A stretch of DNA of 64,000 bases from positions 1 to 64,000 of the forward strand of contig NZ_CP146612.1 in assembly GCF_037094495.1 (NCBI RefSeq), in the 5' to 3' direction. The notes beneath the pieces are model-generated. The model did no database searches and was not told where the DNA came from. It saw only the letters and a program-made list of their open reading frames with translations. Of this stretch, positions 1 to 64,000 are shown piece after piece. This DNA is from Dehalogenimonas sp. W (lineage in GTDB: Bacteria > Chloroflexota > Dehalococcoidia > Dehalococcoidales > Dehalococcoidaceae). The stretch's first letter is position 1. Each line of letters opens with the position of its first letter. Made by a program: the position numbers and the translations under genes.

Positions 1-70
1 AAGAACTTTGTCAGGCTATACTTGCAGGGTTAGTGAAATACTACCAATTTCCAATATTTGAATAAGGGTA

Positions 71-102
71 CCGAGATTGCTTCGCAGCAGGCTCGCAATG
101 AC
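71..102. repeat. REP-like palindromic repeat, copy 1
   Basis: An imperfect palindrome whose ends are ATTGC and GCAAT around a GC-rich centre, followed by a run of eight G. It matches the second copy about 80 bases downstream in length and in the flanking 'ccgaga' and 'tgac'. This type of dispersed intergenic element is common in bacterial genomes. No protein is encoded; short reading frames through it are artefacts. Confidence 0.6.
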
Positions 103-151
103 GGGGGGGGCGAGCTATCAGCGGTCAGCCGTCAGGTATCAGATGAGAGGA

Positions 152-184
152 CCGAGACTGCTTCGGCGCAGCCTCGCAGTGACA
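152..184. repeat. REP-like palindromic repeat, copy 2
   Basis: Second copy of the element at 71-102. The outer stem reads ACTGC and GCAGT where copy 1 has ATTGC and GCAAT, so both arms changed together and pairing is kept. That compensatory change supports a folded DNA or RNA hairpin as the conserved part. It lies just upstream of the tatD promoter region. Confidence 0.6.
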
Positions 185-216
185 GGTAAGAGTTGGCAGT
201 ATTCGGTTCCAGTGTA

Positions 217-246
217 TTGAACCGGATGCCGGTGTTCCGTCATAAT
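217..246 (+). promoter_or_regulatory. Candidate promoter for tatD
   Basis: TTGAAC (217-222), an 18-base spacer and CATAAT (241-246), with the ATG of tatD only 7 bases further on. There is no Shine-Dalgarno sequence before that ATG, so a leaderless transcript is plausible. The hexamers are imperfect, so this is a moderate call. Confidence 0.4.
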
Positions 247-253
247 TACGACA

Positions 254-1036
254 ATGAAACTCATTGATTCTCACGCACATCTGGATTTGCCGGAGTTTGC
301 CCCCGATTTTGACGTGGTGTTGCGCCGGGCGGCGGGCGCAGGCGTGGCGAAAATCATTACCATCGGCATTGATCTGGAGTCCAGCCGCAAAGCGGTGGGG
401 CTGGCGGCGGCGCACGAAAATGTCTTCGCGTCGGTGGGTATTCACCCCTGCGACAGCGCCACGGCCACCTACGAAAATCTGACCGCACTGGCCGCACTGG
501 CGACAAGCCCCGGAGTGGTGGCGATAGGTGAGACCGGGCTGGATTTTTACCACAAGCCGTTCTCGGAGGCGGAACAGCGGAAATCGCTGGATTTTCACCT
601 GAACCTGGCGGTTAAGACCGGCTTGCCGGTAATCATCCACAGCCGTGAGGCTGATGAAGCGATGGCGCCGCTGCTGTCGGCCTGGGCGGCGGCCAATCCG
701 GTTCATCCCAAAGGCGTAATTCATTGTTTCAACGGGGATACGGCGACGTCCGATAGCTACCTGGAGTCCGGTTTTTATATCGCATTGGGCGGTTATGTCA
801 GCTATCCATCGGCCCGAAAGAATCATGACATCTACCGTCAGATTCCGCTGGAACGATTGCTGCTGGAAACCGATTGCCCGTTTCTGCCGCCTCAGGCATA
901 CCGGGGGCAGCGCAATGAACCGGCGTACCTTATGCAGACAGCAGAAGCGCTGGCGGATATCCGTGGGATTACGATGGAAGCACTGGCACGGGCGACGACA
1001 GAGAATGTGACGCGGTTGTTCCGGCTTACAGGCTGA
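254..1036 (+). CDS. TatD-family metal-dependent hydrolase
   Basis: A 260-residue TIM-barrel hydrolase of the TatD/YcfH family, which carries DNase activity in characterised members and acts in the cytoplasm. Metal-ligand motifs are in the usual order: DSHAHLD near the N-terminus (H7, H9), GIHPC, GETGLDFY, IHSRE, HCF and ETDCPFL. The length is normal for the family. The ATG has no Shine-Dalgarno sequence but sits 7 bases after a CATAAT box, consistent with leaderless initiation. It converges on the histidine kinase gene with a 12-base gap and no clear terminator between them. The exact substrate cannot be read from sequence. Confidence 0.92.
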   Translation: MKLIDSHAHLDLPEFAPDFDVVLRRAAGAGVAKIITIGIDLESSRKAVGLAAAHENVFASVGIHPCDSATATYENLTALAALATSPGVVAIGETGLDFYHKPFSEAEQRKSLDFHLNLAVKTGLPVIIHSREADEAMAPLLSAWAAANPVHPKGVIHCFNGDTATSDSYLESGFYIALGGYVSYPSARKNHDIYRQIPLERLLLETDCPFLPPQAYRGQRNEPAYLMQTAEALADIRGITMEALARATTENVTRLFRLTG

Positions 1037-1048
1037 GGTAACGCCTTT

Positions 1049-3385
1049 TTACCCGGCAGCCGGCGATTTACCCTTATCCAGCTTCAACAATAAACTATCC
1101 ACCGCGGCTTCCAGCGTCCGGCGATTGAACGGCTTGGAAATTACCGGAATACTGATTGTTTTCAGATAATCCCGGATAACAACGTCCGAACTGTCTCCGG
1201 TGATAAAAATGACGCAGCCGGCCAGCCACGGCCATCTGGCGCAGATGGCATCGTAAAGCTCCATGCCGCTGGTACCGGGCATGCGGATGTCCAATAGCAC
1301 CACGTCATAATTATTGCGCTCCAGTAAGTCCAGGGCTCGCGATGCCTCATCACACTCCTCCACCACATGCCCGTTTTGGACCAGGAGACGCTGAATTAAG
1401 GCTCTAACGAAGGGTTCATCGTCAATTACCAGAAACCGGGCTTTGTTCTCCGACCGACGGTTCTCTACCACCGGTGCCGTCGCCAATTGTCCGGCCGGAT
1501 GGTGCGCCGCCGGCAATTCAATAACGAAGGTGGTGCCGTGACCGCGCTGACTCTCTACCCGGATGGAGCCGCCGTGTTCCTGAATTATGCCGAAGGACAG
1601 GCTCAGCCCCAACCCGGTACCTTCACCGGTGTCTTTGGTGGTAAAGAACGGTTGAAAAATGCTCTGTTGAATCTGTTCATCTATACCCGTGCCGTCATCG
1701 GTCACCAACACCCGCACGTTATCACCATATTGTTCGGTGGTGAGGGTCAGCGTGCCCTGGTTGCGGGCCTGTTTCATGGCATATTCAGCATTGACGATAA
1801 GATTCAGAAATACCTGTTGTAGTTGTCCCGGATCTGCCTTGACCCGGGGTAAATCCGGGGCGTAGCGTTTAACCACCTGAATATTGGAGGTTTTCAGGAC
1901 ATAGCTGCGCAAGCCGATGGTATTGTCAATAACTTCGGCTAAATCAGTGTGTATTTTTTCGGGGCTTGACTGCCGGGCAAAAGTCAGCAGCCGGGCGACG
2001 ATGTCTTTGACTCGCTGGCTGCCTTCATAAATGACTTTTACTTCAGCCGCGGCGTTTTCCGGCAGGTTTTCCTCCAGCAACAGCAGTTCGGCGAAGCCGA
2101 TAACACTGGTCAAAGGATTGTTTATTTCATGCGCGATACCGGCGGCCATTTCACCGATAGCCGCTAAACGACCGGATAACTCAGACTTTTCCCGCAGGCG
2201 CCGGTTTTCGGCTTCCTTCAACTTCTGATCGGTGATGTCCCGAATGAACACCACCAGGTAGCCGTCATCAACCGGGCGATACTGGGCACTGATTTCCACG
2301 TCGTAAATGTTGCCGTCTTTGCGCCGGTGTTGAGTTTCAAAACGGGCGTCACCGTATTCCCGGATATGCTGGATACGCTTTTTTGTCTCATCAATTGTTT
2401 CGTGAGCTTCAAGATCAGAAACCTTCATGGATTCCAGCTCTTCCATGCTGTAGCCGCTCATGCGGCAATAGGTATCATTAACCTCAAGCAGGCGCCCGTC
2501 AAGATCCGTCATCCAGAAACCGTCCAGGGCGGTCATCAGGATGGTGCGATGCCGCTCCTCAATGTTCTTAAGCGCACACTCAGCGATTTTACGCCGGGTG
2601 ATGTCGCGGACGACCGATAAAACCATTTTCTGGTTGTCATGCCTGATGGTCTGAGCATGAACCTCAACGGGAAAGACGGCGTTGTTTTTACGCTGGTGGG
2701 ACGTCTCATAGATAACTTCGTTGGAATTAACTGTTTTCCGACGGTTTTCTTCCCAGGTAGTCAACGCGTTTGGCGGTCTTAACGCCTTAATGTTGAGGCT
2801 GATAAGTTCAGTCAGGGTGTAACCCCGGGTTTTGAAAGCATTTTCATTGGCATAAATAATCTGGCCGTCCGGAGTTGTTAAGAATATTGAATCAGTGGCG
2901 GCGTCCAAAAGGCGCGCTTTCAGCTCCAACTCCTGCGACACCTTTTTTTGATCATCAATGTCATAGGTCAAATGCAGAAAGATTGGCTCCCCTTCATCCG
3001 TGAATTGACCGGTAGGATAAATAGCCGGTTTCAACCAACGGTTATGGAAGGCATCAAACGCCTCAATCTCAACGCCTTTTTCGGTGGCGATCGCCTGTTG
3101 CAACGGGCAGTATTTAAAGTGGTCAACACCGTGAACCAGTTGCGGACAGTACCGTCCGATAACGTCTTTGGCATCAAGTTTAAGCGCCCGGCACATGGTG
3201 TTGTTAGCGAATAAGATACGATGATTGGCATCTATCAGCATCACATAAAACGGTAGGGCATCAAGTGACCGGCCTATATCCAAGCCTTCAACGTTTATAT
3301 GTGAATAATCACTTCCGCCGGTATTTTGAGCTTTTTCAAGTGAATTATAACCGGAACTATCGGGTGTCATATCCAGCCTCGCCAC
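1049..3385 (-). CDS. Three-PAS hybrid sensor histidine kinase with C-terminal receiver
   Basis: A 778-residue cytosolic signalling protein with no transmembrane segment. Three PAS domains (about 38-150, 155-268 and 275-390) precede a dimerisation/phosphoacceptor domain with His419 in AHEINNPLT, an ATPase domain (N532 in the N box, DDGTG at 563-567, GTGLGLS) and a receiver domain from about 649 with phosphoacceptor Asp699. PAS1 holds a Cys/His cluster, C80-x4-H85...C93-P, a pattern seen in some ligand- or redox-sensing PAS domains. The GTG at 3385 is one possible start; the in-frame ATG at 3370, with GAGG about 7 bases upstream, is an alternative. No adjacent regulator gene is present, so the target is unknown. 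Confidence 0.93.
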   Translation of the reverse strand: MARLDMTPDSSGYNSLEKAQNTGGSDYSHINVEGLDIGRSLDALPFYVMLIDANHRILFANNTMCRALKLDAKDVIGRYCPQLVHGVDHFKYCPLQQAIATEKGVEIEAFDAFHNRWLKPAIYPTGQFTDEGEPIFLHLTYDIDDQKKVSQELELKARLLDAATDSIFLTTPDGQIIYANENAFKTRGYTLTELISLNIKALRPPNALTTWEENRRKTVNSNEVIYETSHQRKNNAVFPVEVHAQTIRHDNQKMVLSVVRDITRRKIAECALKNIEERHRTILMTALDGFWMTDLDGRLLEVNDTYCRMSGYSMEELESMKVSDLEAHETIDETKKRIQHIREYGDARFETQHRRKDGNIYDVEISAQYRPVDDGYLVVFIRDITDQKLKEAENRRLREKSELSGRLAAIGEMAAGIAHEINNPLTSVIGFAELLLLEENLPENAAAEVKVIYEGSQRVKDIVARLLTFARQSSPEKIHTDLAEVIDNTIGLRSYVLKTSNIQVVKRYAPDLPRVKADPGQLQQVFLNLIVNAEYAMKQARNQGTLTLTTEQYGDNVRVLVTDDGTGIDEQIQQSIFQPFFTTKDTGEGTGLGLSLSFGIIQEHGGSIRVESQRGHGTTFVIELPAAHHPAGQLATAPVVENRRSENKARFLVIDDEPFVRALIQRLLVQNGHVVEECDEASRALDLLERNNYDVVLLDIRMPGTSGMELYDAICARWPWLAGCVIFITGDSSDVVIRDYLKTISIPVISKPFNRRTLEAAVDSLLLKLDKGKSPAAG

Positions 3386-3648
3386 CTCTGCCGCAAAGTA
3401 TTGAAAATATCTTAAAATCGGGTACTAATACTTAAGGTCTATGTTACAACGGATTTGATTAATACCGAAGGCGCATTATAACATTTATTTATATTAATTG
3501 GTATCAATTTATGAGCCGGAAAAGCCTTCATGGTGACCCGTGTGGGCCATTTGCGCCATGGTTTACGCCTGTGGTTATGAGACCGGACCAAGGAGAGTGA
3601 TTCCCGAGCCTTCAAGGTGACGCGCGATGATGAATCGGTTCGGCCCGA

Positions 3649-4287
3649 TTACACCTTAAACGCCGAGGGGCAGATATCGTTCAGAAAGCACTCGGCGCAC
3701 CGGGGCTTGCGGGCAAAACAGACGGCGCGGCCGTGGTTCTGAATCAGGTGCGGAAAGCGGCCCCATTCATCGTGCGGTACCAGTTGCATCAGGTCTTTTT
3801 CAATTTTTACCGGGTCTTTCTGAATGGTGAAGCCCAGGCGCTGCGACAGACGCGCCACATGGGTGTCCACCGCGATACCCTCAATTTTTCCGAAAGCATT
3901 CCACAGCACGATGTTGGCCGTCTTGCGTGCCGCACCGGGGATTTGAATCAGCTCCGCCATGGTCTGCGGCACCTGACCGTTGAACTTTTCCACCAGCGTC
4001 CGGCCCATGCCGATAAGGCTTTTAGCCTTATTGTGATAAAAACCGCTGCGCTTGATGATGGTTTCCAGTTCGGTTATGTCGGCCTCGGCATAATCCCGGG
4101 GTGTTTTATACCGGGTAAAAAGCGCCGGGGTGACGGAATTGATGGCGGCATCGGTGGTCTGGGCGGACAGAATAACGGCGGCTAATAATTCCAACGGGCT
4201 GGAAAAATTCAGAGCAATCACGGTCTGAGCGTAGGCCTTCTTAAGCCGCTTAATAGTCTCAACAATATCTGCGGGTTTGTCAGTCAT
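3649..4287 (-). CDS. nth: Endonuclease III (base-excision DNA glycosylase/AP lyase)
   Basis: A 212-residue base-excision repair enzyme that removes oxidised pyrimidines and nicks the abasic site. The helix-hairpin-helix segment (IPGAARKTAN) carries catalytic Lys122, and Asp141 follows in AVDTHV. The C-terminal 4Fe-4S ligands C190-x6-C197-x2-C200-x5-C206 have the exact family spacing. The second Gly of the usual PGVGRKTA hairpin is Ala here, a mild deviation. The length is normal. It is transcribed divergently from cobQ, with a 98-base gap. Confidence 0.95.
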   Translation of the reverse strand: MTDKPADIVETIKRLKKAYAQTVIALNFSSPLELLAAVILSAQTTDAAINSVTPALFTRYKTPRDYAEADITELETIIKRSGFYHNKAKSLIGMGRTLVEKFNGQVPQTMAELIQIPGAARKTANIVLWNAFGKIEGIAVDTHVARLSQRLGFTIQKDPVKIEKDLMQLVPHDEWGRFPHLIQNHGRAVCFARKPRCAECFLNDICPSAFKV

Positions 4288-4369
4288 AAACCAAGTTTAA
4301 CCCGATAACATCATTTTGACAAGAACGATTGCGTCCACTCAATTAAACCTATACCACGGGCACGGTAAT

Positions 4370-4378
4370 TGCTATAAT
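4370..4378 (+). promoter_or_regulatory. Extended -10 promoter of cobQ
   Basis: TGCTATAAT, an extended -10 element, ends 7 bases before the ATG of cobQ at 4386. No convincing -35 hexamer lies at the expected distance, which fits extended -10 promoters. Transcription would begin at or next to the A of the start codon, so the mRNA is probably leaderless. There is no Shine-Dalgarno sequence and no room for a cobalamin riboswitch. Confidence 0.6.
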
Positions 4379-4385
4379 AGCGATT

Positions 4386-5903
4386 ATGTCTGAAACAAAA
4401 GTGATTATGATCCAGGGCACATCATCCAACGTGGGCAAAAGCGTGCTGGTGGCAGCGCTGTGCCGCATCTTCAAACAAGATGGCTACAAAGTGGCGCCGT
4501 TTAAGTCCCAGAACATGGCGCTGAACGCCTTTGTAACGCCGGAGGGCGGCGAAATAGGCCGGGCACAAGCCATGCAGGCAGAAGCAGCCGGAATAGCCCC
4601 CAGCATCCACATGAACCCGGTGCTGTTAAAACCGGAGGCTAATTCACGCTCTCAGATTATCCTGCACGGCAAAGTGTACAACAATACCTCCGCCGCCGCC
4701 TATTATCAGCATACGCAATTTTTACTGAGTAAAGTTAAAGAGTCTCTGGATTACCTCAAAGAACGTTACGACATTATCGTCATTGAGGGTGCTGGATCAC
4801 CGGCGGAGATTAACCTGAAGTCCCGCGAGATTGCCAATATGCGCATGGCGAAACTGGCCAATTCACCGGTGCTGCTGGCGGGTGATATTGACCGCGGCGG
4901 GGTGTATGCCTCATTCGTGGGAACGCTGGAAATACTGGACGAAGAAGAACGCAAGCTGGTCAAAGGTTTCCTGATCAACAAGTTCCGCGGCGATGTCACG
5001 TTAATCAAAGATGCCAACGATTACCTGGAAAACAAAACCGGCCGGCCAGTGCTGGGCGTGGTGCCCTATTTCCGCGACATATTGCTGGCGCAGGAAGACT
5101 CGGTGTACCTGGATGAACGGCAAAATAAAGATTCCACGGCTGATTTGGATGTCGCTATTGTCCGCATCCCGCGGATTTCCAACTATGATGATTTTGACGC
5201 TCTGGAAGAAGACGGAGCTAATATCCGTTATATTACCCGGCCGGATGAAATGGGCAGCCCGGACCTGATTATCATTCCCGGCTCCAAGACTACCGTGCCG
5301 GACCTTTTGGCTATCCGGCAGTCCGGAATTGCGGACGCTATTATTAAACGAGCCAAAGCCGGAACTCCGGTTTTCGGTGCCTGCGGCGGTTATCAAATGC
5401 TGGGCAAACTGATTCATGACCCGAATCATGTGGAATCAGAGCAGGACACCGTTGAAGGATTGGGCCTGATCAATGCTGAGACCACTTTTGCCGCCACCAA
5501 AGCGACTACCCAGGTTAAAGGGGTGATCACTGAGGACCGCGGACTGTTGGCGGGACTTAAAGGGGAGATTATCGGCGGCTACGAGATCCACATGGGCCGG
5601 ACGGTCAGCCCCGACCGCCCCTTCCGCATCACCGAAACTCAGGACGGCGGCGCGGATTATCCTGACGGCAGCGTCAACGAGGCGGGTACGGTTTTCGGCA
5701 GCTATATCCACGGTATCTTTCAGAGCCACGGCTTCCGGCGCGGTCTGATGAATAACCTGCGGCGGCGCAAAGGCTTGCCGGAGCGCGTCTATGACGCGCC
5801 GCTGGACAAAGAGAAGCACTATGACGCCCTGGCCGACCTGGTCAGACAGTCGGTGGACATGGACGCCATTTACCGCATCCTGAACGAGGGTATTAAAACT
5901 TGA
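4386..5903 (+). CDS. cobQ: Cobyric acid synthase
   Basis: A 505-residue ATP- and glutamine-dependent amidotransferase that amidates four carboxylates of adenosylcobyrinic acid a,c-diamide in corrinoid synthesis. The N-terminal synthetase domain begins with a modified P-loop, GTSSNVGKS (11-19). The C-terminal glutaminase-like domain carries the nucleophile Cys in GACGGYQMLG and the His in SYIHGIFQ. The length is typical. Corrinoid is the catalytic cofactor of reductive dehalogenases, which links this gene to rdhA at 19882. It overlaps the following thioesterase gene by 4 bases, implying translational coupling. The start lies 7 bases after a TGCTATAAT box. Confidence 0.96.
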   Translation: MSETKVIMIQGTSSNVGKSVLVAALCRIFKQDGYKVAPFKSQNMALNAFVTPEGGEIGRAQAMQAEAAGIAPSIHMNPVLLKPEANSRSQIILHGKVYNNTSAAAYYQHTQFLLSKVKESLDYLKERYDIIVIEGAGSPAEINLKSREIANMRMAKLANSPVLLAGDIDRGGVYASFVGTLEILDEEERKLVKGFLINKFRGDVTLIKDANDYLENKTGRPVLGVVPYFRDILLAQEDSVYLDERQNKDSTADLDVAIVRIPRISNYDDFDALEEDGANIRYITRPDEMGSPDLIIIPGSKTTVPDLLAIRQSGIADAIIKRAKAGTPVFGACGGYQMLGKLIHDPNHVESEQDTVEGLGLINAETTFAATKATTQVKGVITEDRGLLAGLKGEIIGGYEIHMGRTVSPDRPFRITETQDGGADYPDGSVNEAGTVFGSYIHGIFQSHGFRRGLMNNLRRRKGLPERVYDAPLDKEKHYDALADLVRQSVDMDAIYRILNEGIKT

Positions 5904-6298
5904 GCCAGGAGAACATTGAGAAGCTGCGTCAGGGGAGTCTGGTTGAGCCGGCCTGGCAATTGCTGGGCATCAAACTGGTTGAACTGGACGACGGATACGC
6001 CAAAGTCAGTTTGACGCTCAAGCCCGAATTTACGAACTTCGTGGGCAGTGTACACGGCGGAATTATTGTGACCCTGGCTGATTCAGCTTTCGGCTATGCC
6101 GTTAATGCATTGCATTACCCGACAGTGGCGGCCCAATTCAATACCCATTTCCTGAACCCGGCCTACCCGGACTCCGAGCTGACCGCAGAGTGCCGGGTGG
6201 TCAAAGCCGGCAAGCGGGCAATCATGGCCGAAATTAGCGTTGAAGACGCCACTGGCAAACTCATCGCCCGGGCGACGGGAACCGGCATACCGCTTTAA
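5900..6298 (+). CDS. PaaI-like hotdog-fold thioesterase
   Basis: A 132-residue single hotdog domain of the PaaI/YbgC-like acyl-CoA thioesterase group. The family motif is seen in NFVGSVHGGIIVTLADSAFG (about 44-63), where the HGG and the Asp of LADSA are the usual active-site positions, followed by a beta-sheet half. Translation starts at a TTG overlapping the cobQ stop as TTGA. Members hydrolyse CoA thioesters of aromatic or short acids in the cytosol. The substrate is unknown; the coupling to cobQ may only be shared transcription. Confidence 0.85.
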   Translation: MSQENIEKLRQGSLVEPAWQLLGIKLVELDDGYAKVSLTLKPEFTNFVGSVHGGIIVTLADSAFGYAVNALHYPTVAAQFNTHFLNPAYPDSELTAECRVVKAGKRAIMAEISVEDATGKLIARATGTGIPL

Positions 6299-6363
6299 CA
6301 TAATCGCGATATCCAGGAATACATCGGCAAAGGTTTGTATACGGCAAAGTTAAAGCCGCCGGT

Positions 6364-6606
6364 TTAACGCCCGCTTAGCACCTTGACAATACCCGACACG
6401 GTTAACAGCGTGCCGAGAACGCCGAGAGTTCCGGTGACCAGCCACTGGATGAACGGCGAGACATAACCGATAGCCAGACCGCCGGCGGCCAGACCGAACA
6501 CCATGGCGGCCCCGATCATCATTGAAACCCCCTGGTCCCTGGCGTCAACTGCGGCGGCGATGCTGAAAGACGAGTCTTGTTTTTTGTAATACTGTTGCTG
6601 TTCCAT
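6364..6606 (-). CDS. Small two-helix membrane protein, unknown function
   Basis: An 80-residue protein with a polar, Gln/Tyr/Lys-rich first 25 residues and two hydrophobic helices (about 28-50 and 54-77) rich in Gly and Ala. No enzymatic motif is visible. It faces the neighbouring genes on both sides and stands alone. The in-frame start is preceded by GGAGTAAGCAG on the minus strand, a usable ribosome binding site. I do not recognise the family. Confidence 0.7.
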   Translation of the reverse strand: MEQQQYYKKQDSSFSIAAAVDARDQGVSMMIGAAMVFGLAAGGLAIGYVSPFIQWLVTGTLGVLGTLLTVSGIVKVLSGR

Positions 6607-6685
6607 CTGCTTACTCCGGTGAATTCCTTACACCTCATATAACGCAGGAAATCAACAAAAGTCAGTTATCCCGGCTGAAAAGATA

Positions 6686-6694
6686 TGATATAAT
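6686..6694 (+). promoter_or_regulatory. Extended -10 promoter of the 6702 gene
   Basis: TGATATAAT ends 7 bases before the ATG at 6702, so the predicted transcript starts at or within a base or two of the start codon. There is no ribosome binding site. The -35 region (TTATCC at 666x) is poor, as expected for an extended -10 promoter. Confidence 0.55.
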
Positions 6695-6701
6695 ACGCTT
6701 G

Positions 6702-6956
6702 ATGAATAAACCGACCTGGCAACTGACCGCCACCACCATTAAATGTGAAGCCGTGGACGATGAGATTACCATCATGGTCAATCCAGACGGCACGGCGAAA
6801 TGCGCCAGTTATGACAAATACGGCTCACCGGATAAAAAGACCCTGGCGGATATGGAAAAAAAGGCTCGCAAACTGGGGTTCAGCCCTAAATGCGAAGGCC
6901 CGATGTGCCGCCGGATCACCGACTATCGCGACCGGATAATAGCTGAAGAAGACTAA
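6702..6956 (+). CDS. Small conserved-looking cysteine protein, unknown function
   Basis: An 84-residue soluble protein starting MNKPTW. It has five cysteines: one in IKCEAV, one in AKCASY, and a C-terminal KCEGPMC pair spaced C-x4-C. Mixed charged residues suggest a small alpha/beta fold. A TTG one codon upstream (6699) is an alternative start. The ATG is directly downstream of a TGATATAAT box, so the mRNA is probably leaderless. It converges on livG with 7 bases between the stops. Function is unknown; metal binding by the cysteines is possible but unproved. Confidence 0.7.
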   Translation: MNKPTWQLTATTIKCEAVDDEITIMVNPDGTAKCASYDKYGSPDKKTLADMEKKARKLGFSPKCEGPMCRRITDYRDRIIAEED

Positions 6957-6963
6957 GTCTGAA

Positions 6964-7803
6964 TCAGTGTTTGGCGCTCTGGCCCAGATAGGCTGAGATA
7001 ACCTGGGGGTTGTTGCGGATTTCTTCCGGAGTGCCCTCAGCGATTTTCCGACCAAAATCCAGCACCACGATGCGATCCGCCAGATCCATGACCACGCCCA
7101 TATCATGTTCAATCAGGACGATGGTATTCAGGCCGTCACGGAGTACCGGCGTATCCGGATAACATTCACCCTGACCCTCAAAAATATCCACGATAAACCG
7201 GGCGATGTCTTCTTTTTCTTCGCTGTTCATGCCGGCCATCGGTTCGTCCAAAAGCAGCACTTTCGGTTCCAGCGCCAGGGCGCGGGCGAATTCAATGCGT
7301 TTGCGCATGCCGTAAGGCAACGAGGCGACTACATGATGGCGTACCGCCTCTATCTCCAGAAAATCAATGATATCTTCCACCACCCGGCGATGCTTTATTT
7401 CTTCGTTATGGGCCGGGCCGAAGTACAGCCCGCCGGTCAGCAGATTCTGTTTCATGAAGACATGGCGGGCGGCCATGGCATTCTCCAGCGTGGTTAAGCC
7501 GGAAAAAAGCTCAATATTCTGAAAGGTGCGCGCCAAACCCATTTTGGCGGCCTTGTCCGGGCGGATACCCCTGATATCCCGGCCTTCAAAAATAATCTCT
7601 CCTTTTTGCGGCTTATAGAAACCGTTAAGGCAATTCAACAGACAGGTCTTGCCGGCACCGTTAGGCCCGATAATAGCCAGAATTTCATTTTCCCGAATGT
7701 CCACGGAAACATCTTTTAAGGCGGTGATACCGCCGAAAGACAGGGTGATGTTACGCATGCTGACCTTAACCGGATTCTGTTGTTTGACAAGGGTGTCTGT
7801 CAT
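6964..7803 (-). CDS. livG: Branched-chain-type ABC transporter ATPase (LivG-like)
   Basis: An ATPase subunit of a LivFGHM-type importer. Walker A is GPNGAGKT, the H-loop is IEHDMG and Walker B is LLLDEPMAGMN. The long C-terminal extension and the ISAYLG ending are typical of LivG. The start is taken at ATG 7803, just past the stop of the CoA ligase gene; an upstream ATG at 7827 would overlap that gene by 23 bases. It is the last gene of a seven-gene minus-strand operon. The transported compound is inferred from context to be an organic or aromatic acid, not necessarily an amino acid. Confidence 0.9.
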   Translation of the reverse strand: MTDTLVKQQNPVKVSMRNITLSFGGITALKDVSVDIRENEILAIIGPNGAGKTCLLNCLNGFYKPQKGEIIFEGRDIRGIRPDKAAKMGLARTFQNIELFSGLTTLENAMAARHVFMKQNLLTGGLYFGPAHNEEIKHRRVVEDIIDFLEIEAVRHHVVASLPYGMRKRIEFARALALEPKVLLLDEPMAGMNSEEKEDIARFIVDIFEGQGECYPDTPVLRDGLNTIVLIEHDMGVVMDLADRIVVLDFGRKIAEGTPEEIRNNPQVISAYLGQSAKH

Positions 7804-7804
7804 G

Positions 7805-9067
7805 CTAATCCCATTTCCGTTCATCAATGACTATTTTAGCGTCGGCGGGAATAGTTCCCGTCGCCAGCAGTTCTAAATCATCCAGTTTGACCACGCAGGA
7901 GTTGTGGAACGCCCGGGCGATTTCAGGCTTAAGATTACCGGTCTCAGAAATCGCTGCCATTTCCAGCCGCAGGGTCAAATAGTCCCGATTGCCGTCACGC
8001 CTTACAACCAGTTGAAAACGACCGGCATCCGCAAAAGAACCTAACATTTCCTGCACCTGCTTGGGCACGACAAACATGCCGCGCACTTTAACAGCTTCAC
8101 CACTGCGGCCCAGCAGGCCGACCAGTTTGGGTGCGGTGCGCCCGCAGGCGCACTGGTCAACGATGAGTTTAGACAGGTCTCCGGTGCCGAAACGCAGCAA
8201 ACCCCAATGCGGGTTATGTAACGGCGTGACTACAACTTCGCCGATTTCGCCCGGCGGCAACTGCTGTCCGGTGGCCGGATCAACAATTTCAATGACGTAA
8301 TCATCCATCAGGTGCAGACCGGACTTGTCAGCACATTCATAGGCCAGCGCACCGCCCGGTTCGGTAACGGCATAGACCTGATAGGTATCAATACCGTAGT
8401 CAGCCTCAAGTTTCCGGCGGATTGACGGCGACAGCATTTCGCCGGTAAACCAGGCTTTTTTGATTTTCAGGTCCTTTTTAAAATCGCCGGTTTCCTGAAC
8501 CTTGTTAATCAGGCCCATCAAATAACTGGGCGTACCGACAAAGCCATTGCATTTAAGTTCCTTCATCGTCCTGATATGCACGTCGGTATTGCCGGCACCG
8601 GCGACGACAACCGTTGCGCCGCATTGCCGGAGCGCCTCACCAAACAATGTACCGGCAGGAGAGAGGTGATAGGTAAAGGTATTGATAACGATATCCCCTT
8701 TGCGGAAACCGGCCGCCCAGAAAGAACGGGCAAACCACTCAATTTTGGGTGAATGCAGAGGCTCATAAACCGGCCCCGGCGAAATAAAAATGCGTTCAAT
8801 ATCCTCTGGTCGGCCGATGTAATAACCGCCGTACGGCAAGTCATTTTGCTGCTGTTCAATTAAATCCGGCTTACGGGTGATGGGCAGTTTTACCAGATCG
8901 GCAGCGCATTTTATGGCCGCCGGTTTTACTCCGGCGGCTTTCATCATCTTGTGAACTGCCGGCGCGCCGCGGTAAGCCCGGGCCACCGCCTTTTTCAGCC
9001 GATTGTCCAGATATTCCCGCCGGTCCTCCGGCCTCATTGATTCCAGTTTATCGTAATGTTGTTTCAT
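7805..9067 (-). CDS. Phenylacetate-CoA ligase-family adenylate-forming enzyme
   Basis: A 420-residue protein of the PaaK branch of adenylate-forming ligases, which activate a carboxylic acid with ATP and transfer it to CoA. AVTEPGG, the FGTGDLS segment and the C-terminal GRSGEAVKVRGMFV hinge are characteristic. A CxCGR signature (CACGR) typical of PaaK-type ligases is present. The ATG at 9067 has AAGG six bases upstream; a TTG one codon earlier is possible. It sits between livF and livG, so an imported acid is probably its substrate. The exact acid is unknown. Confidence 0.85.
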   Translation of the reverse strand: MKQHYDKLESMRPEDRREYLDNRLKKAVARAYRGAPAVHKMMKAAGVKPAAIKCAADLVKLPITRKPDLIEQQQNDLPYGGYYIGRPEDIERIFISPGPVYEPLHSPKIEWFARSFWAAGFRKGDIVINTFTYHLSPAGTLFGEALRQCGATVVVAGAGNTDVHIRTMKELKCNGFVGTPSYLMGLINKVQETGDFKKDLKIKKAWFTGEMLSPSIRRKLEADYGIDTYQVYAVTEPGGALAYECADKSGLHLMDDYVIEIVDPATGQQLPPGEIGEVVVTPLHNPHWGLLRFGTGDLSKLIVDQCACGRTAPKLVGLLGRSGEAVKVRGMFVVPKQVQEMLGSFADAGRFQLVVRRDGNRDYLTLRLEMAAISETGNLKPEIARAFHNSCVVKLDDLELLATGTIPADAKIVIDERKWD

Positions 9068-9097
9068 CAAATACCTTGTGGTGATTTACCGCAATAA

Positions 9098-9889
9098 TTA
9101 TAACCAGCGTTTGCGCCGTTTGTAATGCTTGACGTCGCGATAGCTCTTTTTCTGGCCTACCGCGGACAGCCCCATATAAAATTCCTTGACGTCTTCATTG
9201 TTCTGCAGGAAATCCGCCGTGCCGTCCAAAACCACCCGGCCACTCTCCATGACGTAGCCGTAATGGGCAATGGACAGGGCAATACGGACATTCTGTTCTA
9301 CCAGCAGCACAGAAGTCTGCTGTTCTTCATTAAAACGTTTGATAATGGAGTAAATCTCGTCCACCATCATCGGCGCCAGACCGAGCGAAGGCTCATCCAG
9401 CATCATCAGTTTAGGCCGCGCCATCATCGCCCGACCGATAACTACCATCTGCTGTTCACCACCAGAGAGATAGCCGGCAGTATTGTTGCGCAAATTCTTC
9501 AGACGGGAAAAGTAATTGTAAACCATTTCCAGGTCATCTTTGACCGCCTGCCGGTTGGTACGGTTAAAGGCCCCGACCATAAGGTTCTCCTCAGCAGTCA
9601 GGTGTTCAAAAACCCGTCGGCCTTCCAGTGCCTGCACCAATCCGAGCCGTCCGATGTATTCCGGATTCTTCTTATCAATGCGTTCGCCGTCCCATTCAAT
9701 GTTACCGTCGGTGACTTCACCTTCTTCAATGTGCAACAGGCCGGAAATGGCTTTCAAAGTAGTGGTTTTGCCGGCGCCGTTAGCCCCCAGCAAGGTGACA
9801 ATCTGACCGTCCGGAACCGATAGCGAAACGCCGTGAAGAACCCGGATAACATTCAAGTAGGCGACTTCAATATTGTTCAGTTTAAGCAT
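9098..9889 (-). CDS. livF: Branched-chain-type ABC transporter ATPase (LivF-like)
   Basis: The second ATPase of the importer, 263 residues from ATG 9889. Walker A is GANGAGKTTT, the signature is YLSGGEQQM, Walker B is LMMLDEPSLGL and the H-loop is LLVEQNV. The Q-loop region VQALEGRRVFEHLT is characteristic of LivF. The C-terminus has a short basic tail (YKRRKR). A TTG at 9907 would add six residues. It lies 30 bases upstream of the CoA ligase gene, and a strong hairpin separates it from livK. Confidence 0.92.
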   Translation of the reverse strand: MLKLNNIEVAYLNVIRVLHGVSLSVPDGQIVTLLGANGAGKTTTLKAISGLLHIEEGEVTDGNIEWDGERIDKKNPEYIGRLGLVQALEGRRVFEHLTAEENLMVGAFNRTNRQAVKDDLEMVYNYFSRLKNLRNNTAGYLSGGEQQMVVIGRAMMARPKLMMLDEPSLGLAPMMVDEIYSIIKRFNEEQQTSVLLVEQNVRIALSIAHYGYVMESGRVVLDGTADFLQNNEDVKEFYMGLSAVGQKKSYRDVKHYKRRKRWL

Positions 9890-9917
9890 GATATCAGATA
9901 ATTCCAACCAGTTCGCC

Positions 9918-9948
9918 AGGCAGGGGGATGTTCGTAATCCCCCTGCCT
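9918..9948 (-). other. Intercistronic hairpin between livK and livF
   Basis: An 11-base-pair perfect inverted repeat (9918-9928 with 9938-9948) around a 9-base loop. In the direction of transcription no U-tract follows it, so it does not look like a full terminator. Hairpins at the end of a binding-protein gene often stabilise its mRNA, allowing more binding protein than ATPase to be made. Confidence 0.6.
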
Positions 9949-9957
9949 TTGGTATTT

Positions 9958-11241
9958 TTAACTAAATCCGTAGTCAATGTAAACGGCATTAATCCAATCG
10001 GTTTTCGGAATGATAGCTCCTCCGGCGACTTCAAAAACCCGCATGGCTTTGCTTAAACGGTTGTCACCGGGGGTATAGTTTACCGGGCCGTGCAGCCCCG
10101 AAACGTCGTAGTTAGACAGCATTTGAATACCATATTTTTCAACATTTTCAGGTGTCAGATTTGCGGCCCCTCCGGGAGTATTTTGAATAGCTGTTTCCAG
10201 AATTTTGGCAATCAATAAACCTTCTGCCCAGGCGGTGATATAGTCCATATTGTCTTTATATGCCGGGTGATACTGGTTAACGTATTCGGTCATTTTTGCC
10301 ATACCGGCAACATTATCGCCCCAGCTAACGGTGGGGAAGACACCCAATACGCCGTTAGCATTTGCGGCGCCAGCCAGCGCTATCATTTCGCTGGTAAAGC
10401 TTGCGTGCCCGCAGCCGATGGTAATTCCGGTCAGCCGTGGGTTAGCTTGATTAGCCTGAAGTGTTCTGATATTTTTGATGATCACAGAAGTAGGCGCAGG
10501 CGTACTGGAGATAAAAATGACATCAGGATTTTTAGACGCGATAGTAGTTAGAGCAGTAGTTTCATCCGACGTAGTGCCTGTATGGGTGGAAATATCCACA
10601 ATCTCTATGCCCAAATCGGCGGCTAATTTGTCCGCCGCATCTTTGGCACCGGAACCTGTGGGGTTATTGAGCAACATAAGTGCCATTTTCGGCTTACCAG
10701 TGCCCTGCCAGACATTTTCCATATAGTATTTGGCAAAAATCGCCCAACCATCACCATAATCAGGCATTTGAGCATAAATATGTTGGGCAGGTTGAGTGAT
10801 ATTCGGGGAGCTGAACACCGTAAAGCCCGGCAACCCGGCTTCATTGGCGATATTCATTACCGGAGTCATCATGGCCGAAGCCTGAGTGGTGAACATCAGG
10901 ACATTCTGAGAAATAAATTCATTAATTATTGTTGTGGCTCTAGAAGATTCGTAGGCATTATCTCTACTAACCACCTGAATCTCATGCCCCAAAACCCCGT
11001 CAAGTTCTTCGTTGACATATTTAATAGCGTCCAAAACCCCGGCTGCCATCGGCTGCCCTTTGGAGGCTGCGGCACCGGTTTGTGGATACATGATACCGAC
11101 TTTCAGCGGTTGCTTCACCGTTTCAGTCGGATCAGGGTCACCGTTACCATCGCCGCAACCGGCCGCTAATACCGGCAGGCCAACCAGGATCAAGATAAGA
11201 GAGATGACTGATAATTTTGATAACCAATTCTTGCTAATCAT
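9958..11241 (-). CDS. livK: Periplasmic-binding-protein-type lipoprotein (LivK-like)
   Basis: A 427-residue solute receptor of the type I periplasmic binding fold (Peripla_BP_6). The N-terminus is a lipoprotein signal peptide with lipobox VLAAGC and lipidated Cys29, followed by a Gly/Asp/Pro-rich linker; the ligand domain runs from about 45 to 400. The start has AAAGGGG upstream. Dehalococcoidia have a single membrane, so the protein would be tethered to the outer face of the cell. Family members bind branched amino acids, amides or aromatic acids. The neighbouring CoA ligases favour an acid. Confidence 0.92.
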   Translation of the reverse strand: MISKNWLSKLSVISLILILVGLPVLAAGCGDGNGDPDPTETVKQPLKVGIMYPQTGAAASKGQPMAAGVLDAIKYVNEELDGVLGHEIQVVSRDNAYESSRATTIINEFISQNVLMFTTQASAMMTPVMNIANEAGLPGFTVFSSPNITQPAQHIYAQMPDYGDGWAIFAKYYMENVWQGTGKPKMALMLLNNPTGSGAKDAADKLAADLGIEIVDISTHTGTTSDETTALTTIASKNPDVIFISSTPAPTSVIIKNIRTLQANQANPRLTGITIGCGHASFTSEMIALAGAANANGVLGVFPTVSWGDNVAGMAKMTEYVNQYHPAYKDNMDYITAWAEGLLIAKILETAIQNTPGGAANLTPENVEKYGIQMLSNYDVSGLHGPVNYTPGDNRLSKAMRVFEVAGGAIIPKTDWINAVYIDYGFS

Positions 11242-11315
11242 GCGAAATCCCCTTTCTACTATTCTGTGTCTGTGACTTCCAATTTACGCTGCTCACATAT
11301 TCCAAACCTCCAACT

Positions 11316-12371
11316 TTAGTGAGAAAACGGCCATAGCCGGTAGGAAGCTTTGAAGAGTTGCCAGCGGTGTGCCAGGCCTCTGGGTTCACGTACTAAAAAC
11401 ACGACGATTACCAGACCGAAAACCAAAGGCGCCAAACCGGCGGTAAAACCAGAAGGTGCATCCGGCAGGGCTGATTCCAATGCCGGCGATACCATGGTAA
11501 CTCCCTGCTGAAGCAGACGAATGGCGACCACCCCTAATACAGGACCCAGTGTGGTTCCCGCCCCGCCGATAATAATCATGCCGACATACAAGATTGAATC
11601 TGTGATGGAGAAATGTTCGGTACTGACGAACCCTATCCAGTGAGCTGTCAATGACCCGGCTATGCCGGCAAGAAAACAGCCGATAAAAAAGGCGATTAAC
11701 TTGTATCGGAACAGATTTATGCCCATAACTTCGGCAGCCAAATCATTATCCCGAACGGCTACAAACGCCCGGCCAAGCCGGGTTCTGGCTAAATTCTTGG
11801 CATAAAATACAACCATAACAGTCACCACAAAAATCAGGAAAAAAAGACTGGCCTGCGAACGGAAGGTAATGCCGAATATCTCTGCCCGCGGTACGCTGAG
11901 GCCGGTGAATCCCCCGGTAATCTCAAGATGACTGATAACCCACAAAATGATTATCTGCGCCGCAATGGTGGCAATGGCCAGATAAAAGCCTTTGACTCTA
12001 AGCGAGGCCACGCCGAAAATTACTCCGATTAAGCCGGCCATGATCCCGGCAGCCGGTAAGGCGATTAAAAAGGGCAAATCTAATTTGGCCGTCATTACTG
12101 CCGAAGTAAAGGCGCCGACGGCAATAAAACCAGCGTGACCCACTGATAGTTGTCCGCAGTAACCAGTCAAAATATTCAAACCGGTGGCCGCCACAATAGT
12201 GATACCAATCAGGTTGGCAACACCCAGCCAATATACTGATAAATACATTGGAGCAGTAAACAATACCAGCAACCCGATTATCAGCAGCGCCCAATGAGTC
12301 CTGGTGCGAAAAATAGCCATATCCTTGGCGTAGTTAAAGTTTCGCGTGCCGCAAGGCAGACCGGTACTCAT
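11316..12371 (-). CDS. livM: Branched-chain-type ABC transporter permease (LivM-like)
   Basis: A 351-residue integral membrane permease with about nine hydrophobic segments. Typical LivM features are LNILTGYCGQLSVGHAGFIAVGA near residue 65 and the cytoplasmic coupling segment RLGRAFVAVRDNDLAAEVMGINL. The first 20 residues are polar, and an alternative start lies at the ATG of MAIFRTR. It follows livH in the operon with a 54-base gap. Confidence 0.92.
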   Translation of the reverse strand: MSTGLPCGTRNFNYAKDMAIFRTRTHWALLIIGLLVLFTAPMYLSVYWLGVANLIGITIVAATGLNILTGYCGQLSVGHAGFIAVGAFTSAVMTAKLDLPFLIALPAAGIMAGLIGVIFGVASLRVKGFYLAIATIAAQIIILWVISHLEITGGFTGLSVPRAEIFGITFRSQASLFFLIFVVTVMVVFYAKNLARTRLGRAFVAVRDNDLAAEVMGINLFRYKLIAFFIGCFLAGIAGSLTAHWIGFVSTEHFSITDSILYVGMIIIGGAGTTLGPVLGVVAIRLLQQGVTMVSPALESALPDAPSGFTAGLAPLVFGLVIVVFLVREPRGLAHRWQLFKASYRLWPFSH

Positions 12372-12425
12372 GAATGGCTTAACCTTTCTACGAAGGATAT
12401 ATTATTGAAAATAATTGACAACCGG

Positions 12426-13310
12426 CTATATCCTTTCAATACGAACCTGCCCGAACAAGCCGTAAGGTTTAATGAACAATACGATTATGATAATAATGAA
12501 GGGGATAACGTCTTTAATTCCCGGCCAGGTGTATTGGGTTAAATAGCCGCCGCCAAGATTCTCGGCTAAACCGATAATCGGCCCGGCGACCATGGCACCA
12601 AGGAAGGAGTCAAGCCCGCCGAGAATAACCACCGAAAATGACTTCAGGCCGGTTTCCACCAGACCATGGGTAATGCCGCCAATGCTGGACATCAATACGC
12701 CGCCGATTGCCGCCAAGGCACCGGCGAACATCCAGGAAACCGAGAAAATCTTAGTCACAGGGATGCCGCAGGCCCACACCGCCATCTGGTCATCAGCTGT
12801 AGCGCGCATGGCCACCCCCATTTTGTGATAACGGAAGAAAATGCTGACCAGGACGAATAATACCAGCGCAATACCCGCCGCCCACAGATATTCCTGGGAT
12901 ACAACAGCACCGAATATCTGCACCGGTTCATCCGGAATGAATTTCGGCATAGCCGCCGTGGATATAGGCCAGAACATAGAAACGAGACCTTCAAAAATAA
13001 AGGCCACACCCAGAGTTACAGTGATAAGCGAAAGTATCGGTTGCCCGATAAGGGGCCGCAGCACAACCCTTTCCAGTATCCACCCCATCGTGGCCGCAGC
13101 GGCAATAGTCACCGGCAGTCCAAGCCAGAACGGCATACCCGCTTGGTGCATCGTACCATAAGCAATCCAGGAAAATAGTAACACCATCTGCCCAAGGGCC
13201 AGATTGGCGACGCTGGATGATTTCCAGATAAAGGTAAAACCCAGCGCGATCAAAGAGTAGACCAGACCAACGGTAATACCGGTCAGTACGAATTGCATCA
13301 GGTCAGCCAT
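12426..13310 (-). CDS. livH: Branched-chain-type ABC transporter permease (LivH-like)
   Basis: A 294-residue membrane permease. LivH features include an N-terminal GLVYSLIALGFTFIWKSS segment, LALGQ, and a late GGLDSFLGAMVAGPIIGLAEN segment that matches the EAA-like coupling region. GGGAG lies ahead of the ATG, within the last codons of the acyl-CoA synthetase gene, whose stop is one base away; this indicates translational coupling. It pairs with the LivM-like permease to form the channel. Confidence 0.92.
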   Translation of the reverse strand: MADLMQFVLTGITVGLVYSLIALGFTFIWKSSSVANLALGQMVLLFSWIAYGTMHQAGMPFWLGLPVTIAAAATMGWILERVVLRPLIGQPILSLITVTLGVAFIFEGLVSMFWPISTAAMPKFIPDEPVQIFGAVVSQEYLWAAGIALVLFVLVSIFFRYHKMGVAMRATADDQMAVWACGIPVTKIFSVSWMFAGALAAIGGVLMSSIGGITHGLVETGLKSFSVVILGGLDSFLGAMVAGPIIGLAENLGGGYLTQYTWPGIKDVIPFIIIIIVLFIKPYGLFGQVRIERI

Positions 13311-13311
13311 A

Positions 13312-15237
13312 CTAAAGCTCCCTCACCTTGATTGATGTGGTCACGACACCCTTGCGGCCGTCACGATAGGTGACCGGCGCTTCAACTTTGACCTCCTGGT
13401 GTTCACCATACATGGCTTCTATAAGTTCCTTGTAGCGGTCATACATGGCGCCCCGGCGCAGCTTGCGGGTGCGGGTTAGCTCAGCTTCATCCGGATCAAA
13501 TTCCTTATGTAAAATAACAAACTTCCTGACTCTGGAATGTTCCGGCAGAAAGCCGTTGACTCTGGCAATATCTTTGGTAACGAGGTCGGCCACCTCTTTT
13601 TTCTGAGAAAGGTCAACGTAAGTGGTGAAGTTGAGGTGGTTATTCTGGGCCCATTTACTGACCATGGAAAAATCAATATTAATAATGGCCGAGACAAAAT
13701 CCTTGTCTTTGTCCCCCAGCACCATCGCGTCCTTAATATATGGTGAAAATCTGAGACGCCCCTCTATATACTGCGGGGCGAATTTGACCCCGCTCCTAAG
13801 TTCGCCCATATCTTTCAGACGATCCAAAAATATTATGTGCCCATCCGAATTGATATTGACGGCATCACCGGTGCGGAACCAGCGGCCCGGCGCAAAGCTC
13901 TCGGCGGTTTTGGCTTCGTCCTTGTAATAACCGGAGAACATACAGTCTGAACGGACAAACAGCTCCCCTTCAGCAGTCAGGCGGACCTCGGTGTTCAAAG
14001 CCGGTCTCCCGACGCTTTCAAAGGCAATCTCCCCACCGGAATGGGAGGAAATAAAACCGGCTTCAGTGCTGGCATAATTTTGCCGCAGTTCAATGCCGAT
14101 AGCATGAATGAGTTTAAAGGTATCCAGCGCAAGAACTGATGAACCGGTAACGGCACAACGAACGCGGGACAAGCCTAGTCGATCCTTAAGTGGCCGGAAC
14201 ATCAGACCGTCTGATATTTTACCCAGCACCTTCCACATCGCCCCGGGGTCCTTACCTGACAACCGGGCCTCCGCCAGACGATAACCTACTGGTAAAAATG
14301 TCCGATAAGCCAACCGTTTGAACGGATGAGCGTCCATCATCTTGACCTGAATGTCAGAAACCACGCCTTCCCACTGCCGGGGACCGTAGATAACGAAATG
14401 AGGTCCGATTTCCCGGGTATCAGCAGCAATTGTTTCCGGTTCCTCCGGGAAATTCAGCCGGGCACCGGATATTAAGTGAGGAATGGTGGCAAAGAAACTG
14501 TCGCCGACCCAAGCGGCGGGAAAGTTGGAGATGAGGTCACTCTTGTCATCCAACGGATACCGGGTAACAAATCCGGAAGCGGTGGCAATAAGCGCGCGGT
14601 GATTCAACATAGCGGCTTTTTGCTGACCGGTGGTTCCGGAGGTGTAGTAGATAAAGGCGGTGTCGGAAGGGTCAATCCGGTTGAGGTTTTCTTCAAACAT
14701 TTCCGGGTGCTCCCGTTCAAATGCTTTGCCCAGCTCAAGCACTTCGGGAAAACTAATCAGCAGCGGATCATCATAATTCTTCAGACCTTTGGGATCCCAA
14801 TAGACAACCTTTTTTAGCTGTGGGGTTTCAGCGTGAATTTCCAGGAACTTATCAGCTTGCTCCTGGTCATTAACAATGGCAAAAGAGGCACCGGAGTGAT
14901 TGACCACGAATTTAACTTCTTCAGGTACAGCATCAACATAAATGCCGGTAGGAATAGCCCCGGCGCCCTGTACCGCAAATTCAGCCCAAAACCATTCCGG
15001 CTCATTGTCGCCGATAAGGGCTACCACGTCAGCCCGCTTCAAACCCAGGGCGATCAACCCCAGCGAAAAATATTTTACTTTTTGGAAATATTGAAGCCAC
15101 GTATAGCGGTGCCAGACGCCAAAATCCTTATAACACATGGCGGTTTTATCCGGCCAGCGTTCGGCATTTCTTTTTATTAGTCCCGGTACCGTCTGTGGAT
15201 CCACCTGGTTGCTTCTACCCCCATAAACAGAAACCAC
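13312..15237 (-). CDS. Long-chain acyl-CoA synthetase-like AMP-binding enzyme
   Basis: A 641-residue adenylate-forming acyl-CoA ligase of the FadD/FAA type. The AMP-binding motif is YYTSGTTGQQKAAM (about 213-226), followed by the acetyl-group-type NYASTEAGF segment and the GRWFRTGD hinge region. It is the first gene of the liv operon, one base from livH, so its substrate is probably an imported acid. The GTG at 15237 lies inside a strong hairpin; an in-frame GTG at residue 12 is an alternative. Substrate chain length cannot be deduced. Confidence 0.88.
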   Translation of the reverse strand: MVSVYGGRSNQVDPQTVPGLIKRNAERWPDKTAMCYKDFGVWHRYTWLQYFQKVKYFSLGLIALGLKRADVVALIGDNEPEWFWAEFAVQGAGAIPTGIYVDAVPEEVKFVVNHSGASFAIVNDQEQADKFLEIHAETPQLKKVVYWDPKGLKNYDDPLLISFPEVLELGKAFEREHPEMFEENLNRIDPSDTAFIYYTSGTTGQQKAAMLNHRALIATASGFVTRYPLDDKSDLISNFPAAWVGDSFFATIPHLISGARLNFPEEPETIAADTREIGPHFVIYGPRQWEGVVSDIQVKMMDAHPFKRLAYRTFLPVGYRLAEARLSGKDPGAMWKVLGKISDGLMFRPLKDRLGLSRVRCAVTGSSVLALDTFKLIHAIGIELRQNYASTEAGFISSHSGGEIAFESVGRPALNTEVRLTAEGELFVRSDCMFSGYYKDEAKTAESFAPGRWFRTGDAVNINSDGHIIFLDRLKDMGELRSGVKFAPQYIEGRLRFSPYIKDAMVLGDKDKDFVSAIINIDFSMVSKWAQNNHLNFTTYVDLSQKKEVADLVTKDIARVNGFLPEHSRVRKFVILHKEFDPDEAELTRTRKLRRGAMYDRYKELIEAMYGEHQEVKVEAPVTYRDGRKGVVTTSIKVREL

Positions 15238-15337
15238 CCCCGCTTGGGAGGTGGTCTTAAATTCGCCTTCTAAGTATTTTAGTCTGTATTCGACCCGCCC
15301 AAGCGCACTCTGGTGCGCTTGGTAAAGGCGAATTTAA
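15232..15337 (-). promoter_or_regulatory. Structured leader, candidate attenuator of the liv operon
   Basis: In transcription order there is a 13-bp perfect outer stem (15325-15337 with 15257-15269) enclosing a 10-bp perfect hairpin (15313-15322 with 15299-15308). A third hairpin follows (15232-15254, about 9 bp) and is followed by a T-rich TTCTGTTT. The third hairpin overlaps the GTG start. The 3' arm of the inner hairpin contains CGCTTGGG, which can instead pair with CCCAAGCG in the third hairpin, so two exclusive folds are possible. This is the arrangement of a terminator/antiterminator switch. I do not recognise a known riboswitch class. A small MITE-like insertion is the main alternative. 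Confidence 0.55.
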
Positions 15338-15371
15338 AGCTGTGCCTGTCAAAAAATACCATAGCGCGGTA

Positions 15372-15400
15372 AGAGTAACATACGCCATAATACCTGTCAA
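15372..15400 (-). promoter_or_regulatory. Candidate promoter of the liv operon
   Basis: On the minus strand, TTGACA (15395-15400) is followed after 17 bases by TACTCT (15372-15377). The predicted start near 15365 leaves a leader of about 128 bases that holds the nested stem-loops. The -10 box is a weak match. Confidence 0.4.
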
Positions 15401-15457
15401 ATCTGCTATGACTTAAGAACTAAGACTCAATGAATACTGACAGCCGGTTTGGGTGGG

Positions 15458-15466
15458 TGGTATAAT
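15458..15466 (+). promoter_or_regulatory. Extended -10 promoter of nfeD-slipin
   Basis: TGGTATAAT, an extended -10 element, lies 41 bases before the ATG of the NfeD gene, leaving room for a short leader with a GAGAGGAGGA ribosome binding site. Confidence 0.55.
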
Positions 15467-15507
15467 TATATTTAGACAAGCTGAACCTCAGAGAGGAGGA
15501 TGCAGTA

Positions 15508-15939
15508 ATGAATATTGCCGGTATCCTGCTGATTGCCGTGGCGATTGGTCTGTTTGCCGCAGAGGCATTAACTTCCGGTTATGTACTGTTCGCCGCTGCC
15601 GGTTTAATCGCCTTGATTTTAGGCGGTATTCTGTTATTTGATTTTGCCGTAGCACCGTGGGTAACCGGTTTCCTGCTGGCATTGATTCTTATCCTGTCAC
15701 TGACAGCAACCATTCTTATAGCCCGCCGTGTCGCAGCGGCTCACCACCAAAAAATCGCCACCGGCAGCGAAGAATTAATCGGGCTCACCGCCAAGGTGCG
15801 TTCTCCATTGAAACCAACCGGTACCGTTTTCATTGAAGGTGAAATCTGGACAGCGGTTCTGCCGGAAGGAACCGCCGCCATTGGGGATACCGTTACGGTC
15901 ACCGCCGTGGACGGGTTAAATTTAAGGGTAACTAAATAA
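15508..15939 (+). CDS. Short NfeD-family membrane protein
   Basis: A 143-residue protein with three hydrophobic helices (about 4-22, 26-46 and 52-73) followed by a soluble beta-rich OB-fold domain from about 85, with the GEIWTAVLPEGTAAIGDTV segment typical of the NfeD C-terminal domain. It is the short NfeD form, lacking the ClpP-like protease domain. It precedes a slipin gene by 20 bases; this pair is conserved widely and acts in membrane microdomain organisation. GAGAGGAGGA upstream supports the start. Confidence 0.88.
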   Translation: MNIAGILLIAVAIGLFAAEALTSGYVLFAAAGLIALILGGILLFDFAVAPWVTGFLLALILILSLTATILIARRVAAAHHQKIATGSEELIGLTAKVRSPLKPTGTVFIEGEIWTAVLPEGTAAIGDTVTVTAVDGLNLRVTK

Positions 15940-15959
15940 TATTTTGACGGAGGTCTGAC

Positions 15960-16742
15960 ATGGATGAAGCAACCATCAATGCCATGGTGCCCTGGCTCAT
16001 CGTATTCTTTTTCCTGATTGTTTTAATGGCCATGAGCATCAGGGTAGTCAGCGAGTACGAACGAGGCGTTATCTTCCGGCTCGGGCGGTTAATAGGAGCC
16101 AAAGGACCAGGTTTGTTCCTGCTTATACCTTTTATTGACCGAATGGTGAAAGTAGACCTCCGCGTAGTCACTATGGACGTGCCGGCGCAGGAGGTTATCA
16201 CTAAAGACAATGTAACGGTCAGAGTCAACGCAGTGATTTACTTCCGGGTGGTTGACCCGCAGTCTTCGGTGGTGAAGGTCGTGGACCACATCCGGGCAAC
16301 ATCACAGATTGCCCAGACCACCTTGCGTAACGTGCTTGGTCAATCCGAGCTTGATGAACTCCTTGCTGAACGGGATAAACTGAATGACATTGTTCAGGAT
16401 ATCATTGATAAACACACCGATCCCTGGGGTATTAAGGTCAGCACCGTTGAGATCAAAGAAGTTGAGCTGCCTGAAACGATGCGCCGCTCAATGGCTGCCC
16501 AGGCTGAAGCCGAACGTGAACGCCGGGCTAAGATCATCCATGCCGAAGGTGAATTCCAGGCCGCGGCCAAGCTTTCCGAGGCCGGCGCGGTGATTGCCAA
16601 GGAACCGGTTACCCTGCAACTGCGTTATCTCCAGACCTTGACGGAGATTGCTTCTGAACGCAACTCCACCCTGATATTCCCGGTTCCGATTGACTTAATC
16701 AGCATGTTCATGAAGCATGTGGAAGGCAACAAGAAGGAATAG
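15960..16742 (+). CDS. Slipin/stomatin-like SPFH protein
   Basis: A 260-residue SPFH-domain protein. An N-terminal transmembrane helix (about 8-29) is followed by the prohibitin-homology domain ([26 protein letters not shown]) and a coiled-coil segment rich in Ala and Glu ([15 protein letters not shown]). It ends in a short tail with [12 protein letters not shown], a stomatin hallmark. It forms oligomeric scaffolds in the membrane, usually with the NfeD protein encoded immediately upstream. The start has GGAGG nine bases away. Confidence 0.93.
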
Positions 16743-16751
16743 TGTTTCAAT

Positions 16752-17525
16752 TCAGGAGACGTGCCGCAGCATGACATCGCCGGCAATGATGTTATGACTG
16801 CGGCCGTCGTCCGACCGTATGATTAGAGACCCGTCCATTTTAACGTCCTCAGCCAGACCCTCTATAATTGCCTTGCCGGTAACCGCCGTGACCCTGCAAC
16901 CCAGAGTAACCAATCGTTGACGCCATTCGTTATATATGCCTTGGGAATTAAAATTGACATACAAGGCTTCCGCTTCAACGATAATTCCCCGTAATAACTT
17001 CAGAACATCAACCTCGGCACCCGATTCTACCGACAGGCTGGTGGCAATATCGGCGATCTCGGCGAACTTCATGGCATCCAGATTCACGTTAATGCCGATG
17101 CCGATAACCGCGAATTGCCGGCCCTCGACATAACCGCTCTCTACCAGAATGCCGCCAACTTTCCTGCCTCTGATAAGCAGGTCATTAGGCCATTTAAGGT
17201 CAACTTGTATTAGAGCCGCGTCTGAAATAGCCCGGGCTACCGCCAATCCGGCCATCATGGTCAACGACTGGAGTTTATCCTCCGACGGATAAAGCAAAAT
17301 AGATAGAGACAGCGAACCTTCCGGCGATGACCAGGAACGGGCCAGTCTCCCCCGCCCTCGGGACTGGCAGGCGGCCATAACGACGGTGGCTTCAGGCGCT
17401 CCAGATGTGGCTGCTTCCCGGGCGACGTCCATGGTTGAATTGACGTTGTCATAGGTTAGGATATGCTGAACCCAGCGACAGCCGCCTAAAGCACGTTCTA
17501 CATTTGTTTGATTAATCTCAGCCAT
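16752..17525 (-). CDS. birA: Biotin--[acetyl-CoA-carboxylase] ligase
   Basis: A 257-residue biotin protein ligase that attaches biotin to the carboxyl carrier protein. Motifs in order are NSTMDVA, the biotinyl-AMP loop SRGRGRLARSW, KWPNDLLI and GGILVE, and a C-terminal SH3-like cap domain ending near the last residues. It lacks the N-terminal winged helix of E. coli BirA, so it is a monofunctional enzyme, not a repressor. It converges with the slipin gene with 9 bases between stops. Confidence 0.94.
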   Translation of the reverse strand: MAEINQTNVERALGGCRWVQHILTYDNVNSTMDVAREAATSGAPEATVVMAACQSRGRGRLARSWSSPEGSLSLSILLYPSEDKLQSLTMMAGLAVARAISDAALIQVDLKWPNDLLIRGRKVGGILVESGYVEGRQFAVIGIGINVNLDAMKFAEIADIATSLSVESGAEVDVLKLLRGIIVEAEALYVNFNSQGIYNEWRQRLVTLGCRVTAVTGKAIIEGLAEDVKMDGSLIIRSDDGRSHNIIAGDVMLRHVS

Positions 17526-17609
17526 GGCACAAGTATAACATCGGGACTATTCAGCTTCCATTGACACAAGACCTAAGCGGACTGATAATAGTTTTCAGGA
17601 GCAGAATTT

Positions 17610-18176
17610 ATGACTGACGAAGACAAGCTGAACCAATACCGGGCTAAACGTGATTTTCAACGCACCTCCGAGCCACCGCCCAAAGCCGAAACAACCTCGG
17701 ATAAGCCGGTGTTTGTGATTCAAAAACATGATGCTTCCCGACTGCATTACGACTTCCGGCTGGAAATTGACGGCGTGCTTAAAAGCTGGGCTGTCCCCAA
17801 GGGACCTTCCCTGGACCCTCAAATCAAACACCTGGCTGTGCCGACCGAGGATCATCCGATGGCGTACGCCAACTTTGAGGGCACAATTCCAAAAGGCGAA
17901 TACGGCGGCGGGACAGTCATGGTCTGGGACTTCGGGAGCTATCAAAATATCCAAGCCACCAAAGAAAAACCGCTGTCCATGACCGAGGCTTTCCAGGCCG
18001 GGCGGATAGAGGTTTTTTTGCAGGGCAAAAAATTAAAGGGTCTCTTTGCACTGATCCGCACCGCCCGCGGCTGGCTCTTTTTTAAGATGAAAGATGAATA
18101 TGCTGAAACCCGGGATATTCTCACCGAAGCCCCAACTTCAGCCCTGACCGGCCGCAGCCTGGAAGAAATCACTTAA
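17610..18176 (+). CDS. Stand-alone LigD-type 3'-phosphoesterase
   Basis: A 188-residue protein equal to the phosphoesterase module of bacterial NHEJ ligase D, which trims 3' ends of broken DNA. The catalytic and metal residues H40-x5-H46-x-D48 in KHDASRLHYDFR, and H82 in EDHPMAY, align with those of LigD phosphoesterase. The domain runs from about 33 to 150 with a short C-terminal tail. Neither the ligase nor the polymerase domain nor Ku is in this window. The ATG has CAGGAG upstream. It may act with a separate ligase or in another 3'-end repair route. Confidence 0.9.
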   Translation: MTDEDKLNQYRAKRDFQRTSEPPPKAETTSDKPVFVIQKHDASRLHYDFRLEIDGVLKSWAVPKGPSLDPQIKHLAVPTEDHPMAYANFEGTIPKGEYGGGTVMVWDFGSYQNIQATKEKPLSMTEAFQAGRIEVFLQGKKLKGLFALIRTARGWLFFKMKDEYAETRDILTEAPTSALTGRSLEEIT

Positions 18177-18251
18177 ACAAATCTGCTAATTTTGGCCTCA
18201 AAATCAGCCGGTCTATAATAAATTTACAACAATATCTTAAGGGGAATAATC

Positions 18252-19616
18252 ATGGATTCAGTGGAACTTTTAATCATCGGCGGCGGCACCGCCGGGGAAA
18301 CTGCCGCCGGCAAAGCAATCGGCGCGGTTAACTCCATAGCCGTCGTTGAACAGGACCGGGTCGGCGGCGACTGCGTCTATAACGCCTGTATTCCGACTAA
18401 AGTCCTGGTCCATGCTGCCCGCGTCTATAAAAGAATGAATAATGCCGCATTCTTCGGTCTGCCGGATGCTGATGTCCGCGCCGATTACGCCAAAGTTAAA
18501 GCCGCCAAGGACGACTTTATCAATAATATCTCCCAGGGCCGGGACCGCAAGCTGGAAGCGAAAGGCGTCAGATTATACCGCGGTCAGGCACGTTTCAGGT
18601 CACCGCATGAAGTAGAGGTTGGGGATACGCTGATCAGGGCGGACAAGATAATAATCACCACCGGCTCCGCCCCTTCTGTCCCCCCCATTCCCGGACTGGC
18701 CGAAACCGGGTACCTGACCAACGTCACCGCCCTGCAACTGGAACAAATTCCGGAGCGCATCGCCATTATCGGCGGCGGTGCGGTGGGGGTTGAATTCGCC
18801 CAGATATTCAACGCCTTCGGCGGGCAGGTGCATATCATTGAGTCTGCGGACCGCTTACTGGCAAATGAAGATGCTGACATTTCCAGCACCGCCCGGGTTT
18901 TGTTTGAAAAGGCCGGTATCAAGGTATCAGCAGCAGTCAAAATATCCAAGATTGAAACCACCGCTTCCGGTAAACTCATAAGCGGAGTTGACGGCAAGGG
19001 TCAGGAATTTCAGGAAGTATTTTCCGAGATTCTGGTGGCAACAGGCCGCCGGCCGGTTTTGGACGATTTAAACTTAAAGGATGCGGGCGTGGACTTCACC
19101 CGCAAGGGCATCATGGTTAATGATAATCTCCGTACCAGCGCCGGGCATATTTGGGCTGCCGGGGATGTGACCGGCATCGCCTTATACACTTTTGTCGCCT
19201 GGGAACAGGGCGGAGTTGCGGTGGAGAATGCGTTGAATAATTCCGGCAGGTCATTGAATTATGATATTTTGCCCCACGCCACGTTCAGTGACCCGGAGAT
19301 TGCCGGTGTCGGGCTCACGGAACAGGCGGCCAAGGAACAAGGGTTCAAGGTCAGCACCGGAACTTTCAATTATGCCGACCTCACCCGGGCTATGGCCGCC
19401 GATGAAACCGAAGGCTTTATCAAGATTATTGCGGAATCCGGTACCGGCCGGATTTTAGGCGGCCATATCATCGGCAATGAGGCTTCTTCTTTGATACACG
19501 AAGTCGCTGCGGCCATGATCCGAAAGGCTACAATTCAGGATATAGGCGGGACCTTCCATGCCTTCCCCACCCTGTCGGAAGGGGTTCGCTATGCCTGCCA
19601 GGCGGCTCAGGGCTAA
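18252..19616 (+). CDS. Dihydrolipoamide dehydrogenase/mercuric reductase-like flavoprotein
   Basis: A 454-residue FAD/NAD(P) disulfide oxidoreductase. An FAD-binding GGGTAGETAAG (10-20) precedes the redox-active disulfide C41-x4-C46 in GGDCVYNACIPTK. A second dinucleotide fold carries GGGAVGVEFA, then GHIWAAGDVTG and the dimerisation domain. In the C-terminus the motif that usually reads HPTLSE reads FPTLSE: the catalytic His of true lipoamide dehydrogenases is replaced by Phe. The enzyme is therefore probably not an E3 subunit. The electron acceptor is unknown. It stands alone, 75 bases after the phosphoesterase gene. Confidence 0.88.
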   Translation: MDSVELLIIGGGTAGETAAGKAIGAVNSIAVVEQDRVGGDCVYNACIPTKVLVHAARVYKRMNNAAFFGLPDADVRADYAKVKAAKDDFINNISQGRDRKLEAKGVRLYRGQARFRSPHEVEVGDTLIRADKIIITTGSAPSVPPIPGLAETGYLTNVTALQLEQIPERIAIIGGGAVGVEFAQIFNAFGGQVHIIESADRLLANEDADISSTARVLFEKAGIKVSAAVKISKIETTASGKLISGVDGKGQEFQEVFSEILVATGRRPVLDDLNLKDAGVDFTRKGIMVNDNLRTSAGHIWAAGDVTGIALYTFVAWEQGGVAVENALNNSGRSLNYDILPHATFSDPEIAGVGLTEQAAKEQGFKVSTGTFNYADLTRAMAADETEGFIKIIAESGTGRILGGHIIGNEASSLIHEVAAAMIRKATIQDIGGTFHAFPTLSEGVRYACQAAQG

Positions 19617-19704
19617 CAATCCTCAACCTGGGCTTTTTACGATTGCGGGCTATCAATATTTGCCCCGTTTAACCCTGAATATACCCCTTGGTTACCATAC
19701 TCTA

Positions 19705-19803
19705 ATGCTTTCTAAGCATGATGGCGGATACCGCTCAGGCATATTTCGTCGTACAATTTAAATGTAGTAAAAATGAACTATTTCGTCTGTGTAAAATTCA
19801 CAG
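19705..19803 (+). promoter_or_regulatory. Operator-like dyads upstream of rdhA
   Basis: The 265-base gap before rdhA holds two short palindromes: ATGCTT-N3-AAGCAT (19705-19719) and CTGTG-N7-CACAG (19787-19803). The latter resembles a CRP/FNR-family half-site pair. No clear -35/-10 pair could be placed with confidence. Nothing else is seen in this stretch. Confidence 0.4.
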
Positions 19804-19881
19804 CGACACATGGATGATAATGGTTCTTACTACCTGTAACTGGTGTACCACCGCAAAATTTAAAATAGAAGGAGTATTTGC

Positions 19882-21309
19882 ATGGGAAAGTATCATCCAA
19901 CGGTCAGCCGCCGGGATTTCATGAAAGGAATAGGTTTGGCCGGTGCCGGACTCGGCGTTGCCGCCGCCGCATCCCCGGTTTTCAGAGACCTTGACGAAAT
20001 GGCCGCCGCCAGCGAGATCTACACCAAGAAACCCTGGTGGATTAAAACCCGGGATCATCTTGATATGACCACCGAAGTGGATTGGAATCAGGTGAAACGT
20101 TACAGCGAAGACGACACACTGCGGGGCAGCCGGGCAAATGATTATAAGCTGGATTTATACCCTCAAACCGAATGGGACCGCCGCGGTACCGAGAAATCTG
20201 AAAAGGAAAACCAATGGCTTCAGGAAGGCCGTGCCGGCTGGTCTTTAAAAGATTTTGCCTTTTCCGGCAATGTCGGTGCCAACCAGTCTACCACCCAGAG
20301 CTTCCTGGGCCCACAGAAATCAACCACCCCCGAAGGCCGCGGCGTCGCTAAATGGCAGGGTACCAAGGAAGAAGCCGCGGCTATGCTGCGGACATTCCTG
20401 CGGTTTGTCGGTGCCATGAATGTTGGTTTCGTAGAGCTGGAAGAGGCAAATACCAAGAAATTCATCTACGATTATGAGCAGCGTAAAAAAGTGCGTAACA
20501 TCTGGGTTGACGATGATAAGCCGTCTATAAACGTGGTATCCAGTTCATTTTCTGAATATCGCATACCCAACAGTTTCAAACATGCTATTGTAATCATCAA
20601 TCAGGAATCAATGAAGTCATTCAAAGTGAACCCGACCCAGTTGATGGCTCAGATCCGCTACCAGCGTAACGTCAACATTCAGGCCGCGACCATGGAGTTT
20701 ATCCGCAGCCTGGGTTACCAGGCCGTCGGCCAGTTCGCCACCAATGCCATCGGCATCGGCCCGGCGCTGGCAACCGTTGCCGGCCTTGGTGAAATGGGCC
20801 GGGTCAATCGCCTGATGACTCCGGAACACGGTCCGGTGGTCGGCGTCTTCACCATGCTAACCAACCTCCCGTTACCCGCTGACAATCCAATTGACGCCGG
20901 CTATCTCAACTTCTGCCGCACCTGTATGAAGTGCGCCGATGCCTGCGGTGAAGGTGCCTTGTCATTTGAAAAGGACCCCTATTGGGAGACCATCGGCCCC
21001 TGGAATAACCCCGGTCACAAAACGTGGTTTGAAGATTCAGTCAAATGCACCGCCTATCGCGCGTTGCCTGATGCCTGTACTTCAGGCAAATGTCTGGCGG
21101 TCTGCACCTTCTCCAAGGACCATGTGGCTGCGGTACACGAAGCGGTTCAGATGACCGTTGCCAATACCGGCTTGTTTAACGGATTCTTCAAGAATATGGA
21201 CGATATCTTCTACGGGGAAGGACTGCACGATCCGGCCAAATTCTGGGAAGCCGAACATCCTATTTACGGCATTGATACCACCATCCATGCACCTGATACT
21301 CACGCCTAG
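19882..21309 (+). CDS. rdhA: Reductive dehalogenase catalytic subunit, no rdhB adjacent
   Basis: A 475-residue corrinoid/Fe-S enzyme that removes halogen from organohalides as the terminal step of respiration. The N-terminal Tat signal has SRRDFMKG (9-16) and a hydrophobic Ala/Gly-rich stretch to about 35. The C-terminal half carries two Fe-S motifs: C345-x2-C348-x2-C351-x3-C355-G, and C389-x9-C399-x4-C404-x3-C408-T. Pro is absent after both last cysteines, and the x4 spacing is unusual. GAAGGAG precedes the ATG by 7 bases. No rdhB anchor gene follows; a terminator hairpin comes 40 bases after the stop. Substrate cannot be predicted. Confidence 0.93.
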   Translation: MGKYHPTVSRRDFMKGIGLAGAGLGVAAAASPVFRDLDEMAAASEIYTKKPWWIKTRDHLDMTTEVDWNQVKRYSEDDTLRGSRANDYKLDLYPQTEWDRRGTEKSEKENQWLQEGRAGWSLKDFAFSGNVGANQSTTQSFLGPQKSTTPEGRGVAKWQGTKEEAAAMLRTFLRFVGAMNVGFVELEEANTKKFIYDYEQRKKVRNIWVDDDKPSINVVSSSFSEYRIPNSFKHAIVIINQESMKSFKVNPTQLMAQIRYQRNVNIQAATMEFIRSLGYQAVGQFATNAIGIGPALATVAGLGEMGRVNRLMTPEHGPVVGVFTMLTNLPLPADNPIDAGYLNFCRTCMKCADACGEGALSFEKDPYWETIGPWNNPGHKTWFEDSVKCTAYRALPDACTSGKCLAVCTFSKDHVAAVHEAVQMTVANTGLFNGFFKNMDDIFYGEGLHDPAKFWEAEHPIYGIDTTIHAPDTHA

Positions 21310-21348
21310 AAAATTGAGAAAGACCTGAGAGCCATCAGGCAAAACCAA

Positions 21349-21380
21349 AGAAGGGGGAAGCTGTACAGCCTCCCCCTTCT
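21349..21380. terminator. Bidirectional hairpin terminator after rdhA
   Basis: A near-perfect palindrome: 10-bp arms (21349-21358 with 21371-21380) extended inward by GCTG/CAGC after one mismatch. CGTTTT follows on the plus strand, and CTTTGGTTTT follows on the minus strand. It lies between the convergent rdhA and UROD-family genes and can serve both. Confidence 0.75.
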
Positions 21381-21397
21381 CGTTTTCCAGACGTTGT

Positions 21398-22369
21398 TTA
21401 AACCGTCTGTCTTAAAGCACGCAGGTTAGATTCCGACACACTGATAGAGTAAGTACATCCCGGAGTCAGGATCAAACGCCGGCCGCCCATACGCTCCACC
21501 GCCTGCCGCCCCTGAGCGGCAACTTCTTCCGGTGTCGCGTTCGGCAGAGCCTGCTGTTGTTCAATACCCCCCATCAGAACACCGGGGAAGATACTGGCTG
21601 CCGTTTCCAGATCAATGTCCGATGTAACATCGTGCCAGTTAAGCGCCTGAACCGGATAATCAGCCAGCAATTGCATCATTGGATGCTGCCCATGCAGATG
21701 CAGAACATTGAACCAGCCTTGACTGGTGGCATTCAGCACTTTCAAATCACCCGGACGTCCAAACGATAGATACTCTTGCGCCGTCATCATTTCGTAACTG
21801 GCAAACCGGGTAGACAAAAATACGCCATCGGCTCCCAAGTCAATACAGGATTTAATAAATTCGGCGCTGGTTTCAGCGAGCACCTCAAGCGCCGCCGATA
21901 CCCTTTCCGGATATTGCCTGAGGTGGGCCATCAACAGTTCATCCCCCGCCAGATAAGCGGCCATCGCCAGTGGATTAAACATAGTCACGATAATCGGCGT
22001 ATCAGCGTCTTTTTCAGCAATTATGCGTTTTAATGAATCCAGGTGCCAACCGTAGGTCCCCTGCCTGATATCAAGGTGTTTAAGTGCCGTCCAGTCTTCA
22101 GGTTGAAAAATAACTCGTGACAGATACTCCCGGTCACCGTTGCTGTTGCCCTGATAGGCATGAGTAATGCCATAATCGTCGACACAATAAACCGATGAAA
22201 CGGGCAACTTAATAAAATCAAGGTCAAAGCGTCGCTGATAATCCAGCGTTACCGCGGCCAGTGTCTCCGGTCTTTGATCATCGCCCGGCCAATGCCGCCA
22301 AAAACCCACCGGAACCCGATCAGTTTCACGTCCGGCGATTACTGCCTGAATTCTTTCTCTTTTATTCAT
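21398..22369 (-). CDS. UROD-family protein, methyltransferase-like
   Basis: A protein of about 323 residues starting MNKRERIQAV at ATG 22369, where AGGAG lies ten bases upstream. A reading frame open to 22447 would run further but has no ribosome site. The fold is that of uroporphyrinogen decarboxylase and the MtaA/CmuA corrinoid methyltransferases. The C-terminal LTPGCTYSI segment is like the zinc-binding Cys region of the methyltransferases. The usual HxC ligand pair is HLHG, with His for Cys. Its place beside rdhA hints at corrinoid chemistry, but this is only inference. A role as HemE looks unlikely. Confidence 0.75.
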   Translation of the reverse strand: MNKRERIQAVIAGRETDRVPVGFWRHWPGDDQRPETLAAVTLDYQRRFDLDFIKLPVSSVYCVDDYGITHAYQGNSNGDREYLSRVIFQPEDWTALKHLDIRQGTYGWHLDSLKRIIAEKDADTPIIVTMFNPLAMAAYLAGDELLMAHLRQYPERVSAALEVLAETSAEFIKSCIDLGADGVFLSTRFASYEMMTAQEYLSFGRPGDLKVLNATSQGWFNVLHLHGQHPMMQLLADYPVQALNWHDVTSDIDLETAASIFPGVLMGGIEQQQALPNATPEEVAAQGRQAVERMGGRRLILTPGCTYSISVSESNLRALRQTV

Positions 22370-22465
22370 ACAGCCAACGCTCCTAAAATAACATTTTCTT
22401 ATACATGAAGGATACAGTCGCAGAACTTTGAAAATTGCGGGGTGCATTGAGGTTGGAAATTAAAT

Positions 22466-22541
22466 TGGAGCGGGTGACGAGACTCGAACTCGCGACAACC
22501 TGCTTGGGAAGCAGGTACTCTACCAACTGAGTTACACCCGC
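22466..22541 (-). tRNA. tRNA-Gly (anticodon CCC)
   Basis: A full cloverleaf on the minus strand. The acceptor stem GCGGGTG pairs with CACCCGC. The anticodon stem CCTGC/GCAGG encloses the loop TTCCCAA, giving anticodon CCC for GGG codons. The T arm GCGAG/CTCGT holds TTCGAGT, and the discriminator T is followed by an encoded CCA (22466-22468). It lies downstream of tatA with its own promoter. Confidence 0.97.
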
Positions 22542-22560
22542 AAGGAAATAAACACCGGAT

Positions 22561-22589
22561 ATTTTAGCGGTTAAACGCATCCGATGCAA
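22561..22589 (-). promoter_or_regulatory. Promoter of tRNA-Gly
   Basis: On the minus strand TTGCAT (22584-22589), a 17-base spacer and TAAAAT (22561-22566), placing the start about 15 bases before the mature tRNA 5' end. This is a good sigma-70-type match. Confidence 0.65.
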
Positions 22590-22610
22590 AGGATTAAAAA
22601 GCTGAAAGTG

Positions 22611-22871
22611 CTATTCTTCGTCTTCCGGCGGCGCTACCGGCGGGGCAGGCTTTTTCGGCTCAGCCTCAGCGGCGGTGGCTGGTTCAGTTGTTTTTTTACC
22701 TTCAACCGTAGCGGTGACGTTACTCACTTCCTGAGTAATATCCTCCTGAGCTTTTTTGAAAGACCGCAACCCGCTACCAAGCGATTTACCCAGCTCCGGC
22801 AGTTTGCCAATACCGAAAACCAATATAACAATGACCAGGACAATGATCATTTCCGTAGGCCCGATTCTCAT
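22611..22871 (-). CDS. tatA: Twin-arginine translocase subunit TatA/E
   Basis: An 86-residue protein with the TatA layout. A short periplasmic N-terminus leads into one transmembrane helix (about 8-20), the hinge FGIGKLPELGKSLG, an amphipathic helix to about 50 and an acidic Pro/Ala-rich tail. It forms the pore of the Tat system that exports folded cofactor proteins such as RdhA, encoded 1.3 kb away. No tatC is in the window. Confidence 0.93.
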   Translation of the reverse strand: MRIGPTEMIIVLVIVILVFGIGKLPELGKSLGSGLRSFKKAQEDITQEVSNVTATVEGKKTTEPATAAEAEPKKPAPPVAPPEDEE

Positions 22872-23011
22872 ATGAAACCCCGCTGCTTTTTAAGGCATTA
22901 TACCATAAGCTCAATTGTTATCGCGTAGCCGTCAGACACCTGGTTAGTAAATATACTGATTGGTGATGGCTGAATGCCGGAGTATAATTGGTGTTGAATA
23001 GGAGAGTAAAG

Positions 23012-23521
23012 ATGGAAGTCGCTGTTTTTGCCGGAGGCTGCTTCTGGTGTCTGGAAGAGATATTCAGGCGATTAAAAGGGGTCAACACCGTCACCTCCGG
23101 CTATACCGGAGGCCATTCATCCGACCCAGATTACAAAGCAGTCTGCACCGGCAGTACAGGCCACGCTGAAGCCGTCAGGATAGAATTTGAGCCCGACACC
23201 ATCAGCTATCAGGAGTTACTTAACGTCTTTTTTGCAGCTCACGACCCAACCACCTTGAACCGCCAGGGTGCCGATGTCGGCAGTCAGTACCGGTCAGCGA
23301 TTTTTTTTACCAATGAGTTACAAAAATCAGTTGCGGAAAACACCATAGCAGATCTAAACCGCGGGCAGGCATTTCCAAAACCACTGGTAACGGAATTGCA
23401 GAGACTGGCAACATTCTACCCGGCCGAAAAATATCATCAAAGTTATTATCAACAGCATGCTAATCAGCCTTATTGCCGGGCAGTGATTGAACCCAAACTC
23501 AAAAAACTGTTCAAAGATTAA
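23012..23521 (+). CDS. msrA: Peptide methionine sulfoxide reductase MsrA
   Basis: A 169-residue repair enzyme reducing methionine-S-sulfoxide in proteins. The catalytic GGCFWC motif is at residues 8-13, followed by GYTGG and GHAEAV, and YHQSYYQQHANQ near the C-terminus. The ATG at 23012 has AGGAG nine bases upstream; an upstream TTG (22988) lacks one. A TATAAT box lies at 22983-22988. A DUF427 gene follows 22 bases later. Confidence 0.95.
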   Translation: MEVAVFAGGCFWCLEEIFRRLKGVNTVTSGYTGGHSSDPDYKAVCTGSTGHAEAVRIEFEPDTISYQELLNVFFAAHDPTTLNRQGADVGSQYRSAIFFTNELQKSVAENTIADLNRGQAFPKPLVTELQRLATFYPAEKYHQSYYQQHANQPYCRAVIEPKLKKLFKD

Positions 23522-23543
23522 ATAAACAAACGGAGGATACCAT

Positions 23544-23882
23544 ATGAGCTGCAAAGCAACATTCAACGGCAAGACCATCGCGGAAAGCGATGCCTGCCTG
23601 GGAACGGAAGGGAATCTGTATTTTCCGCCGGAATCGGTGAATAAAGAATACCTGACACCTTCCGAACGGCGTTATCACTGTGTCTGGAAAGGAGATTCCG
23701 GATATTATAATGTGGTCGTTGACGGCAAAACAGCAAACGACGGCGCCTGGTATTATGACCAGCCTTCCGAAGCGGCAAAGGAATTAAAGGATTATGTCGC
23801 TTTTGATCAAGGACTGGGAATCCAGGTGGAAGGCAGCGCTGAAAAATCAATTATTAGGCCATGGACAACCGGTTACCGCTAA
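23544..23882 (+). CDS. DUF427-family protein
   Basis: A 112-residue protein with the DUF427 signature: an N-terminal KATFNGKTIAES strand, a central YHCVWKGDSGYYNV and a late YYDQPSEAAKELKDYVAFDQ. Members are small beta-barrel-like proteins of unknown biochemical role. GGAGG precedes the ATG by 9 bases. It probably shares a transcript with msrA and the following phosphoribosyltransferase gene. Confidence 0.88.
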   Translation: MSCKATFNGKTIAESDACLGTEGNLYFPPESVNKEYLTPSERRYHCVWKGDSGYYNVVVDGKTANDGAWYYDQPSEAAKELKDYVAFDQGLGIQVEGSAEKSIIRPWTTGYR

Positions 23883-23908
23883 ATCAATTTCCACAGGGAT
23901 ACAAACCC

Positions 23909-24565
23909 ATGTCAATGAGAATAATTAACCGTAATTTCCGGGTCTTTAAGAACCGCGGCGAGGCGGGACGGTTGCTGGCGAGGGAACTTAGCGGCAACGA
24001 TTTAAACAATCCGATCGTGCTGGGGGTGCCCCGGGGCGGCGTTATTGTCGGAGCGGCGATAGCTGAAGTGCTTCAGGCTGAACTGGACATCGTCATCTCC
24101 CGCAAGCTCCGGGTGCCCCAACAGCCGGAGCTTGCCTTCGGCGCCCTGGCCGAAAACGGCAGTATTTCGCTGAATGAGTCATTGATAAATAATCTCGGGA
24201 TCAGCCGTCAGGCGGTTGAGCACGAAATAAACTTCCAGCGAACAGAAATTGGACGGCGCCAGCGGTTATTCCGCACGAACAAGCCCAAAACCAGTCTCCT
24301 GGGTAGATCTGTGATTCTGACCGATGACGGGATAGCCACCGGCGAAACGTTCAGGACGGCTCTAGAGGCGGTGAAACTGGAACACCCTGTTTCACTAACG
24401 GCAGCTTTGCCGGTCGGTCCGGAAAGCACCGTCGCTTCACTAGCTGCGATTGCGGACGATGTGATCTGCTGGAACTGCCCGCCGTCATTCAATGCCGTCG
24501 GGCAGTTCTACGAGGATTTCAGGGAGATCACCGACGCTGAGGTACTCTCAGTGCTATCCCCCTGA
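23909..24565 (+). CDS. Phosphoribosyltransferase-domain protein
   Basis: A protein of about 218 residues of the type I phosphoribosyltransferase fold. The PRPP-binding motif is VILTDDGIATGETF (about 134-147 from the chosen start), and the N-terminal VLGVPRGGVIVG loop is typical of the family of stand-alone PRTases often found with DUF427 or erythromycin-esterase-like genes. ATGs at 23909 and 23915 are both possible; a longer form from 23861 would overlap the DUF427 gene. The base substrate is unknown. Confidence 0.82.
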   Translation: MSMRIINRNFRVFKNRGEAGRLLARELSGNDLNNPIVLGVPRGGVIVGAAIAEVLQAELDIVISRKLRVPQQPELAFGALAENGSISLNESLINNLGISRQAVEHEINFQRTEIGRRQRLFRTNKPKTSLLGRSVILTDDGIATGETFRTALEAVKLEHPVSLTAALPVGPESTVASLAAIADDVICWNCPPSFNAVGQFYEDFREITDAEVLSVLSP

Positions 24566-24612
24566 TTAGAGTATCATCGCTCCAGAAATCAACCAGTTAT
24601 TTAAAAAAAGAT

Positions 24613-24786
24613 TTAACGCCGACCACGGCGGTTAAGTTGTTCAGCTTTCGCCTGTTCTAAAGGCAATACGGCTTCGGGATATTCCACGTAACCGCATTGA
24701 AAGCACTGGGCATAGCTGCCGTATTCATCTCTGTCCTCAAACAAATCACCTTTGTCGCACCGGGGGCAGCTTTTGATCAGATACAT
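24613..24786 (-). CDS. Zinc-ribbon miniprotein, 57 residues
   Basis: A short gene on the minus strand starting ATG at 24786 and ending TAA at 24613-24615. The product begins MYLIKSCPRCDKGDL. It has two CxxC knuckles, C7-x2-C10 and C28-x2-C31, separated by 17 residues, as in a zinc ribbon, and a basic tail ending RRGRR. GGAGGCATAAG before the ATG is a strong ribosome site. Function is unknown; such proteins often bind nucleic acid or act as partners of larger complexes. Confidence 0.75.
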   Translation of the reverse strand: MYLIKSCPRCDKGDLFEDRDEYGSYAQCFQCGYVEYPEAVLPLEQAKAEQLNRRGRR

Positions 24787-24936
24787 CTTATGCCTCCATT
24801 TATTATAAGGATTTGTGCTGGCAACTCAACCGGTCGTTGAAATTACGGGTTAATTGAACACTATTTTACCGGGCTTGAACATCCGTAAAAGTACCTAGTC
24901 CAGGCAAAAAAAGCCCTGAATTTTTCCGGTGATAAC

Positions 24937-24980
24937 CCGACATTCACCCTGTTGGTATGTCGGATATTTAGGAGTATAAT
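24937..24980 (+). promoter_or_regulatory. Promoter with overlapping dyad before the NarL-type regulator
   Basis: TTGGTA (24952-24957), a 17-base spacer and TATAAT (24975-24980) form a promoter with its start near 24987. An inverted repeat CCGACAT (24937-24943) and ATGTCGG (24957-24963) spans the -35 box, the position expected of a repressor or autoregulator site. The rest of 24790-25039 shows nothing further. Confidence 0.5.
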
Positions 24981-25039
24981 GCTGGTCGGTTAATCGCTAA
25001 CCATTTGGCCAAAGTCACACGACATCAGGAAGGCGGGGC

Positions 25040-25735
25040 TTGGTGGCAATAACGATATTTCTGGCTGATGACCATGCCGTTGTCCGTAGCGGCATCAAGG
25101 CCTTGCTGATTGCTGAAACAGATTTTGATGTTATCGGTGAATCGGATGATGGACTGACCACGGTTCAGTCGGTCACCAGACTAAACCCCAATATATTAAT
25201 CGTTGATCTGATGCTAAACGGTATCTCCGGCATTGAAGTCTGCCGGCAGGTTACGAAGAATTCCGCCAGAACCGGAGTAATTCTTCTATCCATGTACGGT
25301 AATGACGCATATGTTCAAGGCGCTCTGCGGGCCGGGGCTAAAGGCTATCTCCTCAAGGAATCCACGGTAGATGAACTGGTGAACGCGGTGCGCGAGGTCG
25401 CCGCCGGACGTCACGTCCTGTCATCTGAACTTTCCCAGCGGGCGATTGAATCTTATATCAGGCAAAATGAAACTGAGGCCGCTGATGACCCCTACGAGCA
25501 ATTATCCACGCGGGAACGAGAGGTATTGCACCTGGTGGTCCGTGACCATACCGGTGCCGATATCGCCAAAAAACTATTTATCAGCCCCAGAACGGTGGAA
25601 GCTCACCGGGCGAATCTGATGCGTAAGCTCAGATTGAAAAATCGGGGCCAGTTGATTCGTTATTGCCTTCAAAAAGGCATCCTGCCCCCGGATACCAACC
25701 TGCCTTCCGGACCGTCAGTAGAAGCTGAAGATTAA
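25040..25735 (+). CDS. NarL/LuxR-family response regulator
   Basis: A 231-residue two-component regulator. The receiver domain (about 4-120) has acidic residues DD (10-11), phosphoacceptor Asp56 in LIVDLML and Lys106 in LLKES. A linker leads to a LuxR-type helix-turn-helix (about 153-215) with LSTREREVLHLV and ISPRTVEAHRANLMRKL. Translation begins at TTG 25040 or GTG 25043, after AGGCGGGGC. No kinase gene is adjacent. A dyad over its own -35 box suggests autoregulation. Confidence 0.93.
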   Translation: MVAITIFLADDHAVVRSGIKALLIAETDFDVIGESDDGLTTVQSVTRLNPNILIVDLMLNGISGIEVCRQVTKNSARTGVILLSMYGNDAYVQGALRAGAKGYLLKESTVDELVNAVREVAAGRHVLSSELSQRAIESYIRQNETEAADDPYEQLSTREREVLHLVVRDHTGADIAKKLFISPRTVEAHRANLMRKLRLKNRGQLIRYCLQKGILPPDTNLPSGPSVEAED

Positions 25736-25850
25736 CCGGCGTCTTCTGAATCAGGAACGAGGTCTTCGTCTACCCAGCCCGCTGCCTTACCCAACAAAAC
25801 ATTTGCCACTTTGATATAATGCATCCCATTTCCAAACCTAAAGGTGGCCC

Positions 25851-26804
25851 ATGTCCTTAATAAATAATTGGCGGACATCCCCCCGCCTGGCAGCCTTTGC
25901 CCTGATCGGCGTAGCCGCTGTCTGGGGTTCAACTTTTATAGTGGTTCAGGAAGCTGTTTCCCGGATGCCGGTGATGGATTTCCTGGCGGTACGCTTTTCT
26001 ATCGCCGCTCTGGTATTGATTGGCTTGCAGCCCAAATGCCTCCGCGGTCTGAGCCGTTTGGGCTGGGTACGGGCGCTCGGCCTGGGATTGGTATTGGGTT
26101 TAGCGTACATCACCCAGACGTTTGGCTTACAGCACACTTCAGCGGCCGTTTCCGGCTTTATCACCGGTTTGTTTGTGGTTTTGACCCCATTGTTAAGCGC
26201 GATACTGTTGCGCCGCCATATTAACCGCAACGTTTGGATCGCGGTAATCCTGGCGACCGCAGGCCTGGCCTTGCTCAGTCTGAACGGCTGGGCAATAGGG
26301 CTAGGGGAAATGCTAACCTTACTGTGTGCTTTGTTTTTCGCGCTGCACATCGTCGGTTTAGGCGAATGGTCTGCTCGACATGATGTTTACAGTCTGGCAG
26401 TGGTTCAAATAGGCTTCGTCGCCGTATTATCACTGGTATTTGCCCTGCCTGACGGATTAACGCTGCCGCCGGATACCCTTACCTGGGGTGCGGTTATGTT
26501 AACCGCGGTATTTGCGACAGCCGCGGCATTTTTTATACAAACCTGGGCTCAATCCCTCATTTCGCCTACCCGGACAGCAATTATCATTACCATGGAGCCA
26601 GCTTTCAGCGGTGTGTTTGCGGTGTTGTTCGCCGGCGAATTATTAACCCTCAGGCTGGTCACCGGTGGCGTACTGGTGCTGGCAGCGATGCTGCTGACGG
26701 AGTTGAAACAAAAACTGCCCCCGGCCGGTCCGCAAACCATCGTTATTGCCACAGACGGCGACCTGGATTGCCCGACACAGGAAGATACCGGCCTTAAGCC
26801 GTAA
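25851..26804 (+). CDS. EamA-family (DMT superfamily) permease
   Basis: A 317-residue membrane protein with ten predicted helices in two EamA repeats (about 18-145 and 155-285). AVWGSTFIV in helix 1 and the TMEPAFSGVFA segment in helix 9 are typical of drug/metabolite transporters. A hydrophilic tail of about 30 residues follows. AAAGGTGG precedes the ATG, and a TGATATAAT box lies at 25812-25820. Substrate is unknown; relatives export amino acids or other metabolites. Confidence 0.9.
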   Translation: MSLINNWRTSPRLAAFALIGVAAVWGSTFIVVQEAVSRMPVMDFLAVRFSIAALVLIGLQPKCLRGLSRLGWVRALGLGLVLGLAYITQTFGLQHTSAAVSGFITGLFVVLTPLLSAILLRRHINRNVWIAVILATAGLALLSLNGWAIGLGEMLTLLCALFFALHIVGLGEWSARHDVYSLAVVQIGFVAVLSLVFALPDGLTLPPDTLTWGAVMLTAVFATAAAFFIQTWAQSLISPTRTAIIITMEPAFSGVFAVLFAGELLTLRLVTGGVLVLAAMLLTELKQKLPPAGPQTIVIATDGDLDCPTQEDTGLKP

Positions 26805-26817
26805 TGCAATGTTCTTT

Positions 26818-26845
26818 TTGACCTCGGTATCCAAAGGTCTATAAT
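26818..26845 (+). promoter_or_regulatory. Promoter of the Cys-rich 26878 gene
   Basis: TTGACC (26818-26823), a 16-base spacer and TATAAT (26840-26845). The predicted start near 26852 gives a short leader with the GGAGG ribosome site. Confidence 0.6.
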
Positions 26846-26877
26846 CTTCTTATCAAATATCAGCGGAGGTAAGAGTC

Positions 26878-27183
26878 ATGAGCGACACCAGGGTTCCGTT
26901 TACGGTGGAAAATGTAATGAAGTGTATTTGCGGCAAATGCCCGGTTCAGGCAGAAAGCCAATGTTCTAAAGCTAAAAAGCCCGGCATCCCGGAAGCCTTG
27001 AAACAAAGTCCGCTTCAGGCTGATGCGATTCCCGGCATGTACTGCGCCACCGGTAAGGCTTCCTGCACCGACCTTGATATGTCCAAAATGTGCATGTGCG
27101 GCGCCTGCCCGTTGTGGGAAGAATATTCACTGGCAGCCACCACACCTATGGGCTACTATTGCCGCGACGGTAAGGCAATCTAA
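26878..27183 (+). CDS. DUF2769-like cysteine-rich protein
   Basis: A 101-residue protein with ten cysteines. It begins with FTVENVMKCICGKCPVQ and repeats the C-x-C-x2-C-P pattern near residue 78 as MCMCGACPLW, with further Cys in YCATGKASC and YYCRDGK. The N-terminal FxxENVxxCxCxxCPV pattern is that of DUF2769, known mainly from anaerobic archaea and Dehalococcoidia. Two metal or Fe-S sites are plausible. GGAGG precedes the ATG. Function is unknown. Confidence 0.75.
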   Translation: MSDTRVPFTVENVMKCICGKCPVQAESQCSKAKKPGIPEALKQSPLQADAIPGMYCATGKASCTDLDMSKMCMCGACPLWEEYSLAATTPMGYYCRDGKAI

Positions 27184-27196
27184 GACCGTAAAAAGG

Positions 27197-27233
27197 CCGT
27201 TTCCGTCAACTTTAACTACTTATGCGGAAACGG
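27197..27233 (-). terminator. Rho-independent terminator for the cyclase gene
   Basis: A 9-bp stem (27225-27233 with 27197-27205). On the minus strand it is followed by CC and TTTTT. It overlaps the last codons of the cyclase gene and also lies after the convergent Cys-rich gene. Confidence 0.65.
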
Positions 27234-27876
27234 TCGGTCTTAACACCGCCCGGGCAGGTGCCCCGTCCCCGTGCTTGATCTTCAGCGGCAGACAGATTAA
27301 ATCGTATTTCCCGGCGCCCACCGGAGAGAGATCCAGCCCCTCAATCAGCCAGATACCGGCTTCAAGCAACAACCGGTGCACCTGACTGCCGTTCTGCTGG
27401 TACCCGCCAACGGACAGGTAATCCACGCCGATGACGCTGATGCCGGTTTGAGCCAGATAGGCCGCACTATCTACAGTAAAGTGCACAAAGTCTGGCTCAA
27501 ACCGGGTTGAATCATGCCAGAACGCAGAGTTGCTGGTTTTGAAAAGGATACGTTCCCCCGTCTGAAACTGATGGCGCCGGAGCTCTTCAACATTGACCGA
27601 GTGGTCATCCGTAATTTCAATTACCCGGGCCGGGCCGATCAGGACATCCGGCATTAAATCACTGATGGACGGCGCACCTTTGATGAAGTGAGCCGGTGCG
27701 TCCACATGGGTGCCGGAGTGAGACCCCATGGTTAGGTTGGAAAGAGTATGGGAGTCGCCTTTGTCCAAATCCTGCACCCGGACAATATTTATGGCCGGAT
27801 CTCCGGGCCAATGGACCATCCCTTCGCTCAATTCCACGGAAATATCTATCCATCTGTTTGAACTAGTATTTGTCAT
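27220..27876 (-). CDS. Cyclase-family (KynB-like) metal hydrolase
   Basis: A protein of about 218 residues from the ATG at 27876, where GGAAGGAA lies nine bases upstream; upstream in-frame starts reach 27927 but overlap the promoter of the next gene. The family metal motif is HSGTHVDAPAHF, with PGDP in an early strand and GVDYLSVGG later. Members hydrolyse formamide or cyclic amide bonds, kynurenine formamidase being the best known. No kynurenine-pathway gene is nearby, so the substrate is open. Confidence 0.85.
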   Translation of the reverse strand: MTNTSSNRWIDISVELSEGMVHWPGDPAINIVRVQDLDKGDSHTLSNLTMGSHSGTHVDAPAHFIKGAPSISDLMPDVLIGPARVIEITDDHSVNVEELRRHQFQTGERILFKTSNSAFWHDSTRFEPDFVHFTVDSAAYLAQTGISVIGVDYLSVGGYQQNGSQVHRLLLEAGIWLIEGLDLSPVGAGKYDLICLPLKIKHGDGAPARAVLRPTVSA

Positions 27877-27984
27877 TACCGGCGTTCCTTCCATCCCGAT
27901 TTGCTTCCCCATCATACAATAAATCATGGCGGGGAAAAATAACTTCGGTAAAGCTTTCTATTTTTGCCTCAAATTTACCTGCGG

Positions 27985-27993
27985 TGCTATAAT
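27985..27993 (+). promoter_or_regulatory. Extended -10 promoter of the 28004 gene
   Basis: TGCTATAAT ends ten bases before the ATG at 28004. The predicted transcript has at most a few leader bases and no ribosome binding site. Confidence 0.55.
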
Positions 27994-28003
27994 CCGCCGA
28001 GTT

Positions 28004-28489
28004 ATGGCCCAATATTTTATTGCTGTCATCGGCGCTTCCCGCGCCGGCGCAGATGAGCTAACAGCGGCAGAAGCCGTCGGCCGGGAGATTGCCCGCAACG
28101 GCGCAATTTTGGTTTGCGGCGGACTGGACGGCATTATGGAGGCCGCCTGCAAAGGGGCCAGTGACTCCGGCGGTCTGACTATTGGGATCCTGCCGGGGGA
28201 ACACCGAGAAACAGCTAATCCTTATGTAAAAATACCGGTGGTTACCGGTATGGGCTATGCCCGGAATGCCATCGTGGCTAAAAGCGGTCAGGCGGTGATT
28301 GCCATCGGCGGCGGATACGGCACCCTTTCGGAAATCGCCTATGCCCGGCAGGCCGGTATTCCAGTCATCGGCTTAAATACCTGGCAGTTAAGCCGCCACG
28401 ATATTCAGGACGGCTCTATTGTCATTGCCAGTAGTGCCGAAGCTGCCGTTAGTCTGGCAATCAGCCGTATCATGGAAAACAGTGAGTAA
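28004..28489 (+). CDS. LOG/TIGR00725-like Rossmann protein
   Basis: A 161-residue protein starting MAQYFIAVIGASRAG. It has the fold of LOG-type (formerly lysine decarboxylase-like) proteins. GYARNAI is followed by the nucleotide-loop IGGGYGTLSE, here with Gly-Gly-Gly in place of PGG, as in the TIGR00725 group. LOG relatives cleave cytokinin-type nucleotides; this subgroup has no settled function. An upstream in-frame start at 27926 would run through the promoter and is rejected. Enolase follows 22 bases later. Confidence 0.85.
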   Translation: MAQYFIAVIGASRAGADELTAAEAVGREIARNGAILVCGGLDGIMEAACKGASDSGGLTIGILPGEHRETANPYVKIPVVTGMGYARNAIVAKSGQAVIAIGGGYGTLSEIAYARQAGIPVIGLNTWQLSRHDIQDGSIVIASSAEAAVSLAISRIMENSE

Positions 28490-28511
28490 TTAACGTAAGG
28501 ATCAAGAAACG

Positions 28512-29795
28512 ATGCTGACAATCAAAAAAGTTAAAGGCCACGAAATTTTAGACTCCCGCGGCACCCCGACAGTGGCCGCCACGGTAGAACTGTCTGACGG
28601 CAGTAGCGCCTGGGCGGCGGTCCCGTCCGGTGCCAGCACAGGCACCCACGAAGCGGCAGAATTGCGCGACGGAGATTCCGGACGCTACCACGGCAAAGGT
28701 GTCTTAAAAGCAGTTCATAATATTGACAAAGAGCTGGCGCCGATGCTTTTGGACATGCCGGCTAACGACCAGTTAACCGCCGACCAGACCATGATGGCGC
28801 TGGACGGCACCCCGAATAAAAGCCGGCTGGGCGCCAATGCCATTCTGGCGGTTTCCCTGGCCCTGTCCAGAGCTGTGGCTAACTCTAAAGGCGTTTCTCT
28901 GTTCCGGTCATTGAATCAACTTGGGGGCTACCTGTTGCCGGTGCCCATGCTCAATATCCTTAACGGCGGCAAACACGCCGTTGATTCCACTGATTTTCAG
29001 GAATTCATGATCATGCCGGTAGGGGCACCGACTTTCGGTGAGGCCTTGCGGATGAGCACTGAAATTTTTCATACTTTAAAATCAATTTTAAGGAAACGGT
29101 GGCTCAGCACCAATGTTGGTGATGAAGGCGGCTTTGCGCCTTCACTGGGTTCCAATGCCGAAGCCCTGGAACTGATCCTTCAGGCGATTGAGCAAGCCGG
29201 TTATCAACCGGGCAGCGACTGTTTTCTGGCTTTGGACGCCGCTGCCAGCGAGCTCTATCATGACGGAAAATACGTTCTTGAAAGGGAAGGGCGGACCCTG
29301 ACCAGTGCAGAACTGATTGAATTCTACGAAAAATGGGTGGCCGACTACCCTATTATCAGTATTGAAGATGCCCTGTTTGAAGATGACTGGGAAGGCTGGC
29401 AGCTGCTGAACACAAAGGTGGGAAATAAGGTACAACTGGTTGGCGACGACCTTTACGTCACTAACATCCAGCGGCTGGAACAAGGCATTACCTGCCGGAC
29501 ATCCAATTCCATTCTGATTAAACTCAACCAGATAGGCACGCTCTCGGAAACGATTGCAGCGGTTGATTTGGCGCATCGCAACGACTGGACGACCGTCATC
29601 TCCCACCGTTCCGGTGAAACGGAAGATACGACGATTGCCGACCTCGCAGTCGCCCTGGGGGCTGGCCAGATTAAAACCGGCGCTCCGTCCAGAGGTGAGC
29701 GCACCTGCAAGTACAATCGGCTGTTGGCTATTGAGGCGGAACTGGGAACTGAGGCCCGTTTTGCAGGCAAATCCGCCTTTAAACATCTCAAATGA
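28512..29795 (+). CDS. eno: Enolase
   Basis: A 427-residue glycolytic/gluconeogenic enzyme interconverting 2-phosphoglycerate and phosphoenolpyruvate. Visible family motifs are the N-terminal [11 protein letters not shown], the flexible loop [36 protein letters not shown], the metal ligands in SIEDAL and GDDLYVTN, catalytic Lys in LIKLNQIGT, His in [10 protein letters not shown], and [10 protein letters not shown]. The usual HADNNVDFQ is altered to HAVDSTDFQ. It overlaps the next gene by 4 bases (ATGA). Confidence 0.96.
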
Positions 29796-30787
29796 GACTG
29801 ATTGGCATTACAACTACCGTACCGGTGGAAGTAATCCTGGCAGCCGGGGCGGTGCCGGTTGACCTCAATAACCTGTTCATCAGCGCAGCGGAGCCCCAAA
29901 AGCTAATCGCCCTGGCTGAAAACGACGGCTTTCCACTTAATACCTGCGCCTGGATTAAGGGTATATACGGGGCGGTACTGGAAAAAGGCATCCGCGAGGT
30001 TATTTGCGTCACCGGCGGAGACTGTTCCAATACCGTGATGCTCATGGAAGTATTGCGGCAGCGCGGCATCAAAGGCATCCCCTTCAATTACCCAAGCGAA
30101 CCGGATCCGGCGGCCATGGCCGCTGCAATACAAAAACTGGCCGCTGATCTCGGTACGACAATGACCGGTGCCGAGGAACAACGCAGACGGTTATTGCCGC
30201 TGCGGTCATTATCGGCCAAGGCGGACCGGTTGACCTGGCAAGATAATGTCCTGTCCGGTCAGGAAAACCATGTCTGGCTGGTCTCAACGTCTGATTTCAA
30301 CGGCGATCCGGACCGGTTTACCCGGGACCTGCAAAGTTTGGTTGACGAGGCCGGAACGCGACCACCGTATCCGGATGATGAGCTTCGGCTGGGTATCATC
30401 GGCGTACCGCCGGTATTTGCCGCCGGTCTGTATGACTTCCTGGAACGCCAGGGTGGTCGGGCGGTATTTAACGAAGTGCAGCGTCAGTTTTCCATGCCCT
30501 ATCCGGCCGCCGACCTAGCTGAGCAGTACACGCTATACACCTATCCGTATGCCACGGAAATGCGGCTGACCGACATTAAAAAGGCGATTACTGAACGCCG
30601 GTTGGACGGCATAATTCATTATGTCCAGTCCTTTTGCCACCGAGCTATAGGTGATATACTGATGCGGCACGAAATAGACCTCCCCATACTCACTATTGAG
30701 GGTAACACCGACCTTGGTATCAGCCAACACCTGAAAACCCGTCTGGAAGCATTTCTGGACATGTTAAGATTCAAAAAACAAATTTAA
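29792..30787 (+). CDS. 2-hydroxyacyl-CoA dehydratase-family protein
   Basis: A 331-residue protein similar to the HgdB/FldC-type subunits of 2-hydroxyacyl-CoA dehydratases, which carry a 4Fe-4S cluster. Conserved-type cysteines are C52 (NTCAW), C72 and C78 in ICVTGGDC, and C282 in [10 protein letters not shown]. The C-terminus has [10 protein letters not shown] and LEAFLDML, a common ending of the family. No partner subunit or activator ATPase is nearby. It is translationally coupled to enolase and lies 6 bases before GAPDH, an unusual setting. Function is uncertain. Confidence 0.82.
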
Positions 30788-30793
30788 GGAGAA

Positions 30794-31810
30794 ATGATGG
30801 TTACGAGAATCGGCATCAACGGTTTTGGACGTATCGGCAGACTTGCGTTGCGTTCCATGCGGAAATATCACCCGAGTGAATTGGAAGTTGTGGCCATCAA
30901 CGACCTCGCCGATACCGCCGCCAACGCTCATTTATTGAAATATGACACCTCTTACGGCCCTTTTGATGGGACGGTAACTGCGGGGCAGAACGATATAATT
31001 GTTGACGGCAGCACTATCCGAGCCTTTTCCGAAAAAGACCCGGCCAAAATCCCCTGGCGGAATTACGACGTTGATATCGTCATTGAATCCACCGGCCGAT
31101 TTTCCGACCGTGACAAGGCCGCCGGGCACCTGGAAGGCGGCGCGAAGAGTGTCATCATCTCCACGACCTCAGGCTCGGCCGATATTACGGTAGTCATGGG
31201 CGTCAATCATCAGGATTATGACCCCCACCGCCATCAGATTATTTCCAACGCTTCCTGCACCACCAATTGCGTCACACCGCTGGTGAAAGTTATCTTTGAT
31301 AAATTCGGCATTGAAAAGGCTTTGATTAACACCGTCCATGCCTATACCAACGACCAGAGCCTGCTGGATATTTACCACAAGGATTTGCGCCGGGCCCGGG
31401 CCGCCGCGCTGAACATCATCCCCACCACTACCGGTGCGGCTAAGGCCGTGGCTCAGGTGATACCGGAACTGAAAGGTTTAATCCACGGTATTTCGTTACG
31501 GGTTCCGGTGGGTAGTGTTTCTATCGCCGATGTCACCGCCATCGTCGGCCGGGATGTGAGCGCCGAGGATATCAATCAGGCTCTCCAATCCGCCGCTGAA
31601 GGGCAGCTCAAAGATATTTTAGCCTACTGTGACGAACCACTGGTCAGCTCAGACTTCAAGGGTAATCCGGCCAGTTGCATCATTGACGCCGCTTCAACGA
31701 TGGTCATGAGCGGCAACATGGTCAAAATCCTGGGCTGGTACGATAACGAATGGGGTTATGCCACTCGTTTGGGTGATCTGGCCGCCTACATGGGTGCTAA
31801 ATCCGGATGA
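30794..31810 (+). CDS. gap: Glyceraldehyde-3-phosphate dehydrogenase, type I
   Basis: A 338-residue NAD(P)-dependent enzyme interconverting glyceraldehyde 3-phosphate and 1,3-bisphosphoglycerate. The Rossmann start is RIGINGFGRIGR, and the catalytic motif SNASCTTNC places the nucleophile at Cys155. Later segments KGLIHGISLRVPVG and WYDNEWGYATRL are family signatures. AAGGAG precedes the ATG. It is the third gene of the enolase cluster; in this organism it probably works in the gluconeogenic direction. Confidence 0.96.
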   Translation: MMVTRIGINGFGRIGRLALRSMRKYHPSELEVVAINDLADTAANAHLLKYDTSYGPFDGTVTAGQNDIIVDGSTIRAFSEKDPAKIPWRNYDVDIVIESTGRFSDRDKAAGHLEGGAKSVIISTTSGSADITVVMGVNHQDYDPHRHQIISNASCTTNCVTPLVKVIFDKFGIEKALINTVHAYTNDQSLLDIYHKDLRRARAAALNIIPTTTGAAKAVAQVIPELKGLIHGISLRVPVGSVSIADVTAIVGRDVSAEDINQALQSAAEGQLKDILAYCDEPLVSSDFKGNPASCIIDAASTMVMSGNMVKILGWYDNEWGYATRLGDLAAYMGAKSG

Positions 31811-31852
31811 TGGTCGCCGGGCTGTTTTAATAAAATAGTAATAACGTAGTGG

Positions 31853-31881
31853 TTGACATCACTAATGGAGGCACATACAAT
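31853..31881 (+). promoter_or_regulatory. Strong sigma-70-type promoter of the tubulin-like gene
   Basis: TTGACA (31853-31858), exactly 17 bases and TACAAT (31876-31881). This is the best consensus promoter seen in the window. The leader of about 21 bases holds AGGAGG (31898-31903). Confidence 0.8.
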
Positions 31882-31908
31882 GACACTTAACAATAACAGG
31901 AGGCACTC

Positions 31909-33090
31909 ATGAAGCTAATAGTTGTCGGGTTAGGCCAGGCCGGAAGCCGGATTGCCGATGAATTTGCCCGGATCAATAAACGCGCCAAAAGCCAGCGGAA
32001 TATTGAGATTTGCCCGGGTATTTTCGCCGTTAACACTGATGCGGCGGATCTCACCGGTTTAACCACCATTGAACCTGATTATCAACACCGGATACTGATC
32101 GGCGGCCGCAAGACCGGCGGCCACGGCGTTGGTAAAATCAACGAACTGGGTGCTGAAGTAGCCCGGGCGGATGCCGATAAGGTCATTGACGCCTTGCGCA
32201 GCGCACGGCACTTTTATGAAGCCGACGCCTTCCTGCTGGCGGCCAGCTCCGCCGGCGGTACCGGATCCGGCTCCATCCCCATTATTGCTCAGCGTATCAA
32301 GGAACGGTATCCTGAAAAGCCACTCTATACCTTGCTGGCTTTACCCTTTGAACATGAACGCGAAACTGAAGAGCGCGCTTCCTACAATTCTGCAGTATGT
32401 CTGAAATCCGTATATGGCATTTCCGATTGCGTTTTTCTGATTGATAATCAACGTTATGTGATGAAAGACTCATCGCTGGGCAACAACATTTCCCGCATCA
32501 ACGAAATGATTGTGGAACCGTTCTACGACCTGCTGTGTGCCGGCGAGGAAAAGAATCCGCGGTTTATCGGCGCGAAAACGCTGGATGCCGGAGATATTAT
32601 CCAGACCCTGTCCGGTTGGTCGGTCTACGGCTGGGGACATGCCGACCTGAATAAATCCTTTAACCCGTTTGAGCGCAGCAACGATTTCCGCAAGAAAACT
32701 TCAGAGACTCACAAGGGTATCCAGGCCATGGATGAAGCGATCAGTGAGATGTCACTGCGCGTCAATCCCAAGGATGCCGGACGGGCTATCTACCTGGTAA
32801 CCGCTCCCGCTAAAGAGATGAATATGGACATGATGCGGGAACTCAATGAATGGATGAGAGAATTATGTCCTAATGCCATCATCCGCAACGGTGATTACCC
32901 GCGAGGCACCAGCCGCATTTCGGTCAATGTCATTCTGTCCGAATTGTCAGATGTTGAAAAGGTGCGCAATTTCTACTCAGACTCTATTGATCTCATCCCG
33001 GTAATCAAGCAGCGGCAGGTAGAACTGCGCAACAAGCTTGATGACATTGATGATATGAGTAAAGACATTCCTTCATTACTTGAAGAATAA
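31909..33090 (+). CDS. CetZ/FtsZ-like tubulin-superfamily GTPase
   Basis: A 393-residue cytoskeletal-type GTPase. An N-terminal nucleotide-binding GLGQAGSRIADEF (7-19) precedes the tubulin signature loop, SAGGTGSGS (114-122), and a C-terminal domain ending in a charged tail. It is longer in the N-terminal domain than bacterial FtsZ, and its NTDAADL and GLGQAGSR segments resemble archaeal CetZ-type proteins. A consensus promoter, strong ribosome site and its own terminator point to high independent expression. It is not beside division genes. The role (shape, division or something else) is unknown. Confidence 0.85.
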   Translation: MKLIVVGLGQAGSRIADEFARINKRAKSQRNIEICPGIFAVNTDAADLTGLTTIEPDYQHRILIGGRKTGGHGVGKINELGAEVARADADKVIDALRSARHFYEADAFLLAASSAGGTGSGSIPIIAQRIKERYPEKPLYTLLALPFEHERETEERASYNSAVCLKSVYGISDCVFLIDNQRYVMKDSSLGNNISRINEMIVEPFYDLLCAGEEKNPRFIGAKTLDAGDIIQTLSGWSVYGWGHADLNKSFNPFERSNDFRKKTSETHKGIQAMDEAISEMSLRVNPKDAGRAIYLVTAPAKEMNMDMMRELNEWMRELCPNAIIRNGDYPRGTSRISVNVILSELSDVEKVRNFYSDSIDLIPVIKQRQVELRNKLDDIDDMSKDIPSLLEE

Positions 33091-33104
33091 TTGCCGGTAT
33101 AAGA

Positions 33105-33139
33105 AAAAAGCCCCAGGCTAAACACCTGGGGCTTTTTTT
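33105..33139 (+). terminator. Rho-independent terminator of the tubulin-like gene
   Basis: A perfect 13-bp stem including AGCCCCAGG/CCTGGGGCT (33105-33117 with 33125-33137), a 7-base loop and a run of seven T, directly after the stop at 33090. Confidence 0.92.
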
Positions 33140-33141
33140 CT

Positions 33142-33170
33142 TTGCCAGCCGCAAACGGTTAATATACAAT
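33142..33170 (+). promoter_or_regulatory. Promoter of the 33177 kinase gene, leaderless
   Basis: TTGCCA (33142-33147), 17 bases and TACAAT (33165-33170). The ATG is 6 bases after the -10 box, so the mRNA should begin at the start codon. Confidence 0.65.
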
Positions 33171-33176
33171 GCAGTT

Positions 33177-34256
33177 ATGTTCTTGGTGAAGTTCAAAAAC
33201 CCGCTGTTGCTGATATCAGGAGTTCTGTTGCTTACTCTCACCGTATCATCTGCAGCGGGATTATTTCCCCTAAACCTGTCGGCCGAAGATTCGCCAGCAG
33301 CCATCGCGGCTGCAACAATCCCACCAGCTCAAGACCAGCCACAAGGCATCGTTGAATTTATTGACGGCGTTGACCTTCAAATCCCTCCTAACTGGTGGGT
33401 GAACATGATAGCCGCCGCCGGCGGCGTCCTGATAGCTTACGGTGTTTATTTTCTCAGGTTAAGAGCCGTCGCGCGGCAACGTAAGATTCTGGAAGATGAG
33501 GTGGCCGAAAGAACGGCGGCGTTAAAAATTCTGAATCAGGAACTGGACCGGGAAATCCAGCGCCGGGCGGAATTCAACCGGGCTTTGGTGCATGAACTGA
33601 AAACGCCCCTGACGGCCATACTAGCCTCGGCTGAACTGTTTGTTGAAGAATTAAAAGGTGATCCGCACCTGGGGTTGGCTAAAAACATCTATCAGGCGGC
33701 CAGGAACCTGGATCGGCGCACTGATGAACTGCTGGACGTCAGCCGCGGGGAAATTGGCATTCTGGCAGTCAATCCTAAAACGGAGCGGATACAGCCGTTG
33801 TTACTGCAAACCGTAGATACCTTGAAACCGGCCGCTGCGCGCAAGCACCATTCACTCTCCATAGACATTGTCGGGGATTTGCCCGCTGTCGCCATTGATG
33901 AGGAACGACTGCGCCAGGTGTTATATAATTATCTGGCGAACGCCATCAAATACACCCCTGAAGGTGGTAATATCCAGCTTAAGGCCTATCGGGTATATGA
34001 TGAACTCAGGGTGGAAGTGACAGACGACGGCCCAGGGATTTCCAAAGAAGACCAGCAACTGTTGTTTGAACCTTATTACCAGGTACCCCGCAATGGCGGG
34101 GAGCGGCTGGGAGGCCTCGGTTTGGGCTTGTCGTTGTCCAAGATGATCGTGGGATTGCACGGCGGTCGGGTGTGGGTGGAAAGCAAACCCGATGAAGGTT
34201 CCACCTTCGGCTTTGCCATTCCGGTTGCGTTGTACAAAGGAGAGAATACAACATGA
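33177..34256 (+). CDS. Membrane sensor histidine kinase
   Basis: A 359-residue kinase. An N-terminal hydrophobic segment (about 9-28) and a second helix (about 75-94) bracket a short external loop. A coiled coil (about 97-133) leads to the phosphoacceptor His139 in VHELKTPLT. The ATPase domain has the N box NYLANAIKYTPEGG, DDGPGIS and GLGLGLS. The sensor loop is only about 45 residues, so the signal may be membrane-related. It overlaps its regulator gene by 4 bases and has a leaderless promoter. It is a paralogue of the kinase at 55674. Confidence 0.93.
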   Translation: MFLVKFKNPLLLISGVLLLTLTVSSAAGLFPLNLSAEDSPAAIAAATIPPAQDQPQGIVEFIDGVDLQIPPNWWVNMIAAAGGVLIAYGVYFLRLRAVARQRKILEDEVAERTAALKILNQELDREIQRRAEFNRALVHELKTPLTAILASAELFVEELKGDPHLGLAKNIYQAARNLDRRTDELLDVSRGEIGILAVNPKTERIQPLLLQTVDTLKPAAARKHHSLSIDIVGDLPAVAIDEERLRQVLYNYLANAIKYTPEGGNIQLKAYRVYDELRVEVTDDGPGISKEDQQLLFEPYYQVPRNGGERLGGLGLGLSLSKMIVGLHGGRVWVESKPDEGSTFGFAIPVALYKGENTT

Positions 34257-34960
34257 GAGCATTGATGATTGAGGATGATCCCCAGATCGTTGATTCTGTA
34301 GGCTGGGCTTTTCGTATGCGGTGGCCTGATATGGAATTCCTGTCCACAGACTCCGGTAATCAGGGCGTCACCATGGCCCGGGAACAACGCCCTGACATCA
34401 TCATTCTGGACCTGGGATTGCCGGATATCAGTGGATTTGATGCCCTGAAGGGTATCAGGAAATTCTCGGATACACCTATTATCGTGCTAACCGCCCGAAA
34501 GGAAGAGTTTGACATCGTCAAAGGTTTGGAGGCCGGGGCCGATGATTATCTGGTCAAGCCTTTCCGTCAGATGGAGCTTCTATCCCGCATCAAGGCCCTG
34601 TTACGGCGAACTTCAACCCACAGCCCGGAGTCAGCTTTATCTGCCGGTAATATAAGATTGTCCCCGGCAACCGGCATTCTCCACATTGGTGAGCGGGAGA
34701 TTTCGCTGACCCGCACTGAGGAAATCATCATGAGTAAATTAATGCAGCACCAGGGTGATGTCGTGACCTATGCCACGCTGGCGGAAGCACTGTGGAACGA
34801 TTATTACCCTGATTGTGTCGCTGCCTTGAGGGTTTATATTCGTCAACTGCGGCAAAAGACAGAAGAGGATATCAACAATCCTAAAATCATCTTAAACAAA
34901 CATGGCGTGGGGTATATTTTGTTCACGCCGGGTTCCAGGTCCGCGACGGCTTCCGGATAA
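34253..34960 (+). CDS. OmpR/PhoB-family response regulator
   Basis: A 235-residue regulator paired with the upstream kinase. The receiver domain has DD at 8-9, phosphoacceptor Asp53 in ILDLGLPD, T-rich VLTARK and Lys in LVKPF. The winged-helix DNA-binding domain (about 130-228) has LTRTEEIIMSKLM and AALRVYIRQLRQK. It is close in sequence to the regulator at 54979. Target genes are not evident. Confidence 0.94.
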   Translation: MRALMIEDDPQIVDSVGWAFRMRWPDMEFLSTDSGNQGVTMAREQRPDIIILDLGLPDISGFDALKGIRKFSDTPIIVLTARKEEFDIVKGLEAGADDYLVKPFRQMELLSRIKALLRRTSTHSPESALSAGNIRLSPATGILHIGEREISLTRTEEIIMSKLMQHQGDVVTYATLAEALWNDYYPDCVAALRVYIRQLRQKTEEDINNPKIILNKHGVGYILFTPGSRSATASG

Positions 34961-35026
34961 CGGCTCTAAAATTATCGTTTACAATTGCGGGTTCTTCTGC
35001 TATATATACATTTTGAGAGGTTTCAT

Positions 35027-35272
35027 TTGGCCATAGCCAGTCTTATCATAGGTGTCATCAGTATAATCGCGATGCTGATTGCTTTTTTGCCCTTTCTGGG
35101 GTTTCTGCACTGGTTTGTGGTTCCCCTATCGGTTATCGGATTTTTCCTCGGTTTAACCGCCCGGAGTCACAATCGCACCAGCACCATTGCCATTTTTGGA
35201 ATGGTTTTTTGTGGAATTGCCCTGATCCTGGGTACCATAAAATTAGCGGGGTTTGCGGATATTCTGGTCTAA
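35027..35272 (+). CDS. Small two- or three-helix membrane protein
   Basis: A protein of about 81 residues from TTG 35027, which has GAGAGG six bases upstream; an upstream TTG (34985) lacks such a site. Hydrophobic segments cover nearly the whole chain (about 4-22, 27-45 and 54-72), with a polar RSHNRTST turn. No motif is recognised. It follows the two-component pair and may share its transcript. Confidence 0.65.
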   Translation: MAIASLIIGVISIIAMLIAFLPFLGFLHWFVVPLSVIGFFLGLTARSHNRTSTIAIFGMVFCGIALILGTIKLAGFADILV

Positions 35273-35306
35273 ATCAGAAATCCACCAACCTGACGGGAGG
35301 TATTTA

Positions 35307-35870
35307 ATGAGTAATCCCGAAACCGGCAGCCCGGGCGGCGAAAGTGATTCCCTGTCCATTGGTAAGCTTCGGAAGGTAAAGGTGTTGATTTATACCACTA
35401 ACGGCATTTTTTCCGGGATCACGATGTGCCAACCTCAACAACGCCTGCTTGATGCACTTAACAAGGGGTTTTATTCCTCCAGAATGCAAGCCTTCGCCGA
35501 TTTCCTGCCGTTATCAGAGGTGATGTTTTTCAACTCGCTCAACGAATCCCGAAGCATGGAAACCGCCTATATCCGCAAAAACAATATCCTGTTTGTGGGA
35601 GAGCAATTTGCCGCTTCCGGTACTCCTCAAACCAACGTGTACCCGATGCGCCGAAAAAAACCTCTTGAAGCAGTCATTAACCTGCCGCAATTATCTCTGA
35701 CCGGCAATATGCACTCTGAAATGTGGGAAGAGCTACAGGAAGCGCTAAACCGTACTGACCAGTTCATTCCGGTTACTGATGTGGGTTTTAATCCGCCCTT
35801 GCCGAATGGCATCGACCGGCTGGATTTTGTCGCCGTCAACAAAGATCACATCATTTACGTCGGAAAATAG
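35307..35870 (+). CDS. Hypothetical protein, unknown function
   Basis: A 187-residue soluble protein starting MSNPETGSPGG at ATG 35307, where GGGAGG lies seven bases upstream. An in-frame start at 35253 overlaps the previous gene and lacks a good site. A flexible 20-residue N-terminus precedes two similar alpha/beta parts: VKVLIYTTNGIFSG...ETAYIRKNNILFVG and EAVINLPQLSLTG...DFVAVNKDHIIYVG. These look like a duplicated domain of about 80 residues, each with an xxIxFVG/IIYVG end. I do not recognise the family. Confidence 0.72.
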   Translation: MSNPETGSPGGESDSLSIGKLRKVKVLIYTTNGIFSGITMCQPQQRLLDALNKGFYSSRMQAFADFLPLSEVMFFNSLNESRSMETAYIRKNNILFVGEQFAASGTPQTNVYPMRRKKPLEAVINLPQLSLTGNMHSEMWEELQEALNRTDQFIPVTDVGFNPPLPNGIDRLDFVAVNKDHIIYVGK

Positions 35871-35896
35871 TATTTCCGAAAATCCCAGCGGTTGGA

Positions 35897-37015
35897 TTAA
35901 GGTTTCAATTCCAACTTGATATTAAGATAGTTCAGCAGGTCAGCGCGCGAGACCAAACCCAAAAACGCTCCGTTATCCAAGACAGGGAGTTGATTGTATC
36001 CCGTTTCATGCATAATCTCCATTACCAACGTCAAGTCATCTCCCCTTTTCAAGGTTCTTAAAGAGGCGGCGGGCGTGATGATGCTGGAAATTTTCTCGCT
36101 GTCCCATCGCTTCCGGTCAAGGTGTTTCAAATCGCTCAGTGTCAGCATCCCCAAAAAGTACCCGTCGCCGATAACCGGCAAGGCACGTTGACTGTGGCGC
36201 AGCATCAGCGCCATGGCCTGTTCAACACTTAAATCCGGGCCCGCAGTAATAATGGCGGCGTTCATGACCGTCCCTACGCTTGTGCCGGAAAGAGACTCCG
36301 AGACCACCGACTTTTGATAGCTGGCTGAAGCAGCTGAGGCCAGAAACCAGCCGATAAGGGCCAGCCACAGACCACTGATGCCAACGATAAAGGCCAATGC
36401 AATACCACCGAAAATGAACATGTAGGCTATAGCCTGACCGGCACCTGCTGCAATACGAGTGGCTTTCGTTTCGTCCCTGGTAAGTTTCCAGACGGCCGCG
36501 CGAAAAACCCGACCGCCGTCGAGAGGAAAACCCGGCAACATATTGAATACACCCAAAATCAAATTGACCTGGGCGAGATAAATCAACACCGCTGAAAGAG
36601 CGTTGGTTGCCTGTCCAAGGCTGAAGAACGCCGTGAAAAAGACGGCTGAAAGGCCGAAACTAACCAGCGGGCCGGCCACGGCCATGCGGAATTCAGCGCC
36701 GGGAGATGCCGCCTCTCTGGAAATGTTGGAAGCACCGCCGAAAATGAATAGAGTGATATTTTTAACCGGAATTCCATTGCGTTGAGCAACAATGGAATGA
36801 CCAAGTTCATGGGCCAAAACGGCCAAAAACAAACTCAAACTGGAGATGGCACCCAATATCCAGTATACAAGCGCCGTCTGACCGGCCAGAACACCATCTT
36901 GCGGGAAATAGCCTACCGCCAGCGACCAGGTGAGAAACACAAATATGAACAACCAGGATATATGAATCCCGATTTCAATGCCGAATAACCGCCCCAGAAC
37001 CAGAGAAGCTTTCAC
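35897..37015 (-). CDS. Site-2 protease (M50) with CBS pair
   Basis: A 372-residue intramembrane metalloprotease of the M50B group. Zinc ligands are H69-E-x2-H73 (AHELGH) and Asp166 in PGFPLDGGRV. About six membrane helices fill the first 230 residues, followed by two CBS domains (about 245-365) that may bind adenine nucleotides. GTG 37015 has AGGGG upstream. It lies 20 bases downstream of the extended Gre gene and is a paralogue of the protease at 37936. Confidence 0.92.
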   Translation of the reverse strand: MKASLVLGRLFGIEIGIHISWLFIFVFLTWSLAVGYFPQDGVLAGQTALVYWILGAISSLSLFLAVLAHELGHSIVAQRNGIPVKNITLFIFGGASNISREAASPGAEFRMAVAGPLVSFGLSAVFFTAFFSLGQATNALSAVLIYLAQVNLILGVFNMLPGFPLDGGRVFRAAVWKLTRDETKATRIAAGAGQAIAYMFIFGGIALAFIVGISGLWLALIGWFLASAASASYQKSVVSESLSGTSVGTVMNAAIITAGPDLSVEQAMALMLRHSQRALPVIGDGYFLGMLTLSDLKHLDRKRWDSEKISSIITPAASLRTLKRGDDLTLVMEIMHETGYNQLPVLDNGAFLGLVSRADLLNYLNIKLELKP

Positions 37016-37035
37016 CGGTTAACCCCTAACCCGGC

Positions 37036-37857
37036 CTATTCAATGGCCTCGATGCAGTATTTAATAACACAAGCAGGTGCGACTACCTCTATGGTATCCC
37101 CCACCGAACAGCCCATTACGGCGCGACCGATAGGTGAGACGGGAGAGACACAGCCTTTTCTGACATTCACTTCCCGGGGAATAACGAGTTTATAAGTGCT
37201 TACCGTGCCACACGACAAGTTTTTAACCACTACGCTACGGCCGAGCTCCACTCTGGAGCTTCTCTTTTTATGTGCGCCGGCCACCGAAACAACGGCGTGC
37301 TTCAGCAGCATCTCCAGCTCGCTCACTTTACCGTCCAGCTTGGCCTTTTCTTCGCGGGCGGCATGGTATGGGGCGTTTTCTTTCAGGTCTTTGTCGGCAG
37401 CAGCACGCTTAATTTCTTCTAAAATATTCACCCGTTTTTCTTTTAAAACTGCTAACTCCGCTTCCATCTGGGCTTTTTGCTCCGGTGTCAGCTCCAAACC
37501 GGTAGACTGATTTTGCTTTTTCGCCGTTGCCTTAGCCAGAGTCTTGGATTTTACGCGTTTGCCCTTAAGATGGGAAGAAAGACCTTTGTCAATTATCCCG
37601 GCTTTTGAGATTGAATTCAGAAACTCCCGGACTGCTTTGACTCTTTCGGCACCATCAGGGCTTGCCGGTTGTCCATCTGCATACTCCGCCAGACGATGGG
37701 GTGACAAACTGTCAGGTTTATGACTGACACCGTACCATCTGACAAAATTCATTACGGACTGAGACACCGCCTCACGCTTGGCATTGGACAACGCCGTCAG
37801 ATAGGTGGCGGCTGCTTCACCCAGATTGGCCGGGTTAGTATTGATACCAGAACTCAT
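37036..37857 (-). CDS. GreA/GreB-family factor with extra N-terminal domain
   Basis: A 273-residue protein. Residues from about 120 form a Gre factor: the antiparallel coiled coil carries DLKENAPYHAAREEK, with the acidic tip residues of transcript-cleavage factors, and a C-terminal FKBP-like domain contains SPVSPIGRAVMGCSVGDTIEV. The first 115 residues are extra compared with GreA (about 158 residues). They are helical, with YLTALSNAKREAVSQSVMNF and an RVKAVREFLNS segment that resembles SAM-like integrase N-terminal domains, then a Lys-rich linker. The start at ATG 37857 has GGAG about ten bases upstream. It is encoded between two site-2 protease genes. Confidence 0.85.
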   Translation of the reverse strand: MSSGINTNPANLGEAAATYLTALSNAKREAVSQSVMNFVRWYGVSHKPDSLSPHRLAEYADGQPASPDGAERVKAVREFLNSISKAGIIDKGLSSHLKGKRVKSKTLAKATAKKQNQSTGLELTPEQKAQMEAELAVLKEKRVNILEEIKRAAADKDLKENAPYHAAREEKAKLDGKVSELEMLLKHAVVSVAGAHKKRSSRVELGRSVVVKNLSCGTVSTYKLVIPREVNVRKGCVSPVSPIGRAVMGCSVGDTIEVVAPACVIKYCIEAIE

Positions 37858-37935
37858 AAATACGTTACTCCACACTCTCTCATTGTTTTATTACCGAATT
37901 GAACACCTTTATTATCGCACATTCACACAGATGAT

Positions 37936-39051
37936 TTAAGTGGCGTCGCCAGCGCCTTGATTATCAGCGTGACGGTTCACCAGATTCACCAGGTCATCTA
38001 AAAACACAAAGCCAACCGGATCCGATTGACCACCTGCCACCGCGATGTCGCTACCGGTTTCATTCATTCTTTGCACTACCTCCAGCAGGTTATCCCCGGT
38101 TTCTACGGCAATGGTCTGATCCAGTGGTATCACCAAATCCGCAACCGTGGTTTCAGGCAACGTAGCATCTTTTGCTTCAAACCACACTATGCCGGTGATT
38201 TCCCCAATTTCCGGAATCACAAAACAATGCCTATCAGGGTATTTATCATGCAGATATTTTAAACTGGTATCCCTGGATATTCTGGGACAGTCTCTTCTGA
38301 TTACGTCGGCTACGGTATGTTTTTTCAGCCATATTTGGAGTTCAAACTGTTTCAAGCTGGTCCGAGCCGTGCTTTCCAGGTACCAGCCCAATAAAACCAG
38401 CCATATCCCGGCCAGCCAATCACGATGGACAATAACAAAGTAAAGTCCTGAAACACCGACCAGAACGCCGACAATTCGTCCAAATAGTATTGCGCCCCGG
38501 GTAGCCCCCGGGTAATCGTCGCGGACATGCCACCAGATACCTCTGAGCACCCGGCCGCCGTCAAGGGGAAAACCCGGCAGTAAGTTAAACACGGCGACGA
38601 TTAAGTTAATCTGGGCCAGCCATAACGCAACGGCCGCGATTGCCAGTACCTGAGAAATATAAAAATCATAGACTATCCAGAACAGTGCGGCAAGGAGAAA
38701 ACTGGCCAACGGTCCGGCAATAGCCATCTTTATTTCGGCTCCAGGCGACGCCGGTTCGCGATCCATCTGGGCAGCGCCACCAAACAAATAGAGGGTGATT
38801 GACCTGACGGGGATGCCGTTGGCGCGCCCAATCAGGCTGTGGGCAGTTTCGTGAACCAGAATTGAAAGGAAAAAAAGTAGTGAGGTGACAATGCTCATTA
38901 TCCAGTGTGTTGACCGCGTCTCACCGGGAACAGCATAGGGGAACACCTGCCAGACCAGAAACACGGTAATCAGTGCGAATATAAAAACCCAGGAATAATG
39001 CACCCGGAACTGGATGTTAAACACCCTGCCAATGTTGATACCGCTATCCAA
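37936..39051 (-). CDS. Site-2 protease (M50), second paralogue
   Basis: A 371-residue M50B metalloprotease with H67-E-x2-H71 (HETAH) and Asp164 in PGFPLDGGRV, and six helices up to about 230. The C-terminal 130 residues are a diverged CBS-like region. It closely follows the architecture of the protease at 35897, and both have the N-terminal RVHYSW/IHISW segment. Translation seems to start at TTG 39051 with only a weak ribosome site. It lies 27 bases after thiC. Confidence 0.9.
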   Translation of the reverse strand: MDSGINIGRVFNIQFRVHYSWVFIFALITVFLVWQVFPYAVPGETRSTHWIMSIVTSLLFFLSILVHETAHSLIGRANGIPVRSITLYLFGGAAQMDREPASPGAEIKMAIAGPLASFLLAALFWIVYDFYISQVLAIAAVALWLAQINLIVAVFNLLPGFPLDGGRVLRGIWWHVRDDYPGATRGAILFGRIVGVLVGVSGLYFVIVHRDWLAGIWLVLLGWYLESTARTSLKQFELQIWLKKHTVADVIRRDCPRISRDTSLKYLHDKYPDRHCFVIPEIGEITGIVWFEAKDATLPETTVADLVIPLDQTIAVETGDNLLEVVQRMNETGSDIAVAGGQSDPVGFVFLDDLVNLVNRHADNQGAGDAT

Positions 39052-39078
39052 TCAAACGCACTTTCAAAACCGGCAAGT

Positions 39079-40377
39079 TTAACATCTGGCGGTTTTAATA
39101 CCCAGATATCTTTCGGCCATTTCCATGGCGCAAAACTCGCCACACATAGCGCAGGCATCGCCTGCGGTTTTGTGAAGGGCATGGCGCTGTATTGAAAGTT
39201 CGGGATCAATGGAAAGCCGTGCCTGCTCTTCCCAGTCCAGTCGCTTGCGGGCTTCAGCCATTTTTTGATCCCAATCAGCGGCCCCAACCACACCCTTGGC
39301 GATATCAGCCGCGTGACCGGCAATTCTGGAGGCAATAACGCCATTTTTCACATCATCAAGATCCGGCAGTGACAAATGCTCCGCCGGAGTGACATAGCAC
39401 AAGAAATCGGCACCGTACATGGCGGCCATGGCTCCGCCGATGGCGGCAGTGATATGATCATAACCCGGTGCAATATCGGTAACCAGAGGTCCGAGCACAT
39501 AGAATGGGGCTCCCCGACACACCGATTTTTGCAATTCAATATTTGTCTGAATCCGATTAATAGGTACGTGTCCCGGGCCTTCCACCATCACCTGAACCTC
39601 AGCCTGTCTGGCGCGGTCAACCAGTTCACCCAGCACGAGCAATTCCTCAATTTGAGCCCGGTCAGTGGCGTCAGCCAGGCAACCCGGCCTGAGTCCGTCA
39701 CCCAGACTTAAGGTAACATCATACTCCCGGCAAATATCCAACAACCGGTCGTACTGCTCATACAAGGGATTCTCCCGGTCATGGTAAACCATCCAGCCGG
39801 CCAGCAACGCTCCGCCCCGGGAAACAATATCTACCACCCGGCCCTGCTTCTTCATGGTATCCACGACGCTGCGGGTAACACCGCAGTGTACGGTGATGAA
39901 ATCAACACCTTCCCGGGCATGCCGGTCAATTACACCGAACAGATCATCCGCGGTCATCTCCACAATGGAACCTTTAGACTGCCTGGCCATCACCCCGGCT
40001 TCATAAATCGGCACGGTACCAAGAGCCACGGTACATTTCTCAAGAATCCGGCTTCTGATGGCCGGCAAGTCACCACCGGTGGATAAATCCATAACCGCGT
40101 CGGCTCCGACCGTTTGGGCGATATCAAGCTTGGCCATTTCCAAATCAATATCAACCAGATCCGAAGAAGTGCCGATATTGGCGTTCACCTTGGTACGCAG
40201 TCCCCGGCCAATCCCGCACGCTTTCAAATTCAGATGGTTGATATTGGCGGGAATAACAATCGTCCCATCAATCAAACCTGAGGCTATCTGGTCAACGGGC
40301 AGGTTTTCTGTTTCAGCGACTATTTTGACTTGGTCAGTAATAATACCCTGAGCGGCTTTTTGTATCTGCGTTGTCAT
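39079..40377 (-). CDS. thiC: Phosphomethylpyrimidine synthase ThiC
   Basis: A 432-residue radical SAM-type enzyme that rearranges aminoimidazole ribotide to hydroxymethylpyrimidine phosphate for thiamine. Family segments are [46 protein letters not shown] and the C-terminal cluster motif [10 protein letters not shown] (C-x2-C-x4-C). The length suits the non-plant short form. BzaF-type hydroxybenzimidazole synthases are close relatives and cannot be fully excluded. No TPP riboswitch is seen upstream. It heads the thiC-protease-Gre-protease gene string. Confidence 0.92.
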
Positions 40378-40409
40378 CAAGAATTCCAGAAATTTATTTT
40401 TGAATAAAA

Positions 40410-40452
40410 CGGCCTATGCCTTTTCGCCTCAGCCAAACGAAACGCAAGGCCG
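40410..40452 (-). other. Terminator-like hairpin in the thiC leader
   Basis: A stem of CGGCCT plus TGC (40444-40452) with its partner (40410-40419, one bulged base), followed on the minus strand by TTTTATT. It lies about 30 bases before the thiC start. A second palindrome, GGGTAAT-N5-ATTACCC, is at 40471-40489. The TPP riboswitch signature sequences are absent. It may be an attenuator or end a short upstream transcript. Confidence 0.4.
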
Positions 40453-40529
40453 AAACGAACGTTGCAAGGTGGGTAATTACAGATTACCCGACGCCTAAGC
40501 ATAGCACAACCGTATATACCGCAACAAAA

Positions 40530-40538
40530 TGCTATAAT
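40530..40538 (+). promoter_or_regulatory. Extended -10 promoter of rsmG
   Basis: TGCTATAAT ends 6 bases before a GTG at 40545, so transcription would begin at that codon. No ribosome binding site precedes it. Confidence 0.55.
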
Positions 40539-40544
40539 CTTAAA

Positions 40545-41261
40545 GTGACTGATAAAATGGCACTTTTACACTGGGAAGCCGATTCCCTGGGCATTAACCT
40601 CAGCGATGATCAGCTAACCAAGTTTGAAACATATTACGCCCGTCTGGTGGCTTGGAACAAGCGGTGCAATTTGACATCGGTCACCGATTATGAAGCCATT
40701 CAAACCCGCCATTTTCTGGATTCTCTCAGCATAATTCTGGCAGATGGCGACTTGAATCATAAAACAATAATTGATGTCGGTGCAGGGGCCGGTTTTCCCG
40801 GTCTGCCATTGAAGATCGTGTTTCCGGATATGTGTCTGACATTGCTTGAAGCCACCGGTAAAAAGACTGAATTTCTGTCTCATTTATGTGATGAATTAGA
40901 TTTAAAAAGTGTAACCGTCATTAACGACCGCGCCGAAAATGTGGCTCATAACGCCGGGCATCGCGAAAAGTATGACCTTTCAGTATCCCGCGCCGTAGCC
41001 TCTTTGGATACTTTATGTGAACTTTGCCTGCCATTTTGTCGCACCGGCGGTAATTTCATCGCCATGAAAAGACAGGCTGATTTAGAGTTAACATCTGCCG
41101 ATCAGGCTATGAGCGTACTGGGCGGGCAGCTTAGACAGCGCATCGCGGTAAAATCCAATGCGCTTCCTGACGGAAGCGAACTGCTGGTGATAGAAAAAAC
41201 GAAAAGCACTCCTTCCGGATTCCCCCGGCGCAACGGTATTCCCGGTAAAAGGCCGCTGTAA
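40545..41261 (+). CDS. rsmG: 16S rRNA (guanine-N7)-methyltransferase RsmG
   Basis: A protein of about 238 residues that methylates G527 of 16S rRNA. The SAM-binding motif is DVGAGAGFPGLPLK, preceded by RHFLDSLS and followed by the VSRAVASL segment, all diagnostic. The start is taken at GTG 40545 because it coincides with the expected transcript start; ATG 40557 is the alternative. A longer frame from 40416 crosses the promoter and has no homologous look. The C-terminal 15 residues are basic. Confidence 0.93.
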   Translation: MTDKMALLHWEADSLGINLSDDQLTKFETYYARLVAWNKRCNLTSVTDYEAIQTRHFLDSLSIILADGDLNHKTIIDVGAGAGFPGLPLKIVFPDMCLTLLEATGKKTEFLSHLCDELDLKSVTVINDRAENVAHNAGHREKYDLSVSRAVASLDTLCELCLPFCRTGGNFIAMKRQADLELTSADQAMSVLGGQLRQRIAVKSNALPDGSELLVIEKTKSTPSGFPRRNGIPGKRPL

Positions 41262-41335
41262 TAATTAGCCGTTTGCCCGTTTGAGTGCTGAATAGTAAAA
41301 TATCGTTGTGAAAGCGTTTAGCCGGAGGCAGCTGT

Positions 41336-42868
41336 TTGGCGAACTTGATTACTGATGACCTAAGTACACTGCTGGATATTCTTCCCCCTGAAATCCGGCT
41401 ACCGCTGAACAAACAGTCCGACCTCAGTCAACTGATTGAGGTCGTTATGGACCTGGGCCGCCCGCCGGAAGCCCGCTTTCCCCATCAGGAAATCACCTTG
41501 CGGCCGCAAGAAGTCACTGAAGCCGACCTGGAATACGTTATAACTCGGGTGAGCACCTTCGGCGGCGATAACCGGGCGGGCATTGAACGGACACTGCACC
41601 GGATATCAGCCATCAGAAACCGTAAAGACAAGATTATCGGCCTGACGCTGCGAGTCGGCCGCGCAGTCTTCGGCACTATCAAGATTATTGAAGACCTTAT
41701 TGAATCCGGAGAAAGCGTTTTAATCATGGGACGCCCGGGTGTGGGAAAAACGACCATGTTACGAGAAGTCGCCCGGGTAGTGTCGGACGACCTGAAAAAA
41801 CGGGTAGTAATTGTGGACACCTCCAATGAAATCGCCGGTGACGGGGATATCCCTCACCCGGCCATCGGACGGGCTCGCCGGATGCAGGTTAAAGCCCCTG
41901 ATATGCAACACGCAGTGATGATTGAGGCCGTTGAAAACCATATGCCCGAAGTAATCGTCATTGATGAAATTGGAACTGAATTAGAGGCGCAGGCAGCCAG
42001 AACCATTGCCGAAAGAGGCGTTCAGCTGGTCGGCACCGCCCACGGTAATACTTTGACCAACCTGATGCAGAATCCGACACTGGCGGATCTGATTGGTGGT
42101 ATTCAGGCGGTCACCCTGGGTGATGAGGAAGCCAGACGGCGAGGCACTCAAAAAACCGTACTGGAAAGAAAAGCGCCGCCGACATTTAACATTATTGTGG
42201 AAATTCAGGAGCGTGACCAGGTGGCCGTTCACCCTAACGCTGCTGAGGCTGTTGACGCCATTCTCCGGGGGCATCCGCCGGAAACGGAAATCCGCTCCGT
42301 CGGTGAGGACGGCAAAATTGAGACTAAAACACTGACGCTGGAACCGCAGAAAAACGGCGTTCATCATCAACCTGATGTCGCCGTCAAGGCTGAAGATGTT
42401 GAGACCCCCCGACTGTACCTGTTCGGTATCAACCGGGCCCGCCTGGAACAAACCGCTCAGGAAATGCACCTCAATCTGGTAATAACCGACAAACTGGCGG
42501 GGGCCGAAATGTTTGTAACGTCCCGTAACTATTTCCGCCGGCGTCCGCAGCGGGTGCGGGATGCGGAAGACCGCGATATTCCGGTTTATGTTCTTAAAAG
42601 CCACACACCCGCCCAGTTCCGTCAATTCCTGGGTATGCTCAGTCACCGCGGACCGGAACTGGAAAAAAGTCCGGATTCACTGACGACCGCCCTTGATGAA
42701 GCCCAGGAAGCGGTTCATCAGGTCACCGGAGGCGTTGAACGAGTGGAACTCAGCCCGCAAGGTGCGTATATCAGACGGTTACAACACATGCTGGCGGAAC
42801 GCAACAAACTAAACTCTGACAGTCTGGGCAAGGAACCGAAACGACGAGTGAGCATCTCCAAACCATGA
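41336..42868 (+). CDS. R3H-domain AAA-type ATPase (Ycf45/SpoIIIAA-like)
   Basis: A 510-residue cytosolic protein. The ATPase core has Walker A GRPGVGKT (132-139) and Walker B-like VIVIDEIGTE, as in SpoIIIAA and plastid Ycf45 proteins. A variable middle (about 340-465) leads to a C-terminal R3H single-stranded nucleic acid-binding motif, R480-x3-H484. TTG 41336 follows GGAGG. It overlaps tmk by 4 bases. The cellular role of this family is not settled. Confidence 0.9.
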   Translation: MANLITDDLSTLLDILPPEIRLPLNKQSDLSQLIEVVMDLGRPPEARFPHQEITLRPQEVTEADLEYVITRVSTFGGDNRAGIERTLHRISAIRNRKDKIIGLTLRVGRAVFGTIKIIEDLIESGESVLIMGRPGVGKTTMLREVARVVSDDLKKRVVIVDTSNEIAGDGDIPHPAIGRARRMQVKAPDMQHAVMIEAVENHMPEVIVIDEIGTELEAQAARTIAERGVQLVGTAHGNTLTNLMQNPTLADLIGGIQAVTLGDEEARRRGTQKTVLERKAPPTFNIIVEIQERDQVAVHPNAAEAVDAILRGHPPETEIRSVGEDGKIETKTLTLEPQKNGVHHQPDVAVKAEDVETPRLYLFGINRARLEQTAQEMHLNLVITDKLAGAEMFVTSRNYFRRRPQRVRDAEDRDIPVYVLKSHTPAQFRQFLGMLSHRGPELEKSPDSLTTALDEAQEAVHQVTGGVERVELSPQGAYIRRLQHMLAERNKLNSDSLGKEPKRRVSISKP

Positions 42869-43488
42869 GCCGGGGACTGTTCATTACCCTGGAAGGCTGC
42901 GAGGGTTCCGGTAAAAGCTCGCAGGCCAAAATGTTAGCCGCCCGCTTGAAACAAGAGGGATACGACGCAGTACTGACCAGAGAGCCAGGCGGCACACCTT
43001 TGGGAGAAGCGGTTTCCAAGATTCTGAAATGGAGTACACCAGGCTCAATCAATCCCATAGCCGAATTACTGTTGTTCAACGCCTCCAGAGCGCAGCTTGT
43101 TACTGACATCATTAACCCTGCCCTTAACACCGGACAAATCGTAATCTGCGACCGCTACACTGATTCTTCCCTGGTGTACCAGGGACTCGGCAGAGGTTTA
43201 TCTCCGGAAATAATCCAGCACATGAATGATATCGCCATACAGGGGTTGACCCCCGACCTCACCATCCTGCTGGATATTCCGGTGGAAACTGGCCGGGAGC
43301 GCAAACGTCACGATACCGCCGACCGCTTTGAGCAGGAATCACTGGATTTCCATTGCCGGGTCAGGGATGCCTACCTGAAACTCGCCGAAGAAGAACCGCA
43401 ACGCTGGCGCATCGTCAAGGCCGACGCGCCCAAACAGACTATATCCGAAGCCATCTGGCTTCATGTGAAAGGTATGCTTGGTGCCTGA
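42865..43488 (+). CDS. tmk: Thymidylate kinase
   Basis: A 207-residue enzyme converting dTMP to dTDP. The P-loop is EGCEGSGKSSQ near residue 9; DRYTDSSLVYQG carries the DR(Y/H) substrate motif; REPGGTPLGE and the LID RKRHDTADRFEQE follow. It is translationally coupled to the R3H gene by an ATGA overlap. The usual downstream holB gene is absent here. Confidence 0.95.
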   Translation: MSRGLFITLEGCEGSGKSSQAKMLAARLKQEGYDAVLTREPGGTPLGEAVSKILKWSTPGSINPIAELLLFNASRAQLVTDIINPALNTGQIVICDRYTDSSLVYQGLGRGLSPEIIQHMNDIAIQGLTPDLTILLDIPVETGRERKRHDTADRFEQESLDFHCRVRDAYLKLAEEEPQRWRIVKADAPKQTISEAIWLHVKGMLGA

Positions 43489-43531
43489 TACATGCCATCT
43501 GAAACCACACTAACCCTTGAAAGGCGGACAG

Positions 43532-46500
43532 TTGAAAAAATCCATCTTCCCTTTACTGCTTTTTGGTTTAACATTATTCCAACTGTTTTCCCTTAACGGC
43601 ACGGTCCAGTCACTATCCGCACTGAACAACAGCCCCGGCACATTTCTTACCGGCCAGACAATGACTAACGCACCCAGCAAGGATGTGGCCCTCGGCGACC
43701 TCAATTCCGACGGGTTTACAGATATATTCCTAGCCAACGACAGTGCCGTTGAGGTCTGGATTAATGACGGCTCCGGCACATTTACTTTGCATTGGACTTC
43801 GCCTTCCACAGCCAACTCCAAAGCCGTGGCGCTGAGTGATGTAGATGACGATAGCGATTTGGATGCCTTTATTGTAAGAAATGGAGACAATGAGCTTTGG
43901 CTTAATGACGGGAACGGTAATTTTTTAAATAGCGGACAAACGCTTGGCAGCGGCGATAGCACCGATGTTGCCACGGGCGACTTCAATGGAGACGGATACC
44001 CTGATTTTATTGTAGTCAATTATGCCTCGGCAAATATAATTTTGCTAAATAACGGCGATGGCAGCTTCGGGCTGCCCTTAACGCTTGCATCCAGTAATAA
44101 CAACAGCAACGGAGTGGCACTCGGTGATCTCAATAACGACGATCATATTGATATTTTCGTCGCCAATACCGGCACTAACAAAGTCTGGTTGAACGACGGA
44201 GTGGGTAATTTTCAGTCTTTCTGGACATCACCAAACTCTAAAACCAGCTTCGGCGTGGCCCTGGGCGACCTGAACGGCGACGGTTTTCAAGACGCTTTCG
44301 TTACCAATGGCAATGCGCCAAACGAGGTATGGTCCAACACTGGAACCGGCAGCTTCACCGACAGCGGTCAGGCTTTAGGCGGCAGTGCCTGGAGTACCAG
44401 TATCGCGTTAGGCGACTTTGACGATGACGGAGACCTGGATGCATTCATTACTAACGGTGTCATTCCGGGTCCGGACAGAGTATTTTTTAATGACGGCACC
44501 GGCAATTTCACCGACTCAGGTCAGGTATTTCCCAATAATACCAGCAACAGCGTGGCTCTGGGCGACCTGAACAACGACGGCAGTCTTGACGCCGTAGTCA
44601 CCGGAGCAAACGGGGCTGTGGTCTGGTTCAACGCTCTTCCAGGAATAACGGTAACGGTTCCCTCTTTAGGTAACGTCTGGACCATCGGCTCTGCACAAAT
44701 CATCAGATGGATATCCTTTAATGTACTGGGAAACGTTTCAATTGAACTTTCCTACGACAACGGTAACAACTGGACCACCTTGGCAGCCGACACTGCCAAT
44801 GACGGCGTTTTTGAATGGACGGTAAACGGTACGGCAACCGACCAGGCAGTGGTCAGAATTACTCCGCTGGCCGACACAGATTTGCTGGGAGTAACCGGCA
44901 ATTTTTCGCTGGAATATCCCGCGCCGGTTGCGATGGAGGATTCCTATGAGACAGGGCAAAATGAGAACCTCATCGTTGATGCCGAGAATGGCGTTCTGGT
45001 AAATGACGTTTATGCCGGATTGGAAGCACTGACGGCGTTGCTGGTTGAACAGCCGTCCCATGGAACGCTTAACCTGGCTTCCGACGGCTCATTTACTTAT
45101 ATCCCTGCTGCTGATTACTATGGCAGCGACACGTTTGTTTATCAGGCATCCGACGGCACTGACTACTCTAATGAAGCCGTTGTCACCGTGGCCGTAAGCC
45201 TGATAAATGATTCTCCATCAGCGATAAATGACGATTATAACACTCAAAAAAACACTAACATCACCGTGGATGCCTCTTCTGGAATCCTGGCAAATGACAG
45301 CGACGCTGATGACGATGAATTAACCGCCGTACTCATAGCAACCGCATCTAACGGAATATTGGAGCTTAACAGCGACGGTTCTTTTATGTACACACCGGTC
45401 AATGATTATACCGGTGCCGACTCTTTCAGTTATCAGGCATTTGATGGTTATGAATATTCAAATACTGCTACCGTAACCATCAATGTTGTAGATACATCCC
45501 CGGTCATCGTACTAAATCCGGTTGATGTCGCTGCCGTTTATGGAGCCGATGCCATTTTTGAGGCCTCGGCGACTGGTACTCCCGAACCCACAATCCAATG
45601 GCAGGAAAGTGTTGATCATGGAATTACCTGGTCCGATATCCCCGGGGGAAACGAACTCTCCTATACTGTTAACCAACCGGACATGGATTTTAATGGACGA
45701 CAGTTCCGGGCGGTCTTTTCCAATATACATGGCACAACTGATAGTGCAACCGCGATTTTATCCGTCACTCAGCGGGCAGTAACCGTGGCTGCCGATGACG
45801 CCGGTAAAATTTATGGCGACGCCGACCCGTTACTAACTTACCGACTGACTGAAGGCGCAATGGTTGAGGGGGATCAATTTACCGGCGGCCTCACCCGTGA
45901 CATCGGTGAAATTGTCGGCAGTTATGAAATCAAGCAAGGCTCATTGGTCCTGAATCCAAACTACAATCTGACTTTTATCGGCGCAGATTTCGACATTGAG
46001 CCGCGTATTGCCTCAGTCACGCCGGATAATAAAAGCAAATTTGTAGGTGAAGCCGACCCGGTGCTGACTGGAACCCTGACCGGTTTTTTAGCTGAAGATA
46101 ACATCAACGCCGGCTTCAGCCGCATCTCAGGCGAAACTATCGGAGTTTACGAAATAGTTGCTGAGCTTACGCCGGCAGACACCCTGACCAATTACACCAT
46201 AACCTATCATCAAGGCGTATTTTCCATTGTAGTCAATCCAGCTCCGATCATCATAATTCATCCTCAGCCACAAACCATAACCTATGGCGACAACGTAACC
46301 TTCTCCGCCACGGCCGCGGGTAACCCGGCGCCGTCAATTCAATGGCAGTTCAGTGCCGATGACGGGACGACCTGGACAAATATCTTGGCTGAATCAGGCA
46401 ATTCTGTCACTATCATTGTTCCTGAAATAACCCGAAACGGCTATCTGTACCGGGCACTATTTACCAATGAACACGGTACCGCTGCCAGTAACCCGGTTAT

Positions 46501-47476
46501 ACTTACAATAAATCCCAGAATAGTATCCCCAAATGTCACGGTCAAAGACAAAACCTATGACGGCACTATCGTGGCGGAAATAGAAACGCAGTACCTCTCG
46601 GGCAATCTGGAAAATGATGATCTTGCCCTCACCGGGGGAATTGCGGTATTTGACTCCCCCGCTGTGGGTCAGGACATACCTGTGAATATAACCGGACTTA
46701 ATTTAATCGGCGACGATTCGGCGAATTATCTATTATCGTCAGCGGAAACCTCTGCGACCGCAAGTATCCTGAGCCCCGTCTTCAATGGAGAGGAATTTAA
46801 TGGATCCAAAATAACCGGCGCTGGTTTCTCCGGAAATTTACCCTTCATCGGCGAGGACGGCTTCACCGTCACCAGCAGTTTAGCAACCACGGATAACGGC
46901 CAATTGTCTCTATCAATAGAATCGGGAACGTTGGTGGTGGCGCCTGTGAGAGGAGCAGCGGTCACGATATCGGCCACAATTTTGGATAACCCGCCGACTT
47001 CTCCGCCGGAACATACCCTGATATCGGCTTACGAACTAGGTCCCGGCGGCATTACATTTGACCCGGCGATTACACTGATCTGGTATTATGAGGGTATAGA
47101 CCTCCCGGAAAAAGCCGAAGAAACCGCATTGATTGTCGCTTTCTGGAACGGAGCGAACTGGATTGAAATACCCAGCACCTTGGACCCGCAACGCAAAACC
47201 ATCACCGCCCAGACCAGTCATTTTTCCGTATTCGGTTTAATGGTGCCGGTGCCAGCAACGGTGGTAATTGAAACTCCGGCGCCGGAGCCCACGTCTACAC
47301 CGCCGGAGGCCACAACTGACCCCACCCCCGTAACGCCGGCTCCTTCAACAGAACCTGCGGATCCGCCATTAACCACTGAGGAGGATATTGACTTCCGTTA
47401 CCCGGCCGCAGCTTTAGTCGGGGCAATCATTGCCGGAATAATGCTGCTGATTACCAAACCACGTCAGTATCAGTGA
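43532..47476 (+). CDS. Giant secreted or surface-anchored multidomain protein
   Basis: About 1,314 residues. A signal peptide (MKKSIFPLLLFGLTLF) starts at TTG 43532 after AAAGGCGG; TTG 43517 is an alternative. Seven FG-GAP/VCBS-type repeats with ALGDLNxDGxxD calcium loops fill about 35-370. An Ig-like region and two cadherin-like repeats (VLVNDVYAG, ILANDSDAD; about 463-656) follow. Then come Ig-like domains with IQWQ, two MBG-type domains (VYGDADPL-like), a YDG-type domain (KDKTYDGT, near 1000-1080), a beta-rich module, a Pro/Thr/Glu linker and a C-terminal membrane helix. It is probably held in the cell envelope. Function is adhesive or structural by inference. Confidence 0.88.
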   Translation: MKKSIFPLLLFGLTLFQLFSLNGTVQSLSALNNSPGTFLTGQTMTNAPSKDVALGDLNSDGFTDIFLANDSAVEVWINDGSGTFTLHWTSPSTANSKAVALSDVDDDSDLDAFIVRNGDNELWLNDGNGNFLNSGQTLGSGDSTDVATGDFNGDGYPDFIVVNYASANIILLNNGDGSFGLPLTLASSNNNSNGVALGDLNNDDHIDIFVANTGTNKVWLNDGVGNFQSFWTSPNSKTSFGVALGDLNGDGFQDAFVTNGNAPNEVWSNTGTGSFTDSGQALGGSAWSTSIALGDFDDDGDLDAFITNGVIPGPDRVFFNDGTGNFTDSGQVFPNNTSNSVALGDLNNDGSLDAVVTGANGAVVWFNALPGITVTVPSLGNVWTIGSAQIIRWISFNVLGNVSIELSYDNGNNWTTLAADTANDGVFEWTVNGTATDQAVVRITPLADTDLLGVTGNFSLEYPAPVAMEDSYETGQNENLIVDAENGVLVNDVYAGLEALTALLVEQPSHGTLNLASDGSFTYIPAADYYGSDTFVYQASDGTDYSNEAVVTVAVSLINDSPSAINDDYNTQKNTNITVDASSGILANDSDADDDELTAVLIATASNGILELNSDGSFMYTPVNDYTGADSFSYQAFDGYEYSNTATVTINVVDTSPVIVLNPVDVAAVYGADAIFEASATGTPEPTIQWQESVDHGITWSDIPGGNELSYTVNQPDMDFNGRQFRAVFSNIHGTTDSATAILSVTQRAVTVAADDAGKIYGDADPLLTYRLTEGAMVEGDQFTGGLTRDIGEIVGSYEIKQGSLVLNPNYNLTFIGADFDIEPRIASVTPDNKSKFVGEADPVLTGTLTGFLAEDNINAGFSRISGETIGVYEIVAELTPADTLTNYTITYHQGVFSIVVNPAPIIIIHPQPQTITYGDNVTFSATAAGNPAPSIQWQFSADDGTTWTNILAESGNSVTIIVPEITRNGYLYRALFTNEHGTAASNPVILTINPRIVSPNVTVKDKTYDGTIVAEIETQYLSGNLENDDLALTGGIAVFDSPAVGQDIPVNITGLNLIGDDSANYLLSSAETSATASILSPVFNGEEFNGSKITGAGFSGNLPFIGEDGFTVTSSLATTDNGQLSLSIESGTLVVAPVRGAAVTISATILDNPPTSPPEHTLISAYELGPGGITFDPAITLIWYYEGIDLPEKAEETALIVAFWNGANWIEIPSTLDPQRKTITAQTSHFSVFGLMVPVPATVVIETPAPEPTSTPPEATTDPTPVTPAPSTEPADPPLTTEEDIDFRYPAAALVGAIIAGIMLLITKPRQYQ

Positions 47477-47488
47477 TTCGGTCAATAT

Positions 47489-49561
47489 TTAACTGGTTTG
47501 CCTCAATATATCAACGACGGCCCGGCTCCAGCCATCCGGGCCGACGCCTTTAACAAAAACCAGTTGGGGTACTTTTATTTTGCTCCAACGCTGGGATACC
47601 CCCTGGACCTGCATCGGTCGGTCCACCGCCAGCAACATCGGTGTATCATTTTCCGAGTCACCAATACCAAAAGTGAGAATATTCCCATAATTCAGTTTAT
47701 ACAACTCAGTCAGAATCTTTACCGCTTTACCCTTGTCGCTGCCTGAGGTCACAGTATAAAATTTGCCGCCAAAAGCATAACTCAACCCGGCATTTTTGAA
47801 CTCTGTCAGCAGCAGGTCAATGGCCTGACGGCTTCCCTGTATCTTGAGCGTTTCAGAATATTCCCTCTGTCTGGCTAGTTCCGCAGCCCGGAGATTGAGG
47901 CCGGTTTCAATGGCGACTTCCTCAGTGCTCATATCACTGAAAGCACTGACTGCCAGGCTGCCAACGCTCGCATTATTCAAAAGCTGGGCATTGACTTCTT
48001 CCAAAACCTGATTCAATCTATGTTTCAATTCCTGATACGGTTGTCCGATTTCCGTCACCACATAATCATCAACCACTTTGTCATAGGAATGAGGGCGATG
48101 AAAATAACCCTTGGGAACAAATATGGCCGACCCGTTTTCGGTTATAAAAGGGTCATTAACGCCCAATTCCTGGCGCAATGCCGCCTGCTCCGCCCGGGTC
48201 TTTGAGGAACAAAATATCAATGGCGCATCATTTGCCTGCACCTGGCGCAAGGCATTCAAGGCTTCGGTATAGGAGTAATTTACGGGATGGAGCAAGGAGC
48301 CGTCCAGGTCAGAGAAGATAATCTTCTTCAATTCCTCCCCCACGGGTCTCATCCCTGGAATAGGCAGAGGCAAGTCTTCCGGCACAAAATATCGGCGAAA
48401 CTCCCCGCTCAGCGAAGCCGAAAAACGGGACATGTCCACTTGGCGTGGCGGCGGCATCAGCCCCACTAATGGCGGTTCCTGGTCCGGCTCAAGACAACCA
48501 GCTTCTACCAATTCATTAAGAATCAGTCGGCGGGTTCTGTCCTGGCACAGCGCGCTGTGATAAATGACAGACAGACTGGGCTGCATCATTTCCAAAACTA
48601 CATGATCATCGCCTTTTTCAGCGTGCAAATGCGGGTTTACCGTCTCAGTCTGATAGATTTCCACACCTTTTTCTGAGGCTTCTTTGTTGGTAATCGGTAG
48701 CATACCGGTGAATTTTTCTAAAATGGAAATGATTTCTTCGGTTTCCACCGCATATCCGGTGCCGTAATCCAGGCGTTCCGCCAGCGCGATGCTCATTGCG
48801 TGCTCACCTGCATTGCCGGTTTTTACCACATCAGTTTCAAACTGCCCCATCCCGGAAACCATATTGTTAAGGTGCTTGTTGGTAATCTCGGATACCCGGC
48901 CCCATTTTTTAAAATAGATTTCGCCGAAAAGTTTAGGCTTATAGCGCCACAGAATCCGGGCCATAACATAGGGGGTTTTCGCCATACTGAAGGCTGCAGC
49001 GTAATGTTTAACATATTCCAGTGCCGCACCTGGAATATAATTATCGGTATCTATAAAGCCGACAAATTCCTTACCCAGAACCTTTGTTAGAATAATCCCC
49101 AGAATCATCCCTTCACTCTTGCCGCTGCGGATAAGGTTATCTTCACCCAGAATTTCAGAATAACCAGCCGCGGCGAAAGCGCCGGCTATCGCCGGGTCCT
49201 TCTGGTGGACAATCATTGCCTGACGCCGGGTAATCTGGCAAAAACGGCTTAAAATATCATGTTCCACGCGAAAGGCGTCAATGTCGCCGCGCTGACTGTT
49301 GGATAATACAATGATAAAACAATCATGGGGAATAGCCGAGAGCACACCTTCAAAGACCTTTACATCCTCATCTTTGATCGGCAAAACGATAACCATTTTC
49401 TTTTCAATCTCATCTATAGCCTCTCGCTCAACCTTTTGAACGTCCGCATTTTCGCTGACTTGCGGATTTTTGGCACCAGAGTCTAATTCCAGCACCCGCC
49501 GGACGCCAAATATCGTTACTGAGCCGAGATGCTCGGCCTGACGAGTTCGTTCTAAACGCAT
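47489..49561 (-). CDS. mgsD: Bifunctional mannosyl-3-phosphoglycerate synthase/phosphatase
   Basis: A 690-residue fusion making the osmolyte mannosylglycerate from GDP-mannose and 3-phosphoglycerate. The N-terminal glycosyltransferase-family-55 part (about 1-390) has the DxD motif at D171/D173 (FIDTDNY). The C-terminal HAD phosphatase (from about 412) starts SDLDGSLLH with nucleophile Asp418 and ends with GIGDSENDTPML. This fusion is the type described in Dehalococcoides. GGAGG precedes ATG 49561; an earlier in-frame start (49597) lacks a site. It may protect cells against salt or heat stress. Confidence 0.93.
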   Translation of the reverse strand: MRLERTRQAEHLGSVTIFGVRRVLELDSGAKNPQVSENADVQKVEREAIDEIEKKMVIVLPIKDEDVKVFEGVLSAIPHDCFIIVLSNSQRGDIDAFRVEHDILSRFCQITRRQAMIVHQKDPAIAGAFAAAGYSEILGEDNLIRSGKSEGMILGIILTKVLGKEFVGFIDTDNYIPGAALEYVKHYAAAFSMAKTPYVMARILWRYKPKLFGEIYFKKWGRVSEITNKHLNNMVSGMGQFETDVVKTGNAGEHAMSIALAERLDYGTGYAVETEEIISILEKFTGMLPITNKEASEKGVEIYQTETVNPHLHAEKGDDHVVLEMMQPSLSVIYHSALCQDRTRRLILNELVEAGCLEPDQEPPLVGLMPPPRQVDMSRFSASLSGEFRRYFVPEDLPLPIPGMRPVGEELKKIIFSDLDGSLLHPVNYSYTEALNALRQVQANDAPLIFCSSKTRAEQAALRQELGVNDPFITENGSAIFVPKGYFHRPHSYDKVVDDYVVTEIGQPYQELKHRLNQVLEEVNAQLLNNASVGSLAVSAFSDMSTEEVAIETGLNLRAAELARQREYSETLKIQGSRQAIDLLLTEFKNAGLSYAFGGKFYTVTSGSDKGKAVKILTELYKLNYGNILTFGIGDSENDTPMLLAVDRPMQVQGVSQRWSKIKVPQLVFVKGVGPDGWSRAVVDILRQTS

Positions 49562-49684
49562 TGAAACCTCCGGAAAAAACGAAATTAAGGGAATCACACC
49601 GCTTATGGAGTTGTAGTTCGCTTATTATTATATCATCAGCAACAACATCACTAAATTTTTAAGGCAATATTCGGGTTTAAAAAT

Positions 49685-49719
49685 AAAAGCGGGGTACGGT
49701 TGGACCGTACCCCGCTTTT
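49685..49719 (-). terminator. Rho-independent terminator of amt-glnK
   Basis: A 16-bp perfect stem (49685-49700 with 49704-49719) with a three-base loop, followed on the minus strand by TTTTATTTTT. It ends the amt-glnK transcript 27 bases after the glnK stop. Confidence 0.92.
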
Positions 49720-49745
49720 AAAACCAGACACTATTACTAATAGTC

Positions 49746-50084
49746 CTAAACGACAGACTCTCCGGTTTCACCGGTTCTGATGCGATAGGCAGCCTCAACC
49801 GGTAACACAAATATCTTACCGTCCCCAATCTTTCCAGTTTTAGCTGCTTTTAGAATAGCCTCAACCGCCACATCGCAATCGTCGTCATGACAAATCAATT
49901 CCAGTTTCAGTTTGGGCAAAAAGTCTATCCGGTATTCTCCGACCCGCCATTGCAGCGGGATACCTTTTTGCTGACCCCGGCCTGAAACTTCAGTAACGGT
50001 CATTCCGATTAAGCCTTTTTCTTCCAGTGCCTTTTTTACGGCATCCAATCTTTCTTCACGAATAATGGCTTCAATCTTCTTCAT
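49746..50084 (-). CDS. glnK: P-II nitrogen regulatory protein (GlnK/GlnB)
   Basis: A 112-residue signal protein that binds ATP and 2-oxoglutarate and blocks the ammonium channel. The T-loop (about 37-55) keeps Tyr51, the uridylylation site, while the usual Tyr46 is Trp. The B-loop is TGKIGDGKIFVLPVE. The start is ATG 50084, one base after the amt stop, with GGAGG inside the end of amt. An upstream frame to 50141 is part of amt in another frame. Confidence 0.94.
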   Translation of the reverse strand: MKKIEAIIREERLDAVKKALEEKGLIGMTVTEVSGRGQQKGIPLQWRVGEYRIDFLPKLKLELICHDDDCDVAVEAILKAAKTGKIGDGKIFVLPVEAAYRIRTGETGESVV

Positions 50085-50085
50085 T

Positions 50086-51294
50086 TTATTTGATTCCTCC
50101 GTAAGCACGTTCCCCGTGTTGAGAAAGGTCAAGCCCCACAATTTCTTCGGCTTCTTTCACCCGTAAGCCCATGGTTTTATCCAGTATTTTGCCGATTATC
50201 AGAGTACCGAAGAAAGCGTAGGCCATAGTTGCAGCAACGGCTATTGCCTGGATACCCAGTTGCTCCAGATTGCCTGCCAAAGCACCGTCCACGCCACCAA
50301 CGGCCGCCGTAGCAAATATACCGGTCGCGAGGGCGCCCCAGATACCCCCGACACCATGCACGGACATGACGTCCAGAGAATCATCAAAGCCTTTACGCGC
50401 CTTAAAACTCATTGCCCAGTAACAAACCATGGCGGCAACAGCACCAATGGCCAGGGCTGCCATAGGGGTAACAAACCCTGCTGCGGGAGTAATTGCCACC
50501 AGTCCGGCTACGGCACCAGTTACCGCACCCAGTAGGGTTGGACGTCGGCTGCGCCATGACAGGAGTATCCAGACAAAGGCTGCGGCAGCCGCAGCGGTGT
50601 TGGTGGTCACAAAGGCATTGGCTGCCGCGCCGTTGGCCGCCAGAGAACTACCGCCGTTAAAACCAAACCAGCCGAACCAGAGCAAGGCCGCCCCCAGCAT
50701 AACCATGGGGATATTGTTGGGTTCCATAGGTTCCTTGCCCAACCCTCGTCTGGCCCCCAGAAGAACAACCAGAGCAGCAGCGGAAACACCCGCGTTGATA
50801 TGAACCACTGTACCGCCGGCAAAATCAAGCGCCCCTAATTGGCCAATCCAGCCACCGCCCCAGACCCAGTGAGCGATGGGACCGTAAATAAGCGCCAGCC
50901 AAACGCCTGCGAAGACCAGCAGCGTGCTGAACTTGATGCGTTCCACCACTGCACCGGTAATGAGCGCTACAGTGATAATAGCAAACATTCCCTGGAACAT
51001 CATGAACAGTAAATGGGGAATGGTGGAGCCTTCGGTCGGTTCCATTCCTACGTTATTCAGTCCCAAGAAATCCAGGTTGCCGACGAGACTACTGATATCG
51101 GAGCCAAAGCTTAGAGTGTATCCGAATACCACCCATAAAATAGAAACCAGCGCCAGTACGGCAAAGCTCATCATCAGGGTGGAGATGAGGTTCTTTTTCC
51201 GTACCATACCGCCGTAGAACAAGGCTACCCCGGGTGTCATCAGCATCACCAGGGCAGTTGAGACCAGAATCCAGGCTGTATCACCTGAGTTCAC
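50086..51294 (-). CDS. amt: Ammonium transporter
   Basis: A 402-residue Amt/MEP/Rh channel with eleven hydrophobic segments. Family motifs include MTPGVALFYGGMVRKKN, GPIAHWVWGGGW and VHGVGGIWGALATG, with the twin pore histidines in HVNAG-like VHINAG and VHGVGG. The length is close to AmtB without a signal peptide. GTG 51294 has GGGAGG seven bases upstream. It is paired with glnK as in most bacteria. Confidence 0.95.
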   Translation of the reverse strand: MNSGDTAWILVSTALVMLMTPGVALFYGGMVRKKNLISTLMMSFAVLALVSILWVVFGYTLSFGSDISSLVGNLDFLGLNNVGMEPTEGSTIPHLLFMMFQGMFAIITVALITGAVVERIKFSTLLVFAGVWLALIYGPIAHWVWGGGWIGQLGALDFAGGTVVHINAGVSAAALVVLLGARRGLGKEPMEPNNIPMVMLGAALLWFGWFGFNGGSSLAANGAAANAFVTTNTAAAAAAFVWILLSWRSRRPTLLGAVTGAVAGLVAITPAAGFVTPMAALAIGAVAAMVCYWAMSFKARKGFDDSLDVMSVHGVGGIWGALATGIFATAAVGGVDGALAGNLEQLGIQAIAVAATMAYAFFGTLIIGKILDKTMGLRVKEAEEIVGLDLSQHGERAYGGIK

Positions 51295-51447
51295 GTTAGC
51301 ACCTCCCTTTCATTTTGATAAATCCAGTTTACCAGCCGGTTATTACCTGCCAATTACATTCATGTTACAAGCTTATTAATAGTTTGTTACCGTCAAGTTT
51401 CGGCCTTACCCCAACATTTGGCCGTATCCGGCCACCGGCATTTCAAT

Positions 51448-51476
51448 TTGCGCCGCATATTTGAACCGCTTATAAT
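51448..51476 (+). promoter_or_regulatory. Promoter of efp
   Basis: TTGCGC (51448-51453), 17 bases and TATAAT (51471-51476), with about 42 bases of leader before the GTG start. The 230-base divergent gap between amt and efp holds nothing else recognisable. Confidence 0.6.
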
Positions 51477-51524
51477 GTCGGTTTGGGAAAATATTGATAA
51501 TTTAGGCGAAGGACGTATATTTCT

Positions 51525-52085
51525 GTGGAAGTATCTGAAATCAGTAAAAACAATAAACTTATGATTGATGGGACGCCCTTCGCGGTGGAAAGCGTCAGCT
51601 TCGTGAAACCGGGCAAAGGGCGTGCCATCTACCGTCTCAAATTACGGAACCTGTTGACCGGAGTGCTGGCTGAGACCACCTATCATTCAGGTGATAAGTT
51701 TGACGAAGCCAGCATAAGCGTACGAGATATGCAATATCTGTTTGAAGAAAACGGCCACTTTCATTTTATGGATACCGAAAGCTACGACCAGCACATCATG
51801 GACGAAACCAACGTCGCCGACAAGAAGTACTATCTGAAAGATAGTCTGGGTGTCCAGGTAATGATGTGGGAAGACCGGCCGATTGATTTGATACTGCCCA
51901 AAGCCGTGGAACTTTCCGTGATTGAGACGGAGGACGCCATTAAAGGAGCGACGGTCAGTGCTCAACAGAAGACTGCCAGGATGGAGACCGGTCTGGAAAT
52001 GGGAGTTCCGGCATTCATTAAGGAAGGCGACGTCATCCGGGTAAACACGGGAACCGGCACATATGTGGAGCGGGTGGGCGGCTGA
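51525..52085 (+). CDS. efp: Elongation factor P
   Basis: A 186-residue three-domain factor that relieves ribosome stalling at polyproline. The modifiable Lys31 sits in KPGKGRAIYR, the equivalent of E. coli Lys34. Late signatures are VELSVIETEDAIKGATVS and the domain III GDVIRVNTGTGTYVERV. Start is GTG 51525, a rare choice for this gene, and the ribosome site is weak. The gene for its modifying enzyme follows 9 bases after the stop. Confidence 0.95.
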   Translation: MEVSEISKNNKLMIDGTPFAVESVSFVKPGKGRAIYRLKLRNLLTGVLAETTYHSGDKFDEASISVRDMQYLFEENGHFHFMDTESYDQHIMDETNVADKKYYLKDSLGVQVMMWEDRPIDLILPKAVELSVIETEDAIKGATVSAQQKTARMETGLEMGVPAFIKEGDVIRVNTGTGTYVERVGG

Positions 52086-52094
52086 TCCCGGCCA

Positions 52095-53000
52095 ATGGAT
52101 CTGTCCGACTTAGGCGATAAGCATTCCAATCTGAAACTACGCAGTGCCGTTGTCAGGCTGGTAAGGCAATTCTTCCATGAACGGCATTTTTTAGAAGTAG
52201 ACACCCCGCAACTCGCTCACAACCCCCTGCCCGAGGCCTTTATTGAACCAATCAAGACTGAGTGCGGTTTTCTGTTGCCGTCACCAGAATTGTATATGAA
52301 ACCTTTGCTAGCGGCCGGTTTTGGCGATATTTTTCAAATAGGCCATTGTTACCGAAAGAACGAATGTGGCATGCATCATCTGGAAGAATTCACCCTGCTG
52401 GAATATTACCGTACCGGATTAAATTATCTTGCTCTCGCCCAGGAAACACAATGTCTGTTTACGTTCCTGGCAGAGACGTTGGGTTATTCTGACTCACTGA
52501 ATTACGAGGGATATGCCATTGACCTGACACCGCCGTGGCCGGAACTATCTATCAGCGAAGCTTTTATGTCTACCTGCGGGTGGGACCCGGTAAAGACGCC
52601 TGACCCTGAGAGATTTGACCTTGAACTGGCGACATCGGTGGCCGAACTTAGCCGGCGGCGACCGCTGATAATTTTTGATTTCCCGGCTGATATGGCATCT
52701 CTGGCCAGATTACGCACCGATAACCCATCGGTTGCTGAAAGGGCTGAAATTTTCATCGGCGGGTTGGAACTGGCTAATATTTTCAGCGAACTGACTGATC
52801 CTGCTGAGCAGCGCCGACGTTTTGAAAAAGAAATGTCAGCCCATCAAGCTACCGGCTACAAAGCGGAGATGCCGGAGGATTTCCTTGACGCATTGCAGTA
52901 TTTACCCGAATCAGCGGGCGGTGCGCTGGGAATTGACCGTTTAGTGATGCTCTTTTGTGACGCCCCGGATATCAGGAAGGTCAACGCCTTCCCGATCTAA
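52095..53000 (+). CDS. epmA: EF-P lysyltransferase EpmA-like
   Basis: A 301-residue protein like the catalytic domain of class II lysyl-tRNA synthetase without the anticodon domain, as in EpmA (PoxA/GenX). Motif 2 is in GHCYRKNECGMHHLEEFTLLEYY and motif 3 in GGALGIDRLVML. EpmA attaches beta-lysine to EF-P, and its position behind efp strongly supports this. EpmB, which makes beta-lysine, is not in the window. The stop overlaps the end of the convergent nitrilase gene by 4 bases. Confidence 0.92.
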   Translation: MDLSDLGDKHSNLKLRSAVVRLVRQFFHERHFLEVDTPQLAHNPLPEAFIEPIKTECGFLLPSPELYMKPLLAAGFGDIFQIGHCYRKNECGMHHLEEFTLLEYYRTGLNYLALAQETQCLFTFLAETLGYSDSLNYEGYAIDLTPPWPELSISEAFMSTCGWDPVKTPDPERFDLELATSVAELSRRRPLIIFDFPADMASLARLRTDNPSVAERAEIFIGGLELANIFSELTDPAEQRRRFEKEMSAHQATGYKAEMPEDFLDALQYLPESAGGALGIDRLVMLFCDAPDIRKVNAFPI

Positions 53001-53701
53001 ATCTCTACTTCTGCCAGAAATTCTAATGATTCTAGTGCTTCCCAGATTGTACCTTCGGGGGTAGTGACTGCGCTACGGCTGGCCAGCACCTTGCCGCCGA
53101 AAGTTCCCATCCGGGTTATCTTGATGACGGTGGCCCCGTGCTTTTTAGCGATTGCTTCAGATAGCGGATGTCCGGTAAAGGGCGGGTGATTAGGATCAGT
53201 CAGGGAAACCGGTAAAAAAACATATTTGGAACCGGCGGCTACCGCGTCCACGACATCCCAGGAGATACAATCTGCGCAAATCATCAACCCGATTTGGCCG
53301 AATGGGGAAGCAAACGTCACCGGGTCTTTTCCGGGACAGATTTGGAGGTCAACCTCTTCACGGGTGATTTTAATTTTACGGTATGAGGTAACTAAATCAC
53401 CGTTTTTCCAGACGTAACAGGTATTGTAATAACAATTCCCGTCTCGCTCCAGAATACTTCCGCCGATAATATAGCCAGGAAAAACCCGACTGGCCTTCTC
53501 CAGCATGTCATATGCCGGCTTACCGGTTTCCTGATAGCAGCTTTCAAGCGTATACTGCTTTTTATAGTCCCCTCCAGGTATTGCAAAAAACTCAGGCAGG
53601 GCAAAAAAGTCAGCTTCCGATTTAGTAATAGCGTCATAGGCTTTAGTGATATTGGTATCGGCGTCACCGGTGTCGGCAATTTGATAAATAGCAACTTTCA
53701 T
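52997..53701 (-). CDS. Nitrilase-superfamily carbon-nitrogen hydrolase
   Basis: A 234-residue amidase-type hydrolase. The catalytic triad is visible as Glu in ALPEFF, Lys in SYRKIKIT and Cys in MICADCISWD. The length is somewhat short for the family (about 260-280). The natural amide is unknown. It probably shares a transcript with the nitronate monooxygenase gene, 5 bases upstream. Confidence 0.88.
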   Translation of the reverse strand: MKVAIYQIADTGDADTNITKAYDAITKSEADFFALPEFFAIPGGDYKKQYTLESCYQETGKPAYDMLEKASRVFPGYIIGGSILERDGNCYYNTCYVWKNGDLVTSYRKIKITREEVDLQICPGKDPVTFASPFGQIGLMICADCISWDVVDAVAAGSKYVFLPVSLTDPNHPPFTGHPLSEAIAKKHGATVIKITRMGTFGGKVLASRSAVTTPEGTIWEALESLEFLAEVEI

Positions 53702-53706
53702 GTTAG

Positions 53707-54915
53707 TTACAGTGCTCCCCGATCCAAAGACGGAGACCGCATCATATTGTTCATATAGCGGGTCAATTGCTCAAGCAGTTCTTGTACAGCGGCGCTTTTA
53801 TATTCTTTTACCAGCGAATCCACCAGCTTTTTTACCGGTACAATCTCCGTAATCCGGTGTACGTTAGAGCCGCAGAAGGCGAAACCGCCGCTCAACCGCC
53901 CGCGTTGGGCGTTCAACAGCGCCACAAATATGCAATATGGACTTGTCTGGTAATCGCAGGTTTTAACACAGTGCTGCGGACACTTAAAAGGCTGTTTCTT
54001 TCCAGCGGCGACGTTGGCCAGATATTCATTGCCCAAAGCCCGACCGGGCATGCCGACCGGACTTTTAATAATGACCGCATCACCCGCCTCAGATTCAACA
54101 TAAGCTTGCTTAAATGCCGGAGAGGCATCACACTCATCTGTAGCTACAAATCTGGTGGCCATTTGAACTCCGGCGGCACCCAGTCTCAAAAACTTAAAAA
54201 TGTCTTCACCGGAATAGACGCCACCGGCAGCAATGACAGGTATCGGTTTCCCGGCCTTAGCAGCGAAAGGTTTAACCGCCTCAATCACTTCGGGTACCAA
54301 CCGCTCCAGCTGGTTTTCAGCCGCGTCAAGTTCTTCAGCCTTGAAACCCAGATGACCACCAGCTTTAGGGCCCTCAACAACAAACCCATCGGGCGTATAA
54401 TTGAAGTCATCCTGCCATTTTTTACACAGAATACGGGCAGCCCGGGCCGATGACACTATGGGCACCAGCTTGGTGTGTTGATTGCCGTCTAAAAGTTCCG
54501 GCAACCGCAATGGTAAGCCGGCTCCGGCAAAAATTATATCTATTTTCTCTTCAATTGCAGTTTTCACCAGTGTTGCGAAATCAGTAAGGGCTACCATGAT
54601 ATTGACGCCCAGAACACCTTTAGTCAACGACCGAGCCCGCCTGATTTCTTTCCGTAAGCCACGGATGTTGGCTTCAAAAAAGTTTTTATGAAAATCAGGT
54701 TCAAAAAGACCGACCCCCGGAGCGGCAATAACACCGATACCGCCGGCGTTGGCCACGGCCGAAGCCAGTCCGGAAAGGGAAATACCAACCGCCATACCAC
54801 CCTGCACAATGGGTAATCGGGCTTTATGCGGCCCTATCCGTAAAACCGGAGGTTTGTACCATTTGGCCAATTCTTCAATTTCAGCAACCACACTCGGTTT
54901 GGTTGTCGTTTCCAA
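53707..54915 (-). CDS. Nitronate monooxygenase-like flavoprotein
   Basis: A protein of about 402 residues of the 2-nitropropane dioxygenase TIM-barrel family, binding FMN. Motifs are VQGGMAVGIS near the N-terminus, FAGAGLP, VVEGPKAGGHLG, VIAAGGVYSGED and GAAGVQMATRF. TTG 54915 has AAAGGAG six bases upstream and is preferred; an ATG at 54942 lacks a site. In anaerobes such proteins may act as enoyl reductases or oxidoreductases of unknown substrate. Confidence 0.88.
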   Translation of the reverse strand: METTTKPSVVAEIEELAKWYKPPVLRIGPHKARLPIVQGGMAVGISLSGLASAVANAGGIGVIAAPGVGLFEPDFHKNFFEANIRGLRKEIRRARSLTKGVLGVNIMVALTDFATLVKTAIEEKIDIIFAGAGLPLRLPELLDGNQHTKLVPIVSSARAARILCKKWQDDFNYTPDGFVVEGPKAGGHLGFKAEELDAAENQLERLVPEVIEAVKPFAAKAGKPIPVIAAGGVYSGEDIFKFLRLGAAGVQMATRFVATDECDASPAFKQAYVESEAGDAVIIKSPVGMPGRALGNEYLANVAAGKKQPFKCPQHCVKTCDYQTSPYCIFVALLNAQRGRLSGGFAFCGSNVHRITEIVPVKKLVDSLVKEYKSAAVQELLEQLTRYMNNMMRSPSLDRGAL

Positions 54916-54978
54916 TTGTGTCTCCTTTGGAGTATCCCTCATAGCTGAAGGGTATAGAAAATTGATTCCGGCGTCAAG

Positions 54979-55677
54979 TTAATTCTGGTTTTTTATTTCA
55001 CCTGAAATATGGTAACCCATACCCGGCTTGCTCTGAATAACCGGCCGGGAATTACGGCCCGTTTCCAACTTACGGCGGAGACGTCCGATATACACCCTCA
55101 GGGCATTGATGGAACCCGGGTAATTCTCGCCCCAGATAATCTCCGAAAGCTTTTCATGAGCTACCACCTTACCCTTGTTGCGCATCAACAAAGCCATGAT
55201 CAAACCTTCAGTACGGGTTAATTCAATCGGCTCACCATCTCCGGTATCCAGATGATTTCGAGCGGTATCCAGAGTAAATCCACCGTAGTTAATGATCGCC
55301 GGTTCACTAGCCGCCGCCTGTCGCCGAAGCAAGGTCCTGACTCTTGCCAGCAGTTCCAACTGGCGGAAGGGTTTGACCACATAGTCATCCGCACCCCACT
55401 CCAGCCCTTTTACAATGTCCTTTTCATCACCGCGAGCAGTCAGTACAATTATAAGTACCTGAGAAAACATCCTTAATTCTTTCAAAACGTCAAACCCGTC
55501 TTTGTCCGGCAAACCCAAATCAAGAATGACTACGTCAGGAGATTCCCGTTGGGTTAACGCCACTCCCTCCTCCCCAAACCGCGCAGTCAACAGCTCCACT
55601 TCCGGCATATTCATATTGAAGGCCAGCTCGAGGTAATCCACAATAGTCCGGTCATCCTCAATTATCAGGACTTTCAT
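54979..55677 (-). CDS. OmpR/PhoB-family response regulator, second paralogue
   Basis: A 232-residue regulator with DD at 8-9, phosphoacceptor Asp53 in ILDLGLPD, VLTARG and Lys in VVKPFRQLELL, then a winged-helix domain (about 128-228) with ELTRTEGLIMALL and NALRVYIGRLRRK. It resembles the regulator at 34253 over its whole length. It is coupled to the kinase gene upstream by a 4-base overlap. Confidence 0.94.
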   Translation of the reverse strand: MKVLIIEDDRTIVDYLELAFNMNMPEVELLTARFGEEGVALTQRESPDVVILDLGLPDKDGFDVLKELRMFSQVLIIVLTARGDEKDIVKGLEWGADDYVVKPFRQLELLARVRTLLRRQAAASEPAIINYGGFTLDTARNHLDTGDGEPIELTRTEGLIMALLMRNKGKVVAHEKLSEIIWGENYPGSINALRVYIGRLRRKLETGRNSRPVIQSKPGMGYHISGEIKNQN

Positions 55678-57617
55678 TCAGTCGCCTCCTTATTCAAGTT
55701 CTCTCGTTTGGTGACCGGAATCCGCACAGTAAAGGTACTACCAACACCTTCCCGGCTTTCCAAACTGATAGTTCCGCCATGTAGATCTACCAGCCTTTGG
55801 GCCAGCGCCAGACCTAAACCTAAACCACCGTGGCGGGAACCGCTTTTTTTCAGCCGGCGATAAGGTAAAAAAACGTCTTCCTGTTCGTCAGCAGCAATAC
55901 CCAGTCCATCATCCTGGACCCGTACCGACAGAAACTCGCCGTCAATATCAGCGGCGAGTTCAATCTTCCCGCCCCGAGGTGTGTATTTGAAGGCATTGTT
56001 CAATAAATTCATCAATACCTGACCCAAACGGGTCGGGTCCGCCCAAACCCGACCCAATCCGTCCGGAACGGTAACGGTAAATATTTGTTCATTGGCTACA
56101 GCTTCCTGACGGGCATATTCGGCAGTTTCACTAATCAGCCTGGCTGCGTCAACAGACGAACAATTTAACTCCAATAGCCCCATTTGCCCTTTTTCCAAAT
56201 CAAACAGCTGGCCGACGGTCTGATTCAGATTCAGAGCCCCCATCCGAACATTCTTTGCCAGTTTACGCCATGGATCCTCTTTCAAGCCGTTAGCCAGGGC
56301 TTCACTGGCGCCCAGCAACGGGGTCAAAGGAGTTTTAAGATCATGAACAAGCGCATGGGTGAATAACCGCCGCTGTTCAATTTGCTCGGTAAGCTGGGTA
56401 TTCACCTGAGCCAGTGCCGCGGTACGTTCTTCAACAAGCTGTTCAAGTCGGGTTTGATGTAATATCAATTCCTGTTCCATCAGTTTGCGGTCGGTAACAT
56501 CGGTGACGATGATTCCCAAACCGTCATTAACCTGGAAAACCTTAACCTCAAAAAAAAGACCTCCTTTTTTAGGGTCAGTGGCGGCAACAGCATAACTAAT
56601 GCTCCGGCCGCCAGCCAGGACACCCTGATATTCATCGGCATGTTCCGCCACTCCGATGCGGTTTCCAAGTTCAAACAGATGCCGACCAAGCGCTTGTTCC
56701 CGCGGCATCCCAAGCTGGGTAAGCGCTGCGGCATTGAACTCAACCAGCTTTAACGCCCCATCATAGAGATAAAAAGCATCGGTGGCTGAGGTAATGAAAG
56801 CAGACAATTGTTGCTGCGACTCCTTGAGGGCACACTCGGCTTCTTTACGGCGGGTGACATCCCAAGCAAAGACAAAGTTGTACTCCTTCTCGCCGTACTT
56901 AACGTAGCTGCCACTGATTTCAACCGGAAACATCCGTCCATCGCGGGTTCGGAATAACGACTCCAGGACGGCGGTTTGGACTTTTTTGAAGTGTTCCCAC
57001 ATCATCGGCCAGAGTCCGGGTGAAAAATTGGTATCCACCTGGTGGATGGTCATATTTAATAGTTCATCCATAGAATAGCCCAGCAGCTTGACGGCACCTT
57101 CGTTAGCGTAGACAATTTTCCCGGACTGATCTACCCAGAAGATCAAGCCTCCGGATTTATCTAAAAAAAAGCGGCTGATATATAATGCTTCGCTGGTCTG
57201 CCGGCGCCGGGTGATATCCCGGACGAACACCGCCGCTCTTGTTTGTCCGCCGACCTGAACCATCCGGCTGCCGACCTCAACAGGAATCCGGATGCCGTCA
57301 GATTTAATGATTTCATATTCCTGATCAGCGTGTGCCGTTTGGAATGGCTTTGTGTCGGTAGCAATTTGGAAATCAGGAATCAGATCTGTAATATTTTGGG
57401 GCAGAGTGTCAACAGCTCCCAGACCTGACAGTGCTGACATCGCCGCATTAACCGCCAGAATGCGACCGTCGGGATAATCAATTAACACGACGCCCCAGGG
57501 CATTAGCTGAAATAACTGGTGTATTTCGCCCGCCAGGGCGTCGCCAATCGTCACCGCGCCTGTCCCGTCCGGCGGTTTCACCGGTTCATCATGTACCCGA
57601 TGCAATTCATCGCCCAT
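55674..57617 (-). CDS. Three-PAS sensor histidine kinase
   Basis: A 647-residue soluble kinase with three PAS domains (about 30-138, 145-258 and 268-378), a short coiled coil (about 380-415) and phosphoacceptor His425 in VHDLKTPLT. The ATPase domain has NNAFKYTPRGG, DDGLGIA and GLGLGLALA. The catalytic half is a paralogue of the kinase at 33177, whose input is a membrane segment instead of PAS domains. It has a leaderless promoter. Confidence 0.93.
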   Translation of the reverse strand: MGDELHRVHDEPVKPPDGTGAVTIGDALAGEIHQLFQLMPWGVVLIDYPDGRILAVNAAMSALSGLGAVDTLPQNITDLIPDFQIATDTKPFQTAHADQEYEIIKSDGIRIPVEVGSRMVQVGGQTRAAVFVRDITRRRQTSEALYISRFFLDKSGGLIFWVDQSGKIVYANEGAVKLLGYSMDELLNMTIHQVDTNFSPGLWPMMWEHFKKVQTAVLESLFRTRDGRMFPVEISGSYVKYGEKEYNFVFAWDVTRRKEAECALKESQQQLSAFITSATDAFYLYDGALKLVEFNAAALTQLGMPREQALGRHLFELGNRIGVAEHADEYQGVLAGGRSISYAVAATDPKKGGLFFEVKVFQVNDGLGIIVTDVTDRKLMEQELILHQTRLEQLVEERTAALAQVNTQLTEQIEQRRLFTHALVHDLKTPLTPLLGASEALANGLKEDPWRKLAKNVRMGALNLNQTVGQLFDLEKGQMGLLELNCSSVDAARLISETAEYARQEAVANEQIFTVTVPDGLGRVWADPTRLGQVLMNLLNNAFKYTPRGGKIELAADIDGEFLSVRVQDDGLGIAADEQEDVFLPYRRLKKSGSRHGGLGLGLALAQRLVDLHGGTISLESREGVGSTFTVRIPVTKRENLNKEATE

Positions 57618-57625
57618 CAGGGTAC

Positions 57626-57654
57626 ATTATAATTGATAACTTTGCGTTTGTGAA
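57626..57654 (-). promoter_or_regulatory. Promoter of the 57617 kinase gene, leaderless
   Basis: On the minus strand TTCACA (57649-57654), 17 bases and TATAAT (57626-57631). The ATG at 57617 is 8 bases after the -10 box. There is no ribosome binding site, so a leaderless mRNA is likely. Confidence 0.65.
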
Positions 57655-57690
57655 TTTATTTTTCAAGTACAACATCCTGAATAACAATAT

Positions 57691-59067
57691 TTAATCTTCT
57701 ACCACCACAGCGTTTGACAGCGCCTTCAGCACCACTTCAGACAACGCCGGATGAATATGGATACCGGATGCTATATGATTCAAGCCGCCGTCAACGGCCA
57801 TCGCGTTAATAACTTCCTGAATGAGCACTGAGGCCCATGGGCCAACCACATGAGCACCCAGTATTCGGCCGGTTTCCCGTTGCAGAATAACTTTAAAAAA
57901 ACCATCTTCATTCATCATCGCAGTTCCCAGCGCCGTATCCTTGTAATCAGCCCGCCCAATCATGATTTTATATTCCTTGGCGGCGGCTGACTGGGATAGC
58001 CCTACCGAGGCAACCTGGGGATGGGTAAAAACCGCATGCGGCGAGGCCTTATAGTCCATTTTTTCCCTTTGTCCGTGGAGACCGTTGGCGGCCGCGACCG
58101 CCGCTTCAGCGTGGCCGGTATGGGTAAAAAGTTCCCGGCCGTTAATGTCCCCAACGGCGTAAATACCCTTAAGGTTGGTTTCCAGATATTCGTCAACATT
58201 GATAAACCCATTAGGGTCTTGCTTAATCCCGCCCTTATCCACCTTCAACAGGTCAGCATTAGATTGCCGGCCGGCGGCCACCAGCAATTTTTCCGCGGAA
58301 ATCGTTTTAACGTCACTGGCTCCGGATTGTCGGTAAGACACTTCTATCCGACCATCCGCAGCCTGACCCGTTGCCGTAACCTCGGCACTGGTCAACAACG
58401 TCATCCGCGCTCCCAATGCCCTGGTCACAACTTCAGAAATTTCCGGCTCTTCTCCAGGGAGAATGGTTGATTGCATCTCCAACACCGTAACCTCGGTACC
58501 CATGGCTTCAAAAAAATGGGCAAATTCAACGCCAACGTAACCACCGCCGATAATTATCAGGCTCTCGGGCGCATGGGTCAGATTTAGTAAAGATTCATTA
58601 TTAAGATACTCTACCGTATCCAACCCCTTAATCGGCGGCAGTAGTGGCCGGGTACCAGCGGCAATAAATATTTTTTCAGCTTTAAGCTTCTGGTCCCCGA
58701 CCTGCAAAGTGTAAGGCGCGATAAATTCCCCTGTTCCGTCATAAAATTCCAGTTCCGAAGAATTTTCCAAATACCGGCGAATGCCCGCACGATCATCATT
58801 GACCACCTGGTGCATGCGCCGCATGATCGCGCCAAAATCAATACTGCTGACCTCCGCAGATATTCCCAATCTGGAGGCCTCTCTGATTTCCATCACCCGA
58901 TCCGCCGGGAAAATCAGCATCTTGGATGGGATACAACCGGCATTCAGGCAGGTGCCCCCGGTCGGCCCCCGATCAATCAAGGCAGTTTTCATCCCGTGCT
59001 CTACAGCCATATCCAGTATATCCAGCCCCGCTCCGGAACCAATCACAATCACATCGTATTTTTTCAT
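57691..59067 (-). CDS. lpd: Dihydrolipoyl dehydrogenase
   Basis: A 458-residue FAD flavoprotein of the E3 type. FAD-binding GSGAGLDIL (10-18) leads to the disulfide C40-x4-C45 in GGTCLNAGCIPSK, the NAD fold GGGYVGVEFAHF, GIYAVGDING and the dimerisation domain with an intact catalytic HPALSE. Residue Leu15 and the short GSGAG motif deviate from the common GxGxxG-PGGY start. No E2 gene is near. The gene is divergent from the ferredoxin-reductase-like gene. Confidence 0.88.
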   Translation of the reverse strand: MKKYDVIVIGSGAGLDILDMAVEHGMKTALIDRGPTGGTCLNAGCIPSKMLIFPADRVMEIREASRLGISAEVSSIDFGAIMRRMHQVVNDDRAGIRRYLENSSELEFYDGTGEFIAPYTLQVGDQKLKAEKIFIAAGTRPLLPPIKGLDTVEYLNNESLLNLTHAPESLIIIGGGYVGVEFAHFFEAMGTEVTVLEMQSTILPGEEPEISEVVTRALGARMTLLTSAEVTATGQAADGRIEVSYRQSGASDVKTISAEKLLVAAGRQSNADLLKVDKGGIKQDPNGFINVDEYLETNLKGIYAVGDINGRELFTHTGHAEAAVAAANGLHGQREKMDYKASPHAVFTHPQVASVGLSQSAAAKEYKIMIGRADYKDTALGTAMMNEDGFFKVILQRETGRILGAHVVGPWASVLIQEVINAMAVDGGLNHIASGIHIHPALSEVVLKALSNAVVVED

Positions 59068-59199
59068 CAGAATATCCTCCAGTCATTCATCATTGTAACA
59101 TCCGCTAAACCTAAACCGTAACCATTGATAAAATTTTGACTGTCGGTTGCCTAAACGCAGGAACGCTTCTATACTGATATAAACAGGCAGAGGTGAAAT

Positions 59200-59907
59200 A
59201 TGTGGCATTTTGAAACCAGTTTCTCTGAGATAATTACCCGTGCCCCCGGCGTTAAGTCTTTCCGGTTTCCCATATCCTCCGCCACCGCGCCGTTTCAACC
59301 AGGCCAGTATTTCTTCGTCACCTTAAAGGTAAATGGGGAGGAATCACTGCATCATTTCACGATATCCAGCGCTCCCAGCGATCCGCACCTGGAATTTACC
59401 AAACGAATCACTGAACATCCCTATTCTCTGGCACTAGATGCCGCCAAACCCGGCGAAAAAGTCAGCATTCAGGGCCCGATGGGCAATTTTTTGCTACCGC
59501 ATGAACCTGCCAAAATCGTCTTTCTGACCGGAGGCATCGGCATAACTCCGGTCAGAAGCATGATCGGGTATATCGCCACCAAAAATTTGGATTTTGATAT
59601 CATTATTATCTGTGGTAACCAGCGGCAGCAGGATATCGTTTTTCACGATGAATTTGAGCTCTTAGCGAAGGGGCTGAGTTCAGTGCGAATCATCAACGTT
59701 CTGACGGAACCCCCGGATGGCTGGGCCGGATTGACTGGACTGATTAATAAAAAGTTAATTACGGACACGGTTCCCGACTACAGAGAAAGGATATTTTATG
59801 TCTCGGGGCCGCCCAAAATGGTAATGGCGCTTCAGGAACAACTCGGAGCGCTTAAAATACCGATGAACAACATCGTAAGGGACTCATTTACCGGTTATGA
59901 TGACTAA
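59200..59907 (+). CDS. Ferredoxin reductase-like FAD/NAD(P) oxidoreductase
   Basis: A 235-residue flavoprotein with a flavin-binding barrel (FQPGQYFFV, HHFTISSAP) and an NAD(P) domain (LTGGIGITPVRSMI, YVSGPPKMV). It lacks any 2Fe-2S domain, so it needs a separate electron carrier. It may pass electrons between ferredoxin or a heme-free partner and NAD(P)H. It is followed by the glucoamylase gene 33 bases later and may be in the same operon. Confidence 0.9.
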   Translation: MWHFETSFSEIITRAPGVKSFRFPISSATAPFQPGQYFFVTLKVNGEESLHHFTISSAPSDPHLEFTKRITEHPYSLALDAAKPGEKVSIQGPMGNFLLPHEPAKIVFLTGGIGITPVRSMIGYIATKNLDFDIIIICGNQRQQDIVFHDEFELLAKGLSSVRIINVLTEPPDGWAGLTGLINKKLITDTVPDYRERIFYVSGPPKMVMALQEQLGALKIPMNNIVRDSFTGYDD

Positions 59908-59940
59908 ACGGTTGCCGGCCAGCCAGACAGGAGAAACAGA

Positions 59941-62343
59941 TTGACCGAAATCCGCCAAGGCACCGCCGCGTTCGGCCATCCGGGTTTACCGCCAAACTGG
60001 ACTGAGGGGGCCAAAGAAGGTGTCGGCACCGCATATAATTCCCTCAGCCGGGTGTGGTTCACCCTGGCCGGCGGTATTATTACCGAAGTCTATTACCCGA
60101 CCATTGACCGGCCACAGGTACGCGACCTGACGTTGCTCATTACCGATGGGGAAACTTTCTTTCAGGCGGAAAATACCCATCTGTTTACCGAAACCCGCAC
60201 CAACTCACCAACCAGTCTAAGCTATCAGATTATCAACTCTGACCCTGACGGACGTTATGCCATCACCAAGAATGTTATTGCCGATCCGTCATCTGCCTGT
60301 GTTTTACAGAATGTTAGACTAGCCGGAGCTCCCGATTTCCTATCCAGGCTTAGGCTTTATGTCCAATGCGCCCCGCACCTCAATGTCAGCGGCTGGCACA
60401 ATAACGGCATGGTGATTGAATCAGCCGGCCGCACCATGCTGGCTGCCGAAAAAGACGGCGTTTGGATGGTGCTGGGCGCAAACATTCCGTTCAAACGGGT
60501 TTCCTGCGGCTATTCCGGTGTCAGCGATGGCTGGACCGACATAAGCGACAACTTCCAGATGGATTGGGAGTATGCTGAAGCCCGGGATGGCAATATCGCC
60601 TTAACCGCCGAACTGGATTTCAACCCGAAAGCTGATTTTACCCTGGGACTGGCTTTGGGTGATAGCTTGCAGCACGCCGTCACCAATCTTTTCCAGGCCC
60701 TGGCACTGCCCTTCAAGGACCGTCAGAAAATTTATGACCAACAATGGCAGCAACGAAATACTGCGCTACGTAAACTAGGGGAATACTCCGGCGATACCGG
60801 CAACCTCTATCATGCCGGCACCAGTCTGCTGGCGGCCCACGAGGATAAGACCTACCCCGGAGCTTTTATTGCCTCGCTTGCTATCCCCTGGGGGACCAGC
60901 CGCGGCGGCGATGAAGAAGCCGGCGGTTACCACCTGGTCTGGACCAGGGATTTGGTAAATTCAGTCACCGGACTGCTGGCCGCCGGGGACAGCGAAGCCG
61001 CCCGTCGGGCCCTGATCTATTTGGCAGCCGCCCAGCACTCTGATGGCAATTTCCCCCAGAACTTCTGGCTGGACGGCCAACCGTATTGGGAGGGCGTCCA
61101 ACTGGACGAAGTAGCCTTCCCGATAATATTGGCCCGAAAGCTTCATCAATCCGGCATAAAGTCAGATTTTGACGACTATGAAATAGTAAAACGGGCCGCC
61201 GGTTTTCTGGTCAACTACGGCCCGGCCACCCAACAGGAACGCTGGGAGGAAAACTCCGGGTATTCTCCCTCTACTCTGGCGTCCAATATCGCCGCGTTGA
61301 TCTGTGCGGCAGCTTTTTGCCGGGAGAAAGACGACACCGCCACCGCTGAATTCCTGGAAGATTACGCAGATTTCTTAGAAAGCCACTTGGAAAAATGGAC
61401 CGTGACCAACCAGGGAACATTGGTTTGTAATCTACCGCGGCATTACATTCGTATCAATCCAGTTGCCATTGACGACCCGCATCCCGATGACTCGCCGGAT
61501 AATAAAATACTTACCATCCGCAATCACCCCTCCGGTGAAAAAAGCGAGTTTGAAGCTCCCGACATCGTTGATGCCGGCTTTCTGGAATTGGTGCGCTACG
61601 GCATTCGCCGCCCGGACGATCAACTTATTGAAGACTCGCTTAAGGTGGTTGATGCCGTGCTCAAAACACAAACACCATTCGGACCGGTGTGGCGCCGCTA
61701 TAACCATGACGGTTACGGGCAACGGCTGGACGGCTCGGATTATCAGGGCTGGGGATTCGGTCACGGCTGGCCATTGCTGACCGGAGAACGGGCTCATTAT
61801 GAACTGGCTGCCGGGCGGGATATCACCTCGTATCTGGAGGCGTTAGAGGGCTTTTCTTCTTATACAGGTTTACTGCCGGAACAGGTTTGGATAAAAGATG
61901 ACCTGACGGAGGCCGGAATGTACCTTGGCCGCCCGACCGGGGCGGCGATGCCACTGATATGGGCTCATGCTGAATACATTAAACTGCTGCGGTCCAAGGC
62001 AGATGGGGTGATTTTTGACCTGATTCCGGAGGTGGCCGCCCGTTATCTGACTGACAGAAAGTCGGCCGGCTGCCATGAAGTCTGGAAGTTTAACTACCGC
62101 CCCCAACATGTTAAACCCGGCGAACGGTTAAGAATCCAGACTCAGGCAGCCTTCCGCCTGGTTTGGACCATGAACGACTGGCAAACCGTCAATCAGGACG
62201 ACGCAGTTGCAACCGCAGTAGGTATATATTATGTTGACTTAATAGCCGTCAATGATTCGGTGAGCCCGATTCGGTTCACTTTTTACTGGACGGCTAGTGA
62301 ACATTGGGAAGGCCGGGATTTTGAAGTGGCGATATCAAGTTAA
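59941..62343 (+). CDS. Glucoamylase (GH15) glucan 1,4-alpha-glucosidase
   Basis: An 800-residue GH15 protein. The N-terminal beta-sandwich (about 1-275) starts with AFGHPGLPPNW and VGTAYN, and the (alpha/alpha)6 barrel (about 285-670) has IPWGTSRGGDEEAGGYHLVWTRD and a late GFGHGWPLLTGERAHYELA region. A C-terminal domain follows. No signal peptide is visible, so it works inside the cell, for example on glycogen. CAGGAG precedes TTG 59941. The gene is part of a three-gene carbohydrate cluster. Confidence 0.93.
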   Translation: MTEIRQGTAAFGHPGLPPNWTEGAKEGVGTAYNSLSRVWFTLAGGIITEVYYPTIDRPQVRDLTLLITDGETFFQAENTHLFTETRTNSPTSLSYQIINSDPDGRYAITKNVIADPSSACVLQNVRLAGAPDFLSRLRLYVQCAPHLNVSGWHNNGMVIESAGRTMLAAEKDGVWMVLGANIPFKRVSCGYSGVSDGWTDISDNFQMDWEYAEARDGNIALTAELDFNPKADFTLGLALGDSLQHAVTNLFQALALPFKDRQKIYDQQWQQRNTALRKLGEYSGDTGNLYHAGTSLLAAHEDKTYPGAFIASLAIPWGTSRGGDEEAGGYHLVWTRDLVNSVTGLLAAGDSEAARRALIYLAAAQHSDGNFPQNFWLDGQPYWEGVQLDEVAFPIILARKLHQSGIKSDFDDYEIVKRAAGFLVNYGPATQQERWEENSGYSPSTLASNIAALICAAAFCREKDDTATAEFLEDYADFLESHLEKWTVTNQGTLVCNLPRHYIRINPVAIDDPHPDDSPDNKILTIRNHPSGEKSEFEAPDIVDAGFLELVRYGIRRPDDQLIEDSLKVVDAVLKTQTPFGPVWRRYNHDGYGQRLDGSDYQGWGFGHGWPLLTGERAHYELAAGRDITSYLEALEGFSSYTGLLPEQVWIKDDLTEAGMYLGRPTGAAMPLIWAHAEYIKLLRSKADGVIFDLIPEVAARYLTDRKSAGCHEVWKFNYRPQHVKPGERLRIQTQAAFRLVWTMNDWQTVNQDDAVATAVGIYYVDLIAVNDSVSPIRFTFYWTASEHWEGRDFEVAISS

Positions 62344-62359
62344 TTAAAGGAGCAAGTCT

Positions 62360-63271
62360 ATGAAAATCGGTATCATTGGGCTGGGTAAGATGGGTGGTAA
62401 TATAACCCGGCGTCTTATCAGAGCAGGGCACGAAGTGGTAGCCTGGGATCCGGTCATCGAAGCAGTGACGGCCGTCGGCAATGAAGGGGCGCAGGTCGCT
62501 TCATCGGTGGAAGATATGGTTTCCAAACTAGCCGCACCCCGGGCAGTCTGGGTGATGGTACCCTCCGGACAGCCGACTGAAGAAACCCTGAATAAACTGG
62601 CACAATTGCTGACAGCCGGTGATACTGTCATTGACGGCGGTAACTCCAATTATAAAGACAGCATGCGCCGCGCCGGCAAGCTGGCCCAGAAGGGTATTGC
62701 ATTATTGGATACCGGGACCAGCGGCGGTGTCTGGGGATTGAATGAGGGCTACTGCCTGATGGTCGGCGGCACCTCAGAGGCCTTCAAAGCACTGGAGCCG
62801 ATATTTCAAGCCCTGGCGCCCTCTCAAGAGCATGGCTATGCCCATGTCGGAGCATCGGGTGCCGGGCATTTTGTTAAAATGGTTCACAACGGTATTGAAT
62901 ACGGCCTGATGCAAGCCTATGCAGAAGGCTTTGAGCTGATGAAGGCCAAAGACGATTTTGGGCTGGATATGGCTCAAATAGCCGAGTTATGGCGCTATGG
63001 CAGTGTCGTACGCTCCTGGCTGTTGGACCTGGGCGCGGCCGCCCTTAAAGACAATCCGGAACTGGACAACCTGGCATCCTGGGTGGCTGATTCCGGCGAA
63101 GGCCGCTGGACGGTGACAGAAGCCGTCGATCTGGGAGTGCCTTTGCCGGTAATTACGCTGGCACTCCAGTCACGTTTCCGTTCCCGTCAGGAGCAACCAT
63201 TTTCCGGCAAACTGCTGGCAGCTCTCAGACAGCAATTCGGCGGCCATGCGGTCAGGGAAGCCAAACCATAA
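62360..63271 (+). CDS. gnd: 6-phosphogluconate dehydrogenase, decarboxylating, short form
   Basis: A 303-residue short form of the enzyme producing ribulose 5-phosphate, CO2 and reduced coenzyme. The Rossmann motif is GLGKMGGNI, followed by DGGNSNYKDS, TSGGVWGL, GAGHFVKMVHNGIEYG and a short helical C-terminus. It differs from the 470-residue type by lacking the tandem C-terminal half. GGAG lies upstream of the ATG. It may work with the preceding glucoamylase and following dehydrogenase. Confidence 0.93.
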   Translation: MKIGIIGLGKMGGNITRRLIRAGHEVVAWDPVIEAVTAVGNEGAQVASSVEDMVSKLAAPRAVWVMVPSGQPTEETLNKLAQLLTAGDTVIDGGNSNYKDSMRRAGKLAQKGIALLDTGTSGGVWGLNEGYCLMVGGTSEAFKALEPIFQALAPSQEHGYAHVGASGAGHFVKMVHNGIEYGLMQAYAEGFELMKAKDDFGLDMAQIAELWRYGSVVRSWLLDLGAAALKDNPELDNLASWVADSGEGRWTVTEAVDLGVPLPVITLALQSRFRSRQEQPFSGKLLAALRQQFGGHAVREAKP

Positions 63272-63306
63272 GACTTCTATAAGGCAGTAATTAAGGAGGC
63301 TGGTAC

Positions 63307-64000
63307 ATGATAGGGATAGGCATGATCCGGGGAGAAAGCGGAGTAACCGAATTCAAGCTCCCCAAGCCGCGTATTAAGGCAGATGACGAAGTGCTTATCA
63401 AGGTCCGGGAAGTCGGACTTGACGGTACTGATTTCGGTATATTAGCCAAGGGGGCGCCTGACATTGCCCCCGGCGCCGACAGCATGGTGCTGGGTCATGA
63501 AATGACCGGCTTCGTTGAAGAAATCGGTTCTGCAGTCACTACGGTTAAACCCGGGGACCTGGTCACAGTAACCGTCCGTCGCGGCTGCGGCATTTGCCAC
63601 CCCTGTCTGGAAAACCAGAGCGACATGTGCATGACCGGTCTTTACACCGAACGCGGCATCCATAAATTGGATGGTTTTTTGACCGAATTCGTGGTGGATA
63701 AAGAGCAGTATGTGGTTAAAGTCCCTGGTGATTGCACCGACATGGCAGTACTTTCAGAACCACTGTCAATTGTGGCTAAGGGTATTGAGCAGATCCGGCT
63801 GATACAGAGCCGGATGCCCTGGAACTGCGCCCATCCGGATCACAGCTTCAGCTCGCCCATGTGGGGCGGCTGTAAGATTGCCATGGTTATCGGCGCCGGG
63901 CCACTTGGGCTGATGGCTGCGGCCCAGCTTCGGTTAGCCGAAGCGACGGTTATCGTCACCGATATCGTTCCCGAAAATCACCCCAAAGCCAGGTTGGCCG
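63307..64000 (+). CDS. Glucose 1-dehydrogenase-like medium-chain dehydrogenase, partial
   Basis: The first 231 residues of a zinc-dependent medium-chain dehydrogenase, cut by the window edge. GHE of the catalytic zinc site (VLGHEMTG) and the structural zinc ligands C-x2-C-x2-C-x7-C (GCGICHPC...MC) are present, and the NAD(P) motif VIGAGPLGLM begins near 198. The usual catalytic-zinc Cys in GxCGTD is Asp39 (GLDGTD), as in haloarchaeal glucose dehydrogenase. AAGGAGG precedes the ATG. A sugar is the likely substrate, probably glucose. Confidence 0.85.
   Translation, partial: MIGIGMIRGESGVTEFKLPKPRIKADDEVLIKVREVGLDGTDFGILAKGAPDIAPGADSMVLGHEMTGFVEEIGSAVTTVKPGDLVTVTVRRGCGICHPCLENQSDMCMTGLYTERGIHKLDGFLTEFVVDKEQYVVKVPGDCTDMAVLSEPLSIVAKGIEQIRLIQSRMPWNCAHPDHSFSSPMWGGCKIAMVIGAGPLGLMAAAQLRLAEATVIVTDIVPENHPKARLA

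Follow-up and report, generated by a model that had tools for sequence, protein, structure and literature searches.

The leader that precedes an acyl-CoA synthetase gene in Dehalogenimonas sp. W is very probably a ribosome-mediated transcription attenuator with phenylalanine supply as its signal. The window, i.e. the whole stretch analysed, comprises the first 64,000 nucleotides of contig NZ_CP146612.1, and all the RNA elements described here lie on its minus strand and point into the operon 15204-6964 (Table 1), whose gene starts and membership are predictions. An earlier note on this DNA had described a 13-bp outer stem, an inner 10-bp hairpin (P1), a terminal hairpin with a T-rich tract and an alternative pairing between the two hairpins, all of which were found where it had placed them. 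A leader open reading frame (ORF) at 15362-15279, running through the inner hairpin, was missing from that description, and the strand that is read is the minus strand. That the ribosome stalls, which amino acid is sensed and in which direction the switch responds are all inferred from the sequence.

Table 1. Leader elements and operon genes in the window of Dehalogenimonas sp. W.
Feature	Position	Strand	Remarks
-35 hexamer TTGACA of leader promoter	15395..15400	minus	sequence
-10 hexamer TACTCT	15372..15377	minus	17 nt from -35
Leader peptide ORF	15279..15362	minus	27 codons, ATG 15362 to TAA 15279; MVFFDRHSFKFAFTKRTRVRLGGSNTD, then stop
Outer stem	15257-15269 / 15325-15337	minus	13 bp, perfect; pairs over Phe codons
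Control Phe codon TTC	15330..15332	minus	Phe/Tyr in all 141 leaders
Control Phe codon TTT	15324..15326	minus	directly 5' of P1; invariant TTT, never TTC
Hairpin P1 (1:2 pairing)	15299-15308 / 15313-15322	minus	10 bp; CCAAGCGCAC-CAGA-GTGCGCTTGG
Antiterminator strand 2 (CGCTTGGGCGG)	15295..15305	minus	P1 3' arm and beyond; pairs with strand 3 (11 nt, 10 paired)
Antiterminator strand 3 (CCTCCCAAGCG)	15241..15251	minus	terminator 5' arm and loop
Intrinsic terminator (3:4 pairing)	15223..15257	minus	GACCACCTCCCAAGCGGGGGTGGT and U-rich tail TTTCTGTTTAT
Putative Shine-Dalgarno GGGGG	15218..15222	minus	predicted from sequence; 3' of terminator; 13 nt to GTG 15204, a long distance
Acyl-CoA synthetase (AMP-binding), first regulated gene	13312..15204	minus	Pfam PF00501, PF23562
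LivH-like ABC permease	12426..13310	minus	PF02653; NCBIfam LivH below cut-off
LivM-like ABC permease	11316..12371	minus	PF02653
ABC substrate-binding lipoprotein (Peripla_BP_6)	9958..11241	minus	PF13458; weak NCBIfam match to branched-chain amino-acid binding protein
LivF-like ATPase	9098..9907	minus	NCBIfam comparison
PaaK-like CoA ligase (phenylacetate--CoA ligase family)	7805..9070	minus	best NCBIfam PaaK, 206 and 174 bits, below cut-offs
LivG-like ATPase, last gene of cluster	6964..7827	minus	NCBIfam comparison

Folding of the minus-strand leader gave -59.7 kcal/mol against a shuffle mean of -39.5 (z -5.1), better than all 200 dinucleotide shuffles. The terminal hairpin, at about 15233-15256 and followed by TTTCTGTTT on the minus strand, is called an intrinsic terminator on that strand by a terminator search. 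The outer stem, which the earlier note had stressed in its title, is strong (-12.7 kcal/mol or lower) in only four of the seven Dehalogenimonas-group leaders and weak in three, and shows no excess over shuffles in the 134 leaders outside this group. It was rejected as the core of the element and is a genus-specific accessory pairing, which could perhaps, and this is speculation, keep the Phe codons sequestered in the absence of a ribosome.

A sigma-70 promoter (TTGACA-17-TACTCT) spans 15400-15372, just before the leader ORF. The arrangement TTGACA-N16-19-TANNNT scores at least 9 in 115 of 140 leaders, versus 9.4% of shuffles, and the predicted leader promoters are strong matches to the consensus. 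Because the -10 hexamer ends 9 nt before the leader ATG, the 5' untranslated region, counted from the presumed start site, is predicted to be only a few nucleotides long (near-leaderless). In Dehalococcoidaceae leaders the ATG lies 5-10 nt past the -10 hexamer, while elsewhere the distance is often 20-30 nt, and the leader ORF of Dehalococcoidaceae is probably translated from near-leaderless RNA. In 136 of 141 leaders an ATG-started frame stays open as far as the Phe codon (20 and 6 for the other two frames), and P1 lies inside the ORF, directly after the codons TTC-GCC-TTT-ACC. At the other end of the leader, the longest ORF for the acyl-CoA synthetase begins at GTG 15237, within the terminator, and the proteins of relatives start with similar "(D/E)PQT-PGLIKRN" residues at the position matching GTG 15204, which is the likely start. 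The hairpin that the earlier note had located at the start codon is real, but the start codon is probably another one.

In the mechanism that we propose, RNA polymerase would transcribe the short leader ORF and a ribosome would initiate at the near-leaderless ATG. With ample Phe-tRNA, the ribosome would get past TTC-GCC-TTT, after which P1 would form, or the ribosome, once at the stop codon, would cover the 3' arm of P1; the terminator hairpin would then fold and transcription would end ahead of the acyl-CoA synthetase gene. With scarce Phe-tRNA, the ribosome would stall at the Phe codons and hide the 5' arm of P1, and the freed strand 2 would capture strand 3, the terminator would come too late to form, and the acyl-CoA synthetase-liv-PaaK-like operon would be transcribed. 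The stall was simulated by letting a ribosome on TTT hide the 5' arm of P1 and folding the remaining RNA up to the terminator loop: in the window leader, antiterminator pairs rose from 1.7 (P1 free) to 10.5 before the terminator 3' arm was made, and with the simulated ribosome at the stop codon the terminator formed. In equilibrium folding of the full-length RNA the terminator is favoured even with a stalled ribosome, so that read-through must be kinetic, i.e. co-transcriptional. Switching of this kinetic, co-transcriptional sort is accepted for classical attenuators.

The antiterminator was evaluated by comparing the duplex that each leader forms with its own terminator arm and those that it forms with the arms of other leaders. 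Cognate duplexes averaged -18.6 kcal/mol versus -16.7 for non-cognate ones in 141 leaders (z -9.6); since relatedness inflates counts, the test was rerun on 86 dissimilar representatives, with z -7.6. The signal was also significant within the acyl-CoA synthetase and DAHP-synthase sets taken separately, and the controls (upstream segment, reversed strand) were null. All 141 leaders examined have a hairpin with a T-rich tail at the corresponding position, and the terminator/antiterminator switch postulated in the earlier note is conserved across the order, with arms that co-vary. The core positions of P1 show compensatory changes in the same 141 leaders (G-C to C-G or A-U; C-G to U-A). The P1 loop has either 3 or 4 nt and the frame after P1 differs accordingly (RTRCAW vs RTRVRL) while P1 persists, and in some leaders a stop codon lies within it. 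This shift of frame around a constant P1 indicates an RNA-level constraint on P1, with codon-level constraint limited to the codons that precede it, and coding conservation was rejected on these grounds as the sole cause of P1 conservation.

In a BLAST search with the leader, 6 of the 7 genus members and more than 20 further genomes of the order gave matches, always at a core of about 41 nt; a pattern search with one N fewer in the loop uncovered the relatives whose loops have 3 nt and not 4. The 49 leaders aligned have in common TTY-NNN-TTT, P1 and, after a variable spacer, the terminator. With a covariance model, the family was located in 121 of 156 genomes of the order Dehalococcoidales and in 4 of the approximately 330-340 genomes searched in the rest of the class; in a 400-genome sample of the phylum, matches came only from members of the order. 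All pattern matches in named records were in records titled Dehalococcoidales, Dehalococcoidia, Dehalococcoides or Chloroflexi/Chloroflexota. These figures are lower bounds, given the strict filters used in the searches, and the leaders counted are not independent, as many of the sequences come from MAGs and are related to one another. Some of the loci on which the model was trained had been found with the P1/TTT pattern, so that the constancy of TTT and of the P1 sequence is in part a product of that selection; despite this pattern-based seeding, genus DAHP-synthase leaders with a quite different P1 (GGTGCCC/GGGCAC) were still recovered. The earlier note had looked to homologous leaders with covarying stems for support of its switch, and this distribution, along with the compensatory changes in P1, provides it.

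The leader is also tied to its gene. Genomes at least 85% complete contain 39 close orthologs of the acyl-CoA synthetase that are near full length, and 37 of them have the leader within 500 bp upstream; it precedes none of six distant paralogs. For the two close orthologs without a leader (G012 and G134), its absence was confirmed by reading the upstream regions and held even with the model filters off, and one genus member without the acyl-CoA synthetase gene also lacks the leader. One acyl-CoA synthetase ortholog of the genus (L204, G006:C5:125651-127558) carries a single in-frame TAG in the aligned stretch. Strong intergenic inverted repeats such as these could also belong to a mobile repeat (a MITE, as the earlier note had considered) or to an ordinary unregulated terminator, an explanation that we regard as extremely improbable: BLAST against the 1.77-Mb single-contig genome returns one match, the leader itself, which is therefore no MITE; each genome has it in one orthologous place, tied to the gene; and the alternative arms co-vary.

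A second member of the family in the same genome (L090; C1:1115463-1115599, minus strand, outside the window) encodes the peptide MVAQSFYAYYYFTWCPKGTTGRFGVSA and precedes an operon that includes DAHP synthase (first gene), aroB, aroA, pheA (CM-PDT-ACT) and tyrA. A third model match in this genome, at C1:331597 (20.9 bits), was discarded, as it lies in other sequence with no matching leader. Among 143 leaders, the next gene encodes an acyl-CoA synthetase in 73, a DAHP synthase in 42, a HisC-like aminotransferase in 9 and a CaiB-type CoA-transferase in 7; it is pheS in 3 and some other gene in 9. The control codons next to the first hairpin specify Phe or Tyr in all leaders, F-x-F or Y-x-F preceding P1 in every one of them: Phe-x-Phe in acyl-CoA synthetase leaders, Tyr-rich stretches before DAHP synthase (for example MLVNIASYGFYYAYFTFPWRTRCAWEDLT) and the aminotransferase (MLIYTTAHYYYYYYYYAFTGRTGTLGG), and Phe before pheS (MPGRVVSQNGYFSFIFAFTVRT). 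In the last 12 codons of the DAHP-synthase leaders Tyr makes up 31% and Phe 9%, versus 3.7% and 4.5% in the coding background, while the acyl-CoA synthetase leaders have two invariant Phe codons, with Phe elsewhere at 6.5% versus a background of 4.5%. Published modelling indicates that fewer control codons result in lower sensitivity (PMC1183508), and with only two invariant Phe codons and little Phe excess the acyl-CoA synthetase leaders would, on that modelling, be less sensitive. At the first control codon of the pair, TTC is present in 104 of 141 leaders, TTT in 16, TAC in 11 and TAT in 10. The last Phe codon is always TTT, though the Phe codon two before is mostly TTC, and the codon after TTT varies; TTT is also invariant in L002-L021, found by BLAST without selection for it. 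Codon choice tuned for sensitivity or an RNA constraint may account for this invariant TTT.

The presence of only two invariant Phe codons, and the conservation of K-F-[VIA]-F-T-x-R-T at the residue level in acyl-CoA synthetase leaders, would also fit an arrest peptide, in which the nascent KF-x-FT-x-RT stalls the ribosome on a ligand (aryl-CoA, free Phe or an organic acid) instead of on uncharged tRNA. We consider this quite unlikely, as the residues next to the Phe/Tyr codons are not constant (TTT is followed by Thr, Ser, Pro or Ala), the ORF ends within P1 in some leaders and relatives differ in the frame that follows P1, the runs of Tyr codons in sister leaders are the mark of codon-based sensing, and the overlap of P1 with the KF-x-FT-x-RT codons explains part of the conservation. 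The earlier note had in turn suggested a new cis-regulatory RNA, possibly responsive to organic acids. An apparently new and conserved switch family it is, but a ligand-binding riboswitch with two exclusive folds is highly improbable even with a terminator and an antiterminator that are real and conserved and no Rfam class at threshold: the conserved core lies within a Phe/Tyr-codon ORF, beyond the hairpin there is no conserved unpaired aptamer core but a variable spacer and a genus-specific outer stem, and the downstream genes, among them those for DAHP synthase, PheS and the aminotransferase behind sister leaders, share aromatic amino-acid metabolism and have leaders with matching codons.

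Several members of the family bear on the annotation of the genes behind them. Aminotransferases annotated as HisC stand behind Tyr/Phe leaders in nine loci (L022, L139, L145, L148, L161, L169, L170, L184 and L185), with up to eight consecutive Tyr codons, and these enzymes are probably aromatic and not histidinol-phosphate aminotransferases. In L116 and L118 (family f32), a Phe leader is followed by CaiB CoA-transferase genes, after which come a gene for a 2-hydroxyacyl-CoA-dehydratase-type subunit and other conserved genes; genes of the IorA/IorB type are close by, and these loci could represent a second route that links aryl acids and Phe. Leaders of the same kind also precede other target genes (L072, L127, L141, L163, L143, L176, L180, L196 and L200), namely octopine-dehydrogenase-type, HMGL-like aldolase, metallo-beta-lactamase-fold, molybdopterin oxidoreductase and AAA ATPase genes, another AMP-binding ligase and a BPD_transp_2 permease, all of which we count as members of the regulon.

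With regard to the function of the operon in the window, neither the ligases nor the transporter meet an NCBIfam curated cut-off that fixes a substrate. A PaaI-like thioesterase gene is present past the cluster end, at 5900-6298, and farther away in the window (19882-21309) there is a gene for the catalytic subunit of a reductive dehalogenase (PF13486), whose N-terminus is twin-arginine-like. In a genome of the same family (G010), probably a Dehalococcoides, the genes for IorA/IorB (indolepyruvate oxidoreductase) are divergent and adjoin the leader, and in another of the order (G031) an IorB gene lies about 2 kb upstream of it; in Dehalogenimonas sp. W, IorB is located elsewhere, away from the leader. 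Aryl acids are precursors of aromatic amino acids through indolepyruvate oxidoreductase in Methanococcus maripaludis, according to work cited in PMC4162585. We tentatively propose that the operon may serve phenylalanine supply, comprising aryl acid uptake, CoA activation, reductive carboxylation and transamination; speculatively, an imported aryl acid would be converted to its CoA ester and carboxylated through IorAB to yield phenylalanine. For the aromatic-amino-acid regulon of Dehalococcoidales this would mean, as a possibility somewhat short of probable, that the "branched-chain" ABC transporter and the two acyl-CoA ligases (with IorAB next door in some genomes) constitute a second, salvage route to Phe from imported aryl acids, turned on at Phe-tRNA shortage. 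A catabolic reading of such genes also exists, since a marine Dehalococcoidia genome has been interpreted as degrading phenylalanine via phenylacetate (PMC4959651). An operon that takes up or breaks down branched-chain amino acids or fatty acids, and for which Phe would be only a general starvation signal, is an alternative to this function and not to the attenuator, and we judge it unlikely: the ABC genes are annotated as Liv-like, the ligase is nearest to long-chain acyl-CoA ligases and sequence has no power to tell the substrate, but the control codons are for Phe and not Leu, Ile or Val, and relatives have IorAB, a PaaK-like ligase and a PaaI-like thioesterase as neighbours. On the phenylalanine-supply reading, a cluster that would be annotated as branched-chain amino-acid transport plus fatty-acid activation is predicted to serve phenylalanine supply. 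More generally, the leader codons provide a readable regulon in organohalide-respiring, largely uncultured bacteria, in which they mark genes for phenylalanine and tyrosine.

Rfam at threshold identifies only a tRNA in the whole window and no riboswitch class, in agreement with the earlier note, and the T-box model gives no match even at E values up to 10; a known riboswitch or T-box was rejected for lack of an Rfam match. A survey of leader genes from 2016 had too small a sample of Chloroflexi for a judgement (PMC4833913). The open-access literature searched describes attenuation in neither Dehalococcoides nor Dehalogenimonas and contains no Chloroflexota leader of this kind; an earlier prediction may exist in the broad 2010 attenuation survey. 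The mechanism is classical. The family itself, its phylum and the target, acyl-CoA synthetase-liv, seem not to have been described before.

The new leaders share with the trp/his/leu-type attenuators of Proteobacteria and Actinobacteria the control codons, the 1:2 hairpin, the 2:3 antiterminator and the 3:4 terminator (PMC1183508), but would respond to another amino acid and have no sequence relation to them. The uORF/attenuator of Corynebacterium ilvBNC (ilvB-II motif), by the account in PMC10272879, offers a parallel in that a structured RNA was recognised first and its regulatory uORF later, although amino acids, phylum and sequence are different. The nearest Rfam model is Phe_leader (RF01859), with 21.3 bits for the window leader, 33.8 for the DAHP-synthase leader of the same genome and 26.4 for the pheS leader, all below its gathering threshold of 55 bits; over its entire length, the window leader is aligned by Rfam with all 125 positions of the model. 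As in the enterobacterial pheA/pheST-type Phe_leader, there is a Phe-rich peptide, the 1:2, 2:3 and 3:4 pairings and a terminal U-tailed hairpin, and pheS and Phe biosynthesis are also part of the new regulon. The new leader would work like Phe_leader and is not classed as a member of it: it belongs to a family in another phylum, with a near-leaderless ORF in Dehalococcoidaceae, and unlike Phe_leader this family also precedes acyl-CoA synthetase-liv and CoA-transferase operons.
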